From Halanaeroarchaeum sulfurireducens (GTDB lineage: Archaea; Halobacteriota; Halobacteria; Halobacteriales; Halobacteriaceae), in assembly GCF_001011115.1 (NCBI RefSeq), contig NZ_CP008874.1, positions 558,001-622,000 of the forward strand: a stretch of 64,000 nucleotides of DNA, in the 5' to 3' direction. Below, in pieces: positions 1-64,000 of this stretch. The position numbers and the translations under genes were made by a program. Numbering within the stretch: position 1 is the first letter of the stretch; each line of letters starts with the position of its first letter. The notes beneath the pieces were generated by a model that saw only the letters and a program-made list of their open reading frames with translations, was not told the DNA's origin and searched no databases.

Positions 1-1
1 C

Positions 2-115
2 AAGACGCCGGCCCGCAAACCCTACGGGTCGGAACGCAACTCGAAGTACCAGGACCAGACGGGGCCGGAAGCGTCCCGTATTCAGGGTGACGAGGAGTTT
101 ACCCAGGACCAATGA
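2..115 (+). CDS. 3' end of an unidentified gene (partial)
   Basis: Only the last 37 codons are in the window. The frame is open from base 2 to a TGA at 113-115 and reads as a charged, hydrophilic tail (Lys/Arg-rich, then Asp/Glu/Gln-rich, ending EEFTQDQ). Its stop overlaps the ThiR start codon as ATGA, so the two genes are probably co-transcribed and translationally coupled. I do not recognise the family from the tail alone. Confidence 0.6.
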
Positions 116-1014
116 GATTCATCGAAGAGGTCGTCGTCGACGAATTCCTGCCGACGTTTCGCTCGATGCTGGCCGCGGACCTCCGGGAACGGGGGCTCAC
201 CCAGCATCAGGTCGCCGAGGCGCTGGGCATCAGTCAGAGCGCGGTCTCGAAGTACGCCCACGGCGACATCGAACGCCGCGAGACGTTCGTCGAGGACGAG
301 CGGGTTCAGGAGACCGTCGAACGGCTGGGAGCGGGGCTCGCGACCGAGTCGATGTCGACCGTGCAGGCGCTCATCGAGGTCGAGATCCTCATCCGCCGGC
401 TATCACGACCGGGTGATCACATCGCCGCCCTTCACGAGGAACTCGTCCCCGCTTTGCGCGAATACGACTACGACTTTCGGGTGGAGGCCCACGACAGCGA
501 TGTCTTGACCCGGGAGCGCGTGCGCTCGTCGGTCCGCCGTGGCATCCGCGTCCTCGAACACGCCAGTGGCTTCGCGACGATGATTCCCGACGTCGGCTCG
601 AACCTGGTCGAGTGTTTGCCCGACGCCGAATCCGTCGAGGACGTTGCCGGCGTTCCAGGGCGAATCTTCGACGTGAAGGGTCGGACGGAGGTCCCGGCGG
701 AGCCCGAATTTGGCGTCAGCGAACACGTGGCGACGGTCCTTCTGGCGGCACGGGAGGGGGGAAGCGATGCGCGGGCGGCACTCAACGTCGCCTACGACGA
801 CGCCCTGATCGATCGACTCGAGTCGATGGGACACGACACGGCGTCCTTCGACGTCGAGGGACGATCGACCGCCGTTGCCGTCGAACGCGCCGTCGCGTCG
901 AATCCCGACGCGACCGCCGTCTACCAGACGGGCGGGTTCGGCGTCGAACCGATCGTGTACCTCCTGGGGGAATCCGCAAGCGACGTGGCGGGGCTCGCCA
1001 GAGACCTCCGCTGA
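112..1014 (+). CDS. thiR: ThiR-type thiamine regulator (HTH + ThiN domain)
   Basis: This 300-residue protein has an N-terminal XRE-like helix-turn-helix (about residues 22-52; motif [20 protein letters not shown]) and a C-terminal ThiN-like domain (about 125-298). In archaea ThiN alone is a thiamine-phosphate synthase. The HTH-ThiN fusion is known as ThiR, which senses thiamine phosphates and represses thiamine biosynthesis and uptake genes. The late region [17 protein letters not shown] matches the ThiN end. The start overlaps the upstream stop (ATGA), and the stop lies one base from the convergent phosphopantoate ligase stop. A residual synthase role cannot be excluded from sequence. Confidence 0.85.
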
Positions 1015-1015
1015 C

Positions 1016-1768
1016 TCACTGTTCCTGGCCGGCGCCCGTGCGGATCCGTTCTTCGGCCTCGTGTAACGCGCGTTCGGCGTCGAAGTCCGCGACGATCGCC
1101 TCGAGTTCGTCCCGCTCGGCGGATTCGAGCGATCGGGCGTGGGCCGTGATGTTCGGGATCGCCCGGATGATGTTGTCGATGACGGGGATCGCCGCCGTGC
1201 GCGGGGATCGGGACAGGGGGTTCAGGTCGATGACGATCTCCACTTTGCCCATCTCGGCCAGCGCCTCCGCCCGGTCGCCGTCCTCGAGGGGCACGAGAAC
1301 GACGTCGGCGTCGTAGATGCCGTCGGCGTCGACCCTGGCACGCTCGTGATCGATCCCTGGGATCCGTTCGTCGGCATCGAGGCCCTTCACGTCGGGCGCG
1401 CCGTGGGCTTGCAGGTGGTCGGCGATGGCCTCCATTCGCTCCGGCGTTCGGTTGAACAGGTTGACCTCGAGGTCCGCACCAACCGTCTCGGCGAGTTCGA
1501 CCAGTTCCTCGGGCACGAGGGCGGCCGCGTTGCCGTTTACCGAGAGGACGGGGTGCTCGGCAAGCAGCAACTGGGCGGCGGCCGCCCGCTCGGCGTCGTC
1601 GGCGCTCGGGATCGTCTCCTCGCCCAGCAGGTAATCGAACGCTTCGCCCCGCCCCTCGGCGATGAGCCCCTGTCTGCTCGTAATGCCGGCGTCCACGCCC
1701 GCCTCGATCCGGTGGCGAGTCACCAGCGAGTCGTGGCGAGGGTGGTCGGAGGGAATGTCCTCGGTCAT
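1016..1768 (-). CDS. 4-phosphopantoate--beta-alanine ligase
   Basis: A 250-residue match to the archaeal phosphopantothenate synthetase family (former DUF137). It joins 4-phosphopantoate to beta-alanine with ATP, the second step of the archaeal route to CoA that replaces bacterial PanC/PanK. Recognisable blocks are an N-terminal helical part (ITSRQGLIAEGRGEAFDYLL), a Rossmann-like core (VLSVNGNAAALVP) and the late IDLNPLSRSPRTA and IPVIDNIIRAIPNI segments. The ATG at 1768 gives the usual length; a longer reading upstream is only a shadow of the MATE gene. It follows the MATE gene by 29 bases on the same strand and belongs functionally with pantoate kinase at 3285-4124. Confidence 0.93.
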   Translation of the reverse strand: MTEDIPSDHPRHDSLVTRHRIEAGVDAGITSRQGLIAEGRGEAFDYLLGEETIPSADDAERAAAAQLLLAEHPVLSVNGNAAALVPEELVELAETVGADLEVNLFNRTPERMEAIADHLQAHGAPDVKGLDADERIPGIDHERARVDADGIYDADVVLVPLEDGDRAEALAEMGKVEIVIDLNPLSRSPRTAAIPVIDNIIRAIPNITAHARSLESAERDELEAIVADFDAERALHEAEERIRTGAGQEQ

Positions 1769-1797
1769 GGTCGCACTCGCCGGTCCAGGCGCAAAAA

Positions 1798-3210
1798 TCA
1801 CGCGTTCGACGCCGCTTCGTCCCCACGACCGCCGTCGAGCAGCCCCTCGGTCCAGCGATCCCTGCTGAACCAGAACACCGCGACGAGGAAGGCCGCGAGG
1901 CCGCCGAAGGCGAACCCGGCCCAGACGCCGATCACGCCAACCCCGAGACCCAGCGTGGCAACCCAGCCGGTCCAGGGCACCACGACCGTCGTGGAGAAGG
2001 CGAGCGCCAGCGCGACGGGGACGCGGAAGACCCACCGGGAGAAAAGCGAGAGCGCCATGGCCACGCCGGTCTGTCCGGCGCCGCGGAAGGCCCCCTGGAC
2101 GACCATCGTCCCGCCGAAGAGTGCCCAGACGGGTGCGATGACGTAAACGAATGTCTTCCCCTCGGCCACGATGGCCGGATCGTCGATGAAGATGCGGTAC
2201 AAGGGTTCGGGAAACGCCATCGCGACGGCGGTCGCGGCTGCGAGAAACGCCATCGTGGCAGCCGTTGCAAGCCAGGTAACTCGTCTGGCACGGTCCGGCA
2301 ACTCGGCACCGAGGTTCTGGCCGACGCCGGTGGCCGTGGCCTGTCCCACCGCGCCCGCAACGGACCAGGTCACGGACATCATTCGCATCCCGATGCCATA
2401 GGCCGCGATGGCGGCGGTCCCGAATGGCGTGACGAAGGCGGCCAGGACGACCGACGCCAGACTCCGTGCCCATCCGTCCAGCGTCGCCGGATAGCCGACG
2501 CCGACGAGTCGCTTCAGCTCCTCTCGTCGCGGTCGCAGGTCAGTGCGGTGTAATCTGACACCGTACCCGCCACGGACGAGGACGGCGACGCCGACGGCGG
2601 TCGCGAACGCCCGTGAGGCGAACGTCGCCCACGCTGCACCCCTGGTACCCATTGCCGGGAACGGTCCCCAGCCGAGGATCATGAAGGGGTCGATGACGAC
2701 GTTGAGGCCGGCGGAAATGAGCATCAGCCACATCGCCGTTCGGGTGTCGCCCGCGCCCTGGAGGGCCGCACGGAACGCAAAGAAGAGGAAGGTGAGCGGG
2801 AGCGTGAGGAAGATGATCTCGATGTACGCGAGCGCGTCGGTGAAGACGACCCCCTCCGCACCCATCGTCGTGAGGATGTCGTGGCGGAGGAGCCAGCCGC
2901 CGGCCGCGAGCGCCGCCGCGACGGTCACCGCGAGGACCACGGTCTGTCCGACGACCCGATCGGCGGCGCGGCGTTCCCCGGCGCCGACGTGCTGAGAGAC
3001 CAGCGCGATGGTCGCCGCCGTGATGCCCATGGCCGTCGAGATGAACATCCATGACAGCGGGAACATGAGCGAGACGGCGGCGACGGCCTCGCCGCTCACC
3101 CGCCCGACCCAGAACATGTCCGCCAGGTTGTAGGCGGTCTGCAGGAGATTGCCGAGGACGAGCGGCCAGGAAAGCGCCGCCAGCTTCGGGCCGATCGCCC
3201 CCGTGGTCAT
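1798..3210 (-). CDS. MATE-family multidrug/metabolite efflux transporter
   Basis: A 470-residue integral membrane protein with about 12 hydrophobic segments in two halves, typical of MATE antiporters that export organic compounds in exchange for Na+ or H+. The opening (WPLVLGNLLQTAYNLADMFW) is the family's helix-1 signature. I chose the ATG at 3210 over an in-frame ATG at 3240 because the conserved start of the family (TTGAIGPKLAALSWP) begins there. It lies between pantoate kinase (74 bases upstream) and phosphopantoate ligase (29 bases downstream) on one strand, probably in one transcript. The substrate is unknown. Confidence 0.9.
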   Translation of the reverse strand: MTTGAIGPKLAALSWPLVLGNLLQTAYNLADMFWVGRVSGEAVAAVSLMFPLSWMFISTAMGITAATIALVSQHVGAGERRAADRVVGQTVVLAVTVAAALAAGGWLLRHDILTTMGAEGVVFTDALAYIEIIFLTLPLTFLFFAFRAALQGAGDTRTAMWLMLISAGLNVVIDPFMILGWGPFPAMGTRGAAWATFASRAFATAVGVAVLVRGGYGVRLHRTDLRPRREELKRLVGVGYPATLDGWARSLASVVLAAFVTPFGTAAIAAYGIGMRMMSVTWSVAGAVGQATATGVGQNLGAELPDRARRVTWLATAATMAFLAAATAVAMAFPEPLYRIFIDDPAIVAEGKTFVYVIAPVWALFGGTMVVQGAFRGAGQTGVAMALSLFSRWVFRVPVALALAFSTTVVVPWTGWVATLGLGVGVIGVWAGFAFGGLAAFLVAVFWFSRDRWTEGLLDGGRGDEAASNA

Positions 3211-3284
3211 ATCGAAGCCTTTTCGCTGCGGGTCTGGCACTACTCTTTGGGTGGGGGCGGGGAAACGAAAAACGCTTCCACCGA

Positions 3285-4124
3285 TTAGTCAGCGAGCACG
3301 CTCGCTCCGCCGGGATGGATCTCCGTCCGCTCCGCGTCGTATCCGGCGTCGCTGAGACCCTTCCCCGGCGCGAAGACCGTGCGGCCGATCATCGCCACCG
3401 AGGCCGCTCCGCCCGAGGCCTCGACCGCTTCGACGATCGATCGCAGGTCGTCACTGAGCAATCCGACCTCCTCCGCGAACGACCGGGAGGCGGCCATAAA
3501 GCGATCGAGCGTGGGTCTCTGGCGAAGCGCTTCGAGCGCTTCGGTCCCCGCGCTGGTGATCCGATCCGGCCGGTCGGCCAGGATGTCCGGCGTCGAGAGA
3601 TCGCCCAGGTGCAGATATTCGACGTCCGCGACGGCGGGGATGCCGTCCAGCGTTCCCCCCGGTGGCGCGCCCGGTTCCAGGCGGATGGGAACCCCGCCCC
3701 TCGCCTGCGCGACGACGTCCCCGAGGCCGGTGCCCGCCTCGACTTCCGCGACGTGTGCGAGCCGGACCAGATCGTTCTCCGACCGACCGCATTCCAATGC
3801 CGCGTTCGCGGCGAGGGCGGTTCCCAGGGTCGCGGCCCCCGAGATGCCGAATCCGGCGCCGAGGGGGAGGTCCGTTTGCACGTCGACGAATGCCGTTCGG
3901 TCCATCGCGTCGAGAACGAGGTCGACCGCATCGATGGCGGTGCGTTCCCCTCCGAGTCGGACGACCGTCTCCTCGCTCGGCGTCAGACGGACTGTGACGC
4001 CGTCTGCCAGTGTAAGCCCCGCCCCTCTGGACCCGGTCGTCGCCGGGTCGTCGGTCCGGTGGATGCTGAACAGCCCCGTGACGTGGCCCGGGACGAACGC
4101 ACGCGCTACGCGATCGTAGTCCAT
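3285..4124 (-). CDS. Pantoate kinase (GHMP family)
   Basis: A 279-residue GHMP-superfamily kinase of the archaeal pantoate kinase type, which phosphorylates pantoate in the CoA pathway. The N-terminus AFVPGHVTGLFSIH and the glycine-rich ATP loop PLGAGFGISGAATLGTALAA (about residues 94-113) are diagnostic. The C-terminal GGAASVAMIGRTVFA is the third GHMP motif. I took the ATG at 4124, seven bases after the aspS stop, over an ATG at 4157 inside aspS, because the family's conserved start is there. Its product feeds the ligase encoded at 1016-1768. Confidence 0.93.
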   Translation of the reverse strand: MDYDRVARAFVPGHVTGLFSIHRTDDPATTGSRGAGLTLADGVTVRLTPSEETVVRLGGERTAIDAVDLVLDAMDRTAFVDVQTDLPLGAGFGISGAATLGTALAANAALECGRSENDLVRLAHVAEVEAGTGLGDVVAQARGGVPIRLEPGAPPGGTLDGIPAVADVEYLHLGDLSTPDILADRPDRITSAGTEALEALRQRPTLDRFMAASRSFAEEVGLLSDDLRSIVEAVEASGGAASVAMIGRTVFAPGKGLSDAGYDAERTEIHPGGASVLAD

Positions 4125-4131
4125 CGCCGCC

Positions 4132-5436
4132 TCAGGGGGACAGACGCTGCCGGTCACGCGGGAAGATCACGGCCTCGCGGATGTTGTCGAGGTCGAGCAT
4201 CGTCATGATGAGCCGCTCCGCGCCCAGGCCCCAGCCCGCGTGCGGGGGCATTCCGTACCGGAACATCTTGGTGTAGTACTCGAAGGCCTCGGGGTCGAGA
4301 CCCTGCTGTTCGAAGCCGGCGATGAGTTTCTCGTAGCGGTGTTCACGCTGGCCGCCCGAGACGAGTTCGAGTCGCGGGTGCATCAGGTCGAAGCCGGTCG
4401 AGACGGCGGGGTCGTCGTCGGTATCCTTGATGTAGAACGGCTTGACCTCGGAGGGCCAGTTCGTGATGAAGTAGTGCTCGCCGAGTTCCTCGCCGAGGGC
4501 CTTCTCGGCCTCGGTGGGGAGGTCGTCGCCCCAGACGAGCTGTTCGTCGAGGGCGCCGGTGGCGTTTACCATCTCGATGATCTCCTCGTAGGGGATGCGC
4601 TCGAACTCCCCGTCCGGGACGGTGAAGTCGTCGGCCCGATCGAGGGCCTCGAGTTCGGGCTGGGCGTTCTCCCAGACGCCTTCATAGGCCGCCGTGACGA
4701 CCGCTTCGAGGACGTCCATGGCACCGTCCGCGTCGATGAACGCGCTCTCGAAGTCGATGGAGGTCGCCTCGTTGAGGTGGCGGGGCGTGTTGTGCTCCTC
4801 GGCCCGGAAGATGGGGCCGATCTCGAAGACGCGCTCGAGGCCGGAGCCCACCATCAGCTGCTTGAACAGCTGTGGCGACTGATTCATGAACGCCTCCTGG
4901 CCGAAGTACGTGATCGGGAAGAGTTCGGTCCCGCCCTCGGTGCCCGTCGCGACGATCTTCGGGGTGTTGATCTCCGTACTGCCGTGGTCGCGGAACGCCT
5001 CGCGGACGGCCTGGAGAACCGCCGCGCGAATCTCGAAGATGGCCTTGGGCTCGTCTTTGCGGAGGTCGAGCGTGCGGTTGTCGAGTCGCGTGGAGAGTTC
5101 GGCGTCGACCTTGCCCGACGGGTCGAGGGGCAACTCGGGGTCCGCCTCCGCGACGACCTCGAGGGTGTCGGGGGTGACCTCGACGCCGGTCGGGGCGCGC
5201 GGTTCCTCCTCGACCGATCCGCTCACTCGGATGACGCTCTCACGGTGGACCGAGAGGCCGGTCTCGACGAGCTCGTCGTCGAGTTCGTCCTTCTCGAATT
5301 TCACCTGAATCTTTCCCGCCTTGTCCCGGAGAATGAGGAACGCGATGCCGCCCAGGTCGCGGACTTCGTGGACCCACCCGGCGACGGTGACGTCGTCGCC
5401 AGCTTCGGCCAAAGCCGTAAAGGTTCGATCCTGCAT
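4132..5436 (-). CDS. aspS: Aspartyl-tRNA synthetase, archaeal type
   Basis: A 434-residue class II synthetase with an N-terminal OB-fold anticodon-binding domain (about 1-105) and a catalytic core containing motif 2 ([19 protein letters not shown]) and motif 3 ([11 protein letters not shown]). The ATG at 5436 is preferred over one 39 bases upstream because [13 protein letters not shown] is the usual family start. In the GWVHEVRD segment the residue before E is His. Published work on archaeal AspRS links His at this place to non-discriminating enzymes that also charge tRNA-Asn, and Trp to strict ones. That implies a GatCAB amidotransferase elsewhere in the genome (inference). It leads the aspS-pantoate kinase pair. 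Confidence 0.96.
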
Positions 5437-5520
5437 GCTTCCCGGTATCGGGGGCGCGGCCTTAAACGCCGCCATTTCGGGGTCGCTTGCCGAACGAAAC
5501 GAACATCGAGAGTCCGCGGG

Positions 5521-6231
5521 TCACTCCGCCGCGTGTGCGTCCTTCGCGCCCCGCACGGTCTCCTCGACTGCCTCGATGCCCTCGTCGTGGAGGAGGTCAC
5601 CGACGACCACGACGTCGGCGTGGCCGGCCATCGTGTACGCCGAGTCGTAGTCGTGGATCCCGCCACCGTACAACAGCGTGGCGTCGTCGACGCCGTCGGC
5701 GGCGGCCTGTACCATCTCCGTGTCGCCGAGCATTCCGGAGTACTCGACGTAGACGATCTCCTGGCCGAACAGGCGATCCGCGACCGCCGCGTACCCGGTC
5801 ACCTCTCCGGGCGTCAGATCGCAGTCGGCTTCGGTGTAGGCGGCGACCGAGGCATCGGGGTTGAGGACGATATACGCCTCCGTCCAGGTCCGGTCCCAGT
5901 CCACGTCGTCGATGCGGGCCCACTCCTTGTGCGCCCCCGTGACCCAGAAGGGATCGCCGGCATTGAACACCGAGGGGATGAGATAGCCGTCCAGTCCCTC
6001 CTCCTCGATGACGACGGCCGGATTGCTCGGTTCTTGATACAGCGGGATGTCGTAGGCGTTGCACGCATCGACGACGGCCTGCATCTTCTCCTCGGTCATC
6101 CCGGTCGTTCCGCCGATCTCGATGGCGTCCGTCCCGCTGGTGCAGACGTCCTCGAAGGTGACCCCATTCGGGAGGTCCTTGTCCGGATCGACCTTGAGGA
6201 CGTGGTCCCAGTCGTCCCAGGGCCCACTCAT
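5521..6231 (-). CDS. Geranylgeranylglyceryl phosphate synthase (GGGP synthase/PcrB family)
   Basis: A 236-residue TIM-barrel enzyme that forms the first ether bond of archaeal membrane lipids, joining geranylgeranyl-PP to sn-glycerol-1-phosphate. Diagnostic motifs are [11 protein letters not shown] near residue 40, [10 protein letters not shown], and the phosphate-binding end [20 protein letters not shown] followed by [11 protein letters not shown]. The ATG at 6231 is chosen over a TTG six bases upstream. It is a single minus-strand gene after TFB. The stop is 84 bases from the aspS start. Confidence 0.93.
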
Positions 6232-6331
6232 ACCCAATTACTTCGGTCTATTGCGCTAAAACCCTTCGAATGCCCGTCCGTCGCGAGAATCGTTCCGGTC
6301 GGTGGTGCGAACGCCGATCGCGCCCCAACTG

Positions 6332-7288
6332 TTACCCGTGGATACCCATCGCCTCGATCTGCTCTTGATACCGGTTCCGAATCGTCACCTCGGTCACCTG
6401 GGCGACATCGGCGACCTCGCGCTGGGTCTTCTTCTCGTTGCACAGAAGCGATGCGGCGTAGATGGCGGCGGCCGCGTACCCAGTTGGAGACTTCCCGGAG
6501 AGCAACCCCTTCTCGGCCGTCGTCTCGATGATTTCGTTGGCTTTCGACTGGACCTCTTCGGAGAGTTTGAGTTCGGAGCAAAAACGGGGGACGTACTTCT
6601 TCGGATCGACCGGTTTCATCTCGAGGCCGAGTTCCTGTGAGATATATCGATAGGTCCGCCCGATCTCCTTGCGTTCGACACGGGAGACCTCGGAGATCTC
6701 CTCGAGACTTCGCGGAATGCCCTCCTTTCGACAGGCCGCGTAGAGGGCGGAGGTCGCGACCCCCTCGATGGACCGTCCCCGGATGAGATCCTCTTTGAGA
6801 GCGCGACGGTAGATGACCGAGGCGACCTCCCGCACGGAGCGCGGGACGCCGAGCGCACTCGCCATTCGATCGATTTCTGAGAGCGCGAACTGGAGGTTGC
6901 GCTCGCCGGCGTCTTTCGTTCGGATCCGTTCCTGCCATTTTCTGAGCCGATGCATCTGCGAGCGCTTCTTCGACGAGATAGAGCGACCGTAGGCGTCCTT
7001 GTCCTTCCAGTCGATGGTGGTCGTCAGCCCCTTGTCGTGCATCGTCTGGGTCGTCGGGGCACCCACACGTGACTTCTGCTGGCGTTCCTGGTGGTTGAAC
7101 GCCCGCCACTCCGGCCCTGGGTCGATCTTCTCCTCCTCGACCACGAGGCCGCAGTCGTCACAGACGAGTTCCGCCCGGTCCGAACTCTTGACCAGGTTGT
7201 CAGACCCGCACTCCGGACACTCCCGCACCCCCTCGTCGGTCTCTTCTTCAGCAGTGTTTCGCTCCCGCTGGCGAGTGGACCGTGTCAT
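6332..7288 (-). CDS. tfb: Transcription initiation factor IIB (TFB), copy 1
   Basis: A 318-residue TFB with an N-terminal zinc ribbon (CPECGSDN ... [10 protein letters not shown], residues 24-50), a B-finger/reader region ([20 protein letters not shown]) and two cyclin-like repeats. It ends in the HTH that contacts the BRE ([20 protein letters not shown]). TFB bridges TBP, promoter and RNA polymerase. Haloarchaea usually have several TFBs with different promoter preferences; a second is at 45245-46192. The AT-rich start region (7289-7325) holds the promoter. It is monocistronic as far as can be seen. Confidence 0.95.
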
Positions 7289-7463
7289 CGCACTTTTATA
7301 TTAGTGTTTTGTGCACACATAAGTCCGTTGGGCGAATCGGGACGTTTCGTGGAGGTCACAATGCTATATATGGCAGTATTGGCGCTTCTTCGTGTCGATT
7401 TCTGGGGGTATATAAGCAACCAGAACATCAACGTATATCCCGCCCCGGAGTGACGTTTCGTCA
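7289..7463. promoter_or_regulatory. Divergent promoter region, tfb / rnhA
   Basis: A 175-base AT-rich spacer between two divergent genes. For rnhA there is a strong TATATAA at 7409-7415 and a second TATAT at 7434-7438. The latter is about 27 bases before the rnhA ATG and would give a leaderless transcript. On the minus strand a CTTATG-type box near 7321 would serve tfb. Two TATA elements suggest two rnhA start sites. This is position-based inference, with no transcript data. Confidence 0.5.
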
Positions 7464-8060
7464 ATGCCGGTCATCGAATGTGACGTCGAGGACGCACGAG
7501 CACGGCTGCGGGATGCCGGCGCAGCGTTCCAGGATGGGAAGGCCGAACACGAGCGGTGGCACGCGGACCTTGGGGAGGCACACGCCGTGGCGTACGAGGG
7601 GAAGGTCGTGGTGCAGGGGAGCCGTCCGGCCGACATCACCTCGGTCCTCGCGTCGGAGCAGTCCGGACGCGTTCACGCCTACTTCGATGGGGCATGCCGC
7701 GGGAATCCGGGTCCGTCGGCGATCGGATGGGTGCTCGTCGACGGCGACGGTATCGTCGACGAGGGGGGCGAGCGCATCGGCCGGGCCACGAACAACCAGG
7801 CCGAGTACGAGGCGCTCATCCGCGTCCTGGAGGTGGCGGATCGGTACGGCTACGACGAGGTCGAGGTCCGGGGTGACTCTCAGCTCATCGTCAAACAGGT
7901 CAAAGGTGCCTGGAATACGAACGACCCGGAGCTCCGAGAGTTGCGGGTCCGCGTCCACGAACTGCTCGAGCGCTTCGACGACTGGTCGATCGCCCACGTA
8001 CCGCGGGAGGTAAACGACCGCGCCGACGATCGGGCAAACGAGGCACTCGACGATGGCTGA
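7464..8060 (+). CDS. rnhA: Ribonuclease HI
   Basis: A 198-residue protein whose C-terminal RNase H fold (about 68-198) carries the acidic active site: Asp in AYFDGACRGNPGP, Glu in NNQAEYEAL, Asp in VRGDSQLIVKQVKG and the last Asp in NDRADDRANE. It cleaves RNA in RNA-DNA hybrids. The first 65 residues are a haloarchaeal N-terminal extension with an HEDRWH-like element (EHERWHADLGEAHAVAYEGK) of unknown role. The reading frame overlaps the next gene by eight bases, so the two are co-translated. Confidence 0.94.
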   Translation: MPVIECDVEDARARLRDAGAAFQDGKAEHERWHADLGEAHAVAYEGKVVVQGSRPADITSVLASEQSGRVHAYFDGACRGNPGPSAIGWVLVDGDGIVDEGGERIGRATNNQAEYEALIRVLEVADRYGYDEVEVRGDSQLIVKQVKGAWNTNDPELRELRVRVHELLERFDDWSIAHVPREVNDRADDRANEALDDG

Positions 8061-8646
8061 CGATCCGGACACCGACGCCCCCGAGAAACTTCCGGCCTCG
8101 ACTGTAGACGAGGCGGTGCGACTGACCAGACTCGCACGCAACGCGGTCGATGAGAACGAGGCCGCGGCCCACCGCGAACGCCGGGCGGCCCGACTCGAGG
8201 AGTATGGGTTCACCGCGCGCGTTCGCGAGGAGGAAAACGGCGAGACGCTGGTCTGTCACCCCGCGGAGTGGCTGGAGGACGGCGTGGTGGATTTTACCGC
8301 CGTCGAGAACACGGACCGGGCGACGGAGGTCCCGCTCTCGGGGCGCGGCGAACAGGGGACCTGGGAAGACGCCGAGGCCGAAAACCGCACGATCGTCGAG
8401 GCGGTTCGCGAGCAGGACGGCGCGATCCACGCGAAAAACGCGCGGGCCTTCGCAGACTTCATGGGGAACCACTACGCCGCGCCCATCGCCGACGCGAGGG
8501 CGACACACATCCAGGAGTTTCTCCGGGAGTACTACCCACGGAACGCGTGGCCGACGGACGAACAGTGGGCCGTGGTCGTGGAGTCGTTACGGCGGACGTT
8601 CGAAAAAACCGAACCGCGGCAGTCCGTCGATTCCGAAACGGGGTAG
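8053..8646 (+). CDS. rnhA-operon protein (haloarchaeal conserved unknown)
   Basis: A 197-residue soluble acidic protein with no membrane segment. From memory it matches the family annotated as 'rnhA operon protein' (DUF7108) in haloarchaea, always next to RNase HI. The ATG at 8053 lies inside the end of rnhA. The middle (LVCHPAEWLEDGVVDF) and the late helical part (ARAFADFMGNHYAAPI) look conserved, but I see no catalytic motif. A role in nucleic acid metabolism is inferred only from context. Its 3' end, including the TAG stop, is part of a degenerate 24-base tandem repeat. Confidence 0.8.
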   Translation: MADDPDTDAPEKLPASTVDEAVRLTRLARNAVDENEAAAHRERRAARLEEYGFTARVREEENGETLVCHPAEWLEDGVVDFTAVENTDRATEVPLSGRGEQGTWEDAEAENRTIVEAVREQDGAIHAKNARAFADFMGNHYAAPIADARATHIQEFLREYYPRNAWPTDEQWAVVVESLRRTFEKTEPRQSVDSETG

Positions 8647-8731
8647 TCGATCGACTCCGAACCGCGGTACTCACTCGATCGACTCGTCGAACGCCGATCA
8701 GGCGGTGCTCTCGTTCGTCGAACGCCGATCA
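8609..8731. repeat. Degenerate tandem repeats spanning both convergent 3' ends
   Basis: Two sets abut. Set 1: units beginning CCGAA at 8609, 8633 and 8657 (24, 24 and 28 bases), which include the last codons and TAG stop of the rnhA-operon protein. Set 2: a 31-base unit starting TCAGGCGGTGCTCTCGT at 8698 and again at 8729, where the second copy is the real end of the PadR gene with its stop. A further half copy (TCGTCGAACGCCGA) ends at 8697. The unit copies the stop codon and last codons of each gene. Confidence 0.85.
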
Positions 8732-9085
8732 GGCGGTGCTCTCGTCGACGATGTCGCGGACACGCTCCGCGCGTTCGCCGTCCGTGACGAACTTCGAGAG
8801 CGTCCACTCGATGTCGTCGACGACCGCTGCATAGCCGTCGTCGGTGAGCGCGTATTCGTTCGTCCGCTTGTCGAGTTCGCTCTTCTCTACCAGACCCTTG
8901 GTTACGAGGTCGTCGAGGTTCGGGTAGAGACGCCCGTGGTTGACTTCGTCCTCATAGTAATCCTCGAGCTCTCGTTTGATTGCGAGGCCGTATCGCGCTT
9001 GCTCCGCGAGAACGGTCAGGATGTTCTTCTGGAACGCTGTCAGGTCGCGGGCGGTACTTCGCACCGCCGTTTGTGCCTCTGACAT
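8729..9085 (-). CDS. PadR-family transcriptional regulator
   Basis: A 118-residue winged-helix protein of the PadR type. The recognition part reads YGLAIKRELEDYY ... GRLYPNLDDLVTKGLVEK, followed by the wing (RTNEYALTDDGYAAV) and a short C-terminal helix for dimerisation. The ATG at 9085 is preferred over a TTG 12 bases upstream. A TATA-like TTTAA near 9107-9112 on the opposite strand would give a leaderless message. A perfect 5-base inverted repeat covers the start codon, which suggests autoregulation. The ligand and targets are unknown; ppa is divergent 205 bases away. Confidence 0.9.
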   Translation of the reverse strand: MSEAQTAVRSTARDLTAFQKNILTVLAEQARYGLAIKRELEDYYEDEVNHGRLYPNLDDLVTKGLVEKSELDKRTNEYALTDDGYAAVVDDIEWTLSKFVTDGERAERVRDIVDESTA

Positions 9086-9115
9086 GGATATTGTCAAGTG
9101 GCTAGGCTATTTAAG
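9080..9115 (-). promoter_or_regulatory. PadR promoter with start-site palindrome
   Basis: TGACA (9080-9084) and TGTCA (9092-9096) form an inverted repeat with a seven-base spacer, centred on the predicted leaderless start at 9085. The AT-rich box reading TTAAATAG on the minus strand lies about 25 bases upstream. A dimeric PadR could bind here and block initiation. This is inference from position and symmetry. Confidence 0.5.
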
Positions 9116-9290
9116 TTCTTCTTATTCCATTCACAGGTTCGGATGCCGCCGTCCGAGAGCACTGCCGATGCCATTTCGGGACGAACGGCGCAAACCCGCT
9201 GGAAACCGTCTCGTGGCGTCGAAGCGAAGAATACCTCCCCCGGACGGATGCGAAACGTTAAACTCCGTACCGGGCGACCGATCAGTCGTC

Positions 9291-9824
9291 ATGACGAACC
9301 TTTGGGCAGACCTGGAAACCGGTCCGGACGCCCCGGAGACGATCTATGCGGTCATCGAGTGTCTGAAGGGCGAACGGAACAAGTACGAGTACGACAAGGA
9401 CGTTCCCGCGGTGGTGCTGGACCGCGTCTTGCACAGCAACGTGCACTATCCGTACGACTATGGGTTCATTCCACAGTCGTACTACGATGACGATGACCCC
9501 TTCGACGTGATGGTGCTCGTCGAGGATCAGACGTTCCCCGGCTGTATCATCGAGGCTCGCCCCATCGCGTTGATGCGGATGGACGACGACGGCGAGAAGG
9601 ACGACAAAGTCATCGCGGTCCCGAAGGAAGACCCGCGGTTCGACCACATGGAGGACCTCGACGACATTTCCGAGCAAACCAAAGCGGAGATCGCGGAGTT
9701 CTTCGAGACGTACAAGAACCTCGAGGAGGGCAAGCAGACGGAGACCCTTGGCTGGGAGGACAAACAGGCCGCACTCGACGCCATCGAGCACGCTCAGGAC
9801 CTCTACGACGAGCAGTTCGCCTGA
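9291..9824 (+). CDS. ppa: Inorganic pyrophosphatase (family I)
   Basis: A 177-residue cytoplasmic enzyme hydrolysing pyrophosphate to phosphate. The family I signature is clear: substrate and metal ligands in KYEYDKD, the YPYDYGFIPQ block, and DDPFDVMVLV. The C-terminus is very acidic. A TTAAAC box at 9258-9263, about 28 bases before the ATG at 9291, points to a leaderless or nearly leaderless transcript. A 24-base repeat array begins 25 bases after the stop. Confidence 0.95.
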   Translation: MTNLWADLETGPDAPETIYAVIECLKGERNKYEYDKDVPAVVLDRVLHSNVHYPYDYGFIPQSYYDDDDPFDVMVLVEDQTFPGCIIEARPIALMRMDDDGEKDDKVIAVPKEDPRFDHMEDLDDISEQTKAEIAEFFETYKNLEEGKQTETLGWEDKQAALDAIEHAQDLYDEQFA

Positions 9825-9849
9825 GGCGACGACCGCGATTTCTCGCATT

Positions 9850-9945
9850 CGACGATCGGATTACACCGGGAGTCGACAATCGGAGCACAGCGGGAGTCGA
9901 CAATCGGAGCACACCGGGAGTCGACAATCGGAGCACACCGACGTG
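9850..9945. repeat. Four 24-bp tandem repeats downstream of ppa
   Basis: Units start at 9850, 9874, 9898 and 9922. The core is CGACAATCGGAGCACACC followed by GGGAGT. Units 2 and 3 differ at one base, unit 1 at more, and unit 4 diverges at its end. Each junction carries the palindrome GTCGAC. Unlike the PadR and CetZ arrays, the unit is not a copy of the ppa tail. The 24-base period keeps every frame, and the ppa frame stays open through the array after its stop. Confidence 0.9.
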
Positions 9946-10136
9946 TGGCAATCGCCCCGTCCCGACAGCTATTACGGCGCATCGCTGCCCGTGCAGCCGG
10001 ATGAGCGATGCTCATCGCGTTTCCCGGGTGATGGCGTGTCCGGCCCCGGTATGCATGCGAAGCATACCTCCCATTCGGCCGATGTATTATGCGCATGGGT
10101 AATTTCATGTGGGACCAATGCATAGTACTACTCGTG
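9946..10136. other. Intergenic region with two perfect hairpins
   Basis: Between the ppa repeats and a tiny ORF there is no convincing gene. Two compact inverted repeats stand out: GATGAGC-GAT-GCTCATC at about 10001-10017, and GGTATGC with GCATACC around a seven-base loop at about 10049-10069. Neither is followed by a T-run, so neither is a classic terminator. TATA-like stretches follow (GTATTATG near 10084, AATTTCAT near 10102), which could drive the small ORF at 10137. Confidence 0.5.
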
Positions 10137-10238
10137 ATGGCCGCAACGCCTTCCCGCCCCGGAATCCGCCACGTCACCGTCGTTCCGACCAACCTCGAGG
10201 AGCCGTCCGAGAAGTCGGACGAGGGCGAGGGACGCTAA
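10137..10238 (+). CDS. Possible 33-residue small protein
   Basis: ATG at 10137 to TAA at 10236-10238 encodes 33 residues that begin MAATPSRPGIRHVTVVPTN and end in an acidic Glu/Ser/Asp-rich tail. The composition looks haloarchaeal, and an AT-rich box (about 10100-10110) lies near the expected place for a leaderless start. I do not recognise it, and it may be only a 5' leader for the following gene, 83 bases away. Confidence 0.3.
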   Translation: MAATPSRPGIRHVTVVPTNLEEPSEKSDEGEGR

Positions 10239-10321
10239 ACGGCAGGATTGGATAGCGACGGGTCGCGGCGATCGAGTACGAGACAAGAAAGTTCTTGGTG
10301 ATTACGACGATAGCTCCGGCC

Positions 10322-11668
10322 ATGGGTCTATTCGACAGGTTGCGCGGTGACGACGGGCCGCGTGTCGCCTTCATCGGCATCGACGGCGTTCCGTGGTATC
10401 TCATCGAGGACGAACCGGAGACGTTTCCGAATCTGACTGCCATCGCCAAGGAAGGGGCGGGCGGCCCGATGGATAGCATCGTTCCGCCGGAGTCCTCCGC
10501 GTGTTGGCCATCGCTCACGACCGGCGTCAATCCGGGGGCGACGGGCGTCTACGGCTTTCAGGATCGCGAGGTCGGATCGTACGACACCTACGTTCCGATG
10601 GGCCGCGACGTCCAGGCGACACGCCTCTGGGATCGCGTCGAGGAGGAGGGCCGCGACGCCACTGTGGTGAACGTCCCGGTGACCTTTCCGCCATCCCGGG
10701 AGGTTCAGCGGATGGTCTCGGGGTTCCTCTCGCCGGCGGTCGAGAAGGCCTCTCATCCGGCGGATTTCGGCGCGTACCTGGACTCCATCGGGTACCGCAT
10801 CGACGTGGACGCCAAACTCGGCCACGACGAGGACAAGACGGCCTTCATCGAGGACGCACACGAGACCCTCGACGCCCGGTACGAGGCCTTCGAGCATTAC
10901 GTCGAGAAGGACGACTGGGACCTCTTCTTCGGCGTCTTCATGACCACCGACCGGGTCAACCACTTCCTCTTCGAGGACTACGAGCGCGACGGCGCCCACC
11001 GCGAGGCGTTCCTGGAGTTCTATCGGTCCGTCGACGAGTACATCGGCGCCATCCGCGACGCGCTGGCCGACGACGTCACGCTGATCGTGGCGAGCGATCA
11101 CGGTTTCACGACCCTGGACTACGAGGTCCACTTCAACACGTGGCTCGAAGAGGAGGGCTACCTGTCCTACACCACGGACGACCACGAGGACCTGGCCGAC
11201 ATCGCCGACGAGACCACGGCGTACTCCTTCATCCCGGGTCGCTTCTATCTCAACCTCGACGGCCGCGAGCCGCGGGGCTCGGTGCCGGAAGCCGACTACG
11301 AGTCCGTCCGCGACTCGCTCAAAGACGACCTCCTCGATCTGGAGGGGCCGGACGGCCGACCGGTCCTCGACCGCGTCGTCGAGAAGGAAGCGGCGTTCGC
11401 GGGCGATCACGACGACATCGCGCCGGACCTGGTGGCCATCCCGAACGACGGATTCGACCTGAAATCCGGCTTCTCGGCCCACGAGGACGTCTTCGATCAG
11501 GGTCCGCGCAACGGTATGCACACGTTCTCCGACGCGACGCTGCTCGTCGACGATCCCGACGTCACGGTGCCGACCGGGACGGACCTCTACGACATCGCAC
11601 CGACGCTGCTGGACCTGCTCGAGGTCGAGTACAGTCGGGGCGACTTCGACGGCGAGAGCCTGGCCTGA
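10322..11668 (+). CDS. Alkaline phosphatase-like / type I phosphodiesterase family protein
   Basis: A 448-residue member of the alkaline phosphatase superfamily, closest to nucleotide pyrophosphatase/phosphodiesterases. Metal-site blocks are FIGIDGVPW near residue 20, the nucleophile region SSACWPSLTTG near 60, TTDRVNHFLFED near 220, ASDHGF near 260 and a late SAHEDVFDQGPRNGMHTF. There is no signal peptide, so it is probably cytosolic. I chose the ATG at 10322 (GLFDRLRG start) over one 27 bases upstream. The substrate is unknown. It converges on CetZ with a repeat array in between. Confidence 0.8.
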   Translation: MGLFDRLRGDDGPRVAFIGIDGVPWYLIEDEPETFPNLTAIAKEGAGGPMDSIVPPESSACWPSLTTGVNPGATGVYGFQDREVGSYDTYVPMGRDVQATRLWDRVEEEGRDATVVNVPVTFPPSREVQRMVSGFLSPAVEKASHPADFGAYLDSIGYRIDVDAKLGHDEDKTAFIEDAHETLDARYEAFEHYVEKDDWDLFFGVFMTTDRVNHFLFEDYERDGAHREAFLEFYRSVDEYIGAIRDALADDVTLIVASDHGFTTLDYEVHFNTWLEEEGYLSYTTDDHEDLADIADETTAYSFIPGRFYLNLDGREPRGSVPEADYESVRDSLKDDLLDLEGPDGRPVLDRVVEKEAAFAGDHDDIAPDLVAIPNDGFDLKSGFSAHEDVFDQGPRNGMHTFSDATLLVDDPDVTVPTGTDLYDIAPTLLDLLEVEYSRGDFDGESLA

Positions 11669-11677
11669 GGACCCGGC

Positions 11678-11740
11678 TCAGAAGAGGCCGTCGACTGACT
11701 ATCCTGTTCAGAAGAGGCCGTCGACTGACCTTCCGGTTCA
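11678..11740. repeat. 30-bp tandem copies of the CetZ 3' end
   Basis: TCAGAAGAGGCCGTCGACTG starts at 11678 and 11708, and the true cetZ end TCAGAAGAGCCCGTCGAG starts at 11738. The period is exactly 30 bases, so on the minus strand the cetZ frame runs on into two copies that each re-encode VDGLF and a TGA stop (the outer copy also has an internal TAG). The unit therefore duplicates the last codons and the stop of cetZ. Confidence 0.9.
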
Positions 11741-12811
11741 GAAGAGCCCGTCGAGTTCGTCGTTGTCGAACGCGGCCGTCGGATCCTCGCGGTCGACGGA
11801 TTCGCTGGCCGCCTTCGCCCGCTCCATGAACGATTCGAGGCGTGTCGAGCTCGCGATGCCGGAGAGGACGATCACGACGCCGATACGGTCCGATTCGAGC
11901 GGGAGGTCGCCCCCGCGCACCTGCATGCTCTCGGTCTTCTCTTCGACCCATTTGCGGGCGCGCTCGACGCCCTTCCTGGAGACCCGATCCGGTTCGCCGG
12001 CCACGATGACGAGACCTGCCTCCGCCCGTTCGGTCTGGGGGACGCTCATCCCCGTCATGAGGGCCTTCCTTGTCGTGCTGGTGACGACGTTGATGTTCTC
12101 GCTCGCATCCGGGGCGGCCTCGGCCGACGCGTAGCCGATGGCCGCCATGCCGCCGGTTCGAAGGGTGTTGATCACTTCACTCGAGTCCACGACGGACTCG
12201 CCGACCCCCTCGACGTTCTCGCCCGCAGCCAGGACGAGGCCGATCCGCCGGGCGATGGTCTCGTTGATGGCCGCGAACGATTCTTCGACGCTCTCGCCGC
12301 TCTCGTGCCAGGCGTCGTTGTCGACCAGGAGGAGGGCGTCCGTCTCCCGGACGAGCGTCTTGAGCGATCGGCCCGCGTTCGCCTGGTAGATCGCCCCCTC
12401 GTCGCGGCCCGGCAGGATGCCCAGCCCATAGACGGGCGTCTCGTACACGCGCCGGAGTTCGCGCGCGAGAACGGGCGCTCCACCGCTTCCCGTCCCGCCG
12501 CCGAGGCCGGCCACGACGAAGATCGCCTCCGTCGCCGGATCGACCACCCCGTCCAGTCCACCCATAACCTCGCCCACGTCGGCCTGCATGATCGATGCGC
12601 CGAGTTCGTTGTCCGCGCCGACGCCGTGACCCTTGACGCGTTCCTGGCCGACGAGCATCGTCTCGACGTCGAGGGGCGCGAGGTCCGATTCGGCGGTGTT
12701 GACGGCGAGGACACCACGAATGGCGTCGTACCCCGCTGCGCGATCCGCAGCCCGGATCGCAGACGCGACCTTCCCCCCGGCCTGTCCCACTCCGATCAGG
12801 GCGGCTTTCAT
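11738..12811 (-). CDS. cetZ: CetZ tubulin-like GTPase
   Basis: A 357-residue member of the FtsZ/tubulin superfamily. It has an N-terminal nucleotide fold (AALIGVGQAGGKVASAI) and the tubulin G-box VAGLGGGTGSGGAP (about residues 96-109). The C-terminal tail ends DELDGLF. The CetZ family in haloarchaea controls cell shape and motility rather than division. The ATG at 12811 is preferred over one 30 bases upstream, and a box reading TGATAAAACG about 25 bases before it supports a leaderless start. It is divergent from the Tad-like operon. Which CetZ paralogue this is cannot be said. Confidence 0.9.
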   Translation of the reverse strand: MKAALIGVGQAGGKVASAIRAADRAAGYDAIRGVLAVNTAESDLAPLDVETMLVGQERVKGHGVGADNELGASIMQADVGEVMGGLDGVVDPATEAIFVVAGLGGGTGSGGAPVLARELRRVYETPVYGLGILPGRDEGAIYQANAGRSLKTLVRETDALLLVDNDAWHESGESVEESFAAINETIARRIGLVLAAGENVEGVGESVVDSSEVINTLRTGGMAAIGYASAEAAPDASENINVVTSTTRKALMTGMSVPQTERAEAGLVIVAGEPDRVSRKGVERARKWVEEKTESMQVRGGDLPLESDRIGVVIVLSGIASSTRLESFMERAKAASESVDREDPTAAFDNDELDGLF

Positions 12812-12891
12812 ACGTGTCCGGTCGGAGCCCCGTTTTATCAACGTTTGGCTGGCCGAGCCTTTATATATCGAAACGGGTCCACCTGCACTCG
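12812..12891. promoter_or_regulatory. Divergent promoters of cetZ and the Tad-like operon
   Basis: An 80-base spacer holds two back-to-back TATA elements. TTTATATA at 12860-12867 lies about 27 bases before the ATG at 12892, giving a leaderless operon start. A TTTTAT at 12833-12838 (minus-strand ATAAAA) lies about 25 bases before the cetZ ATG. The boxes are about 25 bases apart, so the two promoters probably influence each other. Confidence 0.65.
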
Positions 12892-13308
12892 ATGGACGAA
12901 ACTCGGTCCCTGCAGGAGCGTCTCGACGCTGTCGAGCGAGCGATCACTGACGCGGAGACACCCGTGGCGGGCGTCGAGGAGGCAGCGGAACTCACCTCGC
13001 GCGTCGAGGCCGTCGAGGCGGATCTCGACTCACTGCAGACCCAGATCGACGAGGTCGAGGCCGCCGTCGCCGCCGTGCGTGGGTACGTCGGCGAGATTCG
13101 CCACGTCAACGAGGAGGTCGAACGGACGGCGACCGCGGCGGTGGCGGCCGTCGAGCGGTTCGAGGGCGCCTCGGACGCGCCACCGCCGATCGCCCGTGTC
13201 GAGGACGAGCGGGCCGTGCCGGAGACGCCATCGCCGGCGAAACCGGTGGACGACGCGGACGACACGGACGACCGCTCGATCCTCGAACGGATCCGGTCGA
13301 CGCTGTGA
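12892..13308 (+). CDS. Coiled-coil protein heading the Tad-like operon
   Basis: A 138-residue soluble protein. The first 100 residues form a long heptad-rich helix (for example LQERLDAVERAITDA and ELTSRVEAVEADLDSLQTQI), and the tail is acidic and ends SILERIRSTL. From memory it matches the haloarchaeal coiled-coil family DUF7310, found next to this type of secretion ATPase. It has no membrane segment. It starts leaderless and its TGA overlaps the next gene's GTG (GTGA). A structural or adaptor role in the pilus machine is inference from position. Confidence 0.75.
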   Translation: MDETRSLQERLDAVERAITDAETPVAGVEEAAELTSRVEAVEADLDSLQTQIDEVEAAVAAVRGYVGEIRHVNEEVERTATAAVAAVERFEGASDAPPPIARVEDERAVPETPSPAKPVDDADDTDDRSILERIRSTL

Positions 13309-13778
13309 TCGTTCGACTCGTCCTCGCGGTCGTGGTCGCGACGGCACTCCTGGCTGCTGCCATGCCGGTCGTCGACGACGCCAGACACGAGGTCCGCGCC
13401 ACGGCGGCCGACCGGTCAGTGCAGACGATCGCCGACGCGATCACCGACGTGAGCCGATCGAGCGACTCGGTGCCGCGGGGAACGCCGGGGGCCCGACGGG
13501 TGGTGTCCGTCGAGGTCCCGTCGGAGGCCACTGTAACCATCGGCGGGAACGCGACGGACAACGGCCAGGACGCCGCGAGGGCCGCAATCTCCTACCGCGT
13601 GCCGCCCAACACGACAGGTCGAACGACCGTCGGCGTCGACGTGCGGGTCGTCGAGGGGACAGCCGTCCGACCGGCGGGTGCGGTTCTCGTCCTCCGCGAG
13701 TCCCATCGCGTCGTCCTCCGATACGAGCTCGTCGACGGCGATCCCGCCGTGACGGTCGAAAGCGTTTATCCCGGATGA
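13305..13778 (+). CDS. Small membrane-anchored protein of the Tad-like operon (DUF7311-like)
   Basis: A 157-residue protein starting with GTG. One N-terminal hydrophobic helix (residues 2-21) is followed by an extracellular-type domain rich in beta strands, with NXT/S sites (NATD, NTTG). The pattern resembles minor pilin or assembly proteins, but there is no clear prepilin cleavage motif. It starts within the stop of the coiled-coil gene and ends in an ATGA overlap with the ATPase gene. The function is unknown beyond context. Confidence 0.7.
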   Translation: MIVRLVLAVVVATALLAAAMPVVDDARHEVRATAADRSVQTIADAITDVSRSSDSVPRGTPGARRVVSVEVPSEATVTIGGNATDNGQDAARAAISYRVPPNTTGRTTVGVDVRVVEGTAVRPAGAVLVLRESHRVVLRYELVDGDPAVTVESVYPG

Positions 13779-15616
13779 CCGGCCCACCCAGTCGCATGAT
13801 GTCCGAGTCCGAGGACGCCACCGCCTGCGCCTGCGAACACGAGTTCGTCGACGATGCGCTCGTCGTCGACGCGGCGCCCTGTCCCGGGGACGGCGATCTG
13901 CGCGGGGCACCCGCGTGTCGCGCGGCGGTCGTCCGATCCCTCAGGGAGCGGCCCGTTACTGTCGTGCGGGTGGAGCTCGAGGGGGTCGCCTTCACGTACG
14001 AGGGGGACGCAGCGACGCTGCTCTCCGTGACTGGCGCATTCGCGGCACGCGTCGCCGGACCCGATCCCGGCCTCGCCGAGCGAACCGAACGGAGACCGCT
14101 CGCGGCGGCGCGCGACGCCACCGGTCGCGTCGGTCCCGTCGCCGAACTCGCGGCGGAGACGGGCTTCGACCGGTACGCCGATTCGGACGACCTGGGCTCG
14201 CATCTCCGCCGGACCGTCGGGCCCACGATCGCGGCGGCCCGGATCGACCCGGTCCCCCCGCCCGCTGCCAGTATCGTCTCCACGCGCGTCCTCGATTCGG
14301 GCGCGACGGCGCGGGTGTACGAGGTGGACGACGATCGCCGGTATCACCTCGAGCCACTCGAATACACTTTCGGGAGCGACGCCTTTGGGACGCTCGTCCA
14401 GGCCCACGCCGAACTCGCGACACACGAACCGGGCAGGCGGGCGGCCCACGACGCCGTCGCAACCGTCGCGACCCCCGATCAACCGCTAACCGCGCTCGGT
14501 CGCGTCCTCGCGAAACACTCCCGTGGATACGGCGTCCTCGATGACCTGTTCGCCGACCAGCGCATCGACGAGGTCTACGTCAATGCGCCCGCAGACGAGA
14601 CGTCGCTGTCCGTTCGTCTCGAGGGTCGGACGATGCAGACCAACGTGCGGTTGACCGAACGCGGCGCGAAACTCGTCGCCTCGCGGATCAGGATGGAGAG
14701 CGGGCGGGCGTTCTCCCGGGCCGACCCGACCGTGGACGCGCTCCTGGAGGACGTCGGTGGCCGTGACGCAGTGCGAGTCGCCGGGGTGCAACCGCCCGCG
14801 AGCGACGGTCTCGCCTTTGCCTTCCGGGCCGAAGCCACCGACGAGTGGCGGCTCTCGACCCTCGTGGAGGTGGGGACCATGTCGATCGACGCCGCCGGGT
14901 TTCTCTCAACGGCGATGGCGCGTGGCGCGGCCGTCCTCGTCGCCGGCCCGCGTGGCGGGGGCAAGACGACGCTCGCATCGGCGTTACTCTGGGAACTCCC
15001 CCGCGAGGAGCGGATTCTCGCCATCGAGGACACGCCGGAACTCCCGCTGCGGGCGCTCCAGACGGCCGGTCGGGACGCCCAGCGACTTCGGGCCGCTCCG
15101 GACGACGACACCGCACTCTCACCGGCGGCGGCCCTCAGGACCGCGCTCAGACTCGGCGACGGGGCCCTGGCCGTCGGGGAGGTTCGCGGACCGGAAGCGG
15201 CGGTTCTCTACGAGGCGATGCGCGTCGGCGCGGCGAGCAGCGCGGTGCTCGGGACGATCCACGGCGAGGGCGCCGACGGCGTGCGGGAGCGGGTCGTATC
15301 GGACCTCGGCGTTCCCGCCTCCTCGTTTCGAACGACGGACCTCGTCGTGACGATCGTCCCCGACGGGAGCGCCCGACGGATCGCGAGCATCGAAGAGATC
15401 ACCGATGGCGGACCACGGAGCCTCTTCGAACTGGGGCCAGATGGCGTCGACGCCACGGGGCGGATCGAGCGTGGCAACAGCGAATTCGTCGCGTCGATCG
15501 CCGGACCCGCGGAGTCCTACGCGGACGTCAGATCACTCATCGACGAACGCACGCGGACCGTCTCAGATTCCTCCGGGCGGGACGACGGACCGGGTATCGG
15601 AGCGATGCCGTCGTGA
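13775..15616 (+). CDS. Type II/IV secretion (TadA/PilB-like) ATPase
   Basis: A 613-residue motor ATPase for pilus assembly or secretion. The catalytic half (about 330-560) has Walker A GPRGGGKTTL, Asp box IEDTPELPL, Walker B region LAVGEVRGPEA and a His-box segment (GTIHGEGADGVRERV). The N-terminal 60 residues hold four cysteines (two in ACAC, then PCPG and ACRA) that could form a small metal site. I start at the ATG overlapping the upstream stop (ATGA at 13775); ATGs at 13796 and 13799 are alternatives. It partners with the double TadC-like protein next to it. Confidence 0.9.
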   Translation: MTGPPSRMMSESEDATACACEHEFVDDALVVDAAPCPGDGDLRGAPACRAAVVRSLRERPVTVVRVELEGVAFTYEGDAATLLSVTGAFAARVAGPDPGLAERTERRPLAAARDATGRVGPVAELAAETGFDRYADSDDLGSHLRRTVGPTIAAARIDPVPPPAASIVSTRVLDSGATARVYEVDDDRRYHLEPLEYTFGSDAFGTLVQAHAELATHEPGRRAAHDAVATVATPDQPLTALGRVLAKHSRGYGVLDDLFADQRIDEVYVNAPADETSLSVRLEGRTMQTNVRLTERGAKLVASRIRMESGRAFSRADPTVDALLEDVGGRDAVRVAGVQPPASDGLAFAFRAEATDEWRLSTLVEVGTMSIDAAGFLSTAMARGAAVLVAGPRGGGKTTLASALLWELPREERILAIEDTPELPLRALQTAGRDAQRLRAAPDDDTALSPAAALRTALRLGDGALAVGEVRGPEAAVLYEAMRVGAASSAVLGTIHGEGADGVRERVVSDLGVPASSFRTTDLVVTIVPDGSARRIASIEEITDGGPRSLFELGPDGVDATGRIERGNSEFVASIAGPAESYADVRSLIDERTRTVSDSSGRDDGPGIGAMPS

Positions 15617-17295
15617 TCGATGCCCTGGTGTCGAGCTGTCGGCGCGGTGCCGCGTGGCTCGAAGCGTCGATACCGCTCGACGATGCGCCGCCCCTCTCCG
15701 AAAACCCGTGTGCGACGTCCGTGGGGGCGTCGGTGACTCTGGTCGGGATCCTGATCGTCGTCGGATCGCTCGGGCTGACCAGCGGTGGGACCAGGTCGGC
15801 CGGTTTCGGCCTGGGCGTGGCGAGCGTCGCGATCGCCGTCTATGCCACCTGGATGACACCGGCCTGGATCGAGGCCTACCGTCGACGGATGGCCGTCGGG
15901 GCGGCTCCCGAGATCGTCGCGTATGCCGTCCTCCAGGCTCGACTGACTCCCTCGCTCGAACGGGCCGCACAGTTCGCGGCCTCCCAGTCCGACGGACTGC
16001 TCGGTCGCGATCTCGCGGGGGTGGCCGCTGCCGACGCGACCGGCCGGGCGGGCTGGGAGCGCTTCGCGACCGAGTGGTCGGATCTCGACGAGTCACTCCC
16101 CAGGGCGGTCTCGTTGCTCGTGGCCGGGATCGGATCCGCCCAGCCGGCCAGGGACGACCTCCTCGACCGGGCGCTCGACACCGCCCTCGCGGGGTCGCGG
16201 GAACGGGTGGCGACGTTCGCCACGGCGATTCGCGGCCCGACGACCGGCATCTACGCGTTCGGCGTCATGTTGCCGCTCGCCATGGTAGGTCTGCTTCCCG
16301 TCGCGGCGAGCGCCGGCGTCGGCGTCTCGCCCGCCGCGATCGCGGTGCTCTACGACGGGCTGATTCCGATGGGGCTGCTGGCGGCCAGCGCGTGGCTCGC
16401 GGCCCGACGGCCGGCGGTCGCGCGACCGCCGCCGATCCGCTCCGGTCTCGTCTCGACACGCTCTCCGACGCGCACCACCCTCCTCGCCGTCGGTGTTGGA
16501 GCGACGGCCGGCGTCGCCGGGTATCTCGTGCTGCCGGACTGGGCGACCTGGATCGTGATTCCCGGCGTCGGGATCGGTTCAGCCGCGACGTACTGGTTCG
16601 GCCCGATCCGCGACCGGCGCCAGGTCGTCGACTCGATCGAATCGGGCGTTCCTGATGCCGTCTCGCTCGTCGGCCATCGGCTCGCGGCGGGCGAACCACT
16701 CGAGGCGGCCATCGCGATCGTCGGCGAGCGGCTGTCGGGGGCGACGGCCGACGTCTTTCGTGATGGGACTCGGGTCCATCGACGGCTTCGCGTGACGGTT
16801 CCCGAGTCGTTCACCGGGCCGGTCGGGGCGCTGTCGGCCTACGAGAGTCCTCGAACCGAAACCGCGGTTTCGTTGCTGGCGGCTGCGGCGCGTGACGGCC
16901 CGGCGGGCGGGGAGACGCTGGTGCAGGTCTCCTCGTACCTCCGTGAACTGGACGAAGTGGAGCGGGAGGCGCGCCGGGAGCTGGCCCGCACGACGGACAC
17001 CCTTCGCCAGACCGCTCTCGTGTTCGGCCCGGCCATCGCGGGTGTGACCGTGGCGCTCGCGACCGGGATGGGGTCGCTCGGTAATGGGGGCGAGGCCGTT
17101 CCGGTCCCAGCGCTCGGGGTGGTTGTCGGGGTGTACGTACTCGCGCTCGCGGTCGTTCTCCCCTCGCTCGCGGTCGTCCTGAAACGCGGCCTGGACGTCT
17201 CGATCGTGGGGTATCGCGTCGGAATTGCCCTCTTCACGTCGAGTCTCGTCTATCCCGGCACGTTTCTCGCGGCTCGCACCGTCGTACAGGTTTAA
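15613..17295 (+). CDS. TadC/PilC-like membrane platform protein (two T2SSF domains)
   Basis: A 560-residue polytopic protein starting at GTG 15613, overlapping the ATPase stop (GTGA). Two T2SSF-type helical domains (about 90-200 and 340-450) are each followed by hydrophobic helices (about 215-265, 285-330 and 470-555). This double layout is usual for archaeal pilus platform proteins that sit on the hexameric ATPase. The conserved part reads DAVSLVGHRLAAGEPLEAAI. It is a core component of the machine, with clear context. Confidence 0.88.
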   Translation: MIDALVSSCRRGAAWLEASIPLDDAPPLSENPCATSVGASVTLVGILIVVGSLGLTSGGTRSAGFGLGVASVAIAVYATWMTPAWIEAYRRRMAVGAAPEIVAYAVLQARLTPSLERAAQFAASQSDGLLGRDLAGVAAADATGRAGWERFATEWSDLDESLPRAVSLLVAGIGSAQPARDDLLDRALDTALAGSRERVATFATAIRGPTTGIYAFGVMLPLAMVGLLPVAASAGVGVSPAAIAVLYDGLIPMGLLAASAWLAARRPAVARPPPIRSGLVSTRSPTRTTLLAVGVGATAGVAGYLVLPDWATWIVIPGVGIGSAATYWFGPIRDRRQVVDSIESGVPDAVSLVGHRLAAGEPLEAAIAIVGERLSGATADVFRDGTRVHRRLRVTVPESFTGPVGALSAYESPRTETAVSLLAAAARDGPAGGETLVQVSSYLRELDEVEREARRELARTTDTLRQTALVFGPAIAGVTVALATGMGSLGNGGEAVPVPALGVVVGVYVLALAVVLPSLAVVLKRGLDVSIVGYRVGIALFTSSLVYPGTFLAARTVVQV

Positions 17296-17321
17296 ACCGG
17301 AAGACCGGACCACCCCGTTCC

Positions 17322-17792
17322 ATGAACGCAGTACCGGCCGACGGTCCGTTCGTCTGGATCGCCCTGCTCGTCGTGAGTGCGAGCGTGCTCGGGGTCGTCA
17401 CCGCGCTTCCGAGTGCTCCGCCGCCGGACGCCGCCCGTGTCGCGACGGCGGTCGACGAGGTCGCCGCCACCGATCACGCCGCGTCGGCAATCGTGCCCCT
17501 CGAGGCCACGAAAATCCGTGTCGAGACCACTGAAATTGGCCTTCGTGACGCGGGCGGGACGGCCCACGCGTCGTTCAACTTCGGGCCCGTCACGCCGGCG
17601 CCGCGGGACAGTGCCTTGAGCGAGGTAGCCGCCGGGGCGACGCCCGCGAGGGCGTTCGATTCGCCGTCAGCCTTCGCGGCCGCGCTCGAACGCGCCCGGT
17701 CGGGCGATCACGACTGGGAACCGGCCGGCGAGGAACTTCGGATTCGACGCGTCCAGTACGGGGAGGTCGAAGGTGTTCTGGTCGGGCAGTAG
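17322..17792 (+). CDS. Membrane-anchored small protein (DUF7283-like)
   Basis: A 156-residue protein with one N-terminal hydrophobic helix (WIALLVVSASVLGVVTAL, about residues 12-29) and an external domain. It follows the platform gene by 26 bases, the only real gap in the operon, and overlaps the next gene by 20 bases. From memory it resembles haloarchaeal family DUF7283. No enzyme motif is visible. A pseudopilin or assembly role is inferred from its anchor and neighbours. Confidence 0.68.
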   Translation: MNAVPADGPFVWIALLVVSASVLGVVTALPSAPPPDAARVATAVDEVAATDHAASAIVPLEATKIRVETTEIGLRDAGGTAHASFNFGPVTPAPRDSALSEVAAGATPARAFDSPSAFAAALERARSGDHDWEPAGEELRIRRVQYGEVEGVLVGQ

Positions 17793-18147
17793 GGCACAGG
17801 TCGAACCGCTCCCCGCCCTCGTCGCGGTGAGCGCGTTCGTCGCCGCTCTGGGGCTGTACGCGGTCGCGTTCCACGACGTTCCCCTCGGCACCGAGCGTGA
17901 CGTCGAGACGCAGGCGCTGTCGTCGGTCGTCGAAGACAGTTCGACTGCCGGTGTTCTCGATCCCACGGCGGTCATGGCCGACGCCCCCCGGGGCCACGAG
18001 ATGGCCGTCGTCGTGCGGGCGGACGGCTCCGAGTGGCAGACGGGCCCGTCGCCGCCGACGACGGCACGGACGGCCACGGAGCAGGTTCTCGTCCGCACGG
18101 CGAGCGGGGAGCAGGTGGGGCGGATCAGGGTGTGGGTGTGGCGATGA
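17773..18147 (+). CDS. Pilin-like protein (DUF7285-like)
   Basis: A 124-residue protein starting at GTG 17773. The N-terminus SRAQVEPLPALVAVSAFVAA resembles archaeal type IV pilin leaders: a short basic segment, then QVEP with Glu near position +5, then a hydrophobic helix. Processing by a prepilin peptidase before this stretch is plausible. It overlaps both neighbours (20 bases upstream, ATGA downstream). The family identity DUF7285 is from memory. Confidence 0.68.
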   Translation: MFWSGSRAQVEPLPALVAVSAFVAALGLYAVAFHDVPLGTERDVETQALSSVVEDSSTAGVLDPTAVMADAPRGHEMAVVVRADGSEWQTGPSPPTTARTATEQVLVRTASGEQVGRIRVWVWR

Positions 18148-18650
18148 ACCGCGCCATCAGCACGGTGTTCGACGTCGGCTTCGCCATCGTCCTGGTGGGG
18201 GCAAGCGTCGCCGTCCTCGCCGGCGTGCCCGCCCCGGGAACCGATCAACCCCCGACAGTCCACTCGGGCGGTGGCGTCGCGCTCTCCGGTAGCACCATGA
18301 CCGTACAGTATCCGCGAGAGGACGGGCCACCAGCGGTCGTGACGGGAACGGTGGCCGGGCACGTGCGGGACGCCGCCGTCGCACGGCACGCCGGCGTCGG
18401 CGACGACTACGTCGCGGCCGTCGAGCGGGAGGTCGGCACCCGGATCAAGGACACTGGGACGCGGACCCAGCTCGTCGGCGCGTGCGAACCCCGAAACGAG
18501 CCGTCGACGCCAGCAGACACCATTGTCGTCGGACCGGCGCCGCCGACCGGTGATCCCGTCGATGCGACCGCGTATCGGTGGAACGAGACCGACGACGGCG
18601 GGTCACGCGACTGCGACCCCGTTGTCGTCGTTCGGCGGTGGTCGCCGTGA
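18144..18650 (+). CDS. Pilin-like protein (DUF7284-like)
   Basis: A 168-residue protein beginning MNRAISTVFDVGFAIVLVG, a short basic leader and hydrophobic helix like the H-domain of archaeal pilins, followed by an external domain with two cysteines (ACEP, RDCDP) that could form a disulfide. It starts in an ATGA overlap and ends in a GTGA overlap with the large protein. It probably belongs to the extracellular or pseudopilus part. The family name is from memory. Confidence 0.68.
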   Translation: MNRAISTVFDVGFAIVLVGASVAVLAGVPAPGTDQPPTVHSGGGVALSGSTMTVQYPREDGPPAVVTGTVAGHVRDAAVARHAGVGDDYVAAVEREVGTRIKDTGTRTQLVGACEPRNEPSTPADTIVVGPAPPTGDPVDATAYRWNETDDGGSRDCDPVVVVRRWSP

Positions 18651-21526
18651 CGATCGTTAGTGACGATCGGGGTCGGGTTCCCTTCGCTCTCATCGCGGCG
18701 CTGTTGCTCGTGTCAAGCCTGACGTTCGCGAGCGGCCTCGTCCACGAGGCGTCCCAGGACCCCGTCTCACCCAGACTCGTCGAGACGTCCACCCAGGAAG
18801 CGCGCATCCAGCTTGGATCCGTCGCCCGGGCGGCGGACCGGGCCGCCGCCGCGGAACCCGTCCTGTCGCCCGGCCAGACCCAACTGGGCCGCGTCATCGC
18901 CGACGACCCCTTCGAACGCGCACTCGAACTCCGCATCGCCGTCCGGGCGAGCCAGCGGGTGGCGGCCACCCGCGCCGCCGGCAGAACGACCGTCCGGGTT
19001 TCGGCTCCCCCGATTACCGACGAGGCCGCGGCCCGCCGCGCCCTTCGCGAGGTCGACATCACTCACCTCGAGGACGAACGGTATCGGGTGGTCCTGGAGA
19101 ACGTTTCCGTCGTGGCCACTCGGGACGGGCACGTCGTCGAGCGGGACGTCCTCATCCTCGAGACGACGGTCGCTCTCCCGTCGATGACCGTCCACCAGCG
19201 GGCGCGCACCTTCGAGCGGCGGCTTACGGCGGACATCACGGACCCCGGGCTCAACCGTGGGCTGACTGCCCGCCTGTTCGCGCTCGCCTGGGTTCGCGGC
19301 TACGCCCAGTACGGGGGCGCGCCGATATCGAACGTGGTGGCGAACCGTCACGTCGGCGTCCTGACGAACGATGCGCTCGTCGACCAGCAGGTGGCGGCCT
19401 TTGGGCGCGCGGATCCCGAGAGCCAGCGGGGCGTGGCTCGCGCTGCCGCTGACGTGGCCGTCGTCGACGGGGTCGGCGGGCTGGAGTCGCTGGTCACCTC
19501 GGCGGCGGACCCGGCGAACGGGAGCGAGAAGCCGGGGCGTGCGGCGTCCCTCGACGCCGTCGAGATGCCGTCCGTCGTGGACGATCCCCAGGAGTTCGAC
19601 GTGGGTCAGGGCGCCGATCGCGCGTTCGTGGACTTCGCCGACGGGTCGGGCCTCGACCAGGCCGTCAGGTCAGCGTACCGTACCAGCATCCGTCCCGAGA
19701 CGTCGGCGCGGTTCACGGGATACGACGAGCGGTACGAGGGCGAGCGGCCGGAAAACGGGACGAGGCGATTCTCGTATACGACCAGCGATCGCACGGTGAC
19801 CGGCGACGACCGGGCGGCGGGATACGGGTCGACGGTGCTTCGATACGACCGCACGGTGGCGGTCACCCGGACCGAACACACCTTCTGGACCGTCAATCGG
19901 TCGTTCGCCGGCACGACCAGCGTCGCCCGAGAACGGACGTACGACGTCTCCGTCGACGTCGAATGCCGGTACGATCGGCCGGACGACGCCCCGTCCGCCC
20001 GGATGACACGGACGTGTCCGTTCGGCGAACCGGCCCGGGCCGCCCTCGAACGAGAGTCGGCGGAGGCGATGTCCACGCGGTTCGGCGGCGTCGATTCGGT
20101 CGCGGCGGACGCTGCGACCGGCTACCACTGGCACGGCTGGCGAACGGTCACGGTGGACCCGCCGCCCGGAGCGCGCGAACGCGCCTACGGATCGGCCGCC
20201 GCGCTCCGCGACGAAGTCCGGGGGATCGACGTCGAGATGCCGCCCGCCTCGATGGCGTCCAAGGCGAACCCCGCCTCGCGGCTCGAAGCGACGATACGGC
20301 GCCGCCACGATTCGCTCGTAGACGCCCCTCGGTACTACGACTCCGCCGCCACGGTGGCCGAGTATGCCGCCCGCGACGCGTACCTGGATGCATTGCGGGG
20401 GGATCTCGCCGATCAGTCCTCTGCGATCGCCGGAATGCAGGACGGCCTGGGGGACGTGATGGCGTCGAACGCCGTCCCTGGCGCCCCGCCAGACGACGAA
20501 CCGGAGGCACTCTCGCCGATCGCCGCATCGGTGTCCGCGGAGCCACGGTATCTATCGCTTTCGGCCCAGCGGGGGTCGCCAAACCTTGCGGCGCGGAACG
20601 TCAACCTGTTTACCGTCCCGTACGGCGACGCCGCCGACGTGGTGGGCGGGGCCATCGGGGGCGACGACGATTCGGCGTCGCTCTCCTCGGCGACGAACAC
20701 GCTCGTCGCCACGAACCGGGCGCTCGAGTCGGCGGACGACCCGCAGTTGCGGGCCAGACGCGATCGGCTTCGCGGGGCCATCCGGTCGTCGATCGCCCGT
20801 GTTCGTGTCGAACAGCGAAGCGCGCTCCGGATCGGGACCGACCTGTCGCGAAGGGAGGCGACCGCCGTGATCGACGCGGGGTACGATCGGCACGATTCGG
20901 TCGCCTCGCGGGCCCGAGCGGTGTCCGACGGGTCGATCGCCGAGGACATCGCGGCGTCGCTACCGCCGTCGACGACGGCCAGCGTGCGCGATCGCGCACT
21001 CGTGGAGGTGCGGGTTGCGACGACCGACGCTCGGGGCGACGAGACGGTTCGCGTCTCCGAATCGGTCGTCCAGGGAGTCGCCGAACGGGTGCGGCCACAC
21101 GTGCGCGAGGGCGTCGAGCAGGCGGTTCGCGTCGGAACGGACCGCGCCGCGTCGATGGCAAAACGGCGCACGATGCGGTCGGCGGCTGCCAAAATGCCGG
21201 CCGGGTTGCCGCTGACCCCCGTTCCGGGCCAGTGGTACGCGACGGCAAACGTCTGGGTCGTCTCCGTCAAGGGCGGATACGACCGATTCGTGGTTGACGC
21301 CCCACGTGCGAGTCCGACACAGGGGAACGGAGGAACGATACAGTACGTCCGCGAGTCGGACACCGTTTCCCTGGACGTCGACGGGGACGGTCACGAGGAG
21401 ATCGTGGGCCTGAACGAACCGATCGAACTCGCCACGACGACCGGGGTCTTCGTCGTGGTTCCGCCCGGCCCGGCCGGCGTCGGGGATACGAACGGGGACG
21501 CCGACGAGCGCTCTTCGGGATGGTGA
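18647..21526 (+). CDS. Large exported protein of the Tad-like operon (DUF7286-like)
   Basis: A 959-residue protein starting at GTG 18647 with one N-terminal hydrophobic helix (FALIAALLLVSSLTFASGLV, residues 13-32). A very long extracellular region rich in Asp/Glu, Arg and beta segments follows, with NXS/T sites. There is a helical, Arg/Ala-rich stretch around 590-840 and a C-terminal domain ending in an acidic DxDxDG-like loop (DVDGDGHEE) that could bind Ca2+. I recognise only the haloarchaeal family (DUF7286, from memory). As the largest product it may be the tip, adhesin or channel component; that is speculation. Confidence 0.7.
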   Translation: MTIVSDDRGRVPFALIAALLLVSSLTFASGLVHEASQDPVSPRLVETSTQEARIQLGSVARAADRAAAAEPVLSPGQTQLGRVIADDPFERALELRIAVRASQRVAATRAAGRTTVRVSAPPITDEAAARRALREVDITHLEDERYRVVLENVSVVATRDGHVVERDVLILETTVALPSMTVHQRARTFERRLTADITDPGLNRGLTARLFALAWVRGYAQYGGAPISNVVANRHVGVLTNDALVDQQVAAFGRADPESQRGVARAAADVAVVDGVGGLESLVTSAADPANGSEKPGRAASLDAVEMPSVVDDPQEFDVGQGADRAFVDFADGSGLDQAVRSAYRTSIRPETSARFTGYDERYEGERPENGTRRFSYTTSDRTVTGDDRAAGYGSTVLRYDRTVAVTRTEHTFWTVNRSFAGTTSVARERTYDVSVDVECRYDRPDDAPSARMTRTCPFGEPARAALERESAEAMSTRFGGVDSVAADAATGYHWHGWRTVTVDPPPGARERAYGSAAALRDEVRGIDVEMPPASMASKANPASRLEATIRRRHDSLVDAPRYYDSAATVAEYAARDAYLDALRGDLADQSSAIAGMQDGLGDVMASNAVPGAPPDDEPEALSPIAASVSAEPRYLSLSAQRGSPNLAARNVNLFTVPYGDAADVVGGAIGGDDDSASLSSATNTLVATNRALESADDPQLRARRDRLRGAIRSSIARVRVEQRSALRIGTDLSRREATAVIDAGYDRHDSVASRARAVSDGSIAEDIAASLPPSTTASVRDRALVEVRVATTDARGDETVRVSESVVQGVAERVRPHVREGVEQAVRVGTDRAASMAKRRTMRSAAAKMPAGLPLTPVPGQWYATANVWVVSVKGGYDRFVVDAPRASPTQGNGGTIQYVRESDTVSLDVDGDGHEEIVGLNEPIELATTTGVFVVVPPGPAGVGDTNGDADERSSGW

Positions 21527-21572
21527 TGCCGGGAGCGACATTACCAATTACCCCGGGGTCGTAGCCCCCGCT

Positions 21573-22007
21573 ATGTTCGTGGACTCGATCGACGCTCCCG
21601 ACGACCGGACGGCCGAGGACCTTCTCGCCGAGTACCGCGACGACCTCGGCGACATCGTAGTAGACGTAGGGGTGGAGGCGGCCGCCGATCGCGCGGGCGT
21701 CGACGAGAGCGATCTCCGGTCGCTGGTCAGGGGCGAGCCTTCGGATCTCTCGATCGGGGACGCCTGTGCCATCTGGGCGCTCTCCGACGATCTTCCGGAC
21801 GAGGAGACGATCAGACGGGAGATCCAGGACTCGATCATGCTGGGGATGGCGTCCGCGATCCTTGACGTCGACACGCTCGAACGCGAACTCGACGGCGATC
21901 TCGACGCGAAGACGATCCAGCAGAAGATCGAGGGGCGACGCCCGATGTCACTCGAGGAGTACGCCGCGATCGCGTTGCTGATCGCGCGCGAGAACAAGTT
22001 CGCCTAA
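21573..22007 (+). CDS. Conserved haloarchaeal protein (DUF5791-like)
   Basis: A 144-residue acidic soluble protein, mostly helical. It contains AAADRAGVDESDLRSLVRGE, which looks like a helix-turn-helix, then a helical half (KIEGRRPMSLEEYAAIALLI). From memory it matches haloarchaeal DUF5791. An ATTACC box near 21540 is about 30 bases before the ATG. It follows the Tad-like operon by 46 bases but probably has its own promoter. A DNA-binding role is possible and unproven. Confidence 0.7.
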   Translation: MFVDSIDAPDDRTAEDLLAEYRDDLGDIVVDVGVEAAADRAGVDESDLRSLVRGEPSDLSIGDACAIWALSDDLPDEETIRREIQDSIMLGMASAILDVDTLERELDGDLDAKTIQQKIEGRRPMSLEEYAAIALLIARENKFA

Positions 22008-22038
22008 CGGCGTCTCAGACCTCGCCGACCGCCGTCGC

Positions 22039-22206
22039 TCAGATCTGTTTGTACTCGGCCCCGCAATTGGGACAGCGACGGAGCGTATAAATTTCGTCGG
22101 GCGCGTCCTCCCGCTGGAGTTGTGTCCCGCACTCCGCACACACCAGTCTGTCGTAGGTATCCCGCTCCAGTTCCCCCGCCCGGAGGCCCTTGCGTACGGA
22201 TTCCAT
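22039..22206 (-). CDS. Zinc-finger micro-protein (HVO_0758 family)
   Basis: A 55-residue protein with two CxxC pairs (CAECG and CPNCG) about 22 residues apart that form one zinc site. It starts SVRKGLRAGELERDTYDRLV, which matches from memory the Haloferax HVO_0758 family of zinc-finger micro-proteins. It has no partner domain. Such proteins in Haloferax affect growth and stress responses, but the molecular role is open. It was too short for simple length filters. It converges with the DUF5791-like gene. Confidence 0.85.
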   Translation of the reverse strand: MESVRKGLRAGELERDTYDRLVCAECGTQLQREDAPDEIYTLRRCPNCGAEYKQI

Positions 22207-22311
22207 ACCGACACTGGGTGCCGGTGTGGGAAAAATACAGTGGTCATGCCACCTCCGCGAGCCAGGCCGTCGCCGCAAGGTAATTCGTCCTGGCGCACAC
22301 GTCTCGGAACG

Positions 22312-23403
22312 ATGGATTACACGCAGGAGCGCATCGCCACGCTGCACGATTACGGGGCTGCGGACCCGGACATTCCCGCGCACCGAGCGGCACTCGTCGT
22401 GCCCATGACGGACCGGGACGCTGGTAGCCTGTCCGCGGACCGGCTGTTCTCCTCGGTGTCGGACCTCCAGGTCGGGTCGGTCGTCGTTCCGATCCGTGCG
22501 CCGCCTGGCCGGATCCGGTCCATCGTCGACTGGCTGATGGACTTCGACGCGCCGCTCCAGCCCCTCTGGTGCAACGGACCAGCGGTGACGTCGCTGGTGG
22601 CCGACCACGGCCTCGACGGAGACGGGGGAAAGGGGCGCGACGTCTGGTTGGCGCTGGGCCTTCTCGGAGACGTCGACGTCGTTGCCTTTCACGACGCCGA
22701 CGTGCGAACCCACGAGGCCCGCGACGTGCGGAAACTACTCGCCCCGCTCGGTGGCGACGCGTCGTTCACGAAGGCGTACTACGCCCGCGTCGAGGACGGC
22801 CGACTCTACGGTCGGCTGTTTCGATTACTCTACGAACCGCTCGTCGCGACACTCGAGCGGGAGCACGCGGCACGAATTCTCGCGTACCTCGGGGCGTTCA
22901 GGTACGCGCTGTCCGGCGAGTTTGCGATGACCACCGACCTGGCGACCGGGATGCGGATCCCGCCCCAGTGGGGCCTGGAGGTGGGGATGTTGGGCGAAGC
23001 GTTCCGGACCGTCGGATTCGATGGGACCGCCCAGGTCGATCTGGGGCGGTACGAACACGATCACCGGGCGGTCTCCGGGCCGTCGGGGCTGTCGACGATG
23101 GCGAGCGGGGTTGCCCAGACGGTGCTCCGGGTCGTCGAGGACGCCGGTATCGACCCGGCGTACGATCGGCTCGCGGACCGGTACGAGCGGACGGCGCGTC
23201 GGTACGTCCGACAGTACGGGGCGGACGCCCGATTTAACGGGCTATCCTACGACGAGTCGGCCGAACGCGAGCAGGTTCGGGTCTACCGGGACGCCATCGG
23301 GGCACCCGGTCCCGACCACCGACTGCCAGCCTGGTCCGAGACGGATCTGGAGTCCGAAGCACTGCGGGCAGCGACTCGCACGGATCTGGATCGGGCACAG
23401 TGA
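22312..23403 (+). CDS. GT81-like glycosyltransferase (glucosyl-3-phosphoglycerate synthase type)
   Basis: A 363-residue soluble GT-A enzyme. The metal-binding motif FHDADVRTHEARDV (about residue 125) and the acceptor/base region YALSGEFAMTTDL ... WGLEVGMLGE match glucosyl-3-phosphoglycerate and mannosyl-3-phosphoglycerate synthases of family GT81, which make compatible solutes or lipid/polysaccharide precursors. The exact donor and acceptor cannot be read from sequence. The ATG at 22312 is the first good start after the divergent zinc-finger gene. Its stop overlaps a possible GTG start of the next gene. Confidence 0.8.
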   Translation: MDYTQERIATLHDYGAADPDIPAHRAALVVPMTDRDAGSLSADRLFSSVSDLQVGSVVVPIRAPPGRIRSIVDWLMDFDAPLQPLWCNGPAVTSLVADHGLDGDGGKGRDVWLALGLLGDVDVVAFHDADVRTHEARDVRKLLAPLGGDASFTKAYYARVEDGRLYGRLFRLLYEPLVATLEREHAARILAYLGAFRYALSGEFAMTTDLATGMRIPPQWGLEVGMLGEAFRTVGFDGTAQVDLGRYEHDHRAVSGPSGLSTMASGVAQTVLRVVEDAGIDPAYDRLADRYERTARRYVRQYGADARFNGLSYDESAEREQVRVYRDAIGAPGPDHRLPAWSETDLESEALRAATRTDLDRAQ

Positions 23404-23429
23404 AGGGTCTCGACTGCCTTCGCTCGTGT

Positions 23430-23897
23430 ATGCACCTCGACGCCGACGAGTTGGCAGGCGTGGTCGACCTGTTCGGCCTCCTCGCCCGGGATGACCTGCT
23501 CGACGCCGTCCGCGAACTGGCGTTTCGCCGCGACGAGCCCTACGACGCGGACGAGACGGACGCGGATATCGACGACGCGGTGGCGGCGTTCGTGTTGCTC
23601 GAGTTCGAGTATGAGGGACGGCCGATGTTGGTCGCCGGTCCGACAGCGTTTCCAACGCTTCCCGACGGCGCCGAAGACATCCCGCACATCCTCGACGTGG
23701 AGCCACGCGAGGTCGACCGGTCCGTTCTCGCCTCGCCGATCCGTGACCGGCTCACACGGGCCGCCTCGCAGGTCACCGATCCGGACCGCGCACGCGAACT
23801 GATCGACGTCACCTACGACGCCGAGACCTGGATCGACGTCGACCTCTCGGACGTCCGGGATCGGCTGGCAGGGGTCGCCGATGATAACCCCGGGTGA
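23430..23897 (+). CDS. Conserved haloarchaeal protein (DUF7109-like)
   Basis: A 155-residue acidic soluble protein. It begins MHLDADELAGVVDLFGLLAR, a helical pattern I associate from memory with DUF7109. The middle half (EFEYEGRPMLVAGPTAFPTL) looks like a small beta sheet. A GTG at 23400 overlaps the glycosyltransferase stop (GTGA) and would add ten residues. I prefer the ATG at 23430 because the family start fits, but coupling through the GTG is possible. No function is known. Confidence 0.7.
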   Translation: MHLDADELAGVVDLFGLLARDDLLDAVRELAFRRDEPYDADETDADIDDAVAAFVLLEFEYEGRPMLVAGPTAFPTLPDGAEDIPHILDVEPREVDRSVLASPIRDRLTRAASQVTDPDRARELIDVTYDAETWIDVDLSDVRDRLAGVADDNPG

Positions 23898-23927
23898 GTT
23901 AAGGCCCTCGGTCGGGTTCTTTGGGAC

Positions 23928-24557
23928 ATGGACCTGGGCCAGGTGGCCGAACACGAACCCCGGACCATCGACGACGAGGATCGCCGGGACGCGGCGGTGA
24001 TCGTCCCCGTCATTCGGCGGGAAGACGGCCTGCACCTGCTGTTCATCAAGCGTTCGGACCACCTGGGCGAGCACCCAGGACAGATGGGATTCCCGGGTGG
24101 CGGACGGGAACCGCGCGACGACGACCTTCGGCAGACCGCCGTCCGGGAAGCGTGGGAGGAAGTCGGCCTCCGGCCGGCCGAGACCGAGTTCGTGGGACAA
24201 CTCGACGACATTACCACGACCTCGGGATACGCCGTGTCGCCATTCGTCGCCACGGTGGCCGACCGTCGGTACTACCCCGACGAACGGGAGGTCTCCGAGG
24301 TCGTCGTGCTCTCCGTCGATGCGCTGACAGATCAGGAGAACTACTCGGCCGAGCGCCGGGAGCACCCCCGCTATGGGGAGGTTCTGGTCCACTTCTTCAG
24401 CGTCGACGGATACACGGTCTGGGGGGCCACGGGGCGGATGCTCGTTCAGTTCCTCGAACTGGTGAGGGGCTGGACGCCCCCCTCGGGGGTCGGCCACGTC
24501 GTCGATCCGGAGGCCGACTTCAGAGCCGACGGGGCCGGCTGTCGGCGGTACACTTAA
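23928..24557 (+). CDS. Nudix hydrolase, CoA pyrophosphatase-like
   Basis: A 209-residue Nudix protein. The Nudix box ends REAWEEVGL, and just before it comes the CoA-pyrophosphatase (NudL-type) signature LLFIKRSDHLGEHPGQMGFP. The first Glu of the canonical box is Asp here, a change also seen in NudL proteins. It probably cleaves CoA or related dinucleotides. A GTTAAG box about 26 bases before the ATG suggests a leaderless transcript. It sits alone after the DUF7109-like gene. Confidence 0.85.
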   Translation: MDLGQVAEHEPRTIDDEDRRDAAVIVPVIRREDGLHLLFIKRSDHLGEHPGQMGFPGGGREPRDDDLRQTAVREAWEEVGLRPAETEFVGQLDDITTTSGYAVSPFVATVADRRYYPDEREVSEVVVLSVDALTDQENYSAERREHPRYGEVLVHFFSVDGYTVWGATGRMLVQFLELVRGWTPPSGVGHVVDPEADFRADGAGCRRYT

Positions 24558-24670
24558 CTCGCCGGACGCGATACCAGTTTTTCATGGTCCCAACGACGAT
24601 GGATCGAGTTCCGGCACGGCACTGATTCTCGCAGGACGACGACCGAGCGGTGGATTGGCGGTGAAAATCG

Positions 24671-25492
24671 ATGTTGAGCAGTCAGGACTCCGTCCCCGAT
24701 GGCTGCGCGAACGCGGCCGGGGGGTCGGTGGCGACGGACACCTGTCTCGACGGCGTCGCGCTCAAACCGACGGAGGTCGATCTCGATACCGCCGACGACC
24801 TCCGTATGGGGACGTTCACGGTGGACTACGAGGGCCACGACCACGTCCCCGACGCGTCGACCCTCGAACGACTGGCGGCAGAGCGCGAGGTTCGCGTCAC
24901 CGTTCCGGTTCGTGCGGACGGGTACGACCCGCTGGGCGATTCGAGCGCTCTCGACGCCCTCCCGTCACAGGTCGACCTCGTCTTCGTCGCGGGCAATGCC
25001 GCGTACCTCGCGGACCGGGAACGGGAGCGTGCGGTGGCTCCCCGCCTGGGCGCTGCTCTCGAGCGCACCCGGGACGCGTGGGTCGGCACCGAGGGCATCG
25101 AACGACTGGCGCTCGCCACGGGGGCAACCCAGTTCGAACTGCTCTCGCGGTCGACGGTACCGACCGTTCGGGGGCTCAGATCGGCCGGATTCGGTGGCGA
25201 AATCGCTGTGTACGCGCCCACCGTCCTGACCGGCGACGAGGACGCTATCCTCGACGCAATGGGTGCGTACGTCTCGCGACGCAGGCCCGTCGCCCGGGCG
25301 CTTCCCGACGATGCCCCGACCGACGCCACCGCGCGGGGGCGGGCACGCTCGGTGCTGCTCGACGCGGCGCGGGACTATGCGCTGGTGGGGTCGAACGCCA
25401 CGATCCGCGAACGGGTCGCGTCACTGCGTGCGGTCGGCGTCGACACGGTCGTCGGATATCCCGCCAGGGGCCTCGACGCGTTCGACGCCTGA
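24671..25492 (+). CDS. Luciferase-like TIM-barrel protein (DUF7388-like)
   Basis: A 273-residue soluble protein. The pattern of strand-helix repeats and the C-terminal SNATIRERVASLRAVGVDTVV resembles the end of flavin/F420-dependent luciferase-like enzymes, although the glycine-rich cofactor sites are hard to place. From memory it matches haloarchaeal DUF7388. The start at 24671 is the first ATG; an internal start at ATG 24807 would remove the low-complexity N-terminus. The role is unknown. Confidence 0.6.
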   Translation: MLSSQDSVPDGCANAAGGSVATDTCLDGVALKPTEVDLDTADDLRMGTFTVDYEGHDHVPDASTLERLAAEREVRVTVPVRADGYDPLGDSSALDALPSQVDLVFVAGNAAYLADRERERAVAPRLGAALERTRDAWVGTEGIERLALATGATQFELLSRSTVPTVRGLRSAGFGGEIAVYAPTVLTGDEDAILDAMGAYVSRRRPVARALPDDAPTDATARGRARSVLLDAARDYALVGSNATIRERVASLRAVGVDTVVGYPARGLDAFDA

Positions 25493-25493
25493 A

Positions 25494-25910
25494 TCAGGCG
25501 TCGCTGTCGTCGAGTTCGCCGTCTTTCGCCTTGGGAACGCGAACGTGGAGCGTCCCGTCGGGCCTGAGCGTTGCGCGGGCCCGCTCCAGATTCAGGAGGA
25601 CGTCCGTCGGGAGGTCCGCCCGCCCATCGAGTGTCATTCCCCGGCCGGGATAGCGAATCTCGTACTCCTCGTAGAAGGGTCGGAACCGATCGATGCTGAC
25701 CTCGATGCCGCCGTCGTCGAAGTACACCTGGAGGTCGCTGACCGTCGCTCCCGGCGCATCGAAGACGACGAGAATGGCGTCCTGACTTTCGAGGACGTCC
25801 GAACGGAGCGGTGTCTCTTCGTGGAAATGCGATGCGACGCGGCCGACGGTGTCCACGACGGCATCGCCGATACGTCTGGCGGGTCCAACGAGGGGCACGT
25901 GTCTGGTCAT
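25494..25910 (-). CDS. Hsp20/alpha-crystallin family protein
   Basis: A 138-residue protein whose middle and C-terminus form an alpha-crystallin-like domain (ILVVFDAPGATVSDLQVYFD ... ATLRPDGTLHVRVPK). The last block matches the end of the small heat-shock fold, but the usual C-terminal IXI tail is replaced by an acidic DSDA end. It may be a chaperone or one of the degenerate Hsp20-like proteins. The ATG at 25910 gives the family length. It converges with the DUF7388-like gene, with one base between stops. Confidence 0.78.
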   Translation of the reverse strand: MTRHVPLVGPARRIGDAVVDTVGRVASHFHEETPLRSDVLESQDAILVVFDAPGATVSDLQVYFDDGGIEVSIDRFRPFYEEYEIRYPGRGMTLDGRADLPTDVLLNLERARATLRPDGTLHVRVPKAKDGELDDSDA

Positions 25911-25981
25911 GGCGAGAACGGCTGTCGACGGCGGGACGTTCCGGAACTGATCCGTCGACGGCATAACTCGCTGTACGCTCG

Positions 25982-26044
25982 CCACGGGCATAAGCCCGTG
26001 GGCCGAGGGTGTGGCTTTTATCCGCCCGTGCCCAACCACTCCCA
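25982..26044 (+). promoter_or_regulatory. Perfect hairpin plus TATA box before the radical SAM gene
   Basis: CCACGGGC (25982-25989) and GCCCGTGG (25994-26001) form a perfect 8-base stem with loop ATAA. About 12 bases on, CTTTTAT (26015-26021) lies about 27 bases before the ATG at 26045, giving a leaderless start. The hairpin sits where an activator or BRE-side factor would bind, and it could also act on the divergent Hsp20 gene. Confidence 0.55.
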
Positions 26045-27751
26045 ATGATCGATCCCGGCGACCTCTCGGTGACGCTCGTCGACGGATACGTGGACGAGCC
26101 GGCACATTTCGGCGTGCCGCCCTACCTGTCCACGTACCCGCGGTACGTGGCGGGCGCGCTCGTCGACGTGGGTGTCCCGGAATCGAACGTCGTCTATCAC
26201 ACTATCGACGCCCTCAGAGACGACCGCTCGCGGTGGGCGGACGTCGACGACGCCGACCTGCTGATATACCTGGGCGGGATGACGGTGCCGGGCCGGTACG
26301 TGGGCGGGACGCCGGCCGAACCGGAGGAAGTTCGGGAGATCGCGTGGACGGCGTCCGGGACGACGGTGATGGGTGGCCCCATTCGGTTCGGCGTCGGCGA
26401 GGAGAACGCCGGGGCGGTCGAGACCCGACGGGACGACCTCGATTTCGACTTCGTGGCGGGGGGTGACGTCGAGGCAGCGGTTCACGACCTCGTGGCGAAC
26501 GGACTCGAGGGGTTCAACCGCCGGTATCGCACGGTCGAGGAGGTCTCGCGCTGGGCCCGTCTGGGCGCGTTCGTCGTCGAGCACCACCCCAACTTCCCCG
26601 AGTACCTCATCGCCGAACTCGAGACCGGGCGGGGCTGTGCGTACCGGTGTTCGTTCTGTACCGAGCCAATGTACGGCGATCCATCCTTCCGGCCGCCGGA
26701 CTCCGTGATCGGTGAGGTCGCGGCCCTCGCCGACCGGGGGATCCGCCACTTTCGTCTCGGCCGGCAGGCCGACATCCTGGCGTACGGCGGGGACGGCGAG
26801 GCGCCGAATCCGGACGCACTCCGCGACCTCTACGCTGGTATCCGGGACGCGGCACCGAACCTCGAGACCCTCCACCTCGACAACATGAACCCGGTGACGA
26901 TCACGGAGTATCCCGAGCGGTCCCGGGAGGCCATCGAGATCATCGCCACCCACAACACGCCCGGAGACACGGCGGCCTTCGGCGTCGAGAGCGCGGACCC
27001 CGTCGTCCGCGAGGCAAACGACCTCCTCGTCTCCGCCGACGAGGCCCTCGAAGCGGTTCGGGTCGTCAACGAGGTCGGCGGCTGGCGCCCCGGCGAGGAC
27101 CCCGCCGACGCGCCGACGTTCGGCCCGGACGCGGCGCGTCGGCTTCCGAAACTCCTCCCCGGAATCAATCTGGTTCACGGACTCGCCGGCGAGCGCGAGG
27201 AGACGTTCGAGCACAACCGCCGCTTTCTCGACCGCCTCCTTTCGGAGGACCTGCTGGTCAGACGCATCAATATCCGACAGGTCATGGCCTTCGAGGGCAC
27301 GGAGATGGCCGAGACCGGCGCGAAACTGGCAGCGGACCACAAAGAACAGTTCAAGGAATACAAGCGTGCCGTCCGCGAGGAGGTCGACCACCCGATGCTT
27401 CGGCGAGTCGCCCCCGTGGGAACGGTTCTTCGGGACGTCCACCTGGAGTATCACGATTCGGGAACGACCTTTGGTCGGCAACTCGGAACGTATCCGCTGC
27501 TCGTCGGGGTTCCCGGCGAGCGCGAACTCGACACCGTCCTCGACATCGCGGTCACCGACCATGGCTACCGATCGGTGACGGGGATCCCGTACCCGCTGTC
27601 CATCGAGGAGGTCACGATGGACGAGCTGACGGCGATCCCCGGGATCGGTCGACAGACCGCCGGGAACGTGATCGTCGGGCGGCCCTACGAGACGCCAGCG
27701 GACGCTCCCGGTGTGGAGGCACTGGCTCCATTCCTCGGCGAGGATCTCTGA
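26045..27751 (+). CDS. B12-type radical SAM protein with C-terminal helix-hairpin-helix (COG1031-like)
   Basis: A 568-residue protein with three parts. An N-terminal Rossmann-like, B12-binding-type domain spans about 1-150. The radical SAM core has the Fe-S motif CAYRCSFC (about residue 199). The C-terminal helix-hairpin-helix is TMDELTAIPGIGRQTAGNVI (about 520-540), a DNA- or RNA-binding element. This order fits COG1031, an archaeal family with no established reaction. The HhH suggests a nucleic acid substrate. The start at 26045 is supported by the TATA box; an upstream in-frame ATG at 26009 lies before the predicted transcript start. Confidence 0.85.
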   Translation: MIDPGDLSVTLVDGYVDEPAHFGVPPYLSTYPRYVAGALVDVGVPESNVVYHTIDALRDDRSRWADVDDADLLIYLGGMTVPGRYVGGTPAEPEEVREIAWTASGTTVMGGPIRFGVGEENAGAVETRRDDLDFDFVAGGDVEAAVHDLVANGLEGFNRRYRTVEEVSRWARLGAFVVEHHPNFPEYLIAELETGRGCAYRCSFCTEPMYGDPSFRPPDSVIGEVAALADRGIRHFRLGRQADILAYGGDGEAPNPDALRDLYAGIRDAAPNLETLHLDNMNPVTITEYPERSREAIEIIATHNTPGDTAAFGVESADPVVREANDLLVSADEALEAVRVVNEVGGWRPGEDPADAPTFGPDAARRLPKLLPGINLVHGLAGEREETFEHNRRFLDRLLSEDLLVRRINIRQVMAFEGTEMAETGAKLAADHKEQFKEYKRAVREEVDHPMLRRVAPVGTVLRDVHLEYHDSGTTFGRQLGTYPLLVGVPGERELDTVLDIAVTDHGYRSVTGIPYPLSIEEVTMDELTAIPGIGRQTAGNVIVGRPYETPADAPGVEALAPFLGEDL

Positions 27752-27763
27752 GTTCGCCGAGTC

Positions 27764-28171
27764 TTAGACGAAGTCCTCGTCGACGACCTCGCCGACGGCG
27801 AAGTTGGACTTCACTTCCGTGATCTCGACTTTGACCCGATCGCCGACCGTCGCGTCGGGGACGATGATGACGTACCCCCGCTCGACGCGGGCGATACCGT
27901 CGCCCTGTTTGCCGATATCCTCGATCTCGACGTAGCGGAGTTCCCCCGGCTCGACCGGCGGCTGGGGCTCCGTTGGCGCCACCGTCTCTTCTTCGACCGG
28001 CGTCTCGGTCGGTTCCTCCCCCGCTCGCTCGGTGAGCGCGACGCGATAGACGTCTCCGGGCGTGACGACCCCGTTCTCGACTTCGCGGCGCGGTATCTCG
28101 ACGACGTATTTGTCGTCGGTGATGGTCACTTCGGCATTGAACAGGCAGAGGAGTTTTTCGGAGATCTCCAT
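27764..28171 (-). CDS. TRAM domain RNA-binding protein
   Basis: A 135-residue protein. The C-terminal half (about 77-135) is a TRAM domain: VEIEDIGKQGDGIARVERGY followed by VIIVPDATVGDRVKVEITEV. TRAM domains bind RNA, and small archaeal TRAM proteins act as RNA chaperones or termination-related factors. The N-terminus (about 1-45) looks like a second small beta domain, joined by a Pro/Glu-rich linker. The ATG at 28171 is chosen over one 18 bases upstream. It converges with the radical SAM gene. Confidence 0.88.
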   Translation of the reverse strand: MEISEKLLCLFNAEVTITDDKYVVEIPRREVENGVVTPGDVYRVALTERAGEEPTETPVEEETVAPTEPQPPVEPGELRYVEIEDIGKQGDGIARVERGYVIIVPDATVGDRVKVEITEVKSNFAVGEVVDEDFV

Positions 28172-28229
28172 GTCAGGTCTTGCTATCATCGAAGATGCCT
28201 GTCGTCTTAGTAGTTGTCACCGACGGGTC

Positions 28230-28865
28230 TCACAGCGGCGTTCCGTCGGCCCGTTTCGCTCCCTCTGAATCGTGGACGACAGTGGATTCGGCCGCCACCG
28301 GTTCGTAGGAGTCACAGACGTCGATCGCCTCCTCGAGTTCGACGATCGTTCGGCGCTTGAGGGTCTTGGCCAGCTCCCGGGCCGCGGATTCGGTGATGTC
28401 CCGGCCGATTCCCGGGCACTCGTGCACGCTGAGGTCCCCGACGCGCTCGACGACCGGTCCGGGCGCGTCGACCGTCTCGCCCATGTCGAGGCTGAACGGG
28501 TAGGTCCGGCAGATGAACGGGCGGCTGTCGTGCACGGTGCATCGACCCGTTTCGGCGTCCTCTTCGTAGAACGTGCAATCGCCGCTCTCGTCGACCTGAA
28601 GGGCCCACTCGAAGGTCTCCCCCCGTCCGTCGTCATCGAGCCCGAACGGCATGGGCCGGGCCACGGCAGGCCACTGGCGGCCGGTGACCGCCTGGAGCGT
28701 GCGGATCTCGTCCGGGAACACGGTGGCCGTGTGCGCCTGGCCGTCGTCGGCCGTGCAACAGGCGCCACACCGGGTACACTCGAAACCGACCGACCGGATG
28801 GCGGCGGCGAGTTCGTCGACGTCGAGGTCGCGGGCGGCCGCGAGTTCGTCCGCCAGGCTGTCCAT
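28230..28865 (-). CDS. YkgJ-family cysteine-cluster protein
   Basis: A 211-residue protein with the CxxCxxCC-type cluster (CTRCGACC, residues 30-37) and later cysteines in DCTFY, RCTVHDSRPFICRTYPF and HECPG, typical of the YkgJ/Fe-S or zinc family formerly UPF0153. Members bind a metal cluster and their reaction is unknown. The RPFICRTYPF block is the family hallmark. It has no membrane segment. It lies 59 bases before the TRAM gene on the same strand and may share its transcript. Confidence 0.87.
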   Translation of the reverse strand: MDSLADELAAARDLDVDELAAAIRSVGFECTRCGACCTADDGQAHTATVFPDEIRTLQAVTGRQWPAVARPMPFGLDDDGRGETFEWALQVDESGDCTFYEEDAETGRCTVHDSRPFICRTYPFSLDMGETVDAPGPVVERVGDLSVHECPGIGRDITESAARELAKTLKRRTIVELEEAIDVCDSYEPVAAESTVVHDSEGAKRADGTPL

Positions 28866-28970
28866 GCCGGGGGGAGGAACGGACGACTGAAAAGGCGTCC
28901 GCTGTGCAGGGGGATGAATAGCACGAATCGAAAACAGCGCGACGGCCCGTTCGATCGGACGGTGGTGTTC

Positions 28971-29240
28971 CTAGACGTCCAGGTAGTAGACCTGCTTGCG
29001 TGCGTCCTGGAAACTGTACCGGGAGTCGACGAGGTCGGCGTCGGTGAGTCGGTTGAGGGCGTAGCGGACGGTGCGGTCCGGTAGCAGGCTCTCTTCGGCG
29101 AGCTGACCCTGTGAGAGTGGGTGTTCGGTCTCGAGGACCTTCGCGACCAGCTTCGCGCTCGGGGGCAGCTCGCGAAGCCGCTCGCGGAACTCCTCGTTCG
29201 ACTGGATGGGCGATTGTCCCTGGGTGGCGGTCGTGCTCAT
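28971..29240 (-). CDS. Small winged-helix regulator (MarR/TrmB-like HTH)
   Basis: An 89-residue protein that is essentially one winged helix: ELPPSAKLVAKVLETEHPLS, then the recognition segment LLPDRTVRYALNRLTDADLV, and a wing ending KQVYYLDV. The ATG at 29240 is preferred over one 15 bases upstream. A CCTTTACG box about 27 bases upstream on the minus strand would give a leaderless message. The target is unknown; the AT-rich 240-base spacer next to it is a possible operator region. Confidence 0.85.
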   Translation of the reverse strand: MSTTATQGQSPIQSNEEFRERLRELPPSAKLVAKVLETEHPLSQGQLAEESLLPDRTVRYALNRLTDADLVDSRYSFQDARKQVYYLDV

Positions 29241-29479
29241 GTTTCTGAATGACAAACGGTTGTACGTAAAGGTTATCTATACCTGTGGCTAAATACTTAA
29301 TACGATATAAGGTGTTTTCTCGAACAATATCTGTCGGTGCAGCCCGTTATCGTGACCGGGGTGGGGATTTTTGCCCCATCACATCGAAATTCTGACGTGA
29401 AACCTGGCGATCGACATGAACTCTCCTCGTGCATCCAGTACGGTTTTATCCTCGGCTCCGAGTATACATTCACAGAGTC
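29241..29479. other. AT-rich intergenic region between HTH and methyltransferase genes
   Basis: A 239-base spacer, clearly more AT-rich than its surroundings. It holds the HTH promoter near 29262-29270, a stretch of TATA-like words (CTAAATACTTAATACGATA, 29289-29307), a small hairpin TGGGG-ATTTTTG-CCCCA at about 29362-29378, and a GTTTTAT box (29442-29448) that fits the methyltransferase start at 29480. No gene is evident. Confidence 0.5.
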
Positions 29480-30190
29480 GTGAAGGGCCAGGAGTGGTAT
29501 CAGGAAGACGAGGTGGCCGAATCCTACGAGCAGAAGCGATTCTCTCGTGGGGGCCGTCTCATCGACCGCCGTGAGAAGAAAGCCGTCCTCGATGCCATCG
29601 AACCGGTCGAGGATAGAGACATCCTCGAAATCGCGTGTGGAACCGGACGGTTCACGGTGATGCTGGCCGAGCGGGGCGCGAACATCGTCGGTCTCGACAT
29701 CTCCGGACCGATGTTACAGCAAGGGCGCGAGAAAGCACGCAGCGCGGGCGTCACCGATCACCTGGAATTCTTGCGGGGGGACGCCGGCCGACTGCCCTTC
29801 CCCGACGACCACTTCGACGTCGTGTTCGCGATGCGCTTTTTTCACCTGGCCGACACCCCGGAGACGTTCCTCACGGAGATGGCCCGGGTCTCGAACGATC
29901 AGGTGTTCTTCGATACGTTCAACGCCTTCTCCAGCCGGAGCGCCTACAACTGGCTGCTGCCGATGGGCTCCCGGCTGTACGATGACGAGGAGGTTCGCGA
30001 ACTCATCGATGACGCGGGGCTGTCACTTGGGGACTCCGCCCACGATTTCGTGTTGCCCTACGGACTGTACCGAAAGATCCCCGACTGGCTCGCCGATCCG
30101 CTCCGCGAGGTAGACTCCTCGGTCATCGACCGGGAAATCGGGCGACGCCTCGCCTCCGTGTCCTACTGGAACACGTCCGTTCGGCGGTGA
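29480..30190 (+). CDS. Class I SAM-dependent methyltransferase
   Basis: A 236-residue protein with the SAM-binding motifs ILEIACGTGRFTVMLAERGA (motif I), GLDISGPML (motif II) and LPFPDDHFDVVFA (motif III). I use the GTG at 29480 (KGQEWYQEDEVAESYEQKRF start); an upstream GTG at 29429 would lie before the predicted transcript start from the TTTTAT box. The substrate is unknown. Its neighbour is a glycosyltransferase, so a role in a glycan or lipid carrier pathway is possible but only inferred. Confidence 0.85.
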   Translation: MKGQEWYQEDEVAESYEQKRFSRGGRLIDRREKKAVLDAIEPVEDRDILEIACGTGRFTVMLAERGANIVGLDISGPMLQQGREKARSAGVTDHLEFLRGDAGRLPFPDDHFDVVFAMRFFHLADTPETFLTEMARVSNDQVFFDTFNAFSSRSAYNWLLPMGSRLYDDEEVRELIDDAGLSLGDSAHDFVLPYGLYRKIPDWLADPLREVDSSVIDREIGRRLASVSYWNTSVRR

Positions 30191-30236
30191 CGGACGAGAC
30201 GAGCGCTTTTTACAGCCCGGGCGGCTTGTCGCGATT

Positions 30237-31157
30237 ATGCACCTTACCGTGGTGGTGCCCACACTCAACGCCCGTGATCGGCTGGCGACGTCACTCGACG
30301 CGCTGGCCGAACACGCCCCCGACGCGGAAATCGTCGTGGTCAACGGGCCGTCCTCGGACGGCACGTCGGGGATGGTCAGGAACCACCCGGCACCGGACGT
30401 CCTCGTCGAACTCTCCGAGCGCAATCTGAACACGGCCCGGAACGCTGGCATCGCTGCGGCGGACGGCGACATCGTCGCGTTCGTCAGTCAGGATTCTCGG
30501 ATCGAGGCGGGGTGGACCGAGACCGTCGTCGGCGTGATCGAGGACGGTGCCGACGTCGTGACGGGTCCCGTTCACCGCTGCGTCGACGGTGGCGTCACCA
30601 CCGAGTCCCTCGAGACTGCCTCGATAGGGCCGCGGTCGATCCGGTATTTCGACGGTGGCAACGTGGCCTTCACCCGGTCGACGATCGAGACGCTCGACGG
30701 GTTCGACCAGCACCTGCATACGGGCGCGGCGCGGGACGCCGCCCACCGACTCGCCGGCATGGACGTGACCGTCGAGTGGGAGCCGGGCATGGTGGTCTTG
30801 CGCCAGGAGACCGACGACGCCATCCACCGCATCGGCGAGGACGAGTTGCCGACGATCCTGGGGCTCAAATACCACTCGCTCGGGTACCGCCTGGGGAAGA
30901 ATTACGGATTGCGGGGGCGCTCGGTGACGAGTGCGCTGGGACATCTCATCGAGGAGGCCACAGACGAGGGCTGGAACGTCTTCCGGGGCGAGACGCGGGC
31001 GTCGGCGTGGGTCGCGACGGGCCGATCGGTGCTGACGAACCTACTCAAAGGAACACAGGACGGTCTCTCCGCCCGCATGAAGGACCGATCGCCGACGCGA
31101 AATCCACATGGTGTCTCGGCCGGATCGCACCCACCGGTCGCCACCTACTCGCTGTGA
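30237..31157 (+). CDS. Family 2 glycosyltransferase
   Basis: A 306-residue GT-A type enzyme. The N-terminus (LTVVVPTLNARDRLATSLDA) is the GT2 opening, followed by VVNGPSSDGTSG and a DXD-equivalent AFVSQDSRIEAGW (about residue 85). There are no strong membrane helices in the first 250 residues. A TTTTTAC box about 27 bases before the ATG supports a leaderless start. It probably builds surface or N-glycans. The acceptor is unknown. It follows the methyltransferase by 46 bases. Confidence 0.85.
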   Translation: MHLTVVVPTLNARDRLATSLDALAEHAPDAEIVVVNGPSSDGTSGMVRNHPAPDVLVELSERNLNTARNAGIAAADGDIVAFVSQDSRIEAGWTETVVGVIEDGADVVTGPVHRCVDGGVTTESLETASIGPRSIRYFDGGNVAFTRSTIETLDGFDQHLHTGAARDAAHRLAGMDVTVEWEPGMVVLRQETDDAIHRIGEDELPTILGLKYHSLGYRLGKNYGLRGRSVTSALGHLIEEATDEGWNVFRGETRASAWVATGRSVLTNLLKGTQDGLSARMKDRSPTRNPHGVSAGSHPPVATYSL

Positions 31158-31169
31158 GGGAGTGGCGTG

Positions 31170-32015
31170 CTATTCGTTCGGCCCGAGTCCAGGGATGATC
31201 CGTGAGGCGTTCTTCGAGAAGACGCGTTTCATCTGGTCTCCGGGGATGTCCAGTGTCAGCATCTCCATGACGGCGACGTTGGGGTGAGTCGAGGGTGATC
31301 CGCTCCCGAAGAGGACACGATCCGGGTGCTCGATGATGGCGCGTTCGAGCAGTCCCCGGTAGCGGACGATGCTCGTATCGAGGTAGAGGCCGTCGTGACG
31401 GCCGAGGAGTGAGATCGCCTCGCTCATCAGATCGCGATCGAGCGGGTAGCCGCCGAAGTGCGAGAGGATGATCGGAATGGGGCGCTGGAGAATCGTCGAC
31501 GCGACCTCGAGTGGCGGGAAGCCACGTCCGCCGTGGACGAGTATCGGCAGTCCGACGTCTTCGAGGACGTCGAGGACGTCCTCGGTCGGGAACCCGTCGC
31601 GGGTCGGATCGAGTTTGAACCCGTGGAAGCGGTCGTCGTAGGCGTACTGCTCGATGTCCTCCGGGGACGTCTGCCACTCGTGACGGGTTGCGGCGAGGTT
31701 CTGCAGTGGCGCTGTGATCGACCCGACTTCGTACGGTCCGTCGATACGTGCGAACGCGATGAAGGGCCGTTCGACGGCCTGGCGGGCGACGGCGTTGTTC
31801 GCTCGGAGGTAGCCCTGCTCTCCTTTCTGTGCCTCGGGGAACACCACGGAGCGGACGATCCCCGCCTGATGGTTCTCCCGTTCGAGCTCCTCTGCGTCGA
31901 GAGTCCGGCCACGAACGGGACGCCCGGGCCCGGCGTGGAGTCGCGCGTGTACGTCGACTGCCCGGAACCCGTGTTCCAGCTCCAGCATTCGTCTGTCAGT
32001 CGGAGGGCCTGCCAT
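31170..32015 (-). CDS. Amidohydrolase-2-like metal-dependent hydrolase
   Basis: A 281-residue TIM-barrel hydrolase. The usual N-terminal HxH motif is HARLHAG here, preceded by AVDV. Other sites are FHGFKLDP, PILVHGGRGFPPLEV (metal His), IILSHFGGYPL and a C-terminal VLFGSGSPSTHP, where the standard catalytic Asp of a GSDxP motif is Gly-Ser. The altered HxH and missing Asp raise some doubt about full activity. The ATG at 32015 fits the family start better than one 21 bases upstream. Confidence 0.78.
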   Translation of the reverse strand: MAGPPTDRRMLELEHGFRAVDVHARLHAGPGRPVRGRTLDAEELERENHQAGIVRSVVFPEAQKGEQGYLRANNAVARQAVERPFIAFARIDGPYEVGSITAPLQNLAATRHEWQTSPEDIEQYAYDDRFHGFKLDPTRDGFPTEDVLDVLEDVGLPILVHGGRGFPPLEVASTILQRPIPIILSHFGGYPLDRDLMSEAISLLGRHDGLYLDTSIVRYRGLLERAIIEHPDRVLFGSGSPSTHPNVAVMEMLTLDIPGDQMKRVFSKNASRIIPGLGPNE

Positions 32016-32083
32016 ATTGGTGTGACGGTCAGTCAAAGCGGGCGGGCTCTATCGTGTGAGGGCGGGCGTCGGTGTGACGACCC

Positions 32084-33391
32084 TTAGTTGGCCGCGTGAT
32101 CGGGCGGTCCAGGCCCGGAATCGTCGCTATCCTCGTCTTCGGTATCCTCGTCGTCCCCGTCGACAAATTCGGGGGGACCATGTCGCTCGTCATCGGAGTC
32201 GTTCTCACCGTCTGGCCGCTCGTCGGAGGGGGCGTGCTCGACAGGCGGACCCTGATCGTGTTCGTCAGGACCACCCGCGTTTGCGAAGGACGGGGGGCCG
32301 TTGCGATCGTCGTCCGTTTCATCGTCCTCGTCGGTGTCGTTGCCGGCATCGTCAGCACCGTTCGGCCCACCTGCGTGGTCGGGCGGTCCCTGGCCGTTCC
32401 CGGCGGCGGGATTGTTTGCGTGGACGAAGTCGGCGATGTGCTGACCGATCGGACCGTCGACGTCCTCACTCTGGAGGAAGCCGATGAAGGCGACCAGCGA
32501 CGTCGCGAAGTCGTTGTTCGCGGTCGTGTCGTTCTCGGCGACCAGGTCCACCGAGGTGGTCGCGCGCTCGTCTTCGACTGTCGCGGTGACGTAGACGGTC
32601 ACGTTCTCGGTGGGCGGGGACAGCGTGAGGGTGCCGTTCGGGGCAGTGTGCGTGCCGTCGTGTTCGTACTGGTTCCCGCTCTCTACCGTGACGGTGGCGT
32701 TCTCGACGTGATCGCCGTCTTCGGTCACGTCGATGGCCAGCTCGCCGTCGTCGGTCTGCGTCGCGGCGACCGACAGGTCGGTCGCGGTGAGCGTGGCGGT
32801 CGTCGTGGCGTTCAGATCGTCTACCGTTGCGGAGACGGTGACGGTCAGATCATCGTCCGGGGCGGGTAGCTCGACCGTCCCGTTCACGTCGGTCTCGTGG
32901 GTTTCGTTCAGGGCGGCGTACGAGACGTTCTCCTCGGTTGTGACGGTCACCGAGGCGTTCTCGACGGGTTCGCCGTACTGTGTGACAGTCACGATCGCAC
33001 GTTCGCCCGCGTCCTGTTCGACGGTGACGTCGAGTGACTCGGCGGGCGCCACGAGGGTGACGTTCCGGGTCACGTTCGTTCCGCCGTGAGCGACCGCGAG
33101 CGTCACGTCGGCGCTCTCGTTCGGTGCGGGGAGGACGACCGTCCCGTTCGAGTCGGTCGTCATGGCCTCCCCGGCCGAATAATTCTCGGGAGCGGTCACC
33201 TGTACCGTCGCGTTCTCGACGACAGTGTCGTTTTCCGTCACCGTGACGACGGCCTCCCCGGAGTCACGCTGCTGCTCGACGTCGACAGCGAGCGTCTCGG
33301 CGTCCGCCGCGGCCACCGCCGGCACGGCGACGGCGGCGACCACGAGCAGGGCGACGAGGGCCGAAAGCGTTTGCGTTCGATTCGGTGTCAT
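32084..33391 (-). CDS. Secreted Ig-like repeat surface protein
   Basis: A 435-residue exported protein. A signal peptide (TLSALVALLVVAAVAVPAVA, ending about residue 28) is followed by about three Ig-like/carboxypeptidase-regulatory repeats with the recurring pattern V-ENA-V-V (VVENATVQV, PVENASVTV, HVENATVTV) and many NXT/S sites. The tail from about 320 is low-complexity, rich in Asp, Glu, Gly and Pro (GPPDH, GPPSF, GPPEF, GPPDH), with no anchor at the C-terminus. It is probably a cell-surface or secreted protein. The start at ATG 33391 follows family practice; ATG 33421 is possible. Confidence 0.75.
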   Translation of the reverse strand: MTPNRTQTLSALVALLVVAAVAVPAVAAADAETLAVDVEQQRDSGEAVVTVTENDTVVENATVQVTAPENYSAGEAMTTDSNGTVVLPAPNESADVTLAVAHGGTNVTRNVTLVAPAESLDVTVEQDAGERAIVTVTQYGEPVENASVTVTTEENVSYAALNETHETDVNGTVELPAPDDDLTVTVSATVDDLNATTTATLTATDLSVAATQTDDGELAIDVTEDGDHVENATVTVESGNQYEHDGTHTAPNGTLTLSPPTENVTVYVTATVEDERATTSVDLVAENDTTANNDFATSLVAFIGFLQSEDVDGPIGQHIADFVHANNPAAGNGQGPPDHAGGPNGADDAGNDTDEDDETDDDRNGPPSFANAGGPDEHDQGPPVEHAPSDERPDGENDSDDERHGPPEFVDGDDEDTEDEDSDDSGPGPPDHAAN

Positions 33392-33510
33392 TACGAGTCC
33401 GGCTTTCCTCGCCGTCTCCATAAACCGGCCAGACGCTGGCTCCGCGTTGGTGCGCGTTGGCGCGATTTATGGACAATTAACCCGAATTCAGCCGCGTTTC
33501 GCGCCCCGGT

Positions 33511-34278
33511 TCAGGAGAGTTCGAGGACAACTCGATCGCCGGGTCCGACACCGAAACCGTCCTCGCCCCGCCCTCGGTTTACCGCAAGCTCGACGTTGTC
33601 GTGGCTGCCGACTGTGACGAGGCGCTGGCCGTGTTCGACCGCTGCGTACGTTCGACGGGCCGGCACCGACTCCCCGTTAACGATTACCTCGGTACCGACG
33701 TGCCCGTCGAGGACGGTCCCCGGGACGTTCGTGATGGCGTTTCCGAATCCGTCGACGACGAGAACGTCACCGCGTACGGCTCCGTCGAGACTGTCCGGCT
33801 CCGGGAACGTGACCGTCTCGTATTCGTGGGTGTGCGTGAACCGATCGTCCGCCGCGAGTATCTCGGCCCCCCGTTCGTGGATCTCCGCCGCGAGCGGGGC
33901 GAAGACGTCCCGTCCGTGAAACGTCGTGCTCGCGGGCTCGTCGAACGCGACATGATATGCGCTGATATCGTCAGACAGCCGCCTCGCTGCGGGGAGCAGG
34001 AGGCCGTTGTCGGGGCCGACGAGCACGTGGTCGCCCGCTTTGAGAGCCAGGACGGCTCGATCGGTGCCGACGCCCGGATCCACGACGGCCAGATGGACGG
34101 CGGGCGGGAACGTCGGGAACACTTCGCGAAGCCAGAACGCGGCCGCTCTAACGTCCTGGCGTGGCAGGTCATGCGTGACGTCGACGAGTTGAGCGTCGGT
34201 CCGACTGAGAATCGCACCCTTCATGGCCGCTGGATACGGCGAACCGAAGTCGGAGGCGAGGGTGAGCACGCCAATCAC
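33511..34278 (-). CDS. SAM hydrolase (adenosyl-forming, DUF62/SAM hydroxide adenosyltransferase)
   Basis: A 255-residue protein of the family of chlorinase/fluorinase-related SAM hydrolases that split S-adenosylmethionine with water to adenosine and methionine. The N-terminal LTLASDFGSPYPAAMKGAIL, the HLAVVDPGVGTDR block and GPDNGLLLPAA are characteristic. I place the start at GTG 34278, where GTGA overlaps the NadM stop. Translational coupling with NMN adenylyltransferase ties SAM turnover to NAD synthesis (inference). Confidence 0.88.
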   Translation of the reverse strand: MIGVLTLASDFGSPYPAAMKGAILSRTDAQLVDVTHDLPRQDVRAAAFWLREVFPTFPPAVHLAVVDPGVGTDRAVLALKAGDHVLVGPDNGLLLPAARRLSDDISAYHVAFDEPASTTFHGRDVFAPLAAEIHERGAEILAADDRFTHTHEYETVTFPEPDSLDGAVRGDVLVVDGFGNAITNVPGTVLDGHVGTEVIVNGESVPARRTYAAVEHGQRLVTVGSHDNVELAVNRGRGEDGFGVGPGDRVVLELS

Positions 34279-34799
34279 CCCAGCGGCACGGAGTCGGTGT
34301 CGCCGACTCGCTGGATCCGTTCGATGCCGTCGATTTCCTCGATGGTCTCGACGACGGGTTCGGGCAACAAGGGGCGCCATTCCTCGCCCTTGACCATCTT
34401 TTTGCGGATCACCGAGCCCTTGAGAACCTCGCGATCGAACATCGGGGACTGGCGAACCTCGGTGCCGGACTCCTCGAACAACTGAATGACGAGCGGGTTG
34501 TTCGAATATGCCACGTCGAACCGCGGGCTCATGCTCTCGAGGTGGCTCACCCAGACGGAGTTGCGATTGATGTCCTCGATGGGGACGACGTAGGTAACGA
34601 TCTCGTCGATGTGGGCCAGGGACTTCGTGATCATCATGATCCGCTCGCCGGCGGTGAAGGGATTGCGTTCGGTGTGGCTCCGGTCGGCGCTCCCGATTCC
34701 GATGACCAGTTCGTCAACTTCGGCGATGATCTCGTCGATGACCTGTTGGTGGCCGTTGTGGTATGGCTGAAATCGTCCGATGTAGAACCCGCGGGTCAT
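34275..34799 (-). CDS. Nicotinamide-nucleotide adenylyltransferase
   Basis: A 174-residue archaeal NMN adenylyltransferase (NadM type). It transfers AMP from ATP to NMN to make NAD+. The HxGH nucleotide site is in GFYIGRFQPYHNGHQQVI (residues 4-21), and SADRSHTERNPFTAGERIMM and the late GSVIRKKM complete the fold. The ATG at 34799 is used instead of one nine bases upstream. It is divergent from lonB and co-translated with the SAM hydrolase gene through a GTGA overlap. Confidence 0.93.
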   Translation of the reverse strand: MTRGFYIGRFQPYHNGHQQVIDEIIAEVDELVIGIGSADRSHTERNPFTAGERIMMITKSLAHIDEIVTYVVPIEDINRNSVWVSHLESMSPRFDVAYSNNPLVIQLFEESGTEVRQSPMFDREVLKGSVIRKKMVKGEEWRPLLPEPVVETIEEIDGIERIQRVGDTDSVPLG

Positions 34800-34958
34800 C
34801 CTTTCCAATCCCTAGCGTGGGTGGGGTTACTAAGGTTGTTATTGATCGCGAGACCGCCGAAACCCGCGAAATCGCCAGGTGCCGCCGGGTTGGCGTCGAG
34901 CGAAGGGAGAAAGTATATCAAGCTACCAGCCCTGATTTCGACCCGTCGAAACACTTCT

Positions 34959-36995
34959 ATGAGCAACGATCCCACGACCGATGCTCCCGGTCGCGAGCCA
35001 GACGAGCCACCGCAGGTCGATGATTCTACGGACGCTACCCCCGACGATCTGGGGAGCAGCGTGGATGCGTCGGGAGACGTGGAAATCGACGAAGAAAACG
35101 CCGAAGACGACCTGCTCGGCGGACTGCGCTTCGAGAGCACCGGGGACATCTCCGTGCCCGAACGCCTCGTCGATCAGGTCATCGGCCAGGAGGCCGCCCG
35201 GAAGATCGTCAAGCGGGCAGCCAAGCAACACCGACACGTGATGATGATCGGCTCCCCCGGCACGGGGAAGTCGATGCTCGCGAAGGCGATGGCTCGACTC
35301 CTGCCGCCCGAGAATCTCCAGGACGTTCTCGTTTACCACAATCCCGACGACTCGAACGAACCGAAGATACGGACCGTTCCCACCGGGAAGGGCGAACAGA
35401 TCGTCGAGGCCCACAAAGAAGAGGCACGCAAGCGCAACCAGATGCGCTCGTTCCTGATGTGGATCATCATCGCCATCATCGTCGGCTACTCCCTTCTCAT
35501 CGCCCGCCAGGTTCTGCTCGGCCTGCTGGCGGCCGCGGTCATCTACTTCGCGTTCCGCTACAGCAACCGTGGCAGCGACGCGATGGTCCCGAAACTCCTC
35601 CTCAACAACGCGGACCGACAGACGGCACCGTTCGAGGATGCGACCGGTGCCCACGCCGGTGCGCTGCTCGGTGACGTGCGCCACGACCCGTTCCAGTCAG
35701 GTGGAATGGAGACGCCGAGTCACGACCGGGTCGAGGCCGGCGCCATGCACAAGGCCCACAAAGGGGTGTTGTTCATCGACGAGATCAACACTCTGGACAT
35801 CCGCAGCCAGCAGAAGCTGATGACGGCCATCCAGGAGGGCGAGTTCGCCATTACCGGCCAGTCCGAACGCTCCTCGGGAGCGATGGTGCAGACGGAGCCG
35901 GTCCCGTGTGACTTCATCATGGTTGCAGCGGGGAACATGGACGCGATGGAGAACATGCACCCGGCCCTGCGGGACCGCATCAAGGGATACGGGTACGAGG
36001 TCTACATGGAGGACACCATCGAGGATACGCCCGATATGCGCCGGCAATACGTCCGGTTCGTCGCCCAGGAGGCGGAGAAGGACGGCCGGGTTCCCCACTT
36101 CAATCCGGATGCAGTCCGGGAGATCATTCTCGAATCGAAACGGCGGTCGGGACGAAAGGACCACCTGACCCTCAAACTCCGCGACCTCGGGGGACTGGTC
36201 CGGGTCGCCGGTGACATCGCCAAATCGGAGGGCGAGGAGTTCGTCGAACGCGAGCACGTCCTCGAGGCGAAAAAGCGCTCCCGGTCGATCGAACAGCAGT
36301 TCGCGGACGACTACATCGACCGTCGCAAGGACTACGAGCTCAAGGTCACCGAGGGCAGTGCCGTGGGCCGCGTCAATGGTCTCGCGGTGATGGGCGGGGA
36401 CTCCGGTATCGTGCTCCCGGTCATGGCCGAAGTGACGCCGCGCCAGGGCGAGGGTGGCGAGGTCATCGCGACCGGTCAGCTGAAGGAGATGGCGATGGAG
36501 GCGGTCGACAACGTCTCCGCCATCATCAAGAAGTACTCCGATCAGGACATCTCGGAGAAGGACATCCACGTTCAGTTCGTTCAGACCCAGGGCGTGGAGG
36601 GCGACTCCGCGTCCATCACGGTTGCGACCGCGGTCATCTCCGCCCTCGAAGACATCCCCATCGCCCAGGACCTCGCGATGACCGGATCGCTCTCGGTCAG
36701 GGGTGACGTCTTGCCGGTTGGTGGGGTCACCCACAAGATCGAGGCCGCCGCGAAGGCGGGCTACGAGCGGGTCATCATTCCGAAGGCGAACGAACAGGAC
36801 GTGATGATCGAGGAGGAATACGAGGAGCAGATCGAGATCATCCCGGTCTCGCACATCTCCGAGGTCCTCGATCACGCCCTCGTCGGCGAACCAGAGAAGG
36901 ACTCGATGGTCGATCGTCTCAAGTCGATCACGGGCAAGGCCCTCGAGGCCGCCGAAGGGTCGGAGGCACCCAGCGGCAGTCCCAGTCCGCAGTGA
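34959..36995 (+). CDS. lonB: Membrane-anchored ATP-dependent protease LonB
   Basis: A 678-residue archaeal Lon. The AAA+ domain has Walker A MMIGSPGTGKSM (residues 95-106) and Walker B GVLFIDEIN. Two membrane helices (about 164-200) interrupt it and anchor it to the inner face of the membrane. The C-terminal protease has catalytic Ser in EGDSASITVATA (about residue 550) and Lys in THKIEAAAKAGY (about 593). In Haloferax LonB is essential and controls membrane carotenoid synthesis. A GTATAT box about 25 bases before the mRNA start near 34942 fits. It is divergent from nadM. Confidence 0.96.
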   Translation: MSNDPTTDAPGREPDEPPQVDDSTDATPDDLGSSVDASGDVEIDEENAEDDLLGGLRFESTGDISVPERLVDQVIGQEAARKIVKRAAKQHRHVMMIGSPGTGKSMLAKAMARLLPPENLQDVLVYHNPDDSNEPKIRTVPTGKGEQIVEAHKEEARKRNQMRSFLMWIIIAIIVGYSLLIARQVLLGLLAAAVIYFAFRYSNRGSDAMVPKLLLNNADRQTAPFEDATGAHAGALLGDVRHDPFQSGGMETPSHDRVEAGAMHKAHKGVLFIDEINTLDIRSQQKLMTAIQEGEFAITGQSERSSGAMVQTEPVPCDFIMVAAGNMDAMENMHPALRDRIKGYGYEVYMEDTIEDTPDMRRQYVRFVAQEAEKDGRVPHFNPDAVREIILESKRRSGRKDHLTLKLRDLGGLVRVAGDIAKSEGEEFVEREHVLEAKKRSRSIEQQFADDYIDRRKDYELKVTEGSAVGRVNGLAVMGGDSGIVLPVMAEVTPRQGEGGEVIATGQLKEMAMEAVDNVSAIIKKYSDQDISEKDIHVQFVQTQGVEGDSASITVATAVISALEDIPIAQDLAMTGSLSVRGDVLPVGGVTHKIEAAAKAGYERVIIPKANEQDVMIEEEYEEQIEIIPVSHISEVLDHALVGEPEKDSMVDRLKSITGKALEAAEGSEAPSGSPSPQ

Positions 36996-37060
36996 CCTGA
37001 CTGCCTGGATCGATCCCGCCTCACGAACCGTTTTATTCTCGCCCGGCGACAACGCAGACG

Positions 37061-37744
37061 ATGACGCGCTGGGGTGTATTTCTCGGCCTCGTTCTCTTCG
37101 TGACAGCCGTGGTCGTCGTGCTCGCCAGATCGTCCGCCCGGGCGCTCGACGACGAACTGGCGTCGGTAAGTGGACGGGCCCTCAGGTGGAACGTGGCCGT
37201 CAGCCAGGCACTCGTTGCGATACTCGTTCTCGCCGGTGCGTGGCTCGTGGGGGTTCCCTGGACGGCGTTGGGCCTCGGGAGCGCGATTGGGCCGACCGGT
37301 GAGTCGCTCATGCTGGGTCTCGCCCTCGGCGCGCCGATCGCGCTCGGAAACGCTCTCCTCTCACGGAGTCTCGATGCGAAATTCCTCCGAGATGCCGCGG
37401 TCCTCAGACGGCGGCTCGCTCCGGACACCGCGATCGGGTGGGTTACACTCCTCATCGTCGTGATCCCGGCCGTCGCGGTCGCCGAGGAACTGCTGTTCAG
37501 GGGCGCCCTCGTTGGTGCCCTCGCCGTTGGATTTCCCGTCTCGCCGTGGCTGCTCGCGGTGCTGTCGAGTCTGGCGTTCGGCGCTGCCCACGCGGCACAG
37601 GGCACGATGGGTATCGTCGTCGCTGGCGTCCTGGGGTTCGTCCTTGCCATCGGATTCGTCCTGTCCGGCGACCTCCTCGTCGTCATCGTCGCTCACGTCG
37701 TCGTCGACGTGGTCGAATTCGCCGTTCACGAGGGGCCCGTCTAA
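37061..37744 (+). CDS. CPBP-family intramembrane metalloprotease
   Basis: A 227-residue protein with six to seven hydrophobic helices and the CAAX-protease/bacteriocin-processing motifs: EELLFRGALVG (Glu-Glu and Arg), FGAAHA (His) and IVAHVVVDV (second His). A CGTTTTATTC box 27-30 bases before the ATG gives it its own leaderless promoter although it follows lonB by 65 bases. The substrate is unknown. Its TAA stop overlaps the convergent MGMT-like stop. Confidence 0.88.
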   Translation: MTRWGVFLGLVLFVTAVVVVLARSSARALDDELASVSGRALRWNVAVSQALVAILVLAGAWLVGVPWTALGLGSAIGPTGESLMLGLALGAPIALGNALLSRSLDAKFLRDAAVLRRRLAPDTAIGWVTLLIVVIPAVAVAEELLFRGALVGALAVGFPVSPWLLAVLSSLAFGAAHAAQGTMGIVVAGVLGFVLAIGFVLSGDLLVVIVAHVVVDVVEFAVHEGPV

Positions 37745-38196
37745 TGCCCTTCGATGGACCGAAGCCGCTCCTCGATGGCTTCGGGCGCACCGCTCGGGCC
37801 GTCGCGGACGCGGTGGTCCGGGATGACGAGCGGCGTTGGGTTCTCCCGGAGAGCCGTCCGGACGGTTTCCCGCCCGCTGTCGGCGTCATCGAGTGCGGCG
37901 GTCGAACGGGCGACCGTTTCGACCGTCGCGGTCTCGCCGTACGGGATCGCGCGCACGGTCTCGAGGACCGCTCGCTGATTCGTCGGTACCGTAAGCCCCA
38001 CGTCCACGTCCGCGAAGTCGTCTGGTTCGCCCTCCAGATAGGCGTCGATCCGATCGAGGAGGGGGTGGTCGCCGCCCGCCTTGGGGTCCGGCGTCCTGGG
38101 AAAGGATACACTGATGAGCTTCGATCCGGCGACGCCGATCTGGATGGAGCGGTCGAGCAGCGTCGATTCGCGAGCGTAGATGCCGGCGGCCTCCAT
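37741..38196 (-). CDS. MGMT-like protein lacking the acceptor cysteine
   Basis: A 151-residue protein of the O6-alkylguanine-DNA alkyltransferase fold. The DNA-binding half is present (TNQRAVLETVRAIPYGETAT, with the usual Pro-Tyr-Gly-Glu-Thr). At the active site the PCHRV motif reads PDHRVR, so the alkyl-accepting Cys is Asp. Alkyltransferase-like proteins elsewhere replace Cys mainly by Trp and signal lesions to other repair pathways. A similar non-catalytic role is likely here (inference). The ATG at 38196 is used; a GTG-rich upstream extension would enter the trpC promoter. Confidence 0.8.
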   Translation of the reverse strand: MEAAGIYARESTLLDRSIQIGVAGSKLISVSFPRTPDPKAGGDHPLLDRIDAYLEGEPDDFADVDVGLTVPTNQRAVLETVRAIPYGETATVETVARSTAALDDADSGRETVRTALRENPTPLVIPDHRVRDGPSGAPEAIEERLRSIEGH

Positions 38197-38247
38197 GGCT
38201 GAAGGGTGGGTCGCCCGGGGCAAGAACGTTCGCCACGATCCGCAACT

Positions 38248-38280
38248 CTTATGCACAGACTAGTGCATTGATGTACAATA
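38248..38280 (+). promoter_or_regulatory. trpCBA promoter with palindromic TRP-box-like operator
   Basis: TGCAC (38252-38256) and GTGCA (38263-38267) form an inverted repeat over the TATA-like CTTATGCA. TGTACA follows at 38272-38277, four bases before the trpC ATG. In Methanothermobacter the repressor TrpY binds TRP boxes with consensus TGTACA. The two half sites here (TGCACA, TGTACA) and their position over TATA box and start make a good repressor site. Whether a TrpY homologue exists in this genome is unknown. Confidence 0.55.
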
Positions 38281-39033
38281 ATGGACGAAACGAAGACGCT
38301 CGCACCTGCGGTCCGATCGATCCTGCGGGCGGCCGACGAACGAGCCGAACCGGAGGGGCGCGTCTCCGTCGACGGCCGCTCGTTGACGGCGGCGATCGAG
38401 GCGTCGGACGGAACCGACCGAACGCCGATCATCGCGGAGGTGAAACCGACGAGTCCCACCACCGACGGGACGCGGACCGGCGATCCCGTCGCGATCGCCC
38501 GCGAGATGGAGGCCGGCGGTGCGACGGCACTTTCGGTGCTGACAGAACCCGAGCACTTCGGCGGGTCGACGGACGCACTCGAGCGCGTTCGAGACGCAGT
38601 CGAGGTTCCCGTGCTCCGCAAGGATTTCCTCCAGAGTGAGGCACAACTCGATGCGGTCGCCGCCGACGCGGTGCTGCTTATCGCGCGGTTCGTCGACGAC
38701 CTCCCAGCCCTCCTCACGGGGGCCCGCGACCGCGGGATGGAAGCGCTCGTGGAGGTGCACTCCCGCGAGGAACTCGCGGCGGCGATCGATGCCGGCGCGA
38801 CCCTCGTGGGCGTCAACAACCGCGACCTCGCCACGCTCGAGGTCGAGCTGGCGACGTTCGAGCGCGTCGCCCCCGACGCACCGGAGGACGTGACGCTCGT
38901 CGCGGAAAGCGGCATTGCGAACCAGGCGGACGCCAGACGGATGCGAGCGGCCGGCGCTGACGCGTTACTCGTGGGCACGGCGATCATGGACGGTGACGTT
39001 CGCGATCGGACGCGGGAGCTGGTCGCAGCATGA
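38281..39033 (+). CDS. trpC: Indole-3-glycerol phosphate synthase
   Basis: A 250-residue TIM barrel that closes the indole ring from carboxyphenylaminodeoxyribulose phosphate. It has catalytic Lys in [14 protein letters not shown] (a somewhat altered EVKRASPS motif) and Lys in [13 protein letters not shown], then [18 protein letters not shown] and the ESGI phosphate loop. It starts leaderless and opens the trpC-trpB-trpA operon. The stop overlaps the trpB ATG by four bases. Haloarchaea usually carry the remaining trp genes in a separate operon. Confidence 0.95.
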
Positions 39034-40253
39034 GCGTCGGTACTTTCGGCGACTACGGCGGCCAGTACGTGCCGGAGGCGTTGATGCCGGCCGTCGAGGA
39101 GCTCGCGGACGCCTACGAACGGTACGTTCTCGAAAACGAGGACGGGTTCGTGGACGAACTCCGTCGCCATCTGCGCGATTTCGGGGGGCGACCCACGCCG
39201 CTCCAGCGCGCGGCGGCCCTGAGCGAGCGCTACGGACACGACGTGTACCTCAAGCGAGAGGACCTCTTGCACGGCGGCGCACACAAGCTCAACAACGCGC
39301 TCGGCCAGGTCCTGCTCGCGCAGTACATGGGCAAAGAGCGGATCGTCGCGGAGACCGGTGCCGGCCAGCACGGCACCGCTACCGCCATGGCCTGTGCATA
39401 TCTCGACGTGGACTGCGAGATCTACATGGGCCGGACCGACATCAACCGCCAGCGCCCCAACGTCTTCCGCATGCGCACGCACGACGCCGCCGTGAACGCC
39501 GTCGATGCGGGGTCGGGAACGCTCAAGGAGGCCATCAACGCGACGCTGCGGGACTGGGCGACCAACGTCGAGGACACCCACTACGTCATCGGATCGGTCG
39601 TCGGCCCCCATCCCTTCCCGAGCATGGTGCGCGATTTCCAGGCCGTCATCTCCGAGGAGGCCCGCGAGCAGGCCATCGAGCAAATTGGTGACCTGCCGGA
39701 GGCCGTGGTCGCCTGTGCCGGCGGAGGGTCGAACACCATGGGTTCGTTCGCGAACTTCCTCGAGGACGAGTCGGTGGCGCTCTACGCCGTCGAGGCCGGC
39801 GGCGACGCCATTACCGTCGAGGAGGAGACCGGCGTCGCCCCACACTCCGCCTCCCTCTCGGCGGGCGAGGATGGCGTGCTCCACGGCGCCCGGACGAAAC
39901 TCCTCCAGACCGAGGAGGGACAGGTCGTCGAATCGCACAGCGTGAGCGCCGGACTCGACTACGCCGGCGTTGGGCCGGAGCTCGCCCACCTGGTCGACCA
40001 GGGCCGGGTCGAGCCAGTCCACGTGGACGACGACGCCGCGCTCACCGCGTTCCATCGGCTCTCCCAGGACGAGGGCATCATCCCAGCCCTCGAGAGCAGC
40101 CACGCCATCGCCTACCTGGAGGACGCCGACTTCGACGGGCCGGTCGTTGTCACGCTCTCGGGCCGGGGCGACAAGGACCTGGATACGGTCATCGAGGAGA
40201 GCGAGCGGCGCGACGTGGCCGCTGCCCCGTCGATGGGGGTGTTCACAGAATGA
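39030..40253 (+). CDS. trpB: Tryptophan synthase beta chain
   Basis: A 407-residue PLP enzyme that joins indole to serine. The PLP Lys is in [20 protein letters not shown] (about residue 81), and the glycine-rich phosphate loop is [11 protein letters not shown] (about 231). The N-terminal [17 protein letters not shown] is typical of TrpB1, the form that pairs with TrpA. The last codons (GVFTE) and stop at 40251-40253 are the seed of a three-unit tandem repeat that separates trpB from trpA. The ATGA at 40250 starts the small array ORF. Confidence 0.97.
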
Positions 40254-40419
40254 GAGAAACGAATTCTGTGAGCTCACCGGACGACTGTCCGGGGGGTGTT
40301 CACAGAATGAGAGAAACGAATTCTGTGAGCTCACCGGACGACTGTCCGGGGGGTGTTCACGGAATGAGAGAAACGAATTCTGTGAGCTCACCGGACGACT
40401 GTCCGGGGGTGTTCACGGA
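40250..40419 (+). repeat. 57-bp tandem array at the trpB/trpA junction
   Basis: Three nearly identical units begin at 40250, 40307 and 40364 (57, 57 and 56 bases). Units 1 and 2 differ at one A/G near the end; unit 3 lacks one G of a G-run. Each unit starts ATGAGAGAAACG, the trpA start, and ends GTGTTCAC(A/G)GA, the trpB end, with about 30 novel bases between. Each carries an 8-9 base stem, TCACAGAAT/ATTCTGTGA, around the ATGA, and a CCGGAC-GACT-GTCCGG hairpin. The near identity points to recent duplication. Confidence 0.95.
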
Positions 40420-40423
40420 ATGA
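40250..40423 (+). CDS. 57-residue ORF encoded by the trp junction array
   Basis: ATG 40250 (ATGA overlap with the trpB stop) to TGA 40421-40423 (ATGA overlap with the trpA ATG at 40420). It encodes two copies of a 19-residue unit starting [16 protein letters not shown] and a third that ends CPGVFTE, the same last residues as TrpB. There are no Trp codons and no known family. It may serve only to keep ribosomes moving from trpB to trpA. Translation is plausible from the perfect couplings but unproven. Confidence 0.5.
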
Positions 40424-41259
40424 GAGAAACGGATGCGATGGGCGAACGGGCGATCCGGGCGGCCTTCGAGGGCGGTCCAGCGCTGGTTCCGTATGTCGTC
40501 GCCGGCGATCCGGATCCCGAGGCGACCGAGGCCTACGTCGAGGCCTTGGTCCGGGGCGGCGCCGACGTGGTGGAACTCGGCCTGCCCTTCTCCGAACCCA
40601 TCGCCGACGGGCCGACCATCGAGAGCGGGATTCGGCGCGCACTCGACGCCGGGATGACGCCGTCGCGCTATCTCGATCTGGTGGCCGACCTCGACGTCGA
40701 CGTTCCGATCGTGACGATGACGTATTACAACCTGCTCTTTCGGTACGGTGACGGCGACGTCGAGCCGTTCGTGGCCGACGCCGCGGCGGCGGGCGTGGAC
40801 GGGCTGATCGTGCCGGACCTCCCCGTCGAGGAGAGCGGGCCATTGCGCGAGGCGTGCGAGCAACACGACCTCGCGCTCGTGTTCATCGTTGCACCCACGA
40901 CGACCGAGGATCGAATCGAGCGGATCGTTGAGCAGGCATCGGGATTCGTCTACGTTCAGGCCCGTCTGGGGACGACGGGGGCCAGGGCGGACGTGAGCGA
41001 GCAGACCTACGAGAGCCTCGACCGACTCCCCGACGCGGACGTTCCCACGGCCGTCGGGTTCGGCGTCAGCAGCGGCGAGCAGGCCCGGGCCATCGTCGCG
41101 GGTGGTGCCGACGGCGTCGTGGCCGGCAGCGTCTTCGTGGACATCGTGGCGTCGGGCGAGAACGTCGCGGACCGACTCGAACGGACCGCGGCCGACATCA
41201 AGGCCGGTGCGACCGAGGCGTCGTCCGCTTCCTCGGTGTCGGAACCGGAACGAACATAG
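40420..41259 (+). CDS. trpA: Tryptophan synthase alpha chain
   Basis: A 279-residue TIM barrel that cleaves indole-3-glycerol phosphate to indole for TrpB. The catalytic Glu is in [16 protein letters not shown] (about residue 45) and the Asp in [14 protein letters not shown]. The phosphate site is [12 protein letters not shown]. The start is the fourth ATGAGAGAAACG in a row; I take 40420 because only this one continues into the conserved [12 protein letters not shown]. The frame is open back through the array, so longer in-frame readings are repeat-derived. Confidence 0.95.
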
Positions 41260-41277
41260 CACCGGGCTTGCTACACC

Positions 41278-42078
41278 ATGGCAATGACACCAGGGAAAAC
41301 CGCACGACTCGACCGCATCGGGACGGACGGACGGTTCGTCACCGTCCCGATGGACCACGGAATCACGATGGGACCGGTGCGCGGTCTCGTCGACATCGAG
41401 GCGACCATCGACGCAGTGACACGGGGCGGGGCGGACTCCGTGCTCACGCAGAAGGGCATCGCTTCCCGCGTCCATGGCAACAAGAACGGGGCCGGATACA
41501 TCGTTCATCTCAACGGCTCGACGACGATCGGGCCGGACGAGGAGGACAAACGCGTCACTGGAACCGTCGAGGACGCCGTGCGTGCCGGTGCCGACGCCGT
41601 CTCCTTTCACATTAACGTCGGCAGCGAGCACGAGCCGGACCAGATCGCGAACCTGGCGGAACTGACGACCGAGGCGGAACGGCTCGGTATGCCGGTCCTC
41701 GCGATGGCGTACGCCCGCGGCCAGGGCATCGACGAACACGACGCGGAGAGCCTGGGGCATGCGGTCAGGCTGGCCGAGGAACTCGGTGCCGACATCGTGA
41801 AAACGGCGTACAGCGGCGATTCTGAGAGCTTCGAGCACGTCGTGGCGGGCACCCGGCTCCCGGTCATCATCGCCGGTGGGAGCCCGTCGGGCGATCTGGC
41901 CACGCTCCGGAACGTTCGAGGGGTCATCGATGCTGGCGGGGCTGGTGTGTCGATGGGACGGACGATCTTCCAGCACGAGGACCCGGAGGCGATCACCGCG
42001 GCGGTCTCGGGCGTCGTCCACGACGAGGCCGATCCCGAGGCGGCCATGCGCGAGGCGGGGCTCGAGGTCGAGGACTGA
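41278..42078 (+). CDS. 2-amino-3,7-dideoxy-D-threo-hept-6-ulosonate synthase
   Basis: A 266-residue class I aldolase fold. This is the first enzyme of the archaeal alternative route to 3-dehydroquinate (MJ0400 type), from aspartate semialdehyde and a ketohexose phosphate. The Schiff-base Lys lies in GADIVKTAYSGD (about residue 180), and early VTVPMDHGITMGP and late IIAGGSPSGD are typical. It follows trpA by 18 bases and may extend that operon. The DHQ synthase II that uses its product is at 42850-44010. The TGA abuts the convergent HAD gene's stop. Confidence 0.93.
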   Translation: MAMTPGKTARLDRIGTDGRFVTVPMDHGITMGPVRGLVDIEATIDAVTRGGADSVLTQKGIASRVHGNKNGAGYIVHLNGSTTIGPDEEDKRVTGTVEDAVRAGADAVSFHINVGSEHEPDQIANLAELTTEAERLGMPVLAMAYARGQGIDEHDAESLGHAVRLAEELGADIVKTAYSGDSESFEHVVAGTRLPVIIAGGSPSGDLATLRNVRGVIDAGGAGVSMGRTIFQHEDPEAITAAVSGVVHDEADPEAAMREAGLEVED

Positions 42079-42747
42079 TCAGAAAAGGGCGGGCAGGTTT
42101 CGCAGCGAGTCGAGTGTGTGCGTCGGTTCCGCGGAGCCGGCCTCCCGTCTGTCTGCGGCCGTCGGGACCCACACCGACCTGACCCCAACTCGATTCGCAC
42201 CGGCCACATCGTCGGAAAGCGAGTTACCGACGTGGATCGTGGCGCCCGGATCGGCACCGAGGTCGTCGAGGGCGATTTCGAAGGGCTCCGGTGAGGGTTT
42301 CGAGGGGGTATTTGCGCCGCCGTAGACGATCGTATCGAAGGCGTCCTCGATGCCCAGCGACTCCAATTTCGGGAGCTGGTGCTCGCGGTCCCCGTTCGTG
42401 ACGAGCCCGACCGGTCGATCCTCGACGCGGTCGAGGGCTGCCCGGGCACCCTCCCTGAAGCGGACCGCCGAGCTGTCGAACATGGACATGTAGGTGTCTG
42501 CGATCCGCGCGGTCGGCATCCGTCCCGCGTCGGCCCGCTCGGCGGCGACGTCGAACGCATTGGCCATGAAGGCGGTCGCCCCGTCGGCGTCGGGCGCTCG
42601 ATTTATCGCCGTGCGAAGGCCCGCATGGTTCGTGAACGGCTCGACGCCGATGTGATCGAAGGTCCGCCGAAGGAGGACCTCCCGGTCCTGCTCGTGGAGA
42701 CACAGCGTATCGTCGAGGTCGAACAGGACGGCGTCGGTTTCGGGCAT
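42079..42747 (-). CDS. HAD-superfamily hydrolase
   Basis: A 222-residue phosphatase-type protein. Motif I is AVLFDLDDTLCLHE (nucleophile Asp near residue 11), motif II VGLVTNGD, motif III Lys in NTPSKPSPEPFEIAL and motif IV VGNSLSDDVAGANRVG. The cap is helical (subclass I). The substrate is unknown. A CGTTATG box about 26 bases before the ATG at 42747 on the minus strand points to a leaderless message. Its stop codon directly abuts the ADH-synthase stop. Confidence 0.88.
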   Translation of the reverse strand: MPETDAVLFDLDDTLCLHEQDREVLLRRTFDHIGVEPFTNHAGLRTAINRAPDADGATAFMANAFDVAAERADAGRMPTARIADTYMSMFDSSAVRFREGARAALDRVEDRPVGLVTNGDREHQLPKLESLGIEDAFDTIVYGGANTPSKPSPEPFEIALDDLGADPGATIHVGNSLSDDVAGANRVGVRSVWVPTAADRREAGSAEPTHTLDSLRNLPALF

Positions 42748-42849
42748 GGCTGGGCGTCCGCTCCACGGTCTCATAACGATTTTGCTCCGCCGCGGGTGGG
42801 GATCCGCGGTTCCGGCACGTTCAAGGACGGTCCTCCCAACAGTCCGGAT

Positions 42850-44010
42850 ATGACACCCGCAGTCTGGCTGAAGGCCGACGACGACGTCGGCGACTGGGAG
42901 ACGCGAAAACGACGGATCACGACCGGTCTCGAGGCCGGCGTCGACTGGATCCTCGTCGACGAGTGGGACGTCTCGAAGGTCCGGGAACTGGGCGAGGTGA
43001 ACGTGGCCGCCTTCGTCACCGAGGACGTCGACGTCATCGGGGAACAGGCCGAAGAACTGGGCGAGGCCGACGCGTACGTGGTCGGCAAAGACGGTGAGGG
43101 CGATGGAACCATCGATTTACCGACTGACTTCGCCGGCTCCGCCGACCTCTCGACGCTCCGTCGCGACGGGGCTGACGGGGCGTTCGTCCGCATCTTCGAC
43201 GAGGACTACGAGGCATTTGCGGAAGCCGCCGCAGCCGACGCCGAGCACACCATCGTCGTCGGTGAGAACTGGAAGATCATTCCCCTCGAGAACCTCATCG
43301 CCCGGATCGGGTCCGAGACCGACCTCGTCGCCGGCGTCCAGTCCGCTGCCGAAGCCGAGACGGCCTTCGACACGCTCGACATTGGGGCGGACGGCGTCCT
43401 GCTGGATACCGACGACCCGGACGAGATCCGGGAGACGGTCCGCATCCGCGATGCGACGAACCGCGAGTCGGTCGACCTGGAGTTCGCGGAGGTCGTCGAG
43501 GTCGAGCCGGCCGGAAGCGCTGACCGCGTCTGCGTGGACACCGCGTCGATCATGGACGACGACGAGGGAATGCTCGTCGGGAGCATGAGCCGGGGGCTCT
43601 TTTTCGTCTACGCCGAGACCGCCGACTCGCCGTACGTCGCTTCGCGGCCGTTCCGTGTCAACGCCGGCGCCGTTCACGCCTACGTCCGCACTCCCGACGG
43701 CGACACGAAGTACCTCTCGGAGCTGGGAAGCGGTGACGAGGTCCAGATCGTCGACACCCAGGGGAACACCCGCGAGGCCATCGTCGGCCGGGCGAAGATA
43801 GAGCGACGCCCGATGTTCCGCGTGCGCGTCCGCGCCGAGGACGACGAGTTCGAGACGCTGTTACAGAACGCCGAGACCATCAAAGTCCAGACGCCGGACG
43901 GTCGACGGGCCATCACGGATCTGGAGTCAGGTGACGAGGTGGCGGTCTTTCGCCAGTCCGGGGGGCGTCACTTCGGCGAGCCCGTCGACGAGCGGATCAT
44001 CGAGAAGTAA
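42850..44010 (+). CDS. 3-dehydroquinate synthase II
   Basis: A 386-residue enzyme of the archaeal type (MJ1249 family). It oxidatively deaminates and cyclises 2-amino-3,7-dideoxyheptulosonate to 3-dehydroquinate with NAD. Recognisable parts are the N-terminal VWLKADDDVGDWETRK, IPLENLIARI, the MLVGSMSRGLFFVYAE block and the C-terminal beta domain (GDEVQIVDTQGNTREAIVGR). The frame starts at ATG 42850. With the ADH synthase at 41278 and AroD at 44562 it supplies chorismate for the trp genes. Confidence 0.94.
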   Translation: MTPAVWLKADDDVGDWETRKRRITTGLEAGVDWILVDEWDVSKVRELGEVNVAAFVTEDVDVIGEQAEELGEADAYVVGKDGEGDGTIDLPTDFAGSADLSTLRRDGADGAFVRIFDEDYEAFAEAAAADAEHTIVVGENWKIIPLENLIARIGSETDLVAGVQSAAEAETAFDTLDIGADGVLLDTDDPDEIRETVRIRDATNRESVDLEFAEVVEVEPAGSADRVCVDTASIMDDDEGMLVGSMSRGLFFVYAETADSPYVASRPFRVNAGAVHAYVRTPDGDTKYLSELGSGDEVQIVDTQGNTREAIVGRAKIERRPMFRVRVRAEDDEFETLLQNAETIKVQTPDGRRAITDLESGDEVAVFRQSGGRHFGEPVDERIIEK

Positions 44011-44028
44011 TGCGAGTTGCGGGGGCGT

Positions 44029-44565
44029 TCACCGGAACGAGAACCCGCCACTTGCGTCCTCTTCGTCCAGTTCGGGCTCCGTCCCGAATTCCGAGAGTTC
44101 GGTCGTACACCACGGACAGAAATCGATATCCTCGTCGAGTTCGCCGCCGCAATTCGGACACGTACCCGCTTCGGTGCCAGCCCGTTGCTCCGTGGCCCGT
44201 TCCTGGCGAAGGCCAGTGAGGTAGGCGTCGATCACGTTGAGGATTCTGACGACGAACAGACTGAGAACGACGTTCATCGGGAGATCACGACTCGCGGCGA
44301 CGAGGCCGTCGATCCCATTTTGCTGGAAGGCGGTGATGGCCGAGTCCGGGATGACCAACGTCGCGGTGATCATCGCGAGCCCGAACCACGCAATCGCTCG
44401 AATCCAGGCCCGGAGATAGACGTGACCGAGACCGGGGTACAGGAATCCGAGCAGACCGGCGACGATCGGACGGCGACGGATCAACGACGATTGCACGCGT
44501 GAACGTTGCCGTGTGGATAGGTGAAGCTGTTGATCTTCGCGATCTAAATCCGTCGAGACGCTCAC
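44029..44565 (-). CDS. Membrane protein with C-terminal zinc ribbon
   Basis: A 178-residue protein. Three hydrophobic segments (about 33-50, 54-75 and 98-115) resemble the TM2-type [20 protein letters not shown] motif. A C-terminal zinc ribbon CPNCG ... CPWC (about 138-155) and an acidic tail follow. I do not recognise a named family. It starts at GTG 44565, which overlaps the aroD stop (GTGA), so it is the last gene of a tfb-aroD-membrane protein operon. The function is unknown. Confidence 0.72.
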
Positions 44566-45245
44566 AGCAGCGCATCGACGAGCGTTCGCAACTGGGCGAG
44601 GTCGTACTGGCCGGGGGCCGTCGCCTCGGCCGGGTCGACCGGCGCGTAGCCGATCGATGAGCCGTACAGGGGTGCGACCACGCGCGAATGACGGCCCGGC
44701 TGACCCATGGCCATCGTCGCGACCCGTTCATCGGCCCGGGAGAACTCGTAGGTGACACGAAGCAGGTCCAGGACCTCCCCAGTGTGTTCGGCTGTGACGG
44801 CCAGTTTGCCGACGTCGCCGAGGGAACAGACGTGGCCGAGACTGTCCGCGAGTTCGTTCATCGGAGGCGTCCCGTCGAAATCGTGGGTCGAGACGACTGT
44901 CGAGACGTCGCCGGTGCGGGCCGCCGCCAGCACCTCGGTGGCGTCCTGGTGATCGGTATCGTCGGTGAGGGCGTCCAGCTCGACGTCGACGGCCTCGACG
45001 GCCTCGACGGCCATCGCCTCCAGCAATTCGTCGATGCGATCGGGGTCATCGGCCCGTTCGCCGCCCTCCCATCGCGGCCGGTTCGTCACGAGGAGGGGCA
45101 GGGTCCCCGAGTAGTCGTCCAGGACAGCCAGCGGGTCCTCGGCGAGGTCCATGCGGAATTCGAGGGCGTCGGCGTGCTCTCGGGCCGCCGACTCCTCGGA
45201 GAGGTCGCCCGTACTCGCCGCGAGGACGAACCCGTCGAAATCCAT
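44562..45245 (-). CDS. aroD: 3-dehydroquinate dehydratase, type I
   Basis: A 227-residue TIM barrel that dehydrates 3-dehydroquinate through a Schiff base. The catalytic His is in [12 protein letters not shown] (about residue 121) and Lys in GDVGKLAVT (about 146), with [11 protein letters not shown] near the N-terminus and the late [10 protein letters not shown]. It overlaps the tfb stop (TGATG) and the membrane protein start (GTGA), so expression is tied to TFB2. It is the next step after DHQ synthase II. Confidence 0.93.
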
Positions 45246-46192
45246 CAGACGGGGATGGCGTCTTCGGCCTCGAGCAGTTCGTGGTATCGGTTCCGGATGG
45301 TAACCTCCGAGATGTCTGCAACCTCGCTGACCTTCGCCTGGGTCGTCTTCTCGTTCGTGAGCAACGCGGCGGCGTAGACGGCTGCTGCGGCGAGTCCGAC
45401 CGGGCTCTTGCCGCTATGGACGCCCTTCTGTTTGGCGTTCTCCAGGAGTTCGCGGGCGCGGTGCTGGGATTCGTCGCTCAGGCCGAGTTCGGAGGCAAAC
45501 CGCGGGACGTAACTCGCGGGGTCGGCGGGCTTGACTTCGAGTCCCAGTTCGCGGACGATGTAGCGGTACGTCCGGGCGATCTCGTCCTTCTCGACGCGGC
45601 TGACGTCGTTGATCTCGTCGAGGCTGCGGGGAACGCCGGCCTGCCGGGCCGCGGCGTAGACACACGAGGTGGCGACGCCCTCGATGGATCGCCCCGGGAG
45701 CAGGTCCTCCTCGAGCGCACGGCGGTAGATGACAGAGGCCGTCTCGCGAACGTTGTCCGGGAGGCCCGTCGCGGAGGCCATGCGGTCGATCTCGCCGAGG
45801 GCCTGTTTGAGGTTCCGCTCTTTGGCGTCGCGGGTGCGGAAGCGCTCGTTCCACTTGCGAAGCCGCTGCATCTTCTGGCGCTGGCGCGACCCGAGGGAGT
45901 TGCCGTAGGCGTCCTTGTCCCGCCAGTCGATGTTCGTCGAGAGCCCCTTGTCGTGCATCGTGTTCGTCGTCGGGGCGCCGACGCGGGATTTTTTGTCCTT
46001 CTCCTGAGAGTCGAACGCTCGCCACTCGGGACCGTGGTCGATGCCGTCCTCTTCGACGACGAGGCCACAGTCCGCACAGACGGTCTCTCCGTGTTCTTCG
46101 TCGGTTACCACGAGCCCCCCACACTCGGGGCACCCGTCGGTCGTCTCCCTCTCCTGCTCGTCTCGTTCCGTCGTTTTGAGTACGTTAGACAT
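45245..46192 (-). CDS. tfb: Transcription initiation factor IIB (TFB), copy 2
   Basis: A 315-residue TFB. The zinc ribbon is CPECGGLVV ... [10 protein letters not shown] (residues 21-48), and the reader [20 protein letters not shown] precedes two cyclin folds and the terminal [23 protein letters not shown]. It differs from copy 1 mostly in the reader linker (SRQRQKMQ against SKKRSQMH) and in the BRE-contacting helix. An ACTATAAG box (minus strand, near 46254) gives a leader of about 35 bases. It is the first gene of an operon with aroD. Confidence 0.95.
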
Positions 46193-46442
46193 GCGAACCC
46201 TCCGGGCCGTCTCCCGGTCGATCGTTGGACTCCAGGTTTGGACAAAAGTGACTTATAGTTTCCGCTCTATTCTATCTGGGAGACGGAGTACCGTGGTACA
46301 ATTATCCCCATACCGTAAACGGGTTTTCCCGTGCGCAACGGGGCCATCAGATCGAAAGAATCGATATATTCCTCCGATGATACATCCGTCGGTCGGATGC
46401 GGGTCGCGAAACACTCAATGGCGGGTCGCCCGGTGTTCCCGT
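46193..46442. promoter_or_regulatory. Divergent spacer between tfb2 and the DUF84 gene
   Basis: The 250-base spacer has the tfb2 TATA element (minus strand ACTATAAG near 46250-46257), a perfect GTACC-GT-GGTAC palindrome at about 46284-46295 and a small ACGGG-TTTT-CCCGT hairpin at about 46318-46331. A TCGATATATTC word follows near 46362. No protein-coding ORF is convincing. The palindrome is a candidate regulator site for tfb2. Confidence 0.5.
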
Positions 46443-46958
46443 ATGCGGGTGGCAGTCGGCAGCGAGAATCCGGTGAAGCGTGCCGCGACCGAACGGGCGG
46501 TCGGCGACCGCGCGGTCGCGATCGACGCCGTAGCGGTCGACTCCGGGGTCCCCGACCAGCCGTGGGGCGACGAACAGACAGTCCAGGGAGCCAGGACACG
46601 TGCCGAGCGTGCAGTATCGGTCGGCGGGGCCGACCGGGGCGTTGGCATCGAGGGCGGGGTCGCTCGCGTGCCGGGGGCGAGCGGGCTCTTTCTCGTCATG
46701 TGGGCGGCGGTGACCGATGGCGACGCTGTCGGTCTCGGTGCAGGTCCCCGACTGGAACTTCCGGATCGAATCGCCGACAGGGTCGAGGACGGCGAGGAAC
46801 TCGGCCCGGTCATGGACGACGTCCTCGATACGACGGGTGTCGCACAGCGGGAGGGGGCTGCCGGGGTGCTTACCGATGGCATCGTCACCAGGGAGGACGC
46901 CCTCTATCAGGCGGTCGCCGCTGCTTTCGCTCGATTCCTCTCCGATCAGTACGAGTGA
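46443..46958 (+). CDS. Inosine/xanthosine triphosphatase-like (DUF84)
   Basis: A 171-residue protein of the YjjX/DUF84 family, which hydrolyses non-canonical purine triphosphates (ITP, XTP) to protect nucleotide pools. It opens RVAVGSENPVKRAATERAV, the family's ITPase-type start, and has GIEGGVARVPG and LTDGIVTREDALYQAV in the usual places. It starts at ATG 46443, and its TGA is followed directly by the stop of the convergent glycosyltransferase-flippase gene. Confidence 0.87.
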   Translation: MRVAVGSENPVKRAATERAVGDRAVAIDAVAVDSGVPDQPWGDEQTVQGARTRAERAVSVGGADRGVGIEGGVARVPGASGLFLVMWAAVTDGDAVGLGAGPRLELPDRIADRVEDGEELGPVMDDVLDTTGVAQREGAAGVLTDGIVTREDALYQAVAAAFARFLSDQYE

Positions 46959-48806
46959 TCACTCCTCGACGGACGCCGAGGTGCGACCGGTATCGGCGTC
47001 GATATCTCCCGTCCCTTCGACGGCCTCCGTGAGCGAGACGTTCAGGGCGACCATGGCGGTCGCCCCGCCGATCACGGTGACCACGTTCTTGACTGCGTGA
47101 TCGACGATGGCGGTCGCGAGCGCCGTGGCCGCCCCGATCGGCGTCAGCGCCACCACGAGAACCGTGAAGGCCGCCTCGTAGAGACCGATGCCGCCGGGAG
47201 AGAGTGGAAGGACCTTCGCGAGGTTCCCCACGCTCACCGCGAAGAAGCCGACGGCGACGAGCGTCCCGAGTGGGAGGTCGACGCCGAACGCCCAGAATAC
47301 GACGAGGGCCGTCAGGACGTCGACCACCCAGATGGCGAGACTCGCCAGTCCGACCCGGCCGAACGCACGCCGATCGGCGGCGACGGTCTGCACGTCGCCG
47401 ACGAACCGTTCCAGCGCGGCAGCCACGTACTCGACGTACGAGTCGTCGCTCGCCCATTCGACCAGGGGACGGATGCGGTTGGTCTCCGAGCGCGCGGTGA
47501 ACACGATGGCCGCGACGGCGCCGATGGCGAGTACCCCCACGCCGCTGGCGACGGCGACGGCGACCCGGGCGCTTTCGCGCTGTGACGCCGAGACCTCGGC
47601 GCCGCCGAGCAGCGTCGTGGCCAGGTTCGCGAGGTCGGCGGGGGCGGCGATAGCCAGTCCCATCAGGACGCCGCCGGCGAGCAGCGTTATCGTGAGGAGG
47701 TCGAAGACGCGTTCGACCGCCAGCGAGGCGAATCCGGAGGCGTAGGGCACGTCCCGTCGCGCCTTGATGACGTAGGCTCGGATGGCGTCACCGGCGCGGG
47801 CGGGGAAGACGAGGTTGCCGGTCTGGCTGATGAAGATGGCACCGGTGAGGAATGCCGTCGTCTCGTGAAAGCCGAGTTCCGCGAGAATGTCGCGGTACCG
47901 CCCCCCTCGAAGCGGCCAGGACGTGAGGTAGACGACCGCCGCGAGCGCGACGAGGCGGGCGTCGGCCCCGGTCATCGCCGCGAAGACGGAACTCGGATCC
48001 AGATAGACGAACATCAGCGCGACGGCCACGAGGGACAGGAGGACGCCGACCGCCAGTCCCGTCCGTCGGTTGGCGTAGGGCCGAACCCGAAACTCCCAGC
48101 CAGTCCGGAGAATCTGCGATCCCATGCCGAACACGTCGCGGACGAGGTCGACCTTCGAATCCCCCTTCGGGGTCCACTCGACGGGAAACTCCTTCACGCG
48201 AAAACCCCGTCGCTGTGCGCGGACGAGCATCTCCGTGTCCCAGAACCAGTGCTCGTCTTCGACCGCTGGTCGAAGGGACTCGAAGGCCTCGCGGCTGAAG
48301 GCCTTGAATCCGGCCTGGTGGTCGCGCAAGTCCGAGCCGAGGATCGTCCGAACGAGAGCGTTGAACCCCCGGGAGGAAATGGCCCGTTTCGGCGGCCGGT
48401 CGGCCTCCTCGCCCGGGATCCATCGCGATCCCGTCGCGAGGTCCCAGTCGCCGGAGCGAACGCTCTCGACGAGTTCCTCGAGGTGGGACATGTCCGTCGC
48501 GAGGTCGGTGTCGTAGTAGACGAGTGTGTCGCCCTCGGCGGCCGCGAACGCACGCTCGAGTGCGCCCCCGCGGCCGAGCCGTTCGTCGCTGTGGACGTGG
48601 CGAACACGGTCGTCTTCGTTCGCGAGGCGATCGGCGATCTCCGGCGTTCGGTCCTCGCAGCCGTCCTCTGCGACGATCACCTCGTAGCTTCCCGCCGGCA
48701 AGAACGAATCGAGCGTCGCGAGCGAGACCCTGACGGTCTCCTCGATGGTCGCCGCCTCGTTGTAGGCGGGAAGGACGACGCTCACCTCGACGGGCCGCTC
48801 GGTCAT
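46959..48806 (-). CDS. Fusion of a GT2 glycosyltransferase with a UPF0104-type flippase domain
   Basis: A 615-residue protein. The N-terminal third (about 1-225) is a polyprenyl-phosphate glycosyltransferase (SVVLPAYNEAATIEETV, IVAEDGCEDRTPE, YYDTDLATDMSHLEELV, GSRWIPGEE). The rest, with about eight membrane helices (about 250-590), matches the lysylphosphatidylglycerol synthase/UPF0104 region, with PARAGDAIRAYVI and LPLSPGGIGLYEAA. It probably charges a dolichyl phosphate and moves it across the membrane. The acceptor and direction are inferred. It has its own promoter; the TRAP operon lies 87 bases away. Confidence 0.88.
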   Translation of the reverse strand: MTERPVEVSVVLPAYNEAATIEETVRVSLATLDSFLPAGSYEVIVAEDGCEDRTPEIADRLANEDDRVRHVHSDERLGRGGALERAFAAAEGDTLVYYDTDLATDMSHLEELVESVRSGDWDLATGSRWIPGEEADRPPKRAISSRGFNALVRTILGSDLRDHQAGFKAFSREAFESLRPAVEDEHWFWDTEMLVRAQRRGFRVKEFPVEWTPKGDSKVDLVRDVFGMGSQILRTGWEFRVRPYANRRTGLAVGVLLSLVAVALMFVYLDPSSVFAAMTGADARLVALAAVVYLTSWPLRGGRYRDILAELGFHETTAFLTGAIFISQTGNLVFPARAGDAIRAYVIKARRDVPYASGFASLAVERVFDLLTITLLAGGVLMGLAIAAPADLANLATTLLGGAEVSASQRESARVAVAVASGVGVLAIGAVAAIVFTARSETNRIRPLVEWASDDSYVEYVAAALERFVGDVQTVAADRRAFGRVGLASLAIWVVDVLTALVVFWAFGVDLPLGTLVAVGFFAVSVGNLAKVLPLSPGGIGLYEAAFTVLVVALTPIGAATALATAIVDHAVKNVVTVIGGATAMVALNVSLTEAVEGTGDIDADTGRTSASVEE

Positions 48807-48893
48807 TCACACGGATTTCGGCAGCCTTCGAGTAAGTACCTTCTGGACGGGGGCGAGAGATCGCAGAAAACGGCTCGTCGTCAGTCCTGCCGA

Positions 48894-51590
48894 TCAGGCG
48901 GCGGACGCGCCGGGCACCCCGGCGTCGCCGCCCTCGTACTGTCGGCGGTTGAGGACGGTGAGTCCGGCCAGGATGGCGAATCCGACGATCCGGACCGGGA
49001 AGGTGACCGCGAATCCCGACAGGTCGACCGCCACGAACGCGCCCAGCAGCCCCTCGGTGGGCAACAAGAACAGTTCGGGAACGGTCAGGAACACGGAGGC
49101 GATGGCGAACAGCGCCCGTTCGAGACCCTCGACCTCGGCGTACTGGTAGCCGATGATGGTGACGCCGAGCGCGTAGACCCCGGCGAAGAGGCCCACCACG
49201 GGGACGATCACCTCGGGGAGGATGAACCCGACGTCGGTGATGTCGGAGAGATTCATCATCCGCACCCCGTTTTCAGTCGGGCGCATCAGGAGGATGCCCT
49301 GCGAGAAGACGAACGCGAATGGCACCAGGAGCTTGTTCAGCGAGAGCAGGAACGCCTTTATGGCCGTCGTGAACTCGTCGGCCTTGGCGACGCCAGCTCC
49401 CGCGAAAGCGGCCACGGCGACCGGCGGCGTGACGTCCGCCATGAGCCCCCAGTAGAGGATGAACAGGTGAGCGGCGACCAGCGCGACGCCGAACTCCTCG
49501 ATGGCGGTCCCGAGCATCGAGACCAGGATGATGTACATGACCGTCGTCGGCATCCCCATACCGAAGATGATGGCCGCGATGCCGCTCAGAAGCAGCAGTC
49601 CGAGCAGCGACTCACCGCTGACCGCGAGGATCAGTGCGGTCAGGTTTGGCCCGAGGCCGGAGACGCTGATGACGCCTGGAATGATGCCGGCAGCCGCGAC
49701 GGAGACGACGACGGTGGTCGCGGTTCTCGCACCGTCATCCATGGACTTGAGGACGAACGAGACCACGCGATACGCCGGGTTCGCCGCCATCTCCGGTCGG
49801 CCGAGCAGGCGTGCGCCCGTCTGGGCACTTTCTCCGACCTGGTCGTCGAGTTCGAGGACGTCGGATCTGGAGTCGGGGCGAACGAGGAGGAGCGCCAGCG
49901 ACACGACGACGACGAATATTCCGAGTTCGCCGAGGGCACCCTCGATGGCGGCCGATGGGGGGACACCGCCCGGGACGGTCCCGCCGGAGACCAGCGTTTC
50001 GATCGCGCCCACGATGCCGACGCCGGTCGTCGTCAGCAGCGAGAACTGCGCGAGGAAGAGCGCGAGGATACTGCCCACCAGGATGGTCCGGTTGCGCTTC
50101 GTGTAGGCGGCGAGGAACGCCACCAGCGCGATCAGCGCGATGATGGTGTACCACCCGGCGCGCGCCACCGACAGCCGCACGATGACCAGGAAGTAAAGCA
50201 GGAGGCCGATGGGCACCAGGTAGAACCACCCACTCTTCAGGATATCCATCGGCTTCGAGAGCGAGCTCTTCGGGACGCCGCCGATATCGTGCTCGACGGC
50301 CTCGAGGTGGACCATCACCCACATGCCGAAGAAAAAGGCGATCGCGGGGATGGCCGCGGCGACGATGACCTCGGCGTACGGCGTCTGTGTGAACTCGACG
50401 ATGAGGAAGGCCGCCGCTCCCATCACCGGCGGGAGAATTTGACCGCCGGAGGACGCCGAGGATTCGACCGCACCCGAGAACGAGGGCGAGTAGCCCGAGC
50501 GTTTCATGAGCGGGATGGTGAAAGCGCCAGTCGTCACTGTGTTCGCGATCGAGGACCCCGAGAGCATCCCCATGAATCCGCTGGCGACGACACTCGATTT
50601 TGCCGGGCCGCCGCGCTTCGACCCGGTCAGCGAGTACGCGAAGTCGATGAACCATTTGCCCGCGCCACTCATCTCGAGGAAGGCGCCGAAGAGGATGAAG
50701 ATGTAGATGAACCTGAGACTCACCGTCACCGGCACGCCGAAGACGCCCGCCTCCGTGTTGAACCAGAGATCACGGAAGATGCTGGCCCACCGCGTCGGGG
50801 GAATCGAGAGCGACCCGATGATGGAGTCCCGCGGAATGAGATACCCCCACCGGGCGTAGAGGATGAACAGCGTGACGAGCCCGGTCAGGAGCCATCCCAG
50901 CGCCCGACGGGTGGCTTCCAGCACGAGGAGGACGCCGATGGCCGCGAGCACGAACGCAAAGGACGTCTCGTCGAGAGGGATGCCAATCGCCGAGATCGCG
51001 GAGACGATGGGATCGGTCATCGGCACGATCTCCTGGAGCGGACGCCCGGCCGTGAGTCCACGAACACGCATGCTCCGGATCTCGTCGAACTGGGTAATCA
51101 TGTAGACCGGTGTGAGCATGATGAGTCCGCTGAACAGGATGTCGACGGGCGTCACCCGGTCCCCGTCGTGGTCCACGGCGGCCCAGCGCACGACGGCCCG
51201 GAGCCGTTCGAGCACGGACACGATCGGACTGTCGCTCCCGAACTGTGCCGTCGCGGCAGGGACGATCCGTGCGAATTGCCCCGCGATCGGTCCCGTCCCC
51301 TTCGTCGTGGGGAAGAGGAAGAACGTGAGGACGAACGCGAAGGCCACGTGGACGGCGTTGGCCTGGAGCAATTGCAACGAGAACAGTTCGACGGTACCGA
51401 ACAGCGGAACGGTGAACTCGAACTGAAAACTCCGTGCGGCGAGCCACAACTGGAAGGCCGAGAATGCGATTCCGACGACGGCAACGAGAACCGCCGTCCA
51501 TCCCTGGAGCGATCGTTTTTTCTCTACTTCCCGGAGTAATTCGTCCGTATCTGTTTCGTCGTCGATTTGTTCGTCTGTGGATTCGTTCAT
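48894..51590 (-). CDS. TRAP transporter, fused 4TM/12TM permease (TAXI type)
   Basis: An 898-residue membrane protein with some 18-20 hydrophobic helices, a fusion of the small DctQ-like and large DctM-like subunits. The DctM region has GFMGMLSGSSIANTVTTGAF and SSASSGGQILPPVMGAAAFL (about 345-390) and FGMGMPTTVMYIILVSMLG (about 690). The protein imports a carboxylate with Na+ using the periplasmic TAXI protein at 52206. Transcription runs from the TAXI gene through DUF1850; the start overlaps the DUF1850 stop as ATGA. The substrate is unknown. Confidence 0.93.
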   Translation of the reverse strand: MNESTDEQIDDETDTDELLREVEKKRSLQGWTAVLVAVVGIAFSAFQLWLAARSFQFEFTVPLFGTVELFSLQLLQANAVHVAFAFVLTFFLFPTTKGTGPIAGQFARIVPAATAQFGSDSPIVSVLERLRAVVRWAAVDHDGDRVTPVDILFSGLIMLTPVYMITQFDEIRSMRVRGLTAGRPLQEIVPMTDPIVSAISAIGIPLDETSFAFVLAAIGVLLVLEATRRALGWLLTGLVTLFILYARWGYLIPRDSIIGSLSIPPTRWASIFRDLWFNTEAGVFGVPVTVSLRFIYIFILFGAFLEMSGAGKWFIDFAYSLTGSKRGGPAKSSVVASGFMGMLSGSSIANTVTTGAFTIPLMKRSGYSPSFSGAVESSASSGGQILPPVMGAAAFLIVEFTQTPYAEVIVAAAIPAIAFFFGMWVMVHLEAVEHDIGGVPKSSLSKPMDILKSGWFYLVPIGLLLYFLVIVRLSVARAGWYTIIALIALVAFLAAYTKRNRTILVGSILALFLAQFSLLTTTGVGIVGAIETLVSGGTVPGGVPPSAAIEGALGELGIFVVVVSLALLLVRPDSRSDVLELDDQVGESAQTGARLLGRPEMAANPAYRVVSFVLKSMDDGARTATTVVVSVAAAGIIPGVISVSGLGPNLTALILAVSGESLLGLLLLSGIAAIIFGMGMPTTVMYIILVSMLGTAIEEFGVALVAAHLFILYWGLMADVTPPVAVAAFAGAGVAKADEFTTAIKAFLLSLNKLLVPFAFVFSQGILLMRPTENGVRMMNLSDITDVGFILPEVIVPVVGLFAGVYALGVTIIGYQYAEVEGLERALFAIASVFLTVPELFLLPTEGLLGAFVAVDLSGFAVTFPVRIVGFAILAGLTVLNRRQYEGGDAGVPGASAA

Positions 51591-52156
51591 GTGTACTCTG
51601 ACAACGTTCCAAGCGCTCGGCGGTCTTCGATGGAAATCCGAACGGCTGTCGCATTCGAACGGTCGACGAGGTCGTACTCGGTGTCGCCGACGGCGAGGGT
51701 GTGGCCGGCGACGGTTCCGGGGACGACCGAGAGCTCCTCGTAGGTCCGGGTATCGAACGTGATGAGATACGCGCCGTCGTCGGTTCGGCCGTCGATAGCT
51801 TCACGGGCGGGCAACCCCCAGCCGAACGACGAGAACTCCATCCGGGTCATGCGAAGTGACCCGTCGTCGACCACGTAGACGTCACGAACGGTCGTTTTCT
51901 CGACGCTGTGCATATATTCGAGGGTGACCGTCGTTCCGTTCTCGACCGGGGTGGAGAAAAGCTCCTCACCGGTATCTGCGTCGGAAACGACGAGAACCGG
52001 TGACCCCGTCGCGTGCGCCGCGCCCGCGAGCGCAGTCGCAACTACGAGCCCAAAGAGGACTGCCACGAGGACCGTTCGAGACGGACGTGTACGCGTCACG
52101 GTATTCCGCTGGTTCGGGACCCGGTAATCGGTTGCGGTACGTTCCGACGACGGCAC
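51587..52156 (-). CDS. DUF1850 protein of the TRAP-TAXI operon
   Basis: A 189-residue protein of the small family that accompanies TAXI TRAP transporters. A hydrophobic signal (VLVAVLFGLVVATALAGAA, about 30-48) is followed by a beta-rich domain with EYMHSVEKTTVRDVYVV, the DUF1850 core with its conserved His-Ser. It is probably exported and assists transport, though no activity is known. A GTG start at 52099 would shorten the N-terminus. It lies 49 bases after the TAXI gene and overlaps the permease start. Confidence 0.85.
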   Translation of the reverse strand: MPSSERTATDYRVPNQRNTVTRTRPSRTVLVAVLFGLVVATALAGAAHATGSPVLVVSDADTGEELFSTPVENGTTVTLEYMHSVEKTTVRDVYVVDDGSLRMTRMEFSSFGWGLPAREAIDGRTDDGAYLITFDTRTYEELSVVPGTVAGHTLAVGDTEYDLVDRSNATAVRISIEDRRALGTLSEYT

Positions 52157-52205
52157 ACGCCGGATCGCTGTTCGAAAGAGGGGTTCGAGTGGGCCGAGTG
52201 TGGCG

Positions 52206-53195
52206 TTATTCGAAGTAGGCGGCGGCGCCCGGGTGCAGTTCGATGGACATGCCGTCCTGCGCGGAGTCCGCGCTGATGAAGTCCGGCTTGATGGACAGTT
52301 CGTCGGTGTTGTCGAAGATGGCCGCCGTGACGCTCTCGACGATGTCCTCGGAGTACTCCTCGCGGGTGGCGATCATCGCCTGCACCGAGACGGTGGTGAC
52401 GTCCTCGTCGACGCCGTTGTACGTTCCGGCCGGGACAGTATCCTCGGCGAACCAGGACGCGGAGTCGAGGACGGTCTGGAGAGTGTCGCCCTCGATGGCC
52501 AGGAGGTTGATGTTGGAGGTCGTCGCAAGTTCCTCGATGGCGCCGACGGGCCATCCGCCGACGACGAACGAGGCGTCGACGTCGCCGTCGCGGATCTGGT
52601 CGGCTGCCGTCGAGAAGCTGGCGTTCTGCTCGTCGAAGTCGTCGGTCGTCAGACCCACGGCCTCCAGGATCTGGAGGGCATTGACCTGAGTACCGGAGCC
52701 AAGGTCGCCAGTGTTGACGCTTTTGCCCTCGAGATCGCTGAGCGATTCGACGCCGGCATCGGGCCGGGTGATGACGTGAATCGTCTCGGGATATAGCGTC
52801 GCCACACCCATCAGGTTCGGGATGGAGGCGCCCTCGAACTCTTCGAGCCCCTCGCCGTTCTTCGCGAAGTACGCGATGTCGTTCTGGATGAGCGCGAAGT
52901 CGGCGCTCCCGTTACCGAGGCTGCCGACGTTCTCGACGCTCGCACCGGTCGACTGGACCTGCAGCGAGTGGGGCGTGTTCGCCTCGACGATGGTCTTGAA
53001 CTCGCCCGAGAGCGGGTAGTACGTGCCGCCCGTACCGCCGGCGTGCCAGGCGATACGCTCCCCGCCGTCGCCGTCTGTGGTCGTGTCGCCGCCGTCCTCC
53101 GAGTCGCCGTCGCCGCCCGAACAGCCTGCGAGAGCTGCAATTCCAGCCACTCCTGTCGCCTTGAGAAATGTCCTCCGGTTGGCCAAATCTTCCAT
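52206..53195 (-). CDS. TAXI-family TRAP substrate-binding lipoprotein
   Basis: A 329-residue exported protein. The N-terminus has a Tat motif (NRRTFLKATG) and a lipobox (ALAGC, Cys near residue 25), then an Asp/Gly-rich linker as in haloarchaeal lipoproteins. The mature domain is TAXI type: GTGGTYYPLSGEFKTIVEAN, DFALIQNDIAYF and GSGTQVNALQILEA. It captures the substrate for the fused permease downstream. A leaderless start is supported by an ATTAATA box about 26 bases upstream. The substrate may be glutamate or another carboxylate; sequence cannot tell. Confidence 0.93.
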   Translation of the reverse strand: MEDLANRRTFLKATGVAGIAALAGCSGGDGDSEDGGDTTTDGDGGERIAWHAGGTGGTYYPLSGEFKTIVEANTPHSLQVQSTGASVENVGSLGNGSADFALIQNDIAYFAKNGEGLEEFEGASIPNLMGVATLYPETIHVITRPDAGVESLSDLEGKSVNTGDLGSGTQVNALQILEAVGLTTDDFDEQNASFSTAADQIRDGDVDASFVVGGWPVGAIEELATTSNINLLAIEGDTLQTVLDSASWFAEDTVPAGTYNGVDEDVTTVSVQAMIATREEYSEDIVESVTAAIFDNTDELSIKPDFISADSAQDGMSIELHPGAAAYFE

Positions 53196-53444
53196 AAGTA
53201 TTACTAGCTAAGGTTCATATTAATCCCTTTCCCTTCCGGAACGAAGGTAATATTTTTCGATGAATGTCAAATGATCTCAAGGGAAAACCCTGAGATGACC
53301 ACCGTTAATCACGTGTACCACTCGTTCGTCGACGACGTGGTAACCGTGGATCTCTGGCGGACGAATCCGTCACAATCGCCAGACTGCGCCGTGTTAATGG
53401 GCTGTACCAAACCCATTATCTGCCTGTCAGTCCTGACATCTACC
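53196..53444. promoter_or_regulatory. Divergent promoter region with two inverted repeats
   Basis: The 249-base AT-rich spacer separates the TAXI gene and the DUF7123-like gene. The TAXI box is TTCATATTAATCCC near 53211-53224. A hairpin at 53274-53297 pairs ATCTCA-AGGG with CCCTGAGAT around AAAA. A perfect inverted repeat TAATGGG (53395-53401) / CCCATTA (53412-53418) lies just before the small gene and overlaps its presumed TATA region, which suggests a repressor or autoregulator. Confidence 0.55.
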
Positions 53445-53693
53445 ATGAGTGCGAGCGCGTCACGGCAGGCGGCCTCTGAGACGCTGACCCGAAAACAGCA
53501 ACGGATTCTCGAGTACCTCCGGGGGCAGGCGGTGACGAAGACCTATTTCAAATCTCGCGTCATCGGTGACGAACTCGATCTCTCCGCGAAGGAGGTCGGC
53601 ACCAACATGACTGCGGTCGCCGACGCCGCCGACCTCGACATCGAGAAGTGGGGATACTCGTCGAGTACCACCTGGAAAGTCACCACAGCGTAA
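53445..53693 (+). CDS. Small DNA-binding-like protein (DUF7123-like)
   Basis: An 82-residue protein that looks like a winged helix: TLTRKQQRILEYLRGQAVTK, then YFKSRVIGDELDLSAKEVGT (recognition helix) and an aromatic end YSSSTTWKVTT. From memory it matches haloarchaeal DUF7123. I take ATG 53445 over upstream in-frame starts because the palindrome and promoter lie in that extension. It ends 11 bases from the convergent regulator gene. The role is probably regulatory. Confidence 0.78.
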   Translation: MSASASRQAASETLTRKQQRILEYLRGQAVTKTYFKSRVIGDELDLSAKEVGTNMTAVADAADLDIEKWGYSSSTTWKVTTA

Positions 53694-53704
53694 GAACCGG
53701 ACAG

Positions 53705-54298
53705 TCAGGGATCGTATCGGACCAGTGAGGCAGCGTCTGAGGCGAACGCGGCCGTCCGATCGTCGAAAGACTCGGCGTATCGCACGAGCAACGTCAACAG
53801 CGTCTCGGGTCTGGCGACGCGATAGCCCTCCGTGGTATCGAGGAGACCGACGCCCTCGAGTTCCGAGGCGGCGGTGCTGATCGTCGGGCGGGAGACGTCG
53901 AGGCGGTCGGCGAGTTCGACACCGGTGGCGGAGGGGTCCCGCAACAACGCGACGATCATGCCGCGTGGGGTCTCTCGCCGGAGATAGCTCATCGCGACCT
54001 GCTCGTACGACGAGAACTGCTCGGCCTGGAAGAACCGACGGTAGTCGCCGTCCCGGTGGCTCACGATGACGCCGTCGTCCTGAAGTCGGCGAAGGTGGTG
54101 CTGTGCCTCGCCAGTCCCCAGTTTGAGGTCGTCACGAACCTTCGAGAAGTGCGCGCCAGGTGTCGTTCCGAGGTATCCGAGAATCGCCTCTCGAACCTCA
54201 CTGTCGTCGTCCCGGTTACCGACGACGGCGAGTGGGCTCGCCGCACCGACGGCGGCGAACCGTCGGAGTGTCGCCCGTTTGTCCTCGTCGATACCCAT
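53705..54298 (-). CDS. Two-domain winged-helix transcriptional regulator
   Basis: A 197-residue protein with two winged helices. The first (about 33-90) is ArsR/MarR-like (EVREAILGYLGTTPGAHFSK, LGTGEAQHHLRRLQDDGVIV), and the second (about 107-165) has ATGVELADRLDVSRPTISTA. The N-terminus includes a short hydrophobic stretch (FAAVGAASPLAVVG). Haloarchaea have many such double-HTH regulators, and targets are not predictable. The stomatin gene ends 73 bases upstream on the same strand, so they could share a transcript. Confidence 0.83.
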   Translation of the reverse strand: MGIDEDKRATLRRFAAVGAASPLAVVGNRDDDSEVREAILGYLGTTPGAHFSKVRDDLKLGTGEAQHHLRRLQDDGVIVSHRDGDYRRFFQAEQFSSYEQVAMSYLRRETPRGMIVALLRDPSATGVELADRLDVSRPTISTAASELEGVGLLDTTEGYRVARPETLLTLLVRYAESFDDRTAAFASDAASLVRYDP

Positions 54299-54371
54299 TG
54301 CTTCGCAGTACGGGCCGACAGGGGAAAAGTATGCACCCTTTTCCGGTGCGGTGGCGATCTATCGGCGAGGG

Positions 54372-55538
54372 CTACTCGTTCGACGTTTCTTCGTCCGGTG
54401 ACACTTCGTCCGTAGATACCTCGTCCGTTGATTTTTCGTCCAGTGCGTCCCCCTTGGACTCGAGTTCCGCGTCTAGTTCCTCGATGACCTCCTCGGCGGA
54501 TTTGAGCTCCTCTTCGGAGACGTCGGACCCGACGTCGGTCTCGATGTCGAGGTCGCCACCGAGCATCTCGTCGATCTCGTCGAGTCCCAGTAGTTCCCTG
54601 GTTTCCGAATCGAACTCGAGACTCTCCAGGGCGGTCATCTCCTCGGCGACGTCGCTCCCGGAGAGGTGCTTGCCGTACCGACCGACGAGGGAGGACAACT
54701 CCTGGGGGACGACGAAGGTCGTGGATTCGCCCTGCCCGATGGACTCCAGAGTCTCCATGCCCTTCTCGATGATTGCTCGCTCGCCCATCGACTCGGCGGA
54801 CTTCGCCCTGAGGACCGTCGACACCGCGTCCCCCTGGGCTTCGAGAATCTGTGACTGTTTTTCCCCCTGCGCGCGGATGATGTCAGACCGCTTTTGGCCT
54901 TCGGCCTTTTCGATGGCGCTCTGGCGTTCCCCCTGGGCCTCGAGGATCATCGCGCGACGTTTGCGCTCGGCGGAGGTCTGTTGCTCCATCGCCTGCTGGA
55001 CGTCGCGCGAGGGATTGACCTCGCGGACCTCCACGCTCTCCACGCGAATCCCCCACTCGTCGGTGGGTTCGTCGAGTTCCTCTCGGATGCGGGCGTTGAT
55101 CTCCTGGCGCTTGTTGAGCGTATCGTCGAGTTCCATATCGCCGATGACCGCCCGCAGGGTGGTCTGGGCGAGATTCGAGACCGCTCGCTTGTAGTCGTCG
55201 ACCTCGAGGAAGGCCCGTTTGGCGTCCATCACTCGAATGTACACCACGGCGTCGGCGGTGACCGGCGAGTTGTCCCGCGTGATCGCCTCCTGATGGGGAA
55301 CGTCGATCGTCTGGGTCCGCATGTCGAAGGTGTACTCTCGCGAGACGAACGGCGGGACGAAGTTGATGCCCGGTTCGAGCAAGCCCCGGTATTCGCCGAA
55401 GACCGTCAGCGCCTCCTTCTCGTAGGCGTCGACGATGGCGATCGCCGAGTAGACAGCCACGATGAGCAAGGCGAGTACCAACAACCCGACCATCGGGATG
55501 GGCGACCCGCTCGGGAGCGCCTGTAAGGGAAACAGCAT
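54372..55538 (-). CDS. Stomatin/SPFH (band 7) membrane protein
   Basis: A 388-residue protein with one N-terminal membrane helix (PMVGLLVLALLIVAVYSAIA, about 15-34) and the SPFH domain: GEYRGLLEPGINFVPPFVSR, DMRTQTIDVPHQEAITRDNS and RAVSNLAQTTLRAVIGDMEL. A coiled coil rich in Ala/Glu (about 185-250) and an acidic C-tail follow. It forms membrane rings and works with NfeD-type proteins and proteases; nfeD is directly upstream. The last 25 codons hold a 15-base repeat encoding STDEV-like units. Confidence 0.93.
   Translation of the reverse strand: MLFPLQALPSGSPIPMVGLLVLALLIVAVYSAIAIVDAYEKEALTVFGEYRGLLEPGINFVPPFVSREYTFDMRTQTIDVPHQEAITRDNSPVTADAVVYIRVMDAKRAFLEVDDYKRAVSNLAQTTLRAVIGDMELDDTLNKRQEINARIREELDEPTDEWGIRVESVEVREVNPSRDVQQAMEQQTSAERKRRAMILEAQGERQSAIEKAEGQKRSDIIRAQGEKQSQILEAQGDAVSTVLRAKSAESMGERAIIEKGMETLESIGQGESTTFVVPQELSSLVGRYGKHLSGSDVAEEMTALESLEFDSETRELLGLDEIDEMLGGDLDIETDVGSDVSEEELKSAEEVIEELDAELESKGDALDEKSTDEVSTDEVSPDEETSNE
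54391..54450. repeat. 15-bp tandem repeat inside the stomatin 3' end
   Basis: The core CGTCC recurs at 54393, 54408, 54423 and 54438, giving a 15-base period. On the minus strand it encodes STDE-V, STDE-V and SPDE-E type repeats at the extreme C-terminus. The units have diverged more than those of the trp array. This is the coding counterpart of the intergenic 3'-end repeats seen elsewhere in the window. Confidence 0.7.
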
Positions 55539-55587
55539 GTACTACGTGTTTGCATCCCATCCGAATAACAGTTCGTGTCCCGGCGGC

Positions 55588-56106
55588 CTACGAGCGTTCG
55601 CGCTCGTTGTACTGTGAGAGTTCGCGGTCGATCTCGTCGACGTTGGAGAGCTGCTCGACGGTGAGGACGTTCCCGCCGCCCGGATCGATCACCACGATTT
55701 CGGCGTCGACTGGGATCTCTCCCTCGACGGTCCTGGCCGCATACGACGAGTCGAACCCGCCCTTGTCGAGTTCGACATGGCCCTCCCGTTCGGTCACCCG
55801 CTCCGTGACGTGGCCCCGAGCACCGCGCAGGTGCTCGGAATTCCTCGTTCGACCGGTGTCCGTCCCCGTGTAGAGATCCAGACGCCGGTAGACGACGAAG
55901 GCGCCGGCACCGGTCAGGGTCACGAGCAGGGCAAGCGGCAGGGGTCCGGACAGCGCGGGGACGAGCAACCCGAGCAGCCCGGCAGCCATGAGCGCGACGC
56001 CCAGGACGATGAAGTGCGCGCCGGGAGCCAGCGCTTCCATGATACTCACCGCGACCCCGGCGGTGAAGAGGAGCATCGAGAGTGACTGTCCGAAGACGTC
56101 GACCAT
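55588..56106 (-). CDS. NfeD-like membrane protein
   Basis: A 172-residue protein. There are three or four hydrophobic helices in the first 70 residues (SMLLFTAGVAVSIMEALAPG, FIVLGVALMAAGLLGLLVPA), then a soluble OB-fold-like domain (about 95-170: RGARGHVTERVTEREGHVEL ... IPVDAEIVVID), as in short NfeD proteins. It pairs with the stomatin gene 49 bases downstream and probably helps to assemble the SPFH ring. The ATG at 56106 is the first good start. Confidence 0.88.
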   Translation of the reverse strand: MVDVFGQSLSMLLFTAGVAVSIMEALAPGAHFIVLGVALMAAGLLGLLVPALSGPLPLALLVTLTGAGAFVVYRRLDLYTGTDTGRTRNSEHLRGARGHVTERVTEREGHVELDKGGFDSSYAARTVEGEIPVDAEIVVIDPGGGNVLTVEQLSNVDEIDRELSQYNERERS

Positions 56107-56153
56107 ACCTCCCTTTGCTACCGCACGGCAAAAACCGTTACCCGAAACGGAGG

Positions 56154-56324
56154 TTATGCGAGCCCGAGCAGCGTGGCAAGCACGTACATCGCGCCGCCGA
56201 CGCCGACCAGCACGAAGACGACGTTTTCGAACTGCGGGGTCCCCTTCTCGACCGGTGGCAACTGCTCTTGTTCGTCCTCACCCTCCGGCCCCACCTCGTC
56301 GAGATCGTACTTCCAGTCGCTCAT
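56154..56324 (-). CDS. Small single-pass membrane protein (DUF7312-like)
   Basis: A 56-residue protein with an acidic cytoplasmic N-terminus (WKYDLDEVGPEGEDEQEQLP) and one C-terminal membrane helix (NVVFVLVGVGGAMYVLATLL, about 34-53). From memory it matches haloarchaeal DUF7312. The ATG at 56324 is the family start. It lies between pyk (31 bases) and nfeD (47 bases) on one strand, probably in the same transcript. The function is unknown. Confidence 0.75.
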   Translation of the reverse strand: MSDWKYDLDEVGPEGEDEQEQLPPVEKGTPQFENVVFVLVGVGGAMYVLATLLGLA

Positions 56325-56355
56325 CGATCGTTCTTGGGGACGACCGGCAAAAAAC

Positions 56356-58098
56356 TCACTGGCCGGCGACCTCGCCACTGTAGACGACCCCGCGCTCACC
56401 GTCGACGGTGACGACGGTGCCGTCCTCGACGTGGGGCATGTCGGCCCCGCTTACCATCGGGACGCCGACCTCGCGGGCGATCATCGCCGCGTACCCCGTC
56501 ATACCGGATCGTGCGCTCACCATTCCGGCCAGCCGGGTGGGATCGCCGTCGAACTCCTCGTCGAAGTCGGCCCCGAGGACCGCGATTGCGCCCGACGGAA
56601 CGGACGAGAGGTCACCGTCGGTCAGCCGCGCGACGGGGCCGGTGGCCCGCCCGTCGACGACGGCCCGACCGGTCGCGAGCGTCTCCGCGGCGACGTGGAC
56701 CTTGAGCGTGTTGGTGGTGTCCTCGCTGTCCAGCGCGGTCATCATCCCGGACAGCACGACCACGGTATCTCCGCTCTCCACGACGTCGGCCTCGACGCTG
56801 GTCTGGACGGCCCGGTCGATGACGGACGCTGCCGACCCGTCCGGGAGCGTGGCAAGCTGTGCGTCGACGCCCCAGACGAGTGCCAGCTGGCGACGAACGT
56901 CGTCACGTGGGGTCGTCGCCACCACTGGGACACCGGGCCGGAACTTCGCGACCCGTCTGGCGGTATAGCCCGACTCGCTCGCAACGACGACGGCACTCGC
57001 ATCGACGTCCCTGGCCAGATATCGCGCCGACCGCGCGACTGCCTCGGTCCGGGACCCCTCGTCTGCCGGCGGGACGCGCTGATCCTGGATCTCGTCGTAC
57101 TCACCGCTCGCTTCCACGGTCCGGACGATACGATCCATCGCCCGGACGACAGTGACGGGGTGGTCGCCGACGGCGGTCTCCGCGGAGAGCATCACGGCGT
57201 CGGTGCCGTCGAGGACGGCGTTGGCGACGTCCGACGCCTCGGCCCGCGTCGGCCGCCCCCGGTGTACCATGGAATCGAGCATCTCGGTCGCCGTGATGAC
57301 CGGCGTCCCGGCGGCTTGCGCCTGCCGGATGATGCGCTTCTGGATGAGCGGGACGTCCTCCATCGGCAACTCCACGCCGAGGTCTCCCCGGGCCACCATG
57401 ACGCCATGGGCCGTCGCGATGATTTCCCCGCAGTTCTCGACCGCCCCCGCGCGTTCGATCTTCGCGATCACCGGGATCTCCGCACCCAGCGATTCGAGGT
57501 ACTCGCTCACCGCGAGGACGTCAGCGGCGTCTCGGACGAAACTCGCAGCGACGAAGTCGACGTCCTTCTCGGCGGCCAGTTCGAGGTCCAACTCGTCTTT
57601 CTCGGTGACGACGTCGAGATCGAGAGCGACACCGGGAACGTTGACGCCCTTGTGACTCGTCATCTCGCCACCGACGTCGACCGTCGCGACGACCGTCTTC
57701 CCGTCCACGTGGTCGACTGTCGTCTCGATACGTCCGTCGTCGATCAACACCTGGTCGCCGGGATCCACGGCCGAGATATCCGTCGAGAGGCCGATTCGAT
57801 CGGCGGTGACGGACCTCCCTGGTTCGAAGCGCACTGAATCGCCCGCATGAAGCGTGATCTCGCCGTCCGTCTCCCCGGTCCGGACCTCCGGACCCTGGAG
57901 GTCCACCATCACGGCGATCGGGCCGTCCGTTCGACCGTCAACGCGCCGGGCGCGGTCGATCAGGGCGGCACGCTCCTCGCGGGTACCATGACTCGCGTTG
58001 ACGCGTGCGACCGACATCCCAGCGTTCGCGAGCCCCTGGAGGGTGTCGATACTGTCCGACGCCGGCCCCAGGGTACAGACGATCTTCGCCTTTCGCAT
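56356..58098 (-). CDS. pyk: Pyruvate kinase with C-terminal PEP-utilizer-like domain
   Basis: A 580-residue enzyme that makes ATP and pyruvate from PEP. The barrel has KIVCTLGPASDS, VNASHGTREER, the catalytic block VIAKIERAGAVENCGEII, then ARGDLGVELP and ITATEMLDSMVHRGRPTRAE. The B domain lies about 75-165. An extra C-terminal domain (about 490-575) is a PEP-utilizer/phosphohistidine swivel, but its usual GGxTSHAA motif reads SGMTGYAA, so the phosphorylatable His is Tyr. That domain is then likely regulatory only. It lies between metG and the DUF7312-like gene. Confidence 0.95.
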   Translation of the reverse strand: MRKAKIVCTLGPASDSIDTLQGLANAGMSVARVNASHGTREERAALIDRARRVDGRTDGPIAVMVDLQGPEVRTGETDGEITLHAGDSVRFEPGRSVTADRIGLSTDISAVDPGDQVLIDDGRIETTVDHVDGKTVVATVDVGGEMTSHKGVNVPGVALDLDVVTEKDELDLELAAEKDVDFVAASFVRDAADVLAVSEYLESLGAEIPVIAKIERAGAVENCGEIIATAHGVMVARGDLGVELPMEDVPLIQKRIIRQAQAAGTPVITATEMLDSMVHRGRPTRAEASDVANAVLDGTDAVMLSAETAVGDHPVTVVRAMDRIVRTVEASGEYDEIQDQRVPPADEGSRTEAVARSARYLARDVDASAVVVASESGYTARRVAKFRPGVPVVATTPRDDVRRQLALVWGVDAQLATLPDGSAASVIDRAVQTSVEADVVESGDTVVVLSGMMTALDSEDTTNTLKVHVAAETLATGRAVVDGRATGPVARLTDGDLSSVPSGAIAVLGADFDEEFDGDPTRLAGMVSARSGMTGYAAMIAREVGVPMVSGADMPHVEDGTVVTVDGERGVVYSGEVAGQ

Positions 58099-58140
58099 AC
58101 CGCCCGGTTGTCGGCGCGGCGAGAAAAAGACCGCCGCCGA

Positions 58141-60249
58141 TTACTGGATCTTCGTCCCGGGCTCGGCGTCCTCGTGGGTGGTCAACAGATCGGCCTCCTC
58201 GCCCGCCGCGAGGAGCATTCCATTGGACTCCACGCCGAACAGCTCCGCTTTCTCCAGGTTCGCCAGCACCACGATGGTGGTGCCGGGGAGGTCGTCGACG
58301 TCGTGCAGTTGCTGGATACCGGCGACGAGCTGGCGCTCTTCGACGCCGAGGTCGACGTCGAGACGTACCAGCTCGTCGGCGCCCTCGATCGGCTCGGCGG
58401 CGAGAATCTCGCCGACGCGGATGTCCAGCTTCTCGAAGTCTTCGTAGGGGATGCGCTCGTCTGCGATCGGCTCCAGGTCGGTCATCGGTCGAGTGTCGTC
58501 TTCCTCGCTGGTATCGGTTTCGGCTTCACTCGCGGCCTCGGCTTCCGCGACGCGCTCGGCCAGTTGGTCTTCGAGGTTCGCGACGGTGTCGTCTTCGATC
58601 TTCTCGAAAAGCTCGGTCGGTTCGCCGAAGGTCGCCGGCGGGGCCTCGAGGCAGGCGTCGATCTCTCGATCGTGGACGGAGCCGTCCTCCTCGAGTTGCG
58701 ACCAGACGGTCTCGGCTTTCTCCGGCGTGAACGGTGCGAGTAACACCGAGATGGCCTTCACGAGCTGCACGGTGTCCCGGATGACTTGCGCCGCACGGTC
58801 GGGATCGTCGTCGGTGAGTTTCCAGGGTTCGTTGCGCTGGATGTACTCGTTACCGAACCGTGCCAGATCCACCGCCGTCTCTCCCGCCCTGCGAAGGGAG
58901 TAGTCGTTGAGTGCGGCCTGGAACGCCTCCATCGCCTCGCGAATCCGGTCGACGACGTCCGGGGAGACGTCGGCGTCGGGGGTTCCGTCGTAGTTACGCG
59001 TCGCGAAGAGGAGCGCGCGATAGACGAAGTTGCCCACGGCGTCCGCCAGTTCGGCGTTGACCCGCTCCTGAAACCGCCCCCAGGTGAAGTCCACGTCCCG
59101 CTCGAAGCTTCCCTGCGTCGCGAGGTAATACCGGAGGAGATCCGTCGAGAACTCCGTGTCGAGATAGTCGTCGGCCCAGATGGCACGATTCCGGCTCGTC
59201 GAGAACGCTTCGCCCTCGAGGTTGACGAACCCGCTCGCCATCACGGCGCGGGGTTCCGCGAAGTCCGCCCCGCGCAACATGGCGGGCCAGAAGACGGTGT
59301 GGTGCTGGATGATGTCCCGGCCGATGACGTGGACGATCTCGCCGCCGGCGTCCGCGTCGCCCGCCTCGCTTTCGTCGCGCCAGACGGCCTCCCAGTCGTA
59401 CTCGTCGGCTCCGACGCGCTCGGTGTACTGTTTCGTCGAGGAGATGTACTCGATCGGCGCGTCGACCCAGACGTACAGGACGAGATCGTCGGCCTCCCCT
59501 TCGTCACCGGGGTAGTCGATTCCCCAGTCGAGGTCGCGGCTGATACACCAGTCCTGAAGCTCTCCCTCGATCCACTCCCGTGGCTGGTTCTGGGCGTTCG
59601 AGGTGCCCTCAAGTCGGTCGATGAACTCCTGAAGGTACTCCTGGAACTCCGAGACGCGGAAGAACTTGTGATCGCGAGTGCGGTACTCCGCCGGGTTCCC
59701 CGTGAGCGTACTCTTCGGATCCTCGATCTCGCCCGGCTCAAGGTGACGACCGCACCCCTCGTCGCACTCGTCGCCGCGGGCCTGTTCGCCGCAGTAGGGA
59801 CACGTTCCGACCACGTACCGATCGGGGAGGGGCTGGTCCTCGATGGGATCCCAGGCCACCTCGATCTCCTTCTCGTAGACGTATCCCCGATCGTCGAGCG
59901 TCCGGACGATGTCGCGTGTCAGTTCGGTGTTTGTCTCGTCGTGGGTGTGTCCGTAGTTGTCGAAATCCACGTCGAACTGCGGGAACGTCTCCTGGTAGGT
60001 CTCGTGCCAGTCGAGTGCGAACTCCTCGGGCGAGACGCCCGCCTCTTCGGCGTTGACGGCGATTGGCGTCCCGTGCATGTCGGACCCGGAGACGAACGCC
60101 GTTTGCTGGCCGATGGTCTCCAGGGCGCGGGTGAGGATGTCGCCGCTCACGTAGGTTCGCAGGTGGCCCACGTGCAGATCCCCGTTGGCGTAGGGGAGCC
60201 CGCAGGTGACGACCGCGGGTGACTCCGTCGGAAAGTCCTCGTGGCTCAT
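58141..60249 (-). CDS. metG: Methionyl-tRNA synthetase
   Basis: A 702-residue class I synthetase. The HIGH-type motif is GDLHVGHLR (about 22-30). The zinc-binding region is CPYCGEQARGDECDEGCG (about 139-156). The KMSKS loop is the archaeal FSTSRN form (GEAFSTSRNRAIWADDY). A C-terminal tRNA-binding OB domain (about 600-702; FEKLDIRVGEILAAEPIEGA) follows an acidic linker. A GCGTTATCCGG box (minus strand, near 60278) puts the mRNA start at the ATG. Four 30-base repeats lie upstream of this box. Confidence 0.97.
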   Translation of the reverse strand: MSHEDFPTESPAVVTCGLPYANGDLHVGHLRTYVSGDILTRALETIGQQTAFVSGSDMHGTPIAVNAEEAGVSPEEFALDWHETYQETFPQFDVDFDNYGHTHDETNTELTRDIVRTLDDRGYVYEKEIEVAWDPIEDQPLPDRYVVGTCPYCGEQARGDECDEGCGRHLEPGEIEDPKSTLTGNPAEYRTRDHKFFRVSEFQEYLQEFIDRLEGTSNAQNQPREWIEGELQDWCISRDLDWGIDYPGDEGEADDLVLYVWVDAPIEYISSTKQYTERVGADEYDWEAVWRDESEAGDADAGGEIVHVIGRDIIQHHTVFWPAMLRGADFAEPRAVMASGFVNLEGEAFSTSRNRAIWADDYLDTEFSTDLLRYYLATQGSFERDVDFTWGRFQERVNAELADAVGNFVYRALLFATRNYDGTPDADVSPDVVDRIREAMEAFQAALNDYSLRRAGETAVDLARFGNEYIQRNEPWKLTDDDPDRAAQVIRDTVQLVKAISVLLAPFTPEKAETVWSQLEEDGSVHDREIDACLEAPPATFGEPTELFEKIEDDTVANLEDQLAERVAEAEAASEAETDTSEEDDTRPMTDLEPIADERIPYEDFEKLDIRVGEILAAEPIEGADELVRLDVDLGVEERQLVAGIQQLHDVDDLPGTTIVVLANLEKAELFGVESNGMLLAAGEEADLLTTHEDAEPGTKIQ

Positions 60250-60322
60250 GCTGTTCGGTGCCGGCTCCGACCGGATAACGCTCGCGGTTTCGTCTCCCTG
60301 TAGGCGGTCCCTCGACGACCTG

Positions 60323-60441
60323 TTTCCGACCGATTCCGATCGGCGACCGCAGTTTCCGACCGATTCCGATCGGCGACCGCAGTTTCCGACCGATTCCGAT
60401 CGACCATCTCGGTTTCCGACCGATCTCGACCCGAATTGGGG
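60323..60441. repeat. Four 30-bp tandem repeats between metG and the DedA-like gene
   Basis: Units beginning TTTCCGACCGAT start at 60323, 60353, 60383 and 60413, exactly 30 bases apart. Units 1 and 2 are identical (TTTCCGACCGATTCCGATCG then GCGACCGCAG), unit 3 diverges in its last third, and unit 4 runs into the stop of the DedA-like gene at 60442. CCGAT-TCCG-ATCGG forms a small hairpin in each. The array lies upstream of the metG TATA box and does not touch it. Confidence 0.9.
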
Positions 60442-61011
60442 TCACCAAAAGACGAGGAGCGATCCTTCGATGAGGCCGATGGTGACGAGGAGCCGTCCGA
60501 CGCTCCCCGCGAACGCGGCCCCGGCGAACTTCACGTAGTCGTCTTCCAGTATGGAGAAGCCGTACAGCGAGATCGTATCCGGGAAGAAGGGCACCGAGAG
60601 ACCAATTGCCATGCCGGCGTAGCCCCACCGCTTTACGAGGGCGACCATCCGCCGCTGGGACCACTCTTTGGGTCGGAGGCCGAGCCGACGCAACCCCCGG
60701 ATGACGACGCTGGAGTGACTCGCGTTGTGACCGATGGCGAGCGCGAAGACGCTTCCCAGCGATTTCCCCAGCGCGCTGATCAGGATGACGGCGGCCAGTT
60801 GCACCTCGATCGGCAGGCCCAGTGCGAGTGTGTTTCCGCCGCAGACGTATCCCACCGGGCAGAGCACCACCTCGCTCGGCAGGGGGAGGGCAAAGGAGAT
60901 GAGGACGGAGTACACGAAAATGAGGATCATCCCGCTCAGGCCGCTCGCGGTACGAATCGCGGCCTCGAGCGGATCGAATCCCATGGCCCCGATCCCGATA
61001 ATGATACTCAC
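60442..61011 (-). CDS. DedA/VTT-like (YqaA-type) membrane protein
   Basis: A 189-residue membrane protein with about five hydrophobic segments. The central VILISALGKSLGSVFALAIG and the YGFSILEDDYVKFAGAAFAGS region resemble the SNARE-associated/VTT (DedA) fold, with the GxxxG-type glycine pattern. DedA proteins scramble or move lipid carriers such as undecaprenyl phosphate. The role here is inferred. It is transcribed towards metG; its stop is directly next to a 30-base repeat array. Confidence 0.8.
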   Translation of the reverse strand: MSIIIGIGAMGFDPLEAAIRTASGLSGMILIFVYSVLISFALPLPSEVVLCPVGYVCGGNTLALGLPIEVQLAAVILISALGKSLGSVFALAIGHNASHSSVVIRGLRRLGLRPKEWSQRRMVALVKRWGYAGMAIGLSVPFFPDTISLYGFSILEDDYVKFAGAAFAGSVGRLLVTIGLIEGSLLVFW

Positions 61012-61041
61012 ACGCTCAGTAGTTCACGCCGACCAAAAACG

Positions 61042-62133
61042 CTACCGCTCTTCGCCCGAGGACGCGAGGTCGTCCACGTCAGCCAGAAAGCCCGCAAGGC
61101 TGTCCCTGGTGACGTGGGGCATCATCACCACGCGCAGTTCGCCGGCACTCGTCCGGGCGAGACGCCAGCCCGCCTCGGTCAACGCCTCGAAATCCCCTGT
61201 CGGAATGTCGACGGCCACGATCGGATGGTGGGGGGAGACGACGTCGTACCCTCGCACCCGCATCTCCTCGGCGAACCACGTCGCCAGGTTCATCCCGGTC
61301 TCGTAGTTCTCGCGGTACCCGTCGGGCCACTGTGCCGAGAGGGCCGCGTGTGCGCTCGCCACGCCGGCCCCGCTTCGCGTTCCCGTGAGGGTGGCCTGCC
61401 CGGTCGACTCGAGGTACGGCGTGTCGACCGCGAGGGCGTCGAGGGTCCTCTCGTCTGTCGCGATGAACCCGCCCGCCGGGATCGCCGCCTGTCCCAGCTT
61501 ATGCGGATCGATGGTCATCGTATCGATGTCGGCGTGTGCGAAGTTCCACTGCTCGTCGGTGAACGGCAGCGCGAACCCGCCCCACGCCGCGTCCACGTGA
61601 AATCTCGCATCCGCGTCCCGGGCGACGTCCGAGAGCGCGGGTATCGGGTCCACGCGCCCGTACTCGGTCGTCCCCGCGATACCGACGACCAGCACCGTGT
61701 CGTCGTCGATGCGGTCGGCGATGGCGTCGACGTCGGCTCGGTAGTCCTCGTCCACAGGGGCGAGCCGGAGGTCGACGTCGAGGACGTCAGCGGCCTTCTG
61801 GAAGGAGAAGTGAAGACTTTCCGGTCCGACCACGTTCGGGTCGTCGGTGGCCGCCAGGTTCCGGGCGGCACGGACGGCCTGGATGTTGGCCTCGGTACCG
61901 CCGGTAGCGACGTAGCCCGTCGGATCCTGATGGTCGACCACGTCTCCGAGCATCGAGACGACCTCCCGTTCGAGCGCTGCCACCGCCGGATAGGTGTCCG
62001 GATCACCGGGATTCGTGGCGAGAAAGTGGGTTGCGGCCTCGCGAGCCGCGGGGTGGGGCTCGGTACACATCGAAGAGAGGACACGCTCGAATGACTGGGG
62101 CTCGGGGCGTGCGGCCGATCCGAGAGCGGTCAT
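61042..62133 (-). CDS. mfnA: Aspartate/tyrosine decarboxylase MfnA
   Basis: A 363-residue PLP decarboxylase (group II). The PLP Lys is in [15 protein letters not shown] (about residue 215); other sites are [31 protein letters not shown] and [14 protein letters not shown]. In archaea without the methanofuran pathway this enzyme makes beta-alanine from aspartate for CoA. The window also holds the enzyme that uses beta-alanine (1016-1768) but about 59 kb away. The start at 62133 is leaderless, with a GCTAAACC box about 26 bases upstream. Confidence 0.93.
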
Positions 62134-62178
62134 GTCGGAAAATTCGGTTCCGGTGGTTTAGCGGTTGTGTTTGGCCGA

Positions 62179-64000
62179 TCACTCGCGGAGCGCGTCGAGC
62201 ATGAGCCGCTGTTCGACGCGCTTGACCTCGTGCTGGACGTCGCGAACGGCGTCGATGTTGGCGGAGATGGAGGAGACCCCCTCTTCGACCAAAAATCGGG
62301 CCATCTCTGGCTTCGAGCCGGCCTGTCCACAGATACTCGTGTCGATGTCGTGTTCCCGACAGGCTCTGATCGTTTGTCCGATCAGCCGGAGGACCGACGG
62401 GTGTAACTCGTCGAACCGGTCGGAGACGTTGCCGTTGTTCCGGTCGACCGCGAGTGTGTACTGGGTGAGATCGTTCGTGCCGAAGGAGGCGAAGTCGATG
62501 CCCTCCTCGGCCATTTCGTCGATCATCATGGCGCTCGCCGGCGTCTCGATCATCACGCCCCAGGAGCGCCGCTCGGGATCGATGCCGACCTCGGTCATCA
62601 GTTCGCGGGCCGCGGCCACGTCCCGGTGGTCGTTGACGAGCGGGAACATGATCTCCACGTTGTCGTAGCCCATCTCGTAGAGCCGCGCGAACGCCTCGAG
62701 TTCGTGTTTGAACAGTTCGGGCTCGTTCAGGGACCGTCGGATGCCGCGGTACCCCATCATCGGGTTGTGCTCGTGGGGTTCGTCCTCGCCACCTTCGAGT
62801 TGCCTGAACTCGTCCGTCGGAGCGTCGAGCGTCCGCACACGAACGGGCCGGGGATAGAACTCGTCCGCGACGCCGCGCACGCCGTCCACGATCTCGTCGA
62901 TGTAGGCTCGCTTGCCGTGGTCGTCGATGTATCGCTCGGGGGTCTTGTTCGTCGAGAGGATCATGTGCTCCAGGCGGAGTAGGCCGACGCCGTCCGCTCC
63001 GGTCGCCGCGGCACGTTCTGCGGCTTCCGGGATCGAGACGTTCACCTTGACCTCGGTCGCGGTCATCGGCTTGACCGGCGTCTTCGGGCGCGCCTCCTCG
63101 ATCGGCTCGCGCTCCGCTGCCGACTCGGGGCGCCCTTCTGTGATCGTCCCGCGGTCCCCGTCGATGGTGACGATCTGGTCGTCACGGAGGACGTCCGTGG
63201 CGTTTCCGCTGCCGACCACCGCGGGGACGCCGAGTTCTCTCGAGACGATGGCGGCGTGGCTCGTCATCCCGCCCTCGTCGGTGACGATGCCGGCCGCCCG
63301 CTTCATCGCCGGGACCATGTCCGGCGTCGTCATTTCGGTGACGATGATGTCCCCTTCGCCGACCTTGTCGAGCTGGTCCAGTTTCCCGACGGTGCGGACG
63401 GCCCCCGCCGCGATGCCGGGACTCGCACCGAGTCCAGAGACGAGTTCCTCGCCGTTGTCGCCGTTTTGGGTAGCTTCCATTGTTTCCTCGGAGATCGTCG
63501 TGATGGGCCGTGACTGCAGCATGTACACCGAGTCTCCGACGATGGCCCATTCCACGTCCTGTGGTGTCCCGTAGTGTTCTTCGACTTGCTCGCCCAGGGC
63601 GACGAGATCAAACAGCTCGTCGTTGGTGAGAACGCGCGCGGTTCGTTTCTCCTCCGAAACCTCGCGTTCGATCGTTTCGCCGGTTTCGGGGTCTCGTTCC
63701 ATCGTGACCTTCTTGTTGGCGATCGTCACGTCCTCGACATCGCCGGACTCGCGGTCGACCACGTAGTTGTCGGGTGAGACGGAGCCGGAAACGACGGCCT
63801 CGCCGAGCCCCCACGCCCCTTCGATGATCACCTTCGGCGCGCCCGTCGATGGGTGACTCGTGAACATGACGCCGCTCTTTTCGGCGTCCACCATCTGCTG
63901 GACGACGACCGCGATGTTCACGACGTCGTGATCGAATCCCTTCTGTTGGCGGTAGTAGATGGCCCGCTGGGTGAACAGCGATGCCCAGCAGCGTTTCACC
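62179..64000 (-). CDS. ppsA: Phosphoenolpyruvate synthase (5' part beyond the window)
   Basis: The last 607 codons of a roughly 760-residue enzyme that converts pyruvate, ATP and water to PEP in gluconeogenesis. The end of the ATP-grasp domain is visible (SGVMFTSHPSTGAPKVIIEG, VEWAIVGDSVYMLQSRPITT). The phosphohistidine domain has the catalytic His in GGMTSHAAIVSRELGVP, and the TIM barrel ends with the catalytic Cys in SICGQAGSKPEMARFL. The frame remains open at the window edge. It opposes pyruvate kinase, about 4 kb away. Confidence 0.97.
   Translation of the reverse strand, partial: VKRCWASLFTQRAIYYRQQKGFDHDVVNIAVVVQQMVDAEKSGVMFTSHPSTGAPKVIIEGAWGLGEAVVSGSVSPDNYVVDRESGDVEDVTIANKKVTMERDPETGETIEREVSEEKRTARVLTNDELFDLVALGEQVEEHYGTPQDVEWAIVGDSVYMLQSRPITTISEETMEATQNGDNGEELVSGLGASPGIAAGAVRTVGKLDQLDKVGEGDIIVTEMTTPDMVPAMKRAAGIVTDEGGMTSHAAIVSRELGVPAVVGSGNATDVLRDDQIVTIDGDRGTITEGRPESAAEREPIEEARPKTPVKPMTATEVKVNVSIPEAAERAAATGADGVGLLRLEHMILSTNKTPERYIDDHGKRAYIDEIVDGVRGVADEFYPRPVRVRTLDAPTDEFRQLEGGEDEPHEHNPMMGYRGIRRSLNEPELFKHELEAFARLYEMGYDNVEIMFPLVNDHRDVAAARELMTEVGIDPERRSWGVMIETPASAMMIDEMAEEGIDFASFGTNDLTQYTLAVDRNNGNVSDRFDELHPSVLRLIGQTIRACREHDIDTSICGQAGSKPEMARFLVEEGVSSISANIDAVRDVQHEVKRVEQRLMLDALRE

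Follow-up and report, generated by a model that had tools for sequence, protein, structure and literature searches.

An assembly ATPase, its platform protein and six DUF families form an operon kept and lost together in haloarchaea

Gene organization and predicted products

The window, here the whole 64,000-nucleotide stretch of Halanaeroarchaeum sulfurireducens DNA that was analysed (all coordinates below are positions in it), carries eight co-directional open reading frames on the + strand at 12892-21526. Their coordinates and strand confirm the eight-gene chain described in an earlier sequence-only reading of this DNA. The junctions, in gene order GTGA, ATGA, GTGA, a 26-base gap, a 20-base overlap, ATGA and GTGA, also read as stated there: six of seven overlap, and the exception is the gap between the platform and DUF7283 genes. 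The only obvious archaeal promoter element spotted by eye is a TATA-like box, TTTATATA (12860..12867, + strand). Because it sits 32 bases 5' of the first ATG, it is probably the promoter of a leaderless operon transcript; a crude scan found a TATA-like match 18-45 bp 5' of gene 1 in 25/67 loci. A divergent gene for a CetZ tubulin-like protein (11738..12811, - strand; CetZ_C, 211.8 bits) lies outside the operon on the left, and a DUF5791 gene (21573..22007, + strand; PF19104) marks its right border.

The third and fourth genes encode the motor. The assembly ATPase (13775..15616; 613 aa), of the PilB2/TadA/GspE type, matches PF00437 (T2SSE) at 65.4 bits against a cut-off of 24.9. The adjoining gene encodes a membrane platform protein of the TadC/PilC2 type (15613..17295; 560 aa) with several transmembrane (TM) helices, whose match to PF00482 (T2SSF), at 24.6 bits, is slightly under the cut-off of 25.2. 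The platform is orthologous to a partner gene in methanogens, where that orthologue adjoins the orthologous ATPase. Among solved structures the ATPase comes nearest to archaeal GspE (2oap) and Tad CpaF (8rkd; E 7.7e-30), FlaI also being related, and the CpaF/TadA-type ATPase model TIGR03819 scores 112.7 bits on it against a cut-off of 373. Four N-terminal cysteines are kept in 94-95/98 ATPase orthologues.

The six other products had been taken as uncharacterised. All six already belong to Pfam families, and our literature search found no paper naming DUF7310, DUF7311, DUF7283, DUF7285, DUF7284 or DUF7286. TM profiles and Pfam matches bear out their description as a coiled-coil leader, four short membrane-anchored proteins and a 959-residue exported protein, with one N-terminal hydrophobic helix in each except the leader. 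The leader is DUF7310 (12892..13308; PF23991, 94 bits), a cytosolic coiled coil of 138 aa with no membrane helix. DUF7311 (13305..13778; PF23993, 110.7 bits; 157 aa; TM 5-23) and DUF7283 (17322..17792; PF23954, 168 bits; 156 aa) each begin with a membrane helix; in the alignment a class III cleavage motif is absent beside that of DUF7283, and no clear one lies beside that of DUF7311.

The last three products carry class III-like N termini, a resemblance at the level of sequence motif with predicted cleavage. DUF7285 (17773..18147; PF23956), a probable pilin-like subunit with the signal RAQ-VEPL, has the N terminus MSSxxR[GA]QxEPL, and the R/K-[AG]-x motif is present in 94/98 orthologues. DUF7284 (18144..18650; PF23955) is a probable minor pilin with the PilA-like signal RAIST; R-[AG]-[VIM]-S is found in 52/98, and the arginine of the motif is missing in about half of the orthologues. 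DUF7286 (18647..21526; PF23957, 894 bits), the exported 959-aa protein, begins with DRGRVPFAL, and most of 98 orthologues share D-R-[GA]-R-[VI]-PFAL. These motifs resemble the archaeal pilin processing sites, which include RAVS (PilA) and RAQI (PMC4371748). The AlphaFold model of DUF7285 (pLDDT 89.6) has two helices, the first of them membrane-spanning, and a sheet of four strands; that of DUF7286 (pLDDT 78.2, pTM 0.49) is multi-domain, with N-terminal helices followed by a mixed helix/sheet region. Fold searches with these two models returned no pilin match and no confident match. Similarities of DUF7285 to ribosomal uS3 (Z 7.7) and of DUF7286 residues 346-493 to SecB (Z 6.2) lay within background and were rejected. 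DUF7286 is probably a minor pilin or an adhesin, large and exposed. None of the eight proteins is a PilA or Flp pilin, in agreement with the earlier remark that the chain lacks an abundant small pilin. The genome has one prepilin peptidase match (PF01478, 47.3 bits), located away from the operon.

Co-conservation, loss and distribution

Among 145 genomes of the class Halobacteria, 104 encode an ATPase orthologue and all of these (104/104) encode DUF7286; six encode only DUF7286, and in 35 both are missing. Orthologues (at least 319 bits) and paralogues (at most 96 bits) of the ATPase are separated by a wide gap, and the ATPase lies within 5 kb of DUF7286 in 98/106 cases. Of 118 retrieved regions, 96 were intact loci, defined by having DUF7286 on the same strand as the ATPase. 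Any given gene of the eight was found in 93-96 of these 96, and in 67-70 of a second set of 70 loci with full flanks. For DUF7311, profiles were anchored on the window sequence, a first profile having been discarded since it matched antisense frames (175 matches, 107 loci). Nearly all loci keep the order DUF7310, DUF7311, ATPase, platform, DUF7283, DUF7285, DUF7284, DUF7286, with automatic start calls in the other genomes too coarse for exact overlap counts. Because this order persists in nearly all of about 96 plus 70 loci, the arrangement is not due to chance. The proposed co-conservation of the eight genes across haloarchaea is thereby upheld: the small genes are present where the ATPase is kept, in favour of a single unit.

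The flanks are also recurrent. CetZ stands on the opposite strand beside the operon in 62/96 and 49/70 loci, and DUF5791 lies downstream in 77/96 and 63/70. Four genomes that lack the ATPase retain operon remnants between the same CetZ and DUF5791, the latter downstream in 4/4. In one of them (G012) the start of DUF7310 is fused in frame to the end of DUF7286; two (G067 and G124) retain a fragment of DUF7310 and a fragment of DUF7286, and the fourth (G056) has broken DUF7286 fragments only. The break points differ and genes 2-7 are gone together, and therefore the operon was lost as a block. Two other genomes with DUF7286 and no ATPase are not scars: one (G045) has a DUF7285-7284-7286 triad without a motor, and in the other (G120) the locus is interrupted by contig ends. 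Taken together, these data show that the six partner genes share the fate of the motor, whether retained or lost.

Across the phylum (296 genomes), DUF7286 was detected in 87, the ATPase orthologue in 85, both in 82 and neither in 206; the resulting Fisher p of 9e-63 for co-occurrence is overstated since related genomes are not independent. ATPase orthologues score 275-420 bits in methanogen families, compared with over 700 bits for haloarchaeal orthologues and at most 154 for paralogues; the naming of these families as methanogens is inferred from where they fall within the phylum, together with a control match in Methanosarcina acetivorans. In 12/14 methanogen regions the orthologous ATPase adjoins the orthologous platform gene, and Methanocella-like genomes carry DUF7285-7284-7286 as a triad apart from the motor locus. 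A similar split, of the motor with DUF7310, DUF7311 and DUF7283 from the triad, occurs in several haloarchaea (families f3 and f7). DUF7310, DUF7311 and DUF7283 were detected in haloarchaea only; no homologue of any of them was linked to the methanogen motor loci, where one weak DUF7311 match fell in an unrelated ORF. Because motor and triad sit separately in methanogens and in several haloarchaea of families f3 and f7, we read the system as a motor module and a pilin-triad module that became joined in a single operon in most haloarchaea. The view of a distinct haloarchaeal machine thus stands in that the genes form one unit, and fails in that the unit is not strictly haloarchaeal, the motor pair and DUF7286 also being present in methanogen families. 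A type IV pilus-like surface machine of this kind is common to most haloarchaea and some methanogens.

A candidate type IV machine and the alternatives

One genome (G014) bears on the use of the motor. Its T2SSE matches number just two, the operon ATPase and one weak, partial match that is present in every genome searched and that we take to be a PIN-domain ATPase rather than a pilus motor. It has one prepilin peptidase and exactly one PilA-type pilin, whereas two congeneric genomes have 7-8 such pilins. Because the peptidase and one PilA-type pilin are kept where the operon ATPase is the sole pilus ATPase, this single genome suggests that prepilin processing is required by the machine and that its shaft may be a PilA pilin.

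We favour, with a probability of roughly 0.6, the explanation that the eight genes specify a single archaeal machine, a type IV filament or pseudopilus, which would be a PilB2/PilC2 system that shares the traits of subclade 4F and has DUF7286 as its large exposed subunit. This explanation is preferred because the eight genes are co-conserved, collinear and lost together, and because a T2SSE ATPase and platform occur with class III-like N termini and a prepilin peptidase. The DUF7285 and DUF7286 models, the GspE, CpaF and FlaI relatives of the ATPase and the G014 evidence also speak for it. In such a machine the peptidase would cut after R-[AG] in DUF7285, often in DUF7284, and in DUF7286, and the ATPase and platform would assemble a filament by pulling in the N-terminal helices so exposed. 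DUF7285 and DUF7284 would serve as initiating or core pilins and DUF7286 as the large outward-facing subunit, at the tip or adhesin-like, with the shaft possibly built from a PilA-family pilin encoded in trans. DUF7311 and DUF7283 would be uncleaved, haloarchaea-specific membrane accessories and DUF7310 a cytosolic coiled-coil regulator, and the neighbouring CetZ might position the machine. A bolder version, which we regard as improbable, assigns the working end of the filament to DUF7286, with its ~1000 residues, instead of to a small pilin, and has the adjacent CetZ set the position of the machine on the cell; if true, this would link archaeal cell shape to a type IV system. Several points weigh against the favoured explanation: the fold searches gave no pilin match, about half of the DUF7284 orthologues lack the arginine of the motif, the G014 evidence is a single genome, DUF7286 and the motor lie in separate loci in methanogens, and no paper that we found shows a filament, processing or a phenotype for the locus.

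The main rival is a secretion or display pseudopilus, comparable to the bindosome of Sulfolobus or the piston of type II secretion, in which no long filament forms and the short pilin-like proteins build a stub across the membrane for the export or display of DUF7286 along with other proteins. An operon that encodes no major pilin and combines several one-helix accessory proteins with one very large exported protein would suit it, and the NCBIfam bindosome ATPase model BasE matches the ATPase weakly; that match, however, is far below its cut-off (42.5 bits versus 1000), and G014 keeps one PilA-type pilin with the operon ATPase as sole motor. We consider it possible but unlikely. The same retained pilin would be expected if the motor were a mere alternative motor for PilA pili and the six partners were regulators or loosely associated, non-structural genes, since ATPase/TadC modules can act with pilins in trans, as when a pilB1-C1 deletion in H. 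volcanii is rescued by PilB3-C3 (PMC6491452). Such loose association is at odds with the presence of the partners in 93-96/96 loci and their loss together with the motor, as well as with the class III-like N termini on three of them, and we judge this alternative quite improbable.

A recent insertion of a mobile element beside cetZ2 has been suggested (PMC9856176) on a patchy distribution, which our counts share, and the ATPase tree places a few sequences outside their own family, for example second copies in two genomes (G058 and G140). The tree otherwise groups mostly by taxonomic family, Pfam recognised no integrase among the eight genes and two neighbours, and the scars between CetZ and DUF5791 mark at least four absences as deletions. 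A mobile element is disfavoured and seems very improbable.

Relationship to known systems

The machine is not new, in that a pilB2/C2 regulon beside cetZ2 (PMC9856176) and subclade 4F (PMC4858521) have both been described. The former is a type IV pili regulon found in Halobacteriales and Haloferacales, H. volcanii being one example (PMC9856176). Like the locus described here it comprises a divergent CetZ, one ATPase, one platform, several predicted pilins and one surface protein, the CetZ neighbour here being matched at the level of the CetZ_C family; all eight genes occur in six Haloferax species, with CetZ divergent upstream and DUF5791 downstream. Patchy distribution led to the proposal that the regulon was recently acquired (PMC9856176), whereas loss is seen here in four genomes, and the scars and methanogen relatives shift the suggested history to an older, repeatedly lost system. 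The partner families and methanogen relatives, left unresolved in that study, are covered here.

In subclade 4F the ATPase has an N terminus rich in cysteine, haloarchaea have a coiled-coil partner (arCOG07564), a large S-layer-like surface protein is present, and methanogens are among the members (PMC4858521). The ATPase cysteines, the large surface protein and the occurrence in haloarchaea and methanogens agree with this, and DUF7310, likewise a coiled coil, may correspond to the arCOG07564 partner; the dedicated PilA-family major pilin of 4F (PMC4858521), in contrast, is not found in the operon. H. volcanii PilB2 was assigned to subclade 4C (PMC6491452), which is halobacteria-specific according to the census (PMC4858521). 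Since methanogen orthologues of the ATPase exist, 4F appears the better fit, as judged by traits rather than tree position.

The label Tad-like applies to the motor only, through its GspE and CpaF relatives. The ATPase resembles the CpaF/TadA type of the bacterial Tad/Flp pilus by structural match, its TIGR03819 score being below the cut-off, and the succession of ATPase, platform, small one-helix proteins and large exported protein recalls the tadA-tadB/C-tadE-tadF-tadG order; unlike that system there is a single platform gene, and none of the eight proteins has a Pfam or NCBIfam match to Flp pilin, TadZ, TadE/F/G, secretin or RcpC. The Haloferax PilB3/PilC3-PilA pili and the archaellum share the ATPase superfamily and class III signals (RAVS versus RAIST and RAQV), and the PilB3 locus encodes no pilins (PMC4858521). 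Their ATPases are distant paralogues, scoring below 155 bits versus over 700 for haloarchaeal orthologues; with orthologue scores far above every paralogue, the set is separate from the archaellum and PilB3 motors.

We conclude that the locus adds one more member to a system that has been catalogued but not characterised, widely kept (104/145 genomes) yet given no function in any paper we found. To what was catalogued, the present work adds the all-or-none behaviour, the deletion scars, a history in two modules and a survey of motifs. With six orphan Pfam families tied to a motor in one all-or-none unit, their function can be tested directly in Haloferax, and annotators have a reason to rename the six DUF families.

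Extra copies of the system

Two copies of the eight-gene system are present in genome G140, and genome G058 contains a second, divergent copy (loci L107 and L097 for the two genomes). The ATPases from both genomes cluster with family f3, which suggests that the system has been transferred horizontally.

Partial proteins

In methanogen-side genomes, short frames encode the C-terminal part of DUF7286 only, in some cases in tandem. These include one frame in region L159 (1690-3096, minus strand) and two in region L170 (1537-2343 and 2951-3772, plus strand), and suggest that the C-terminal domain can stand alone. A 337-residue frame in G044, a genome without DUF7286, matches the ATPase exclusively in its N-terminal cysteine region (G044:C21:233126-233818; profile positions 10-244), and the ATPase domain is apparently missing.

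Operon rearrangement, loss and the downstream neighbor

Operon order is changed in genus g29 (loci L102, L109 and L120), where the DUF7283 and DUF7310 homologues are found downstream of DUF7286. The deletion scar in L134 (9380-10321) contains a single predicted open frame uniting pieces of DUF7310 and DUF7286. Most loci have DUF5791 (21573-22007 in the window) downstream of the operon, and it remains where the operon has been lost. The cetZ2 regions are reported to contain a conserved hypothetical protein, arCOG04674 (PMC9856176), for which DUF5791 could be a candidate.
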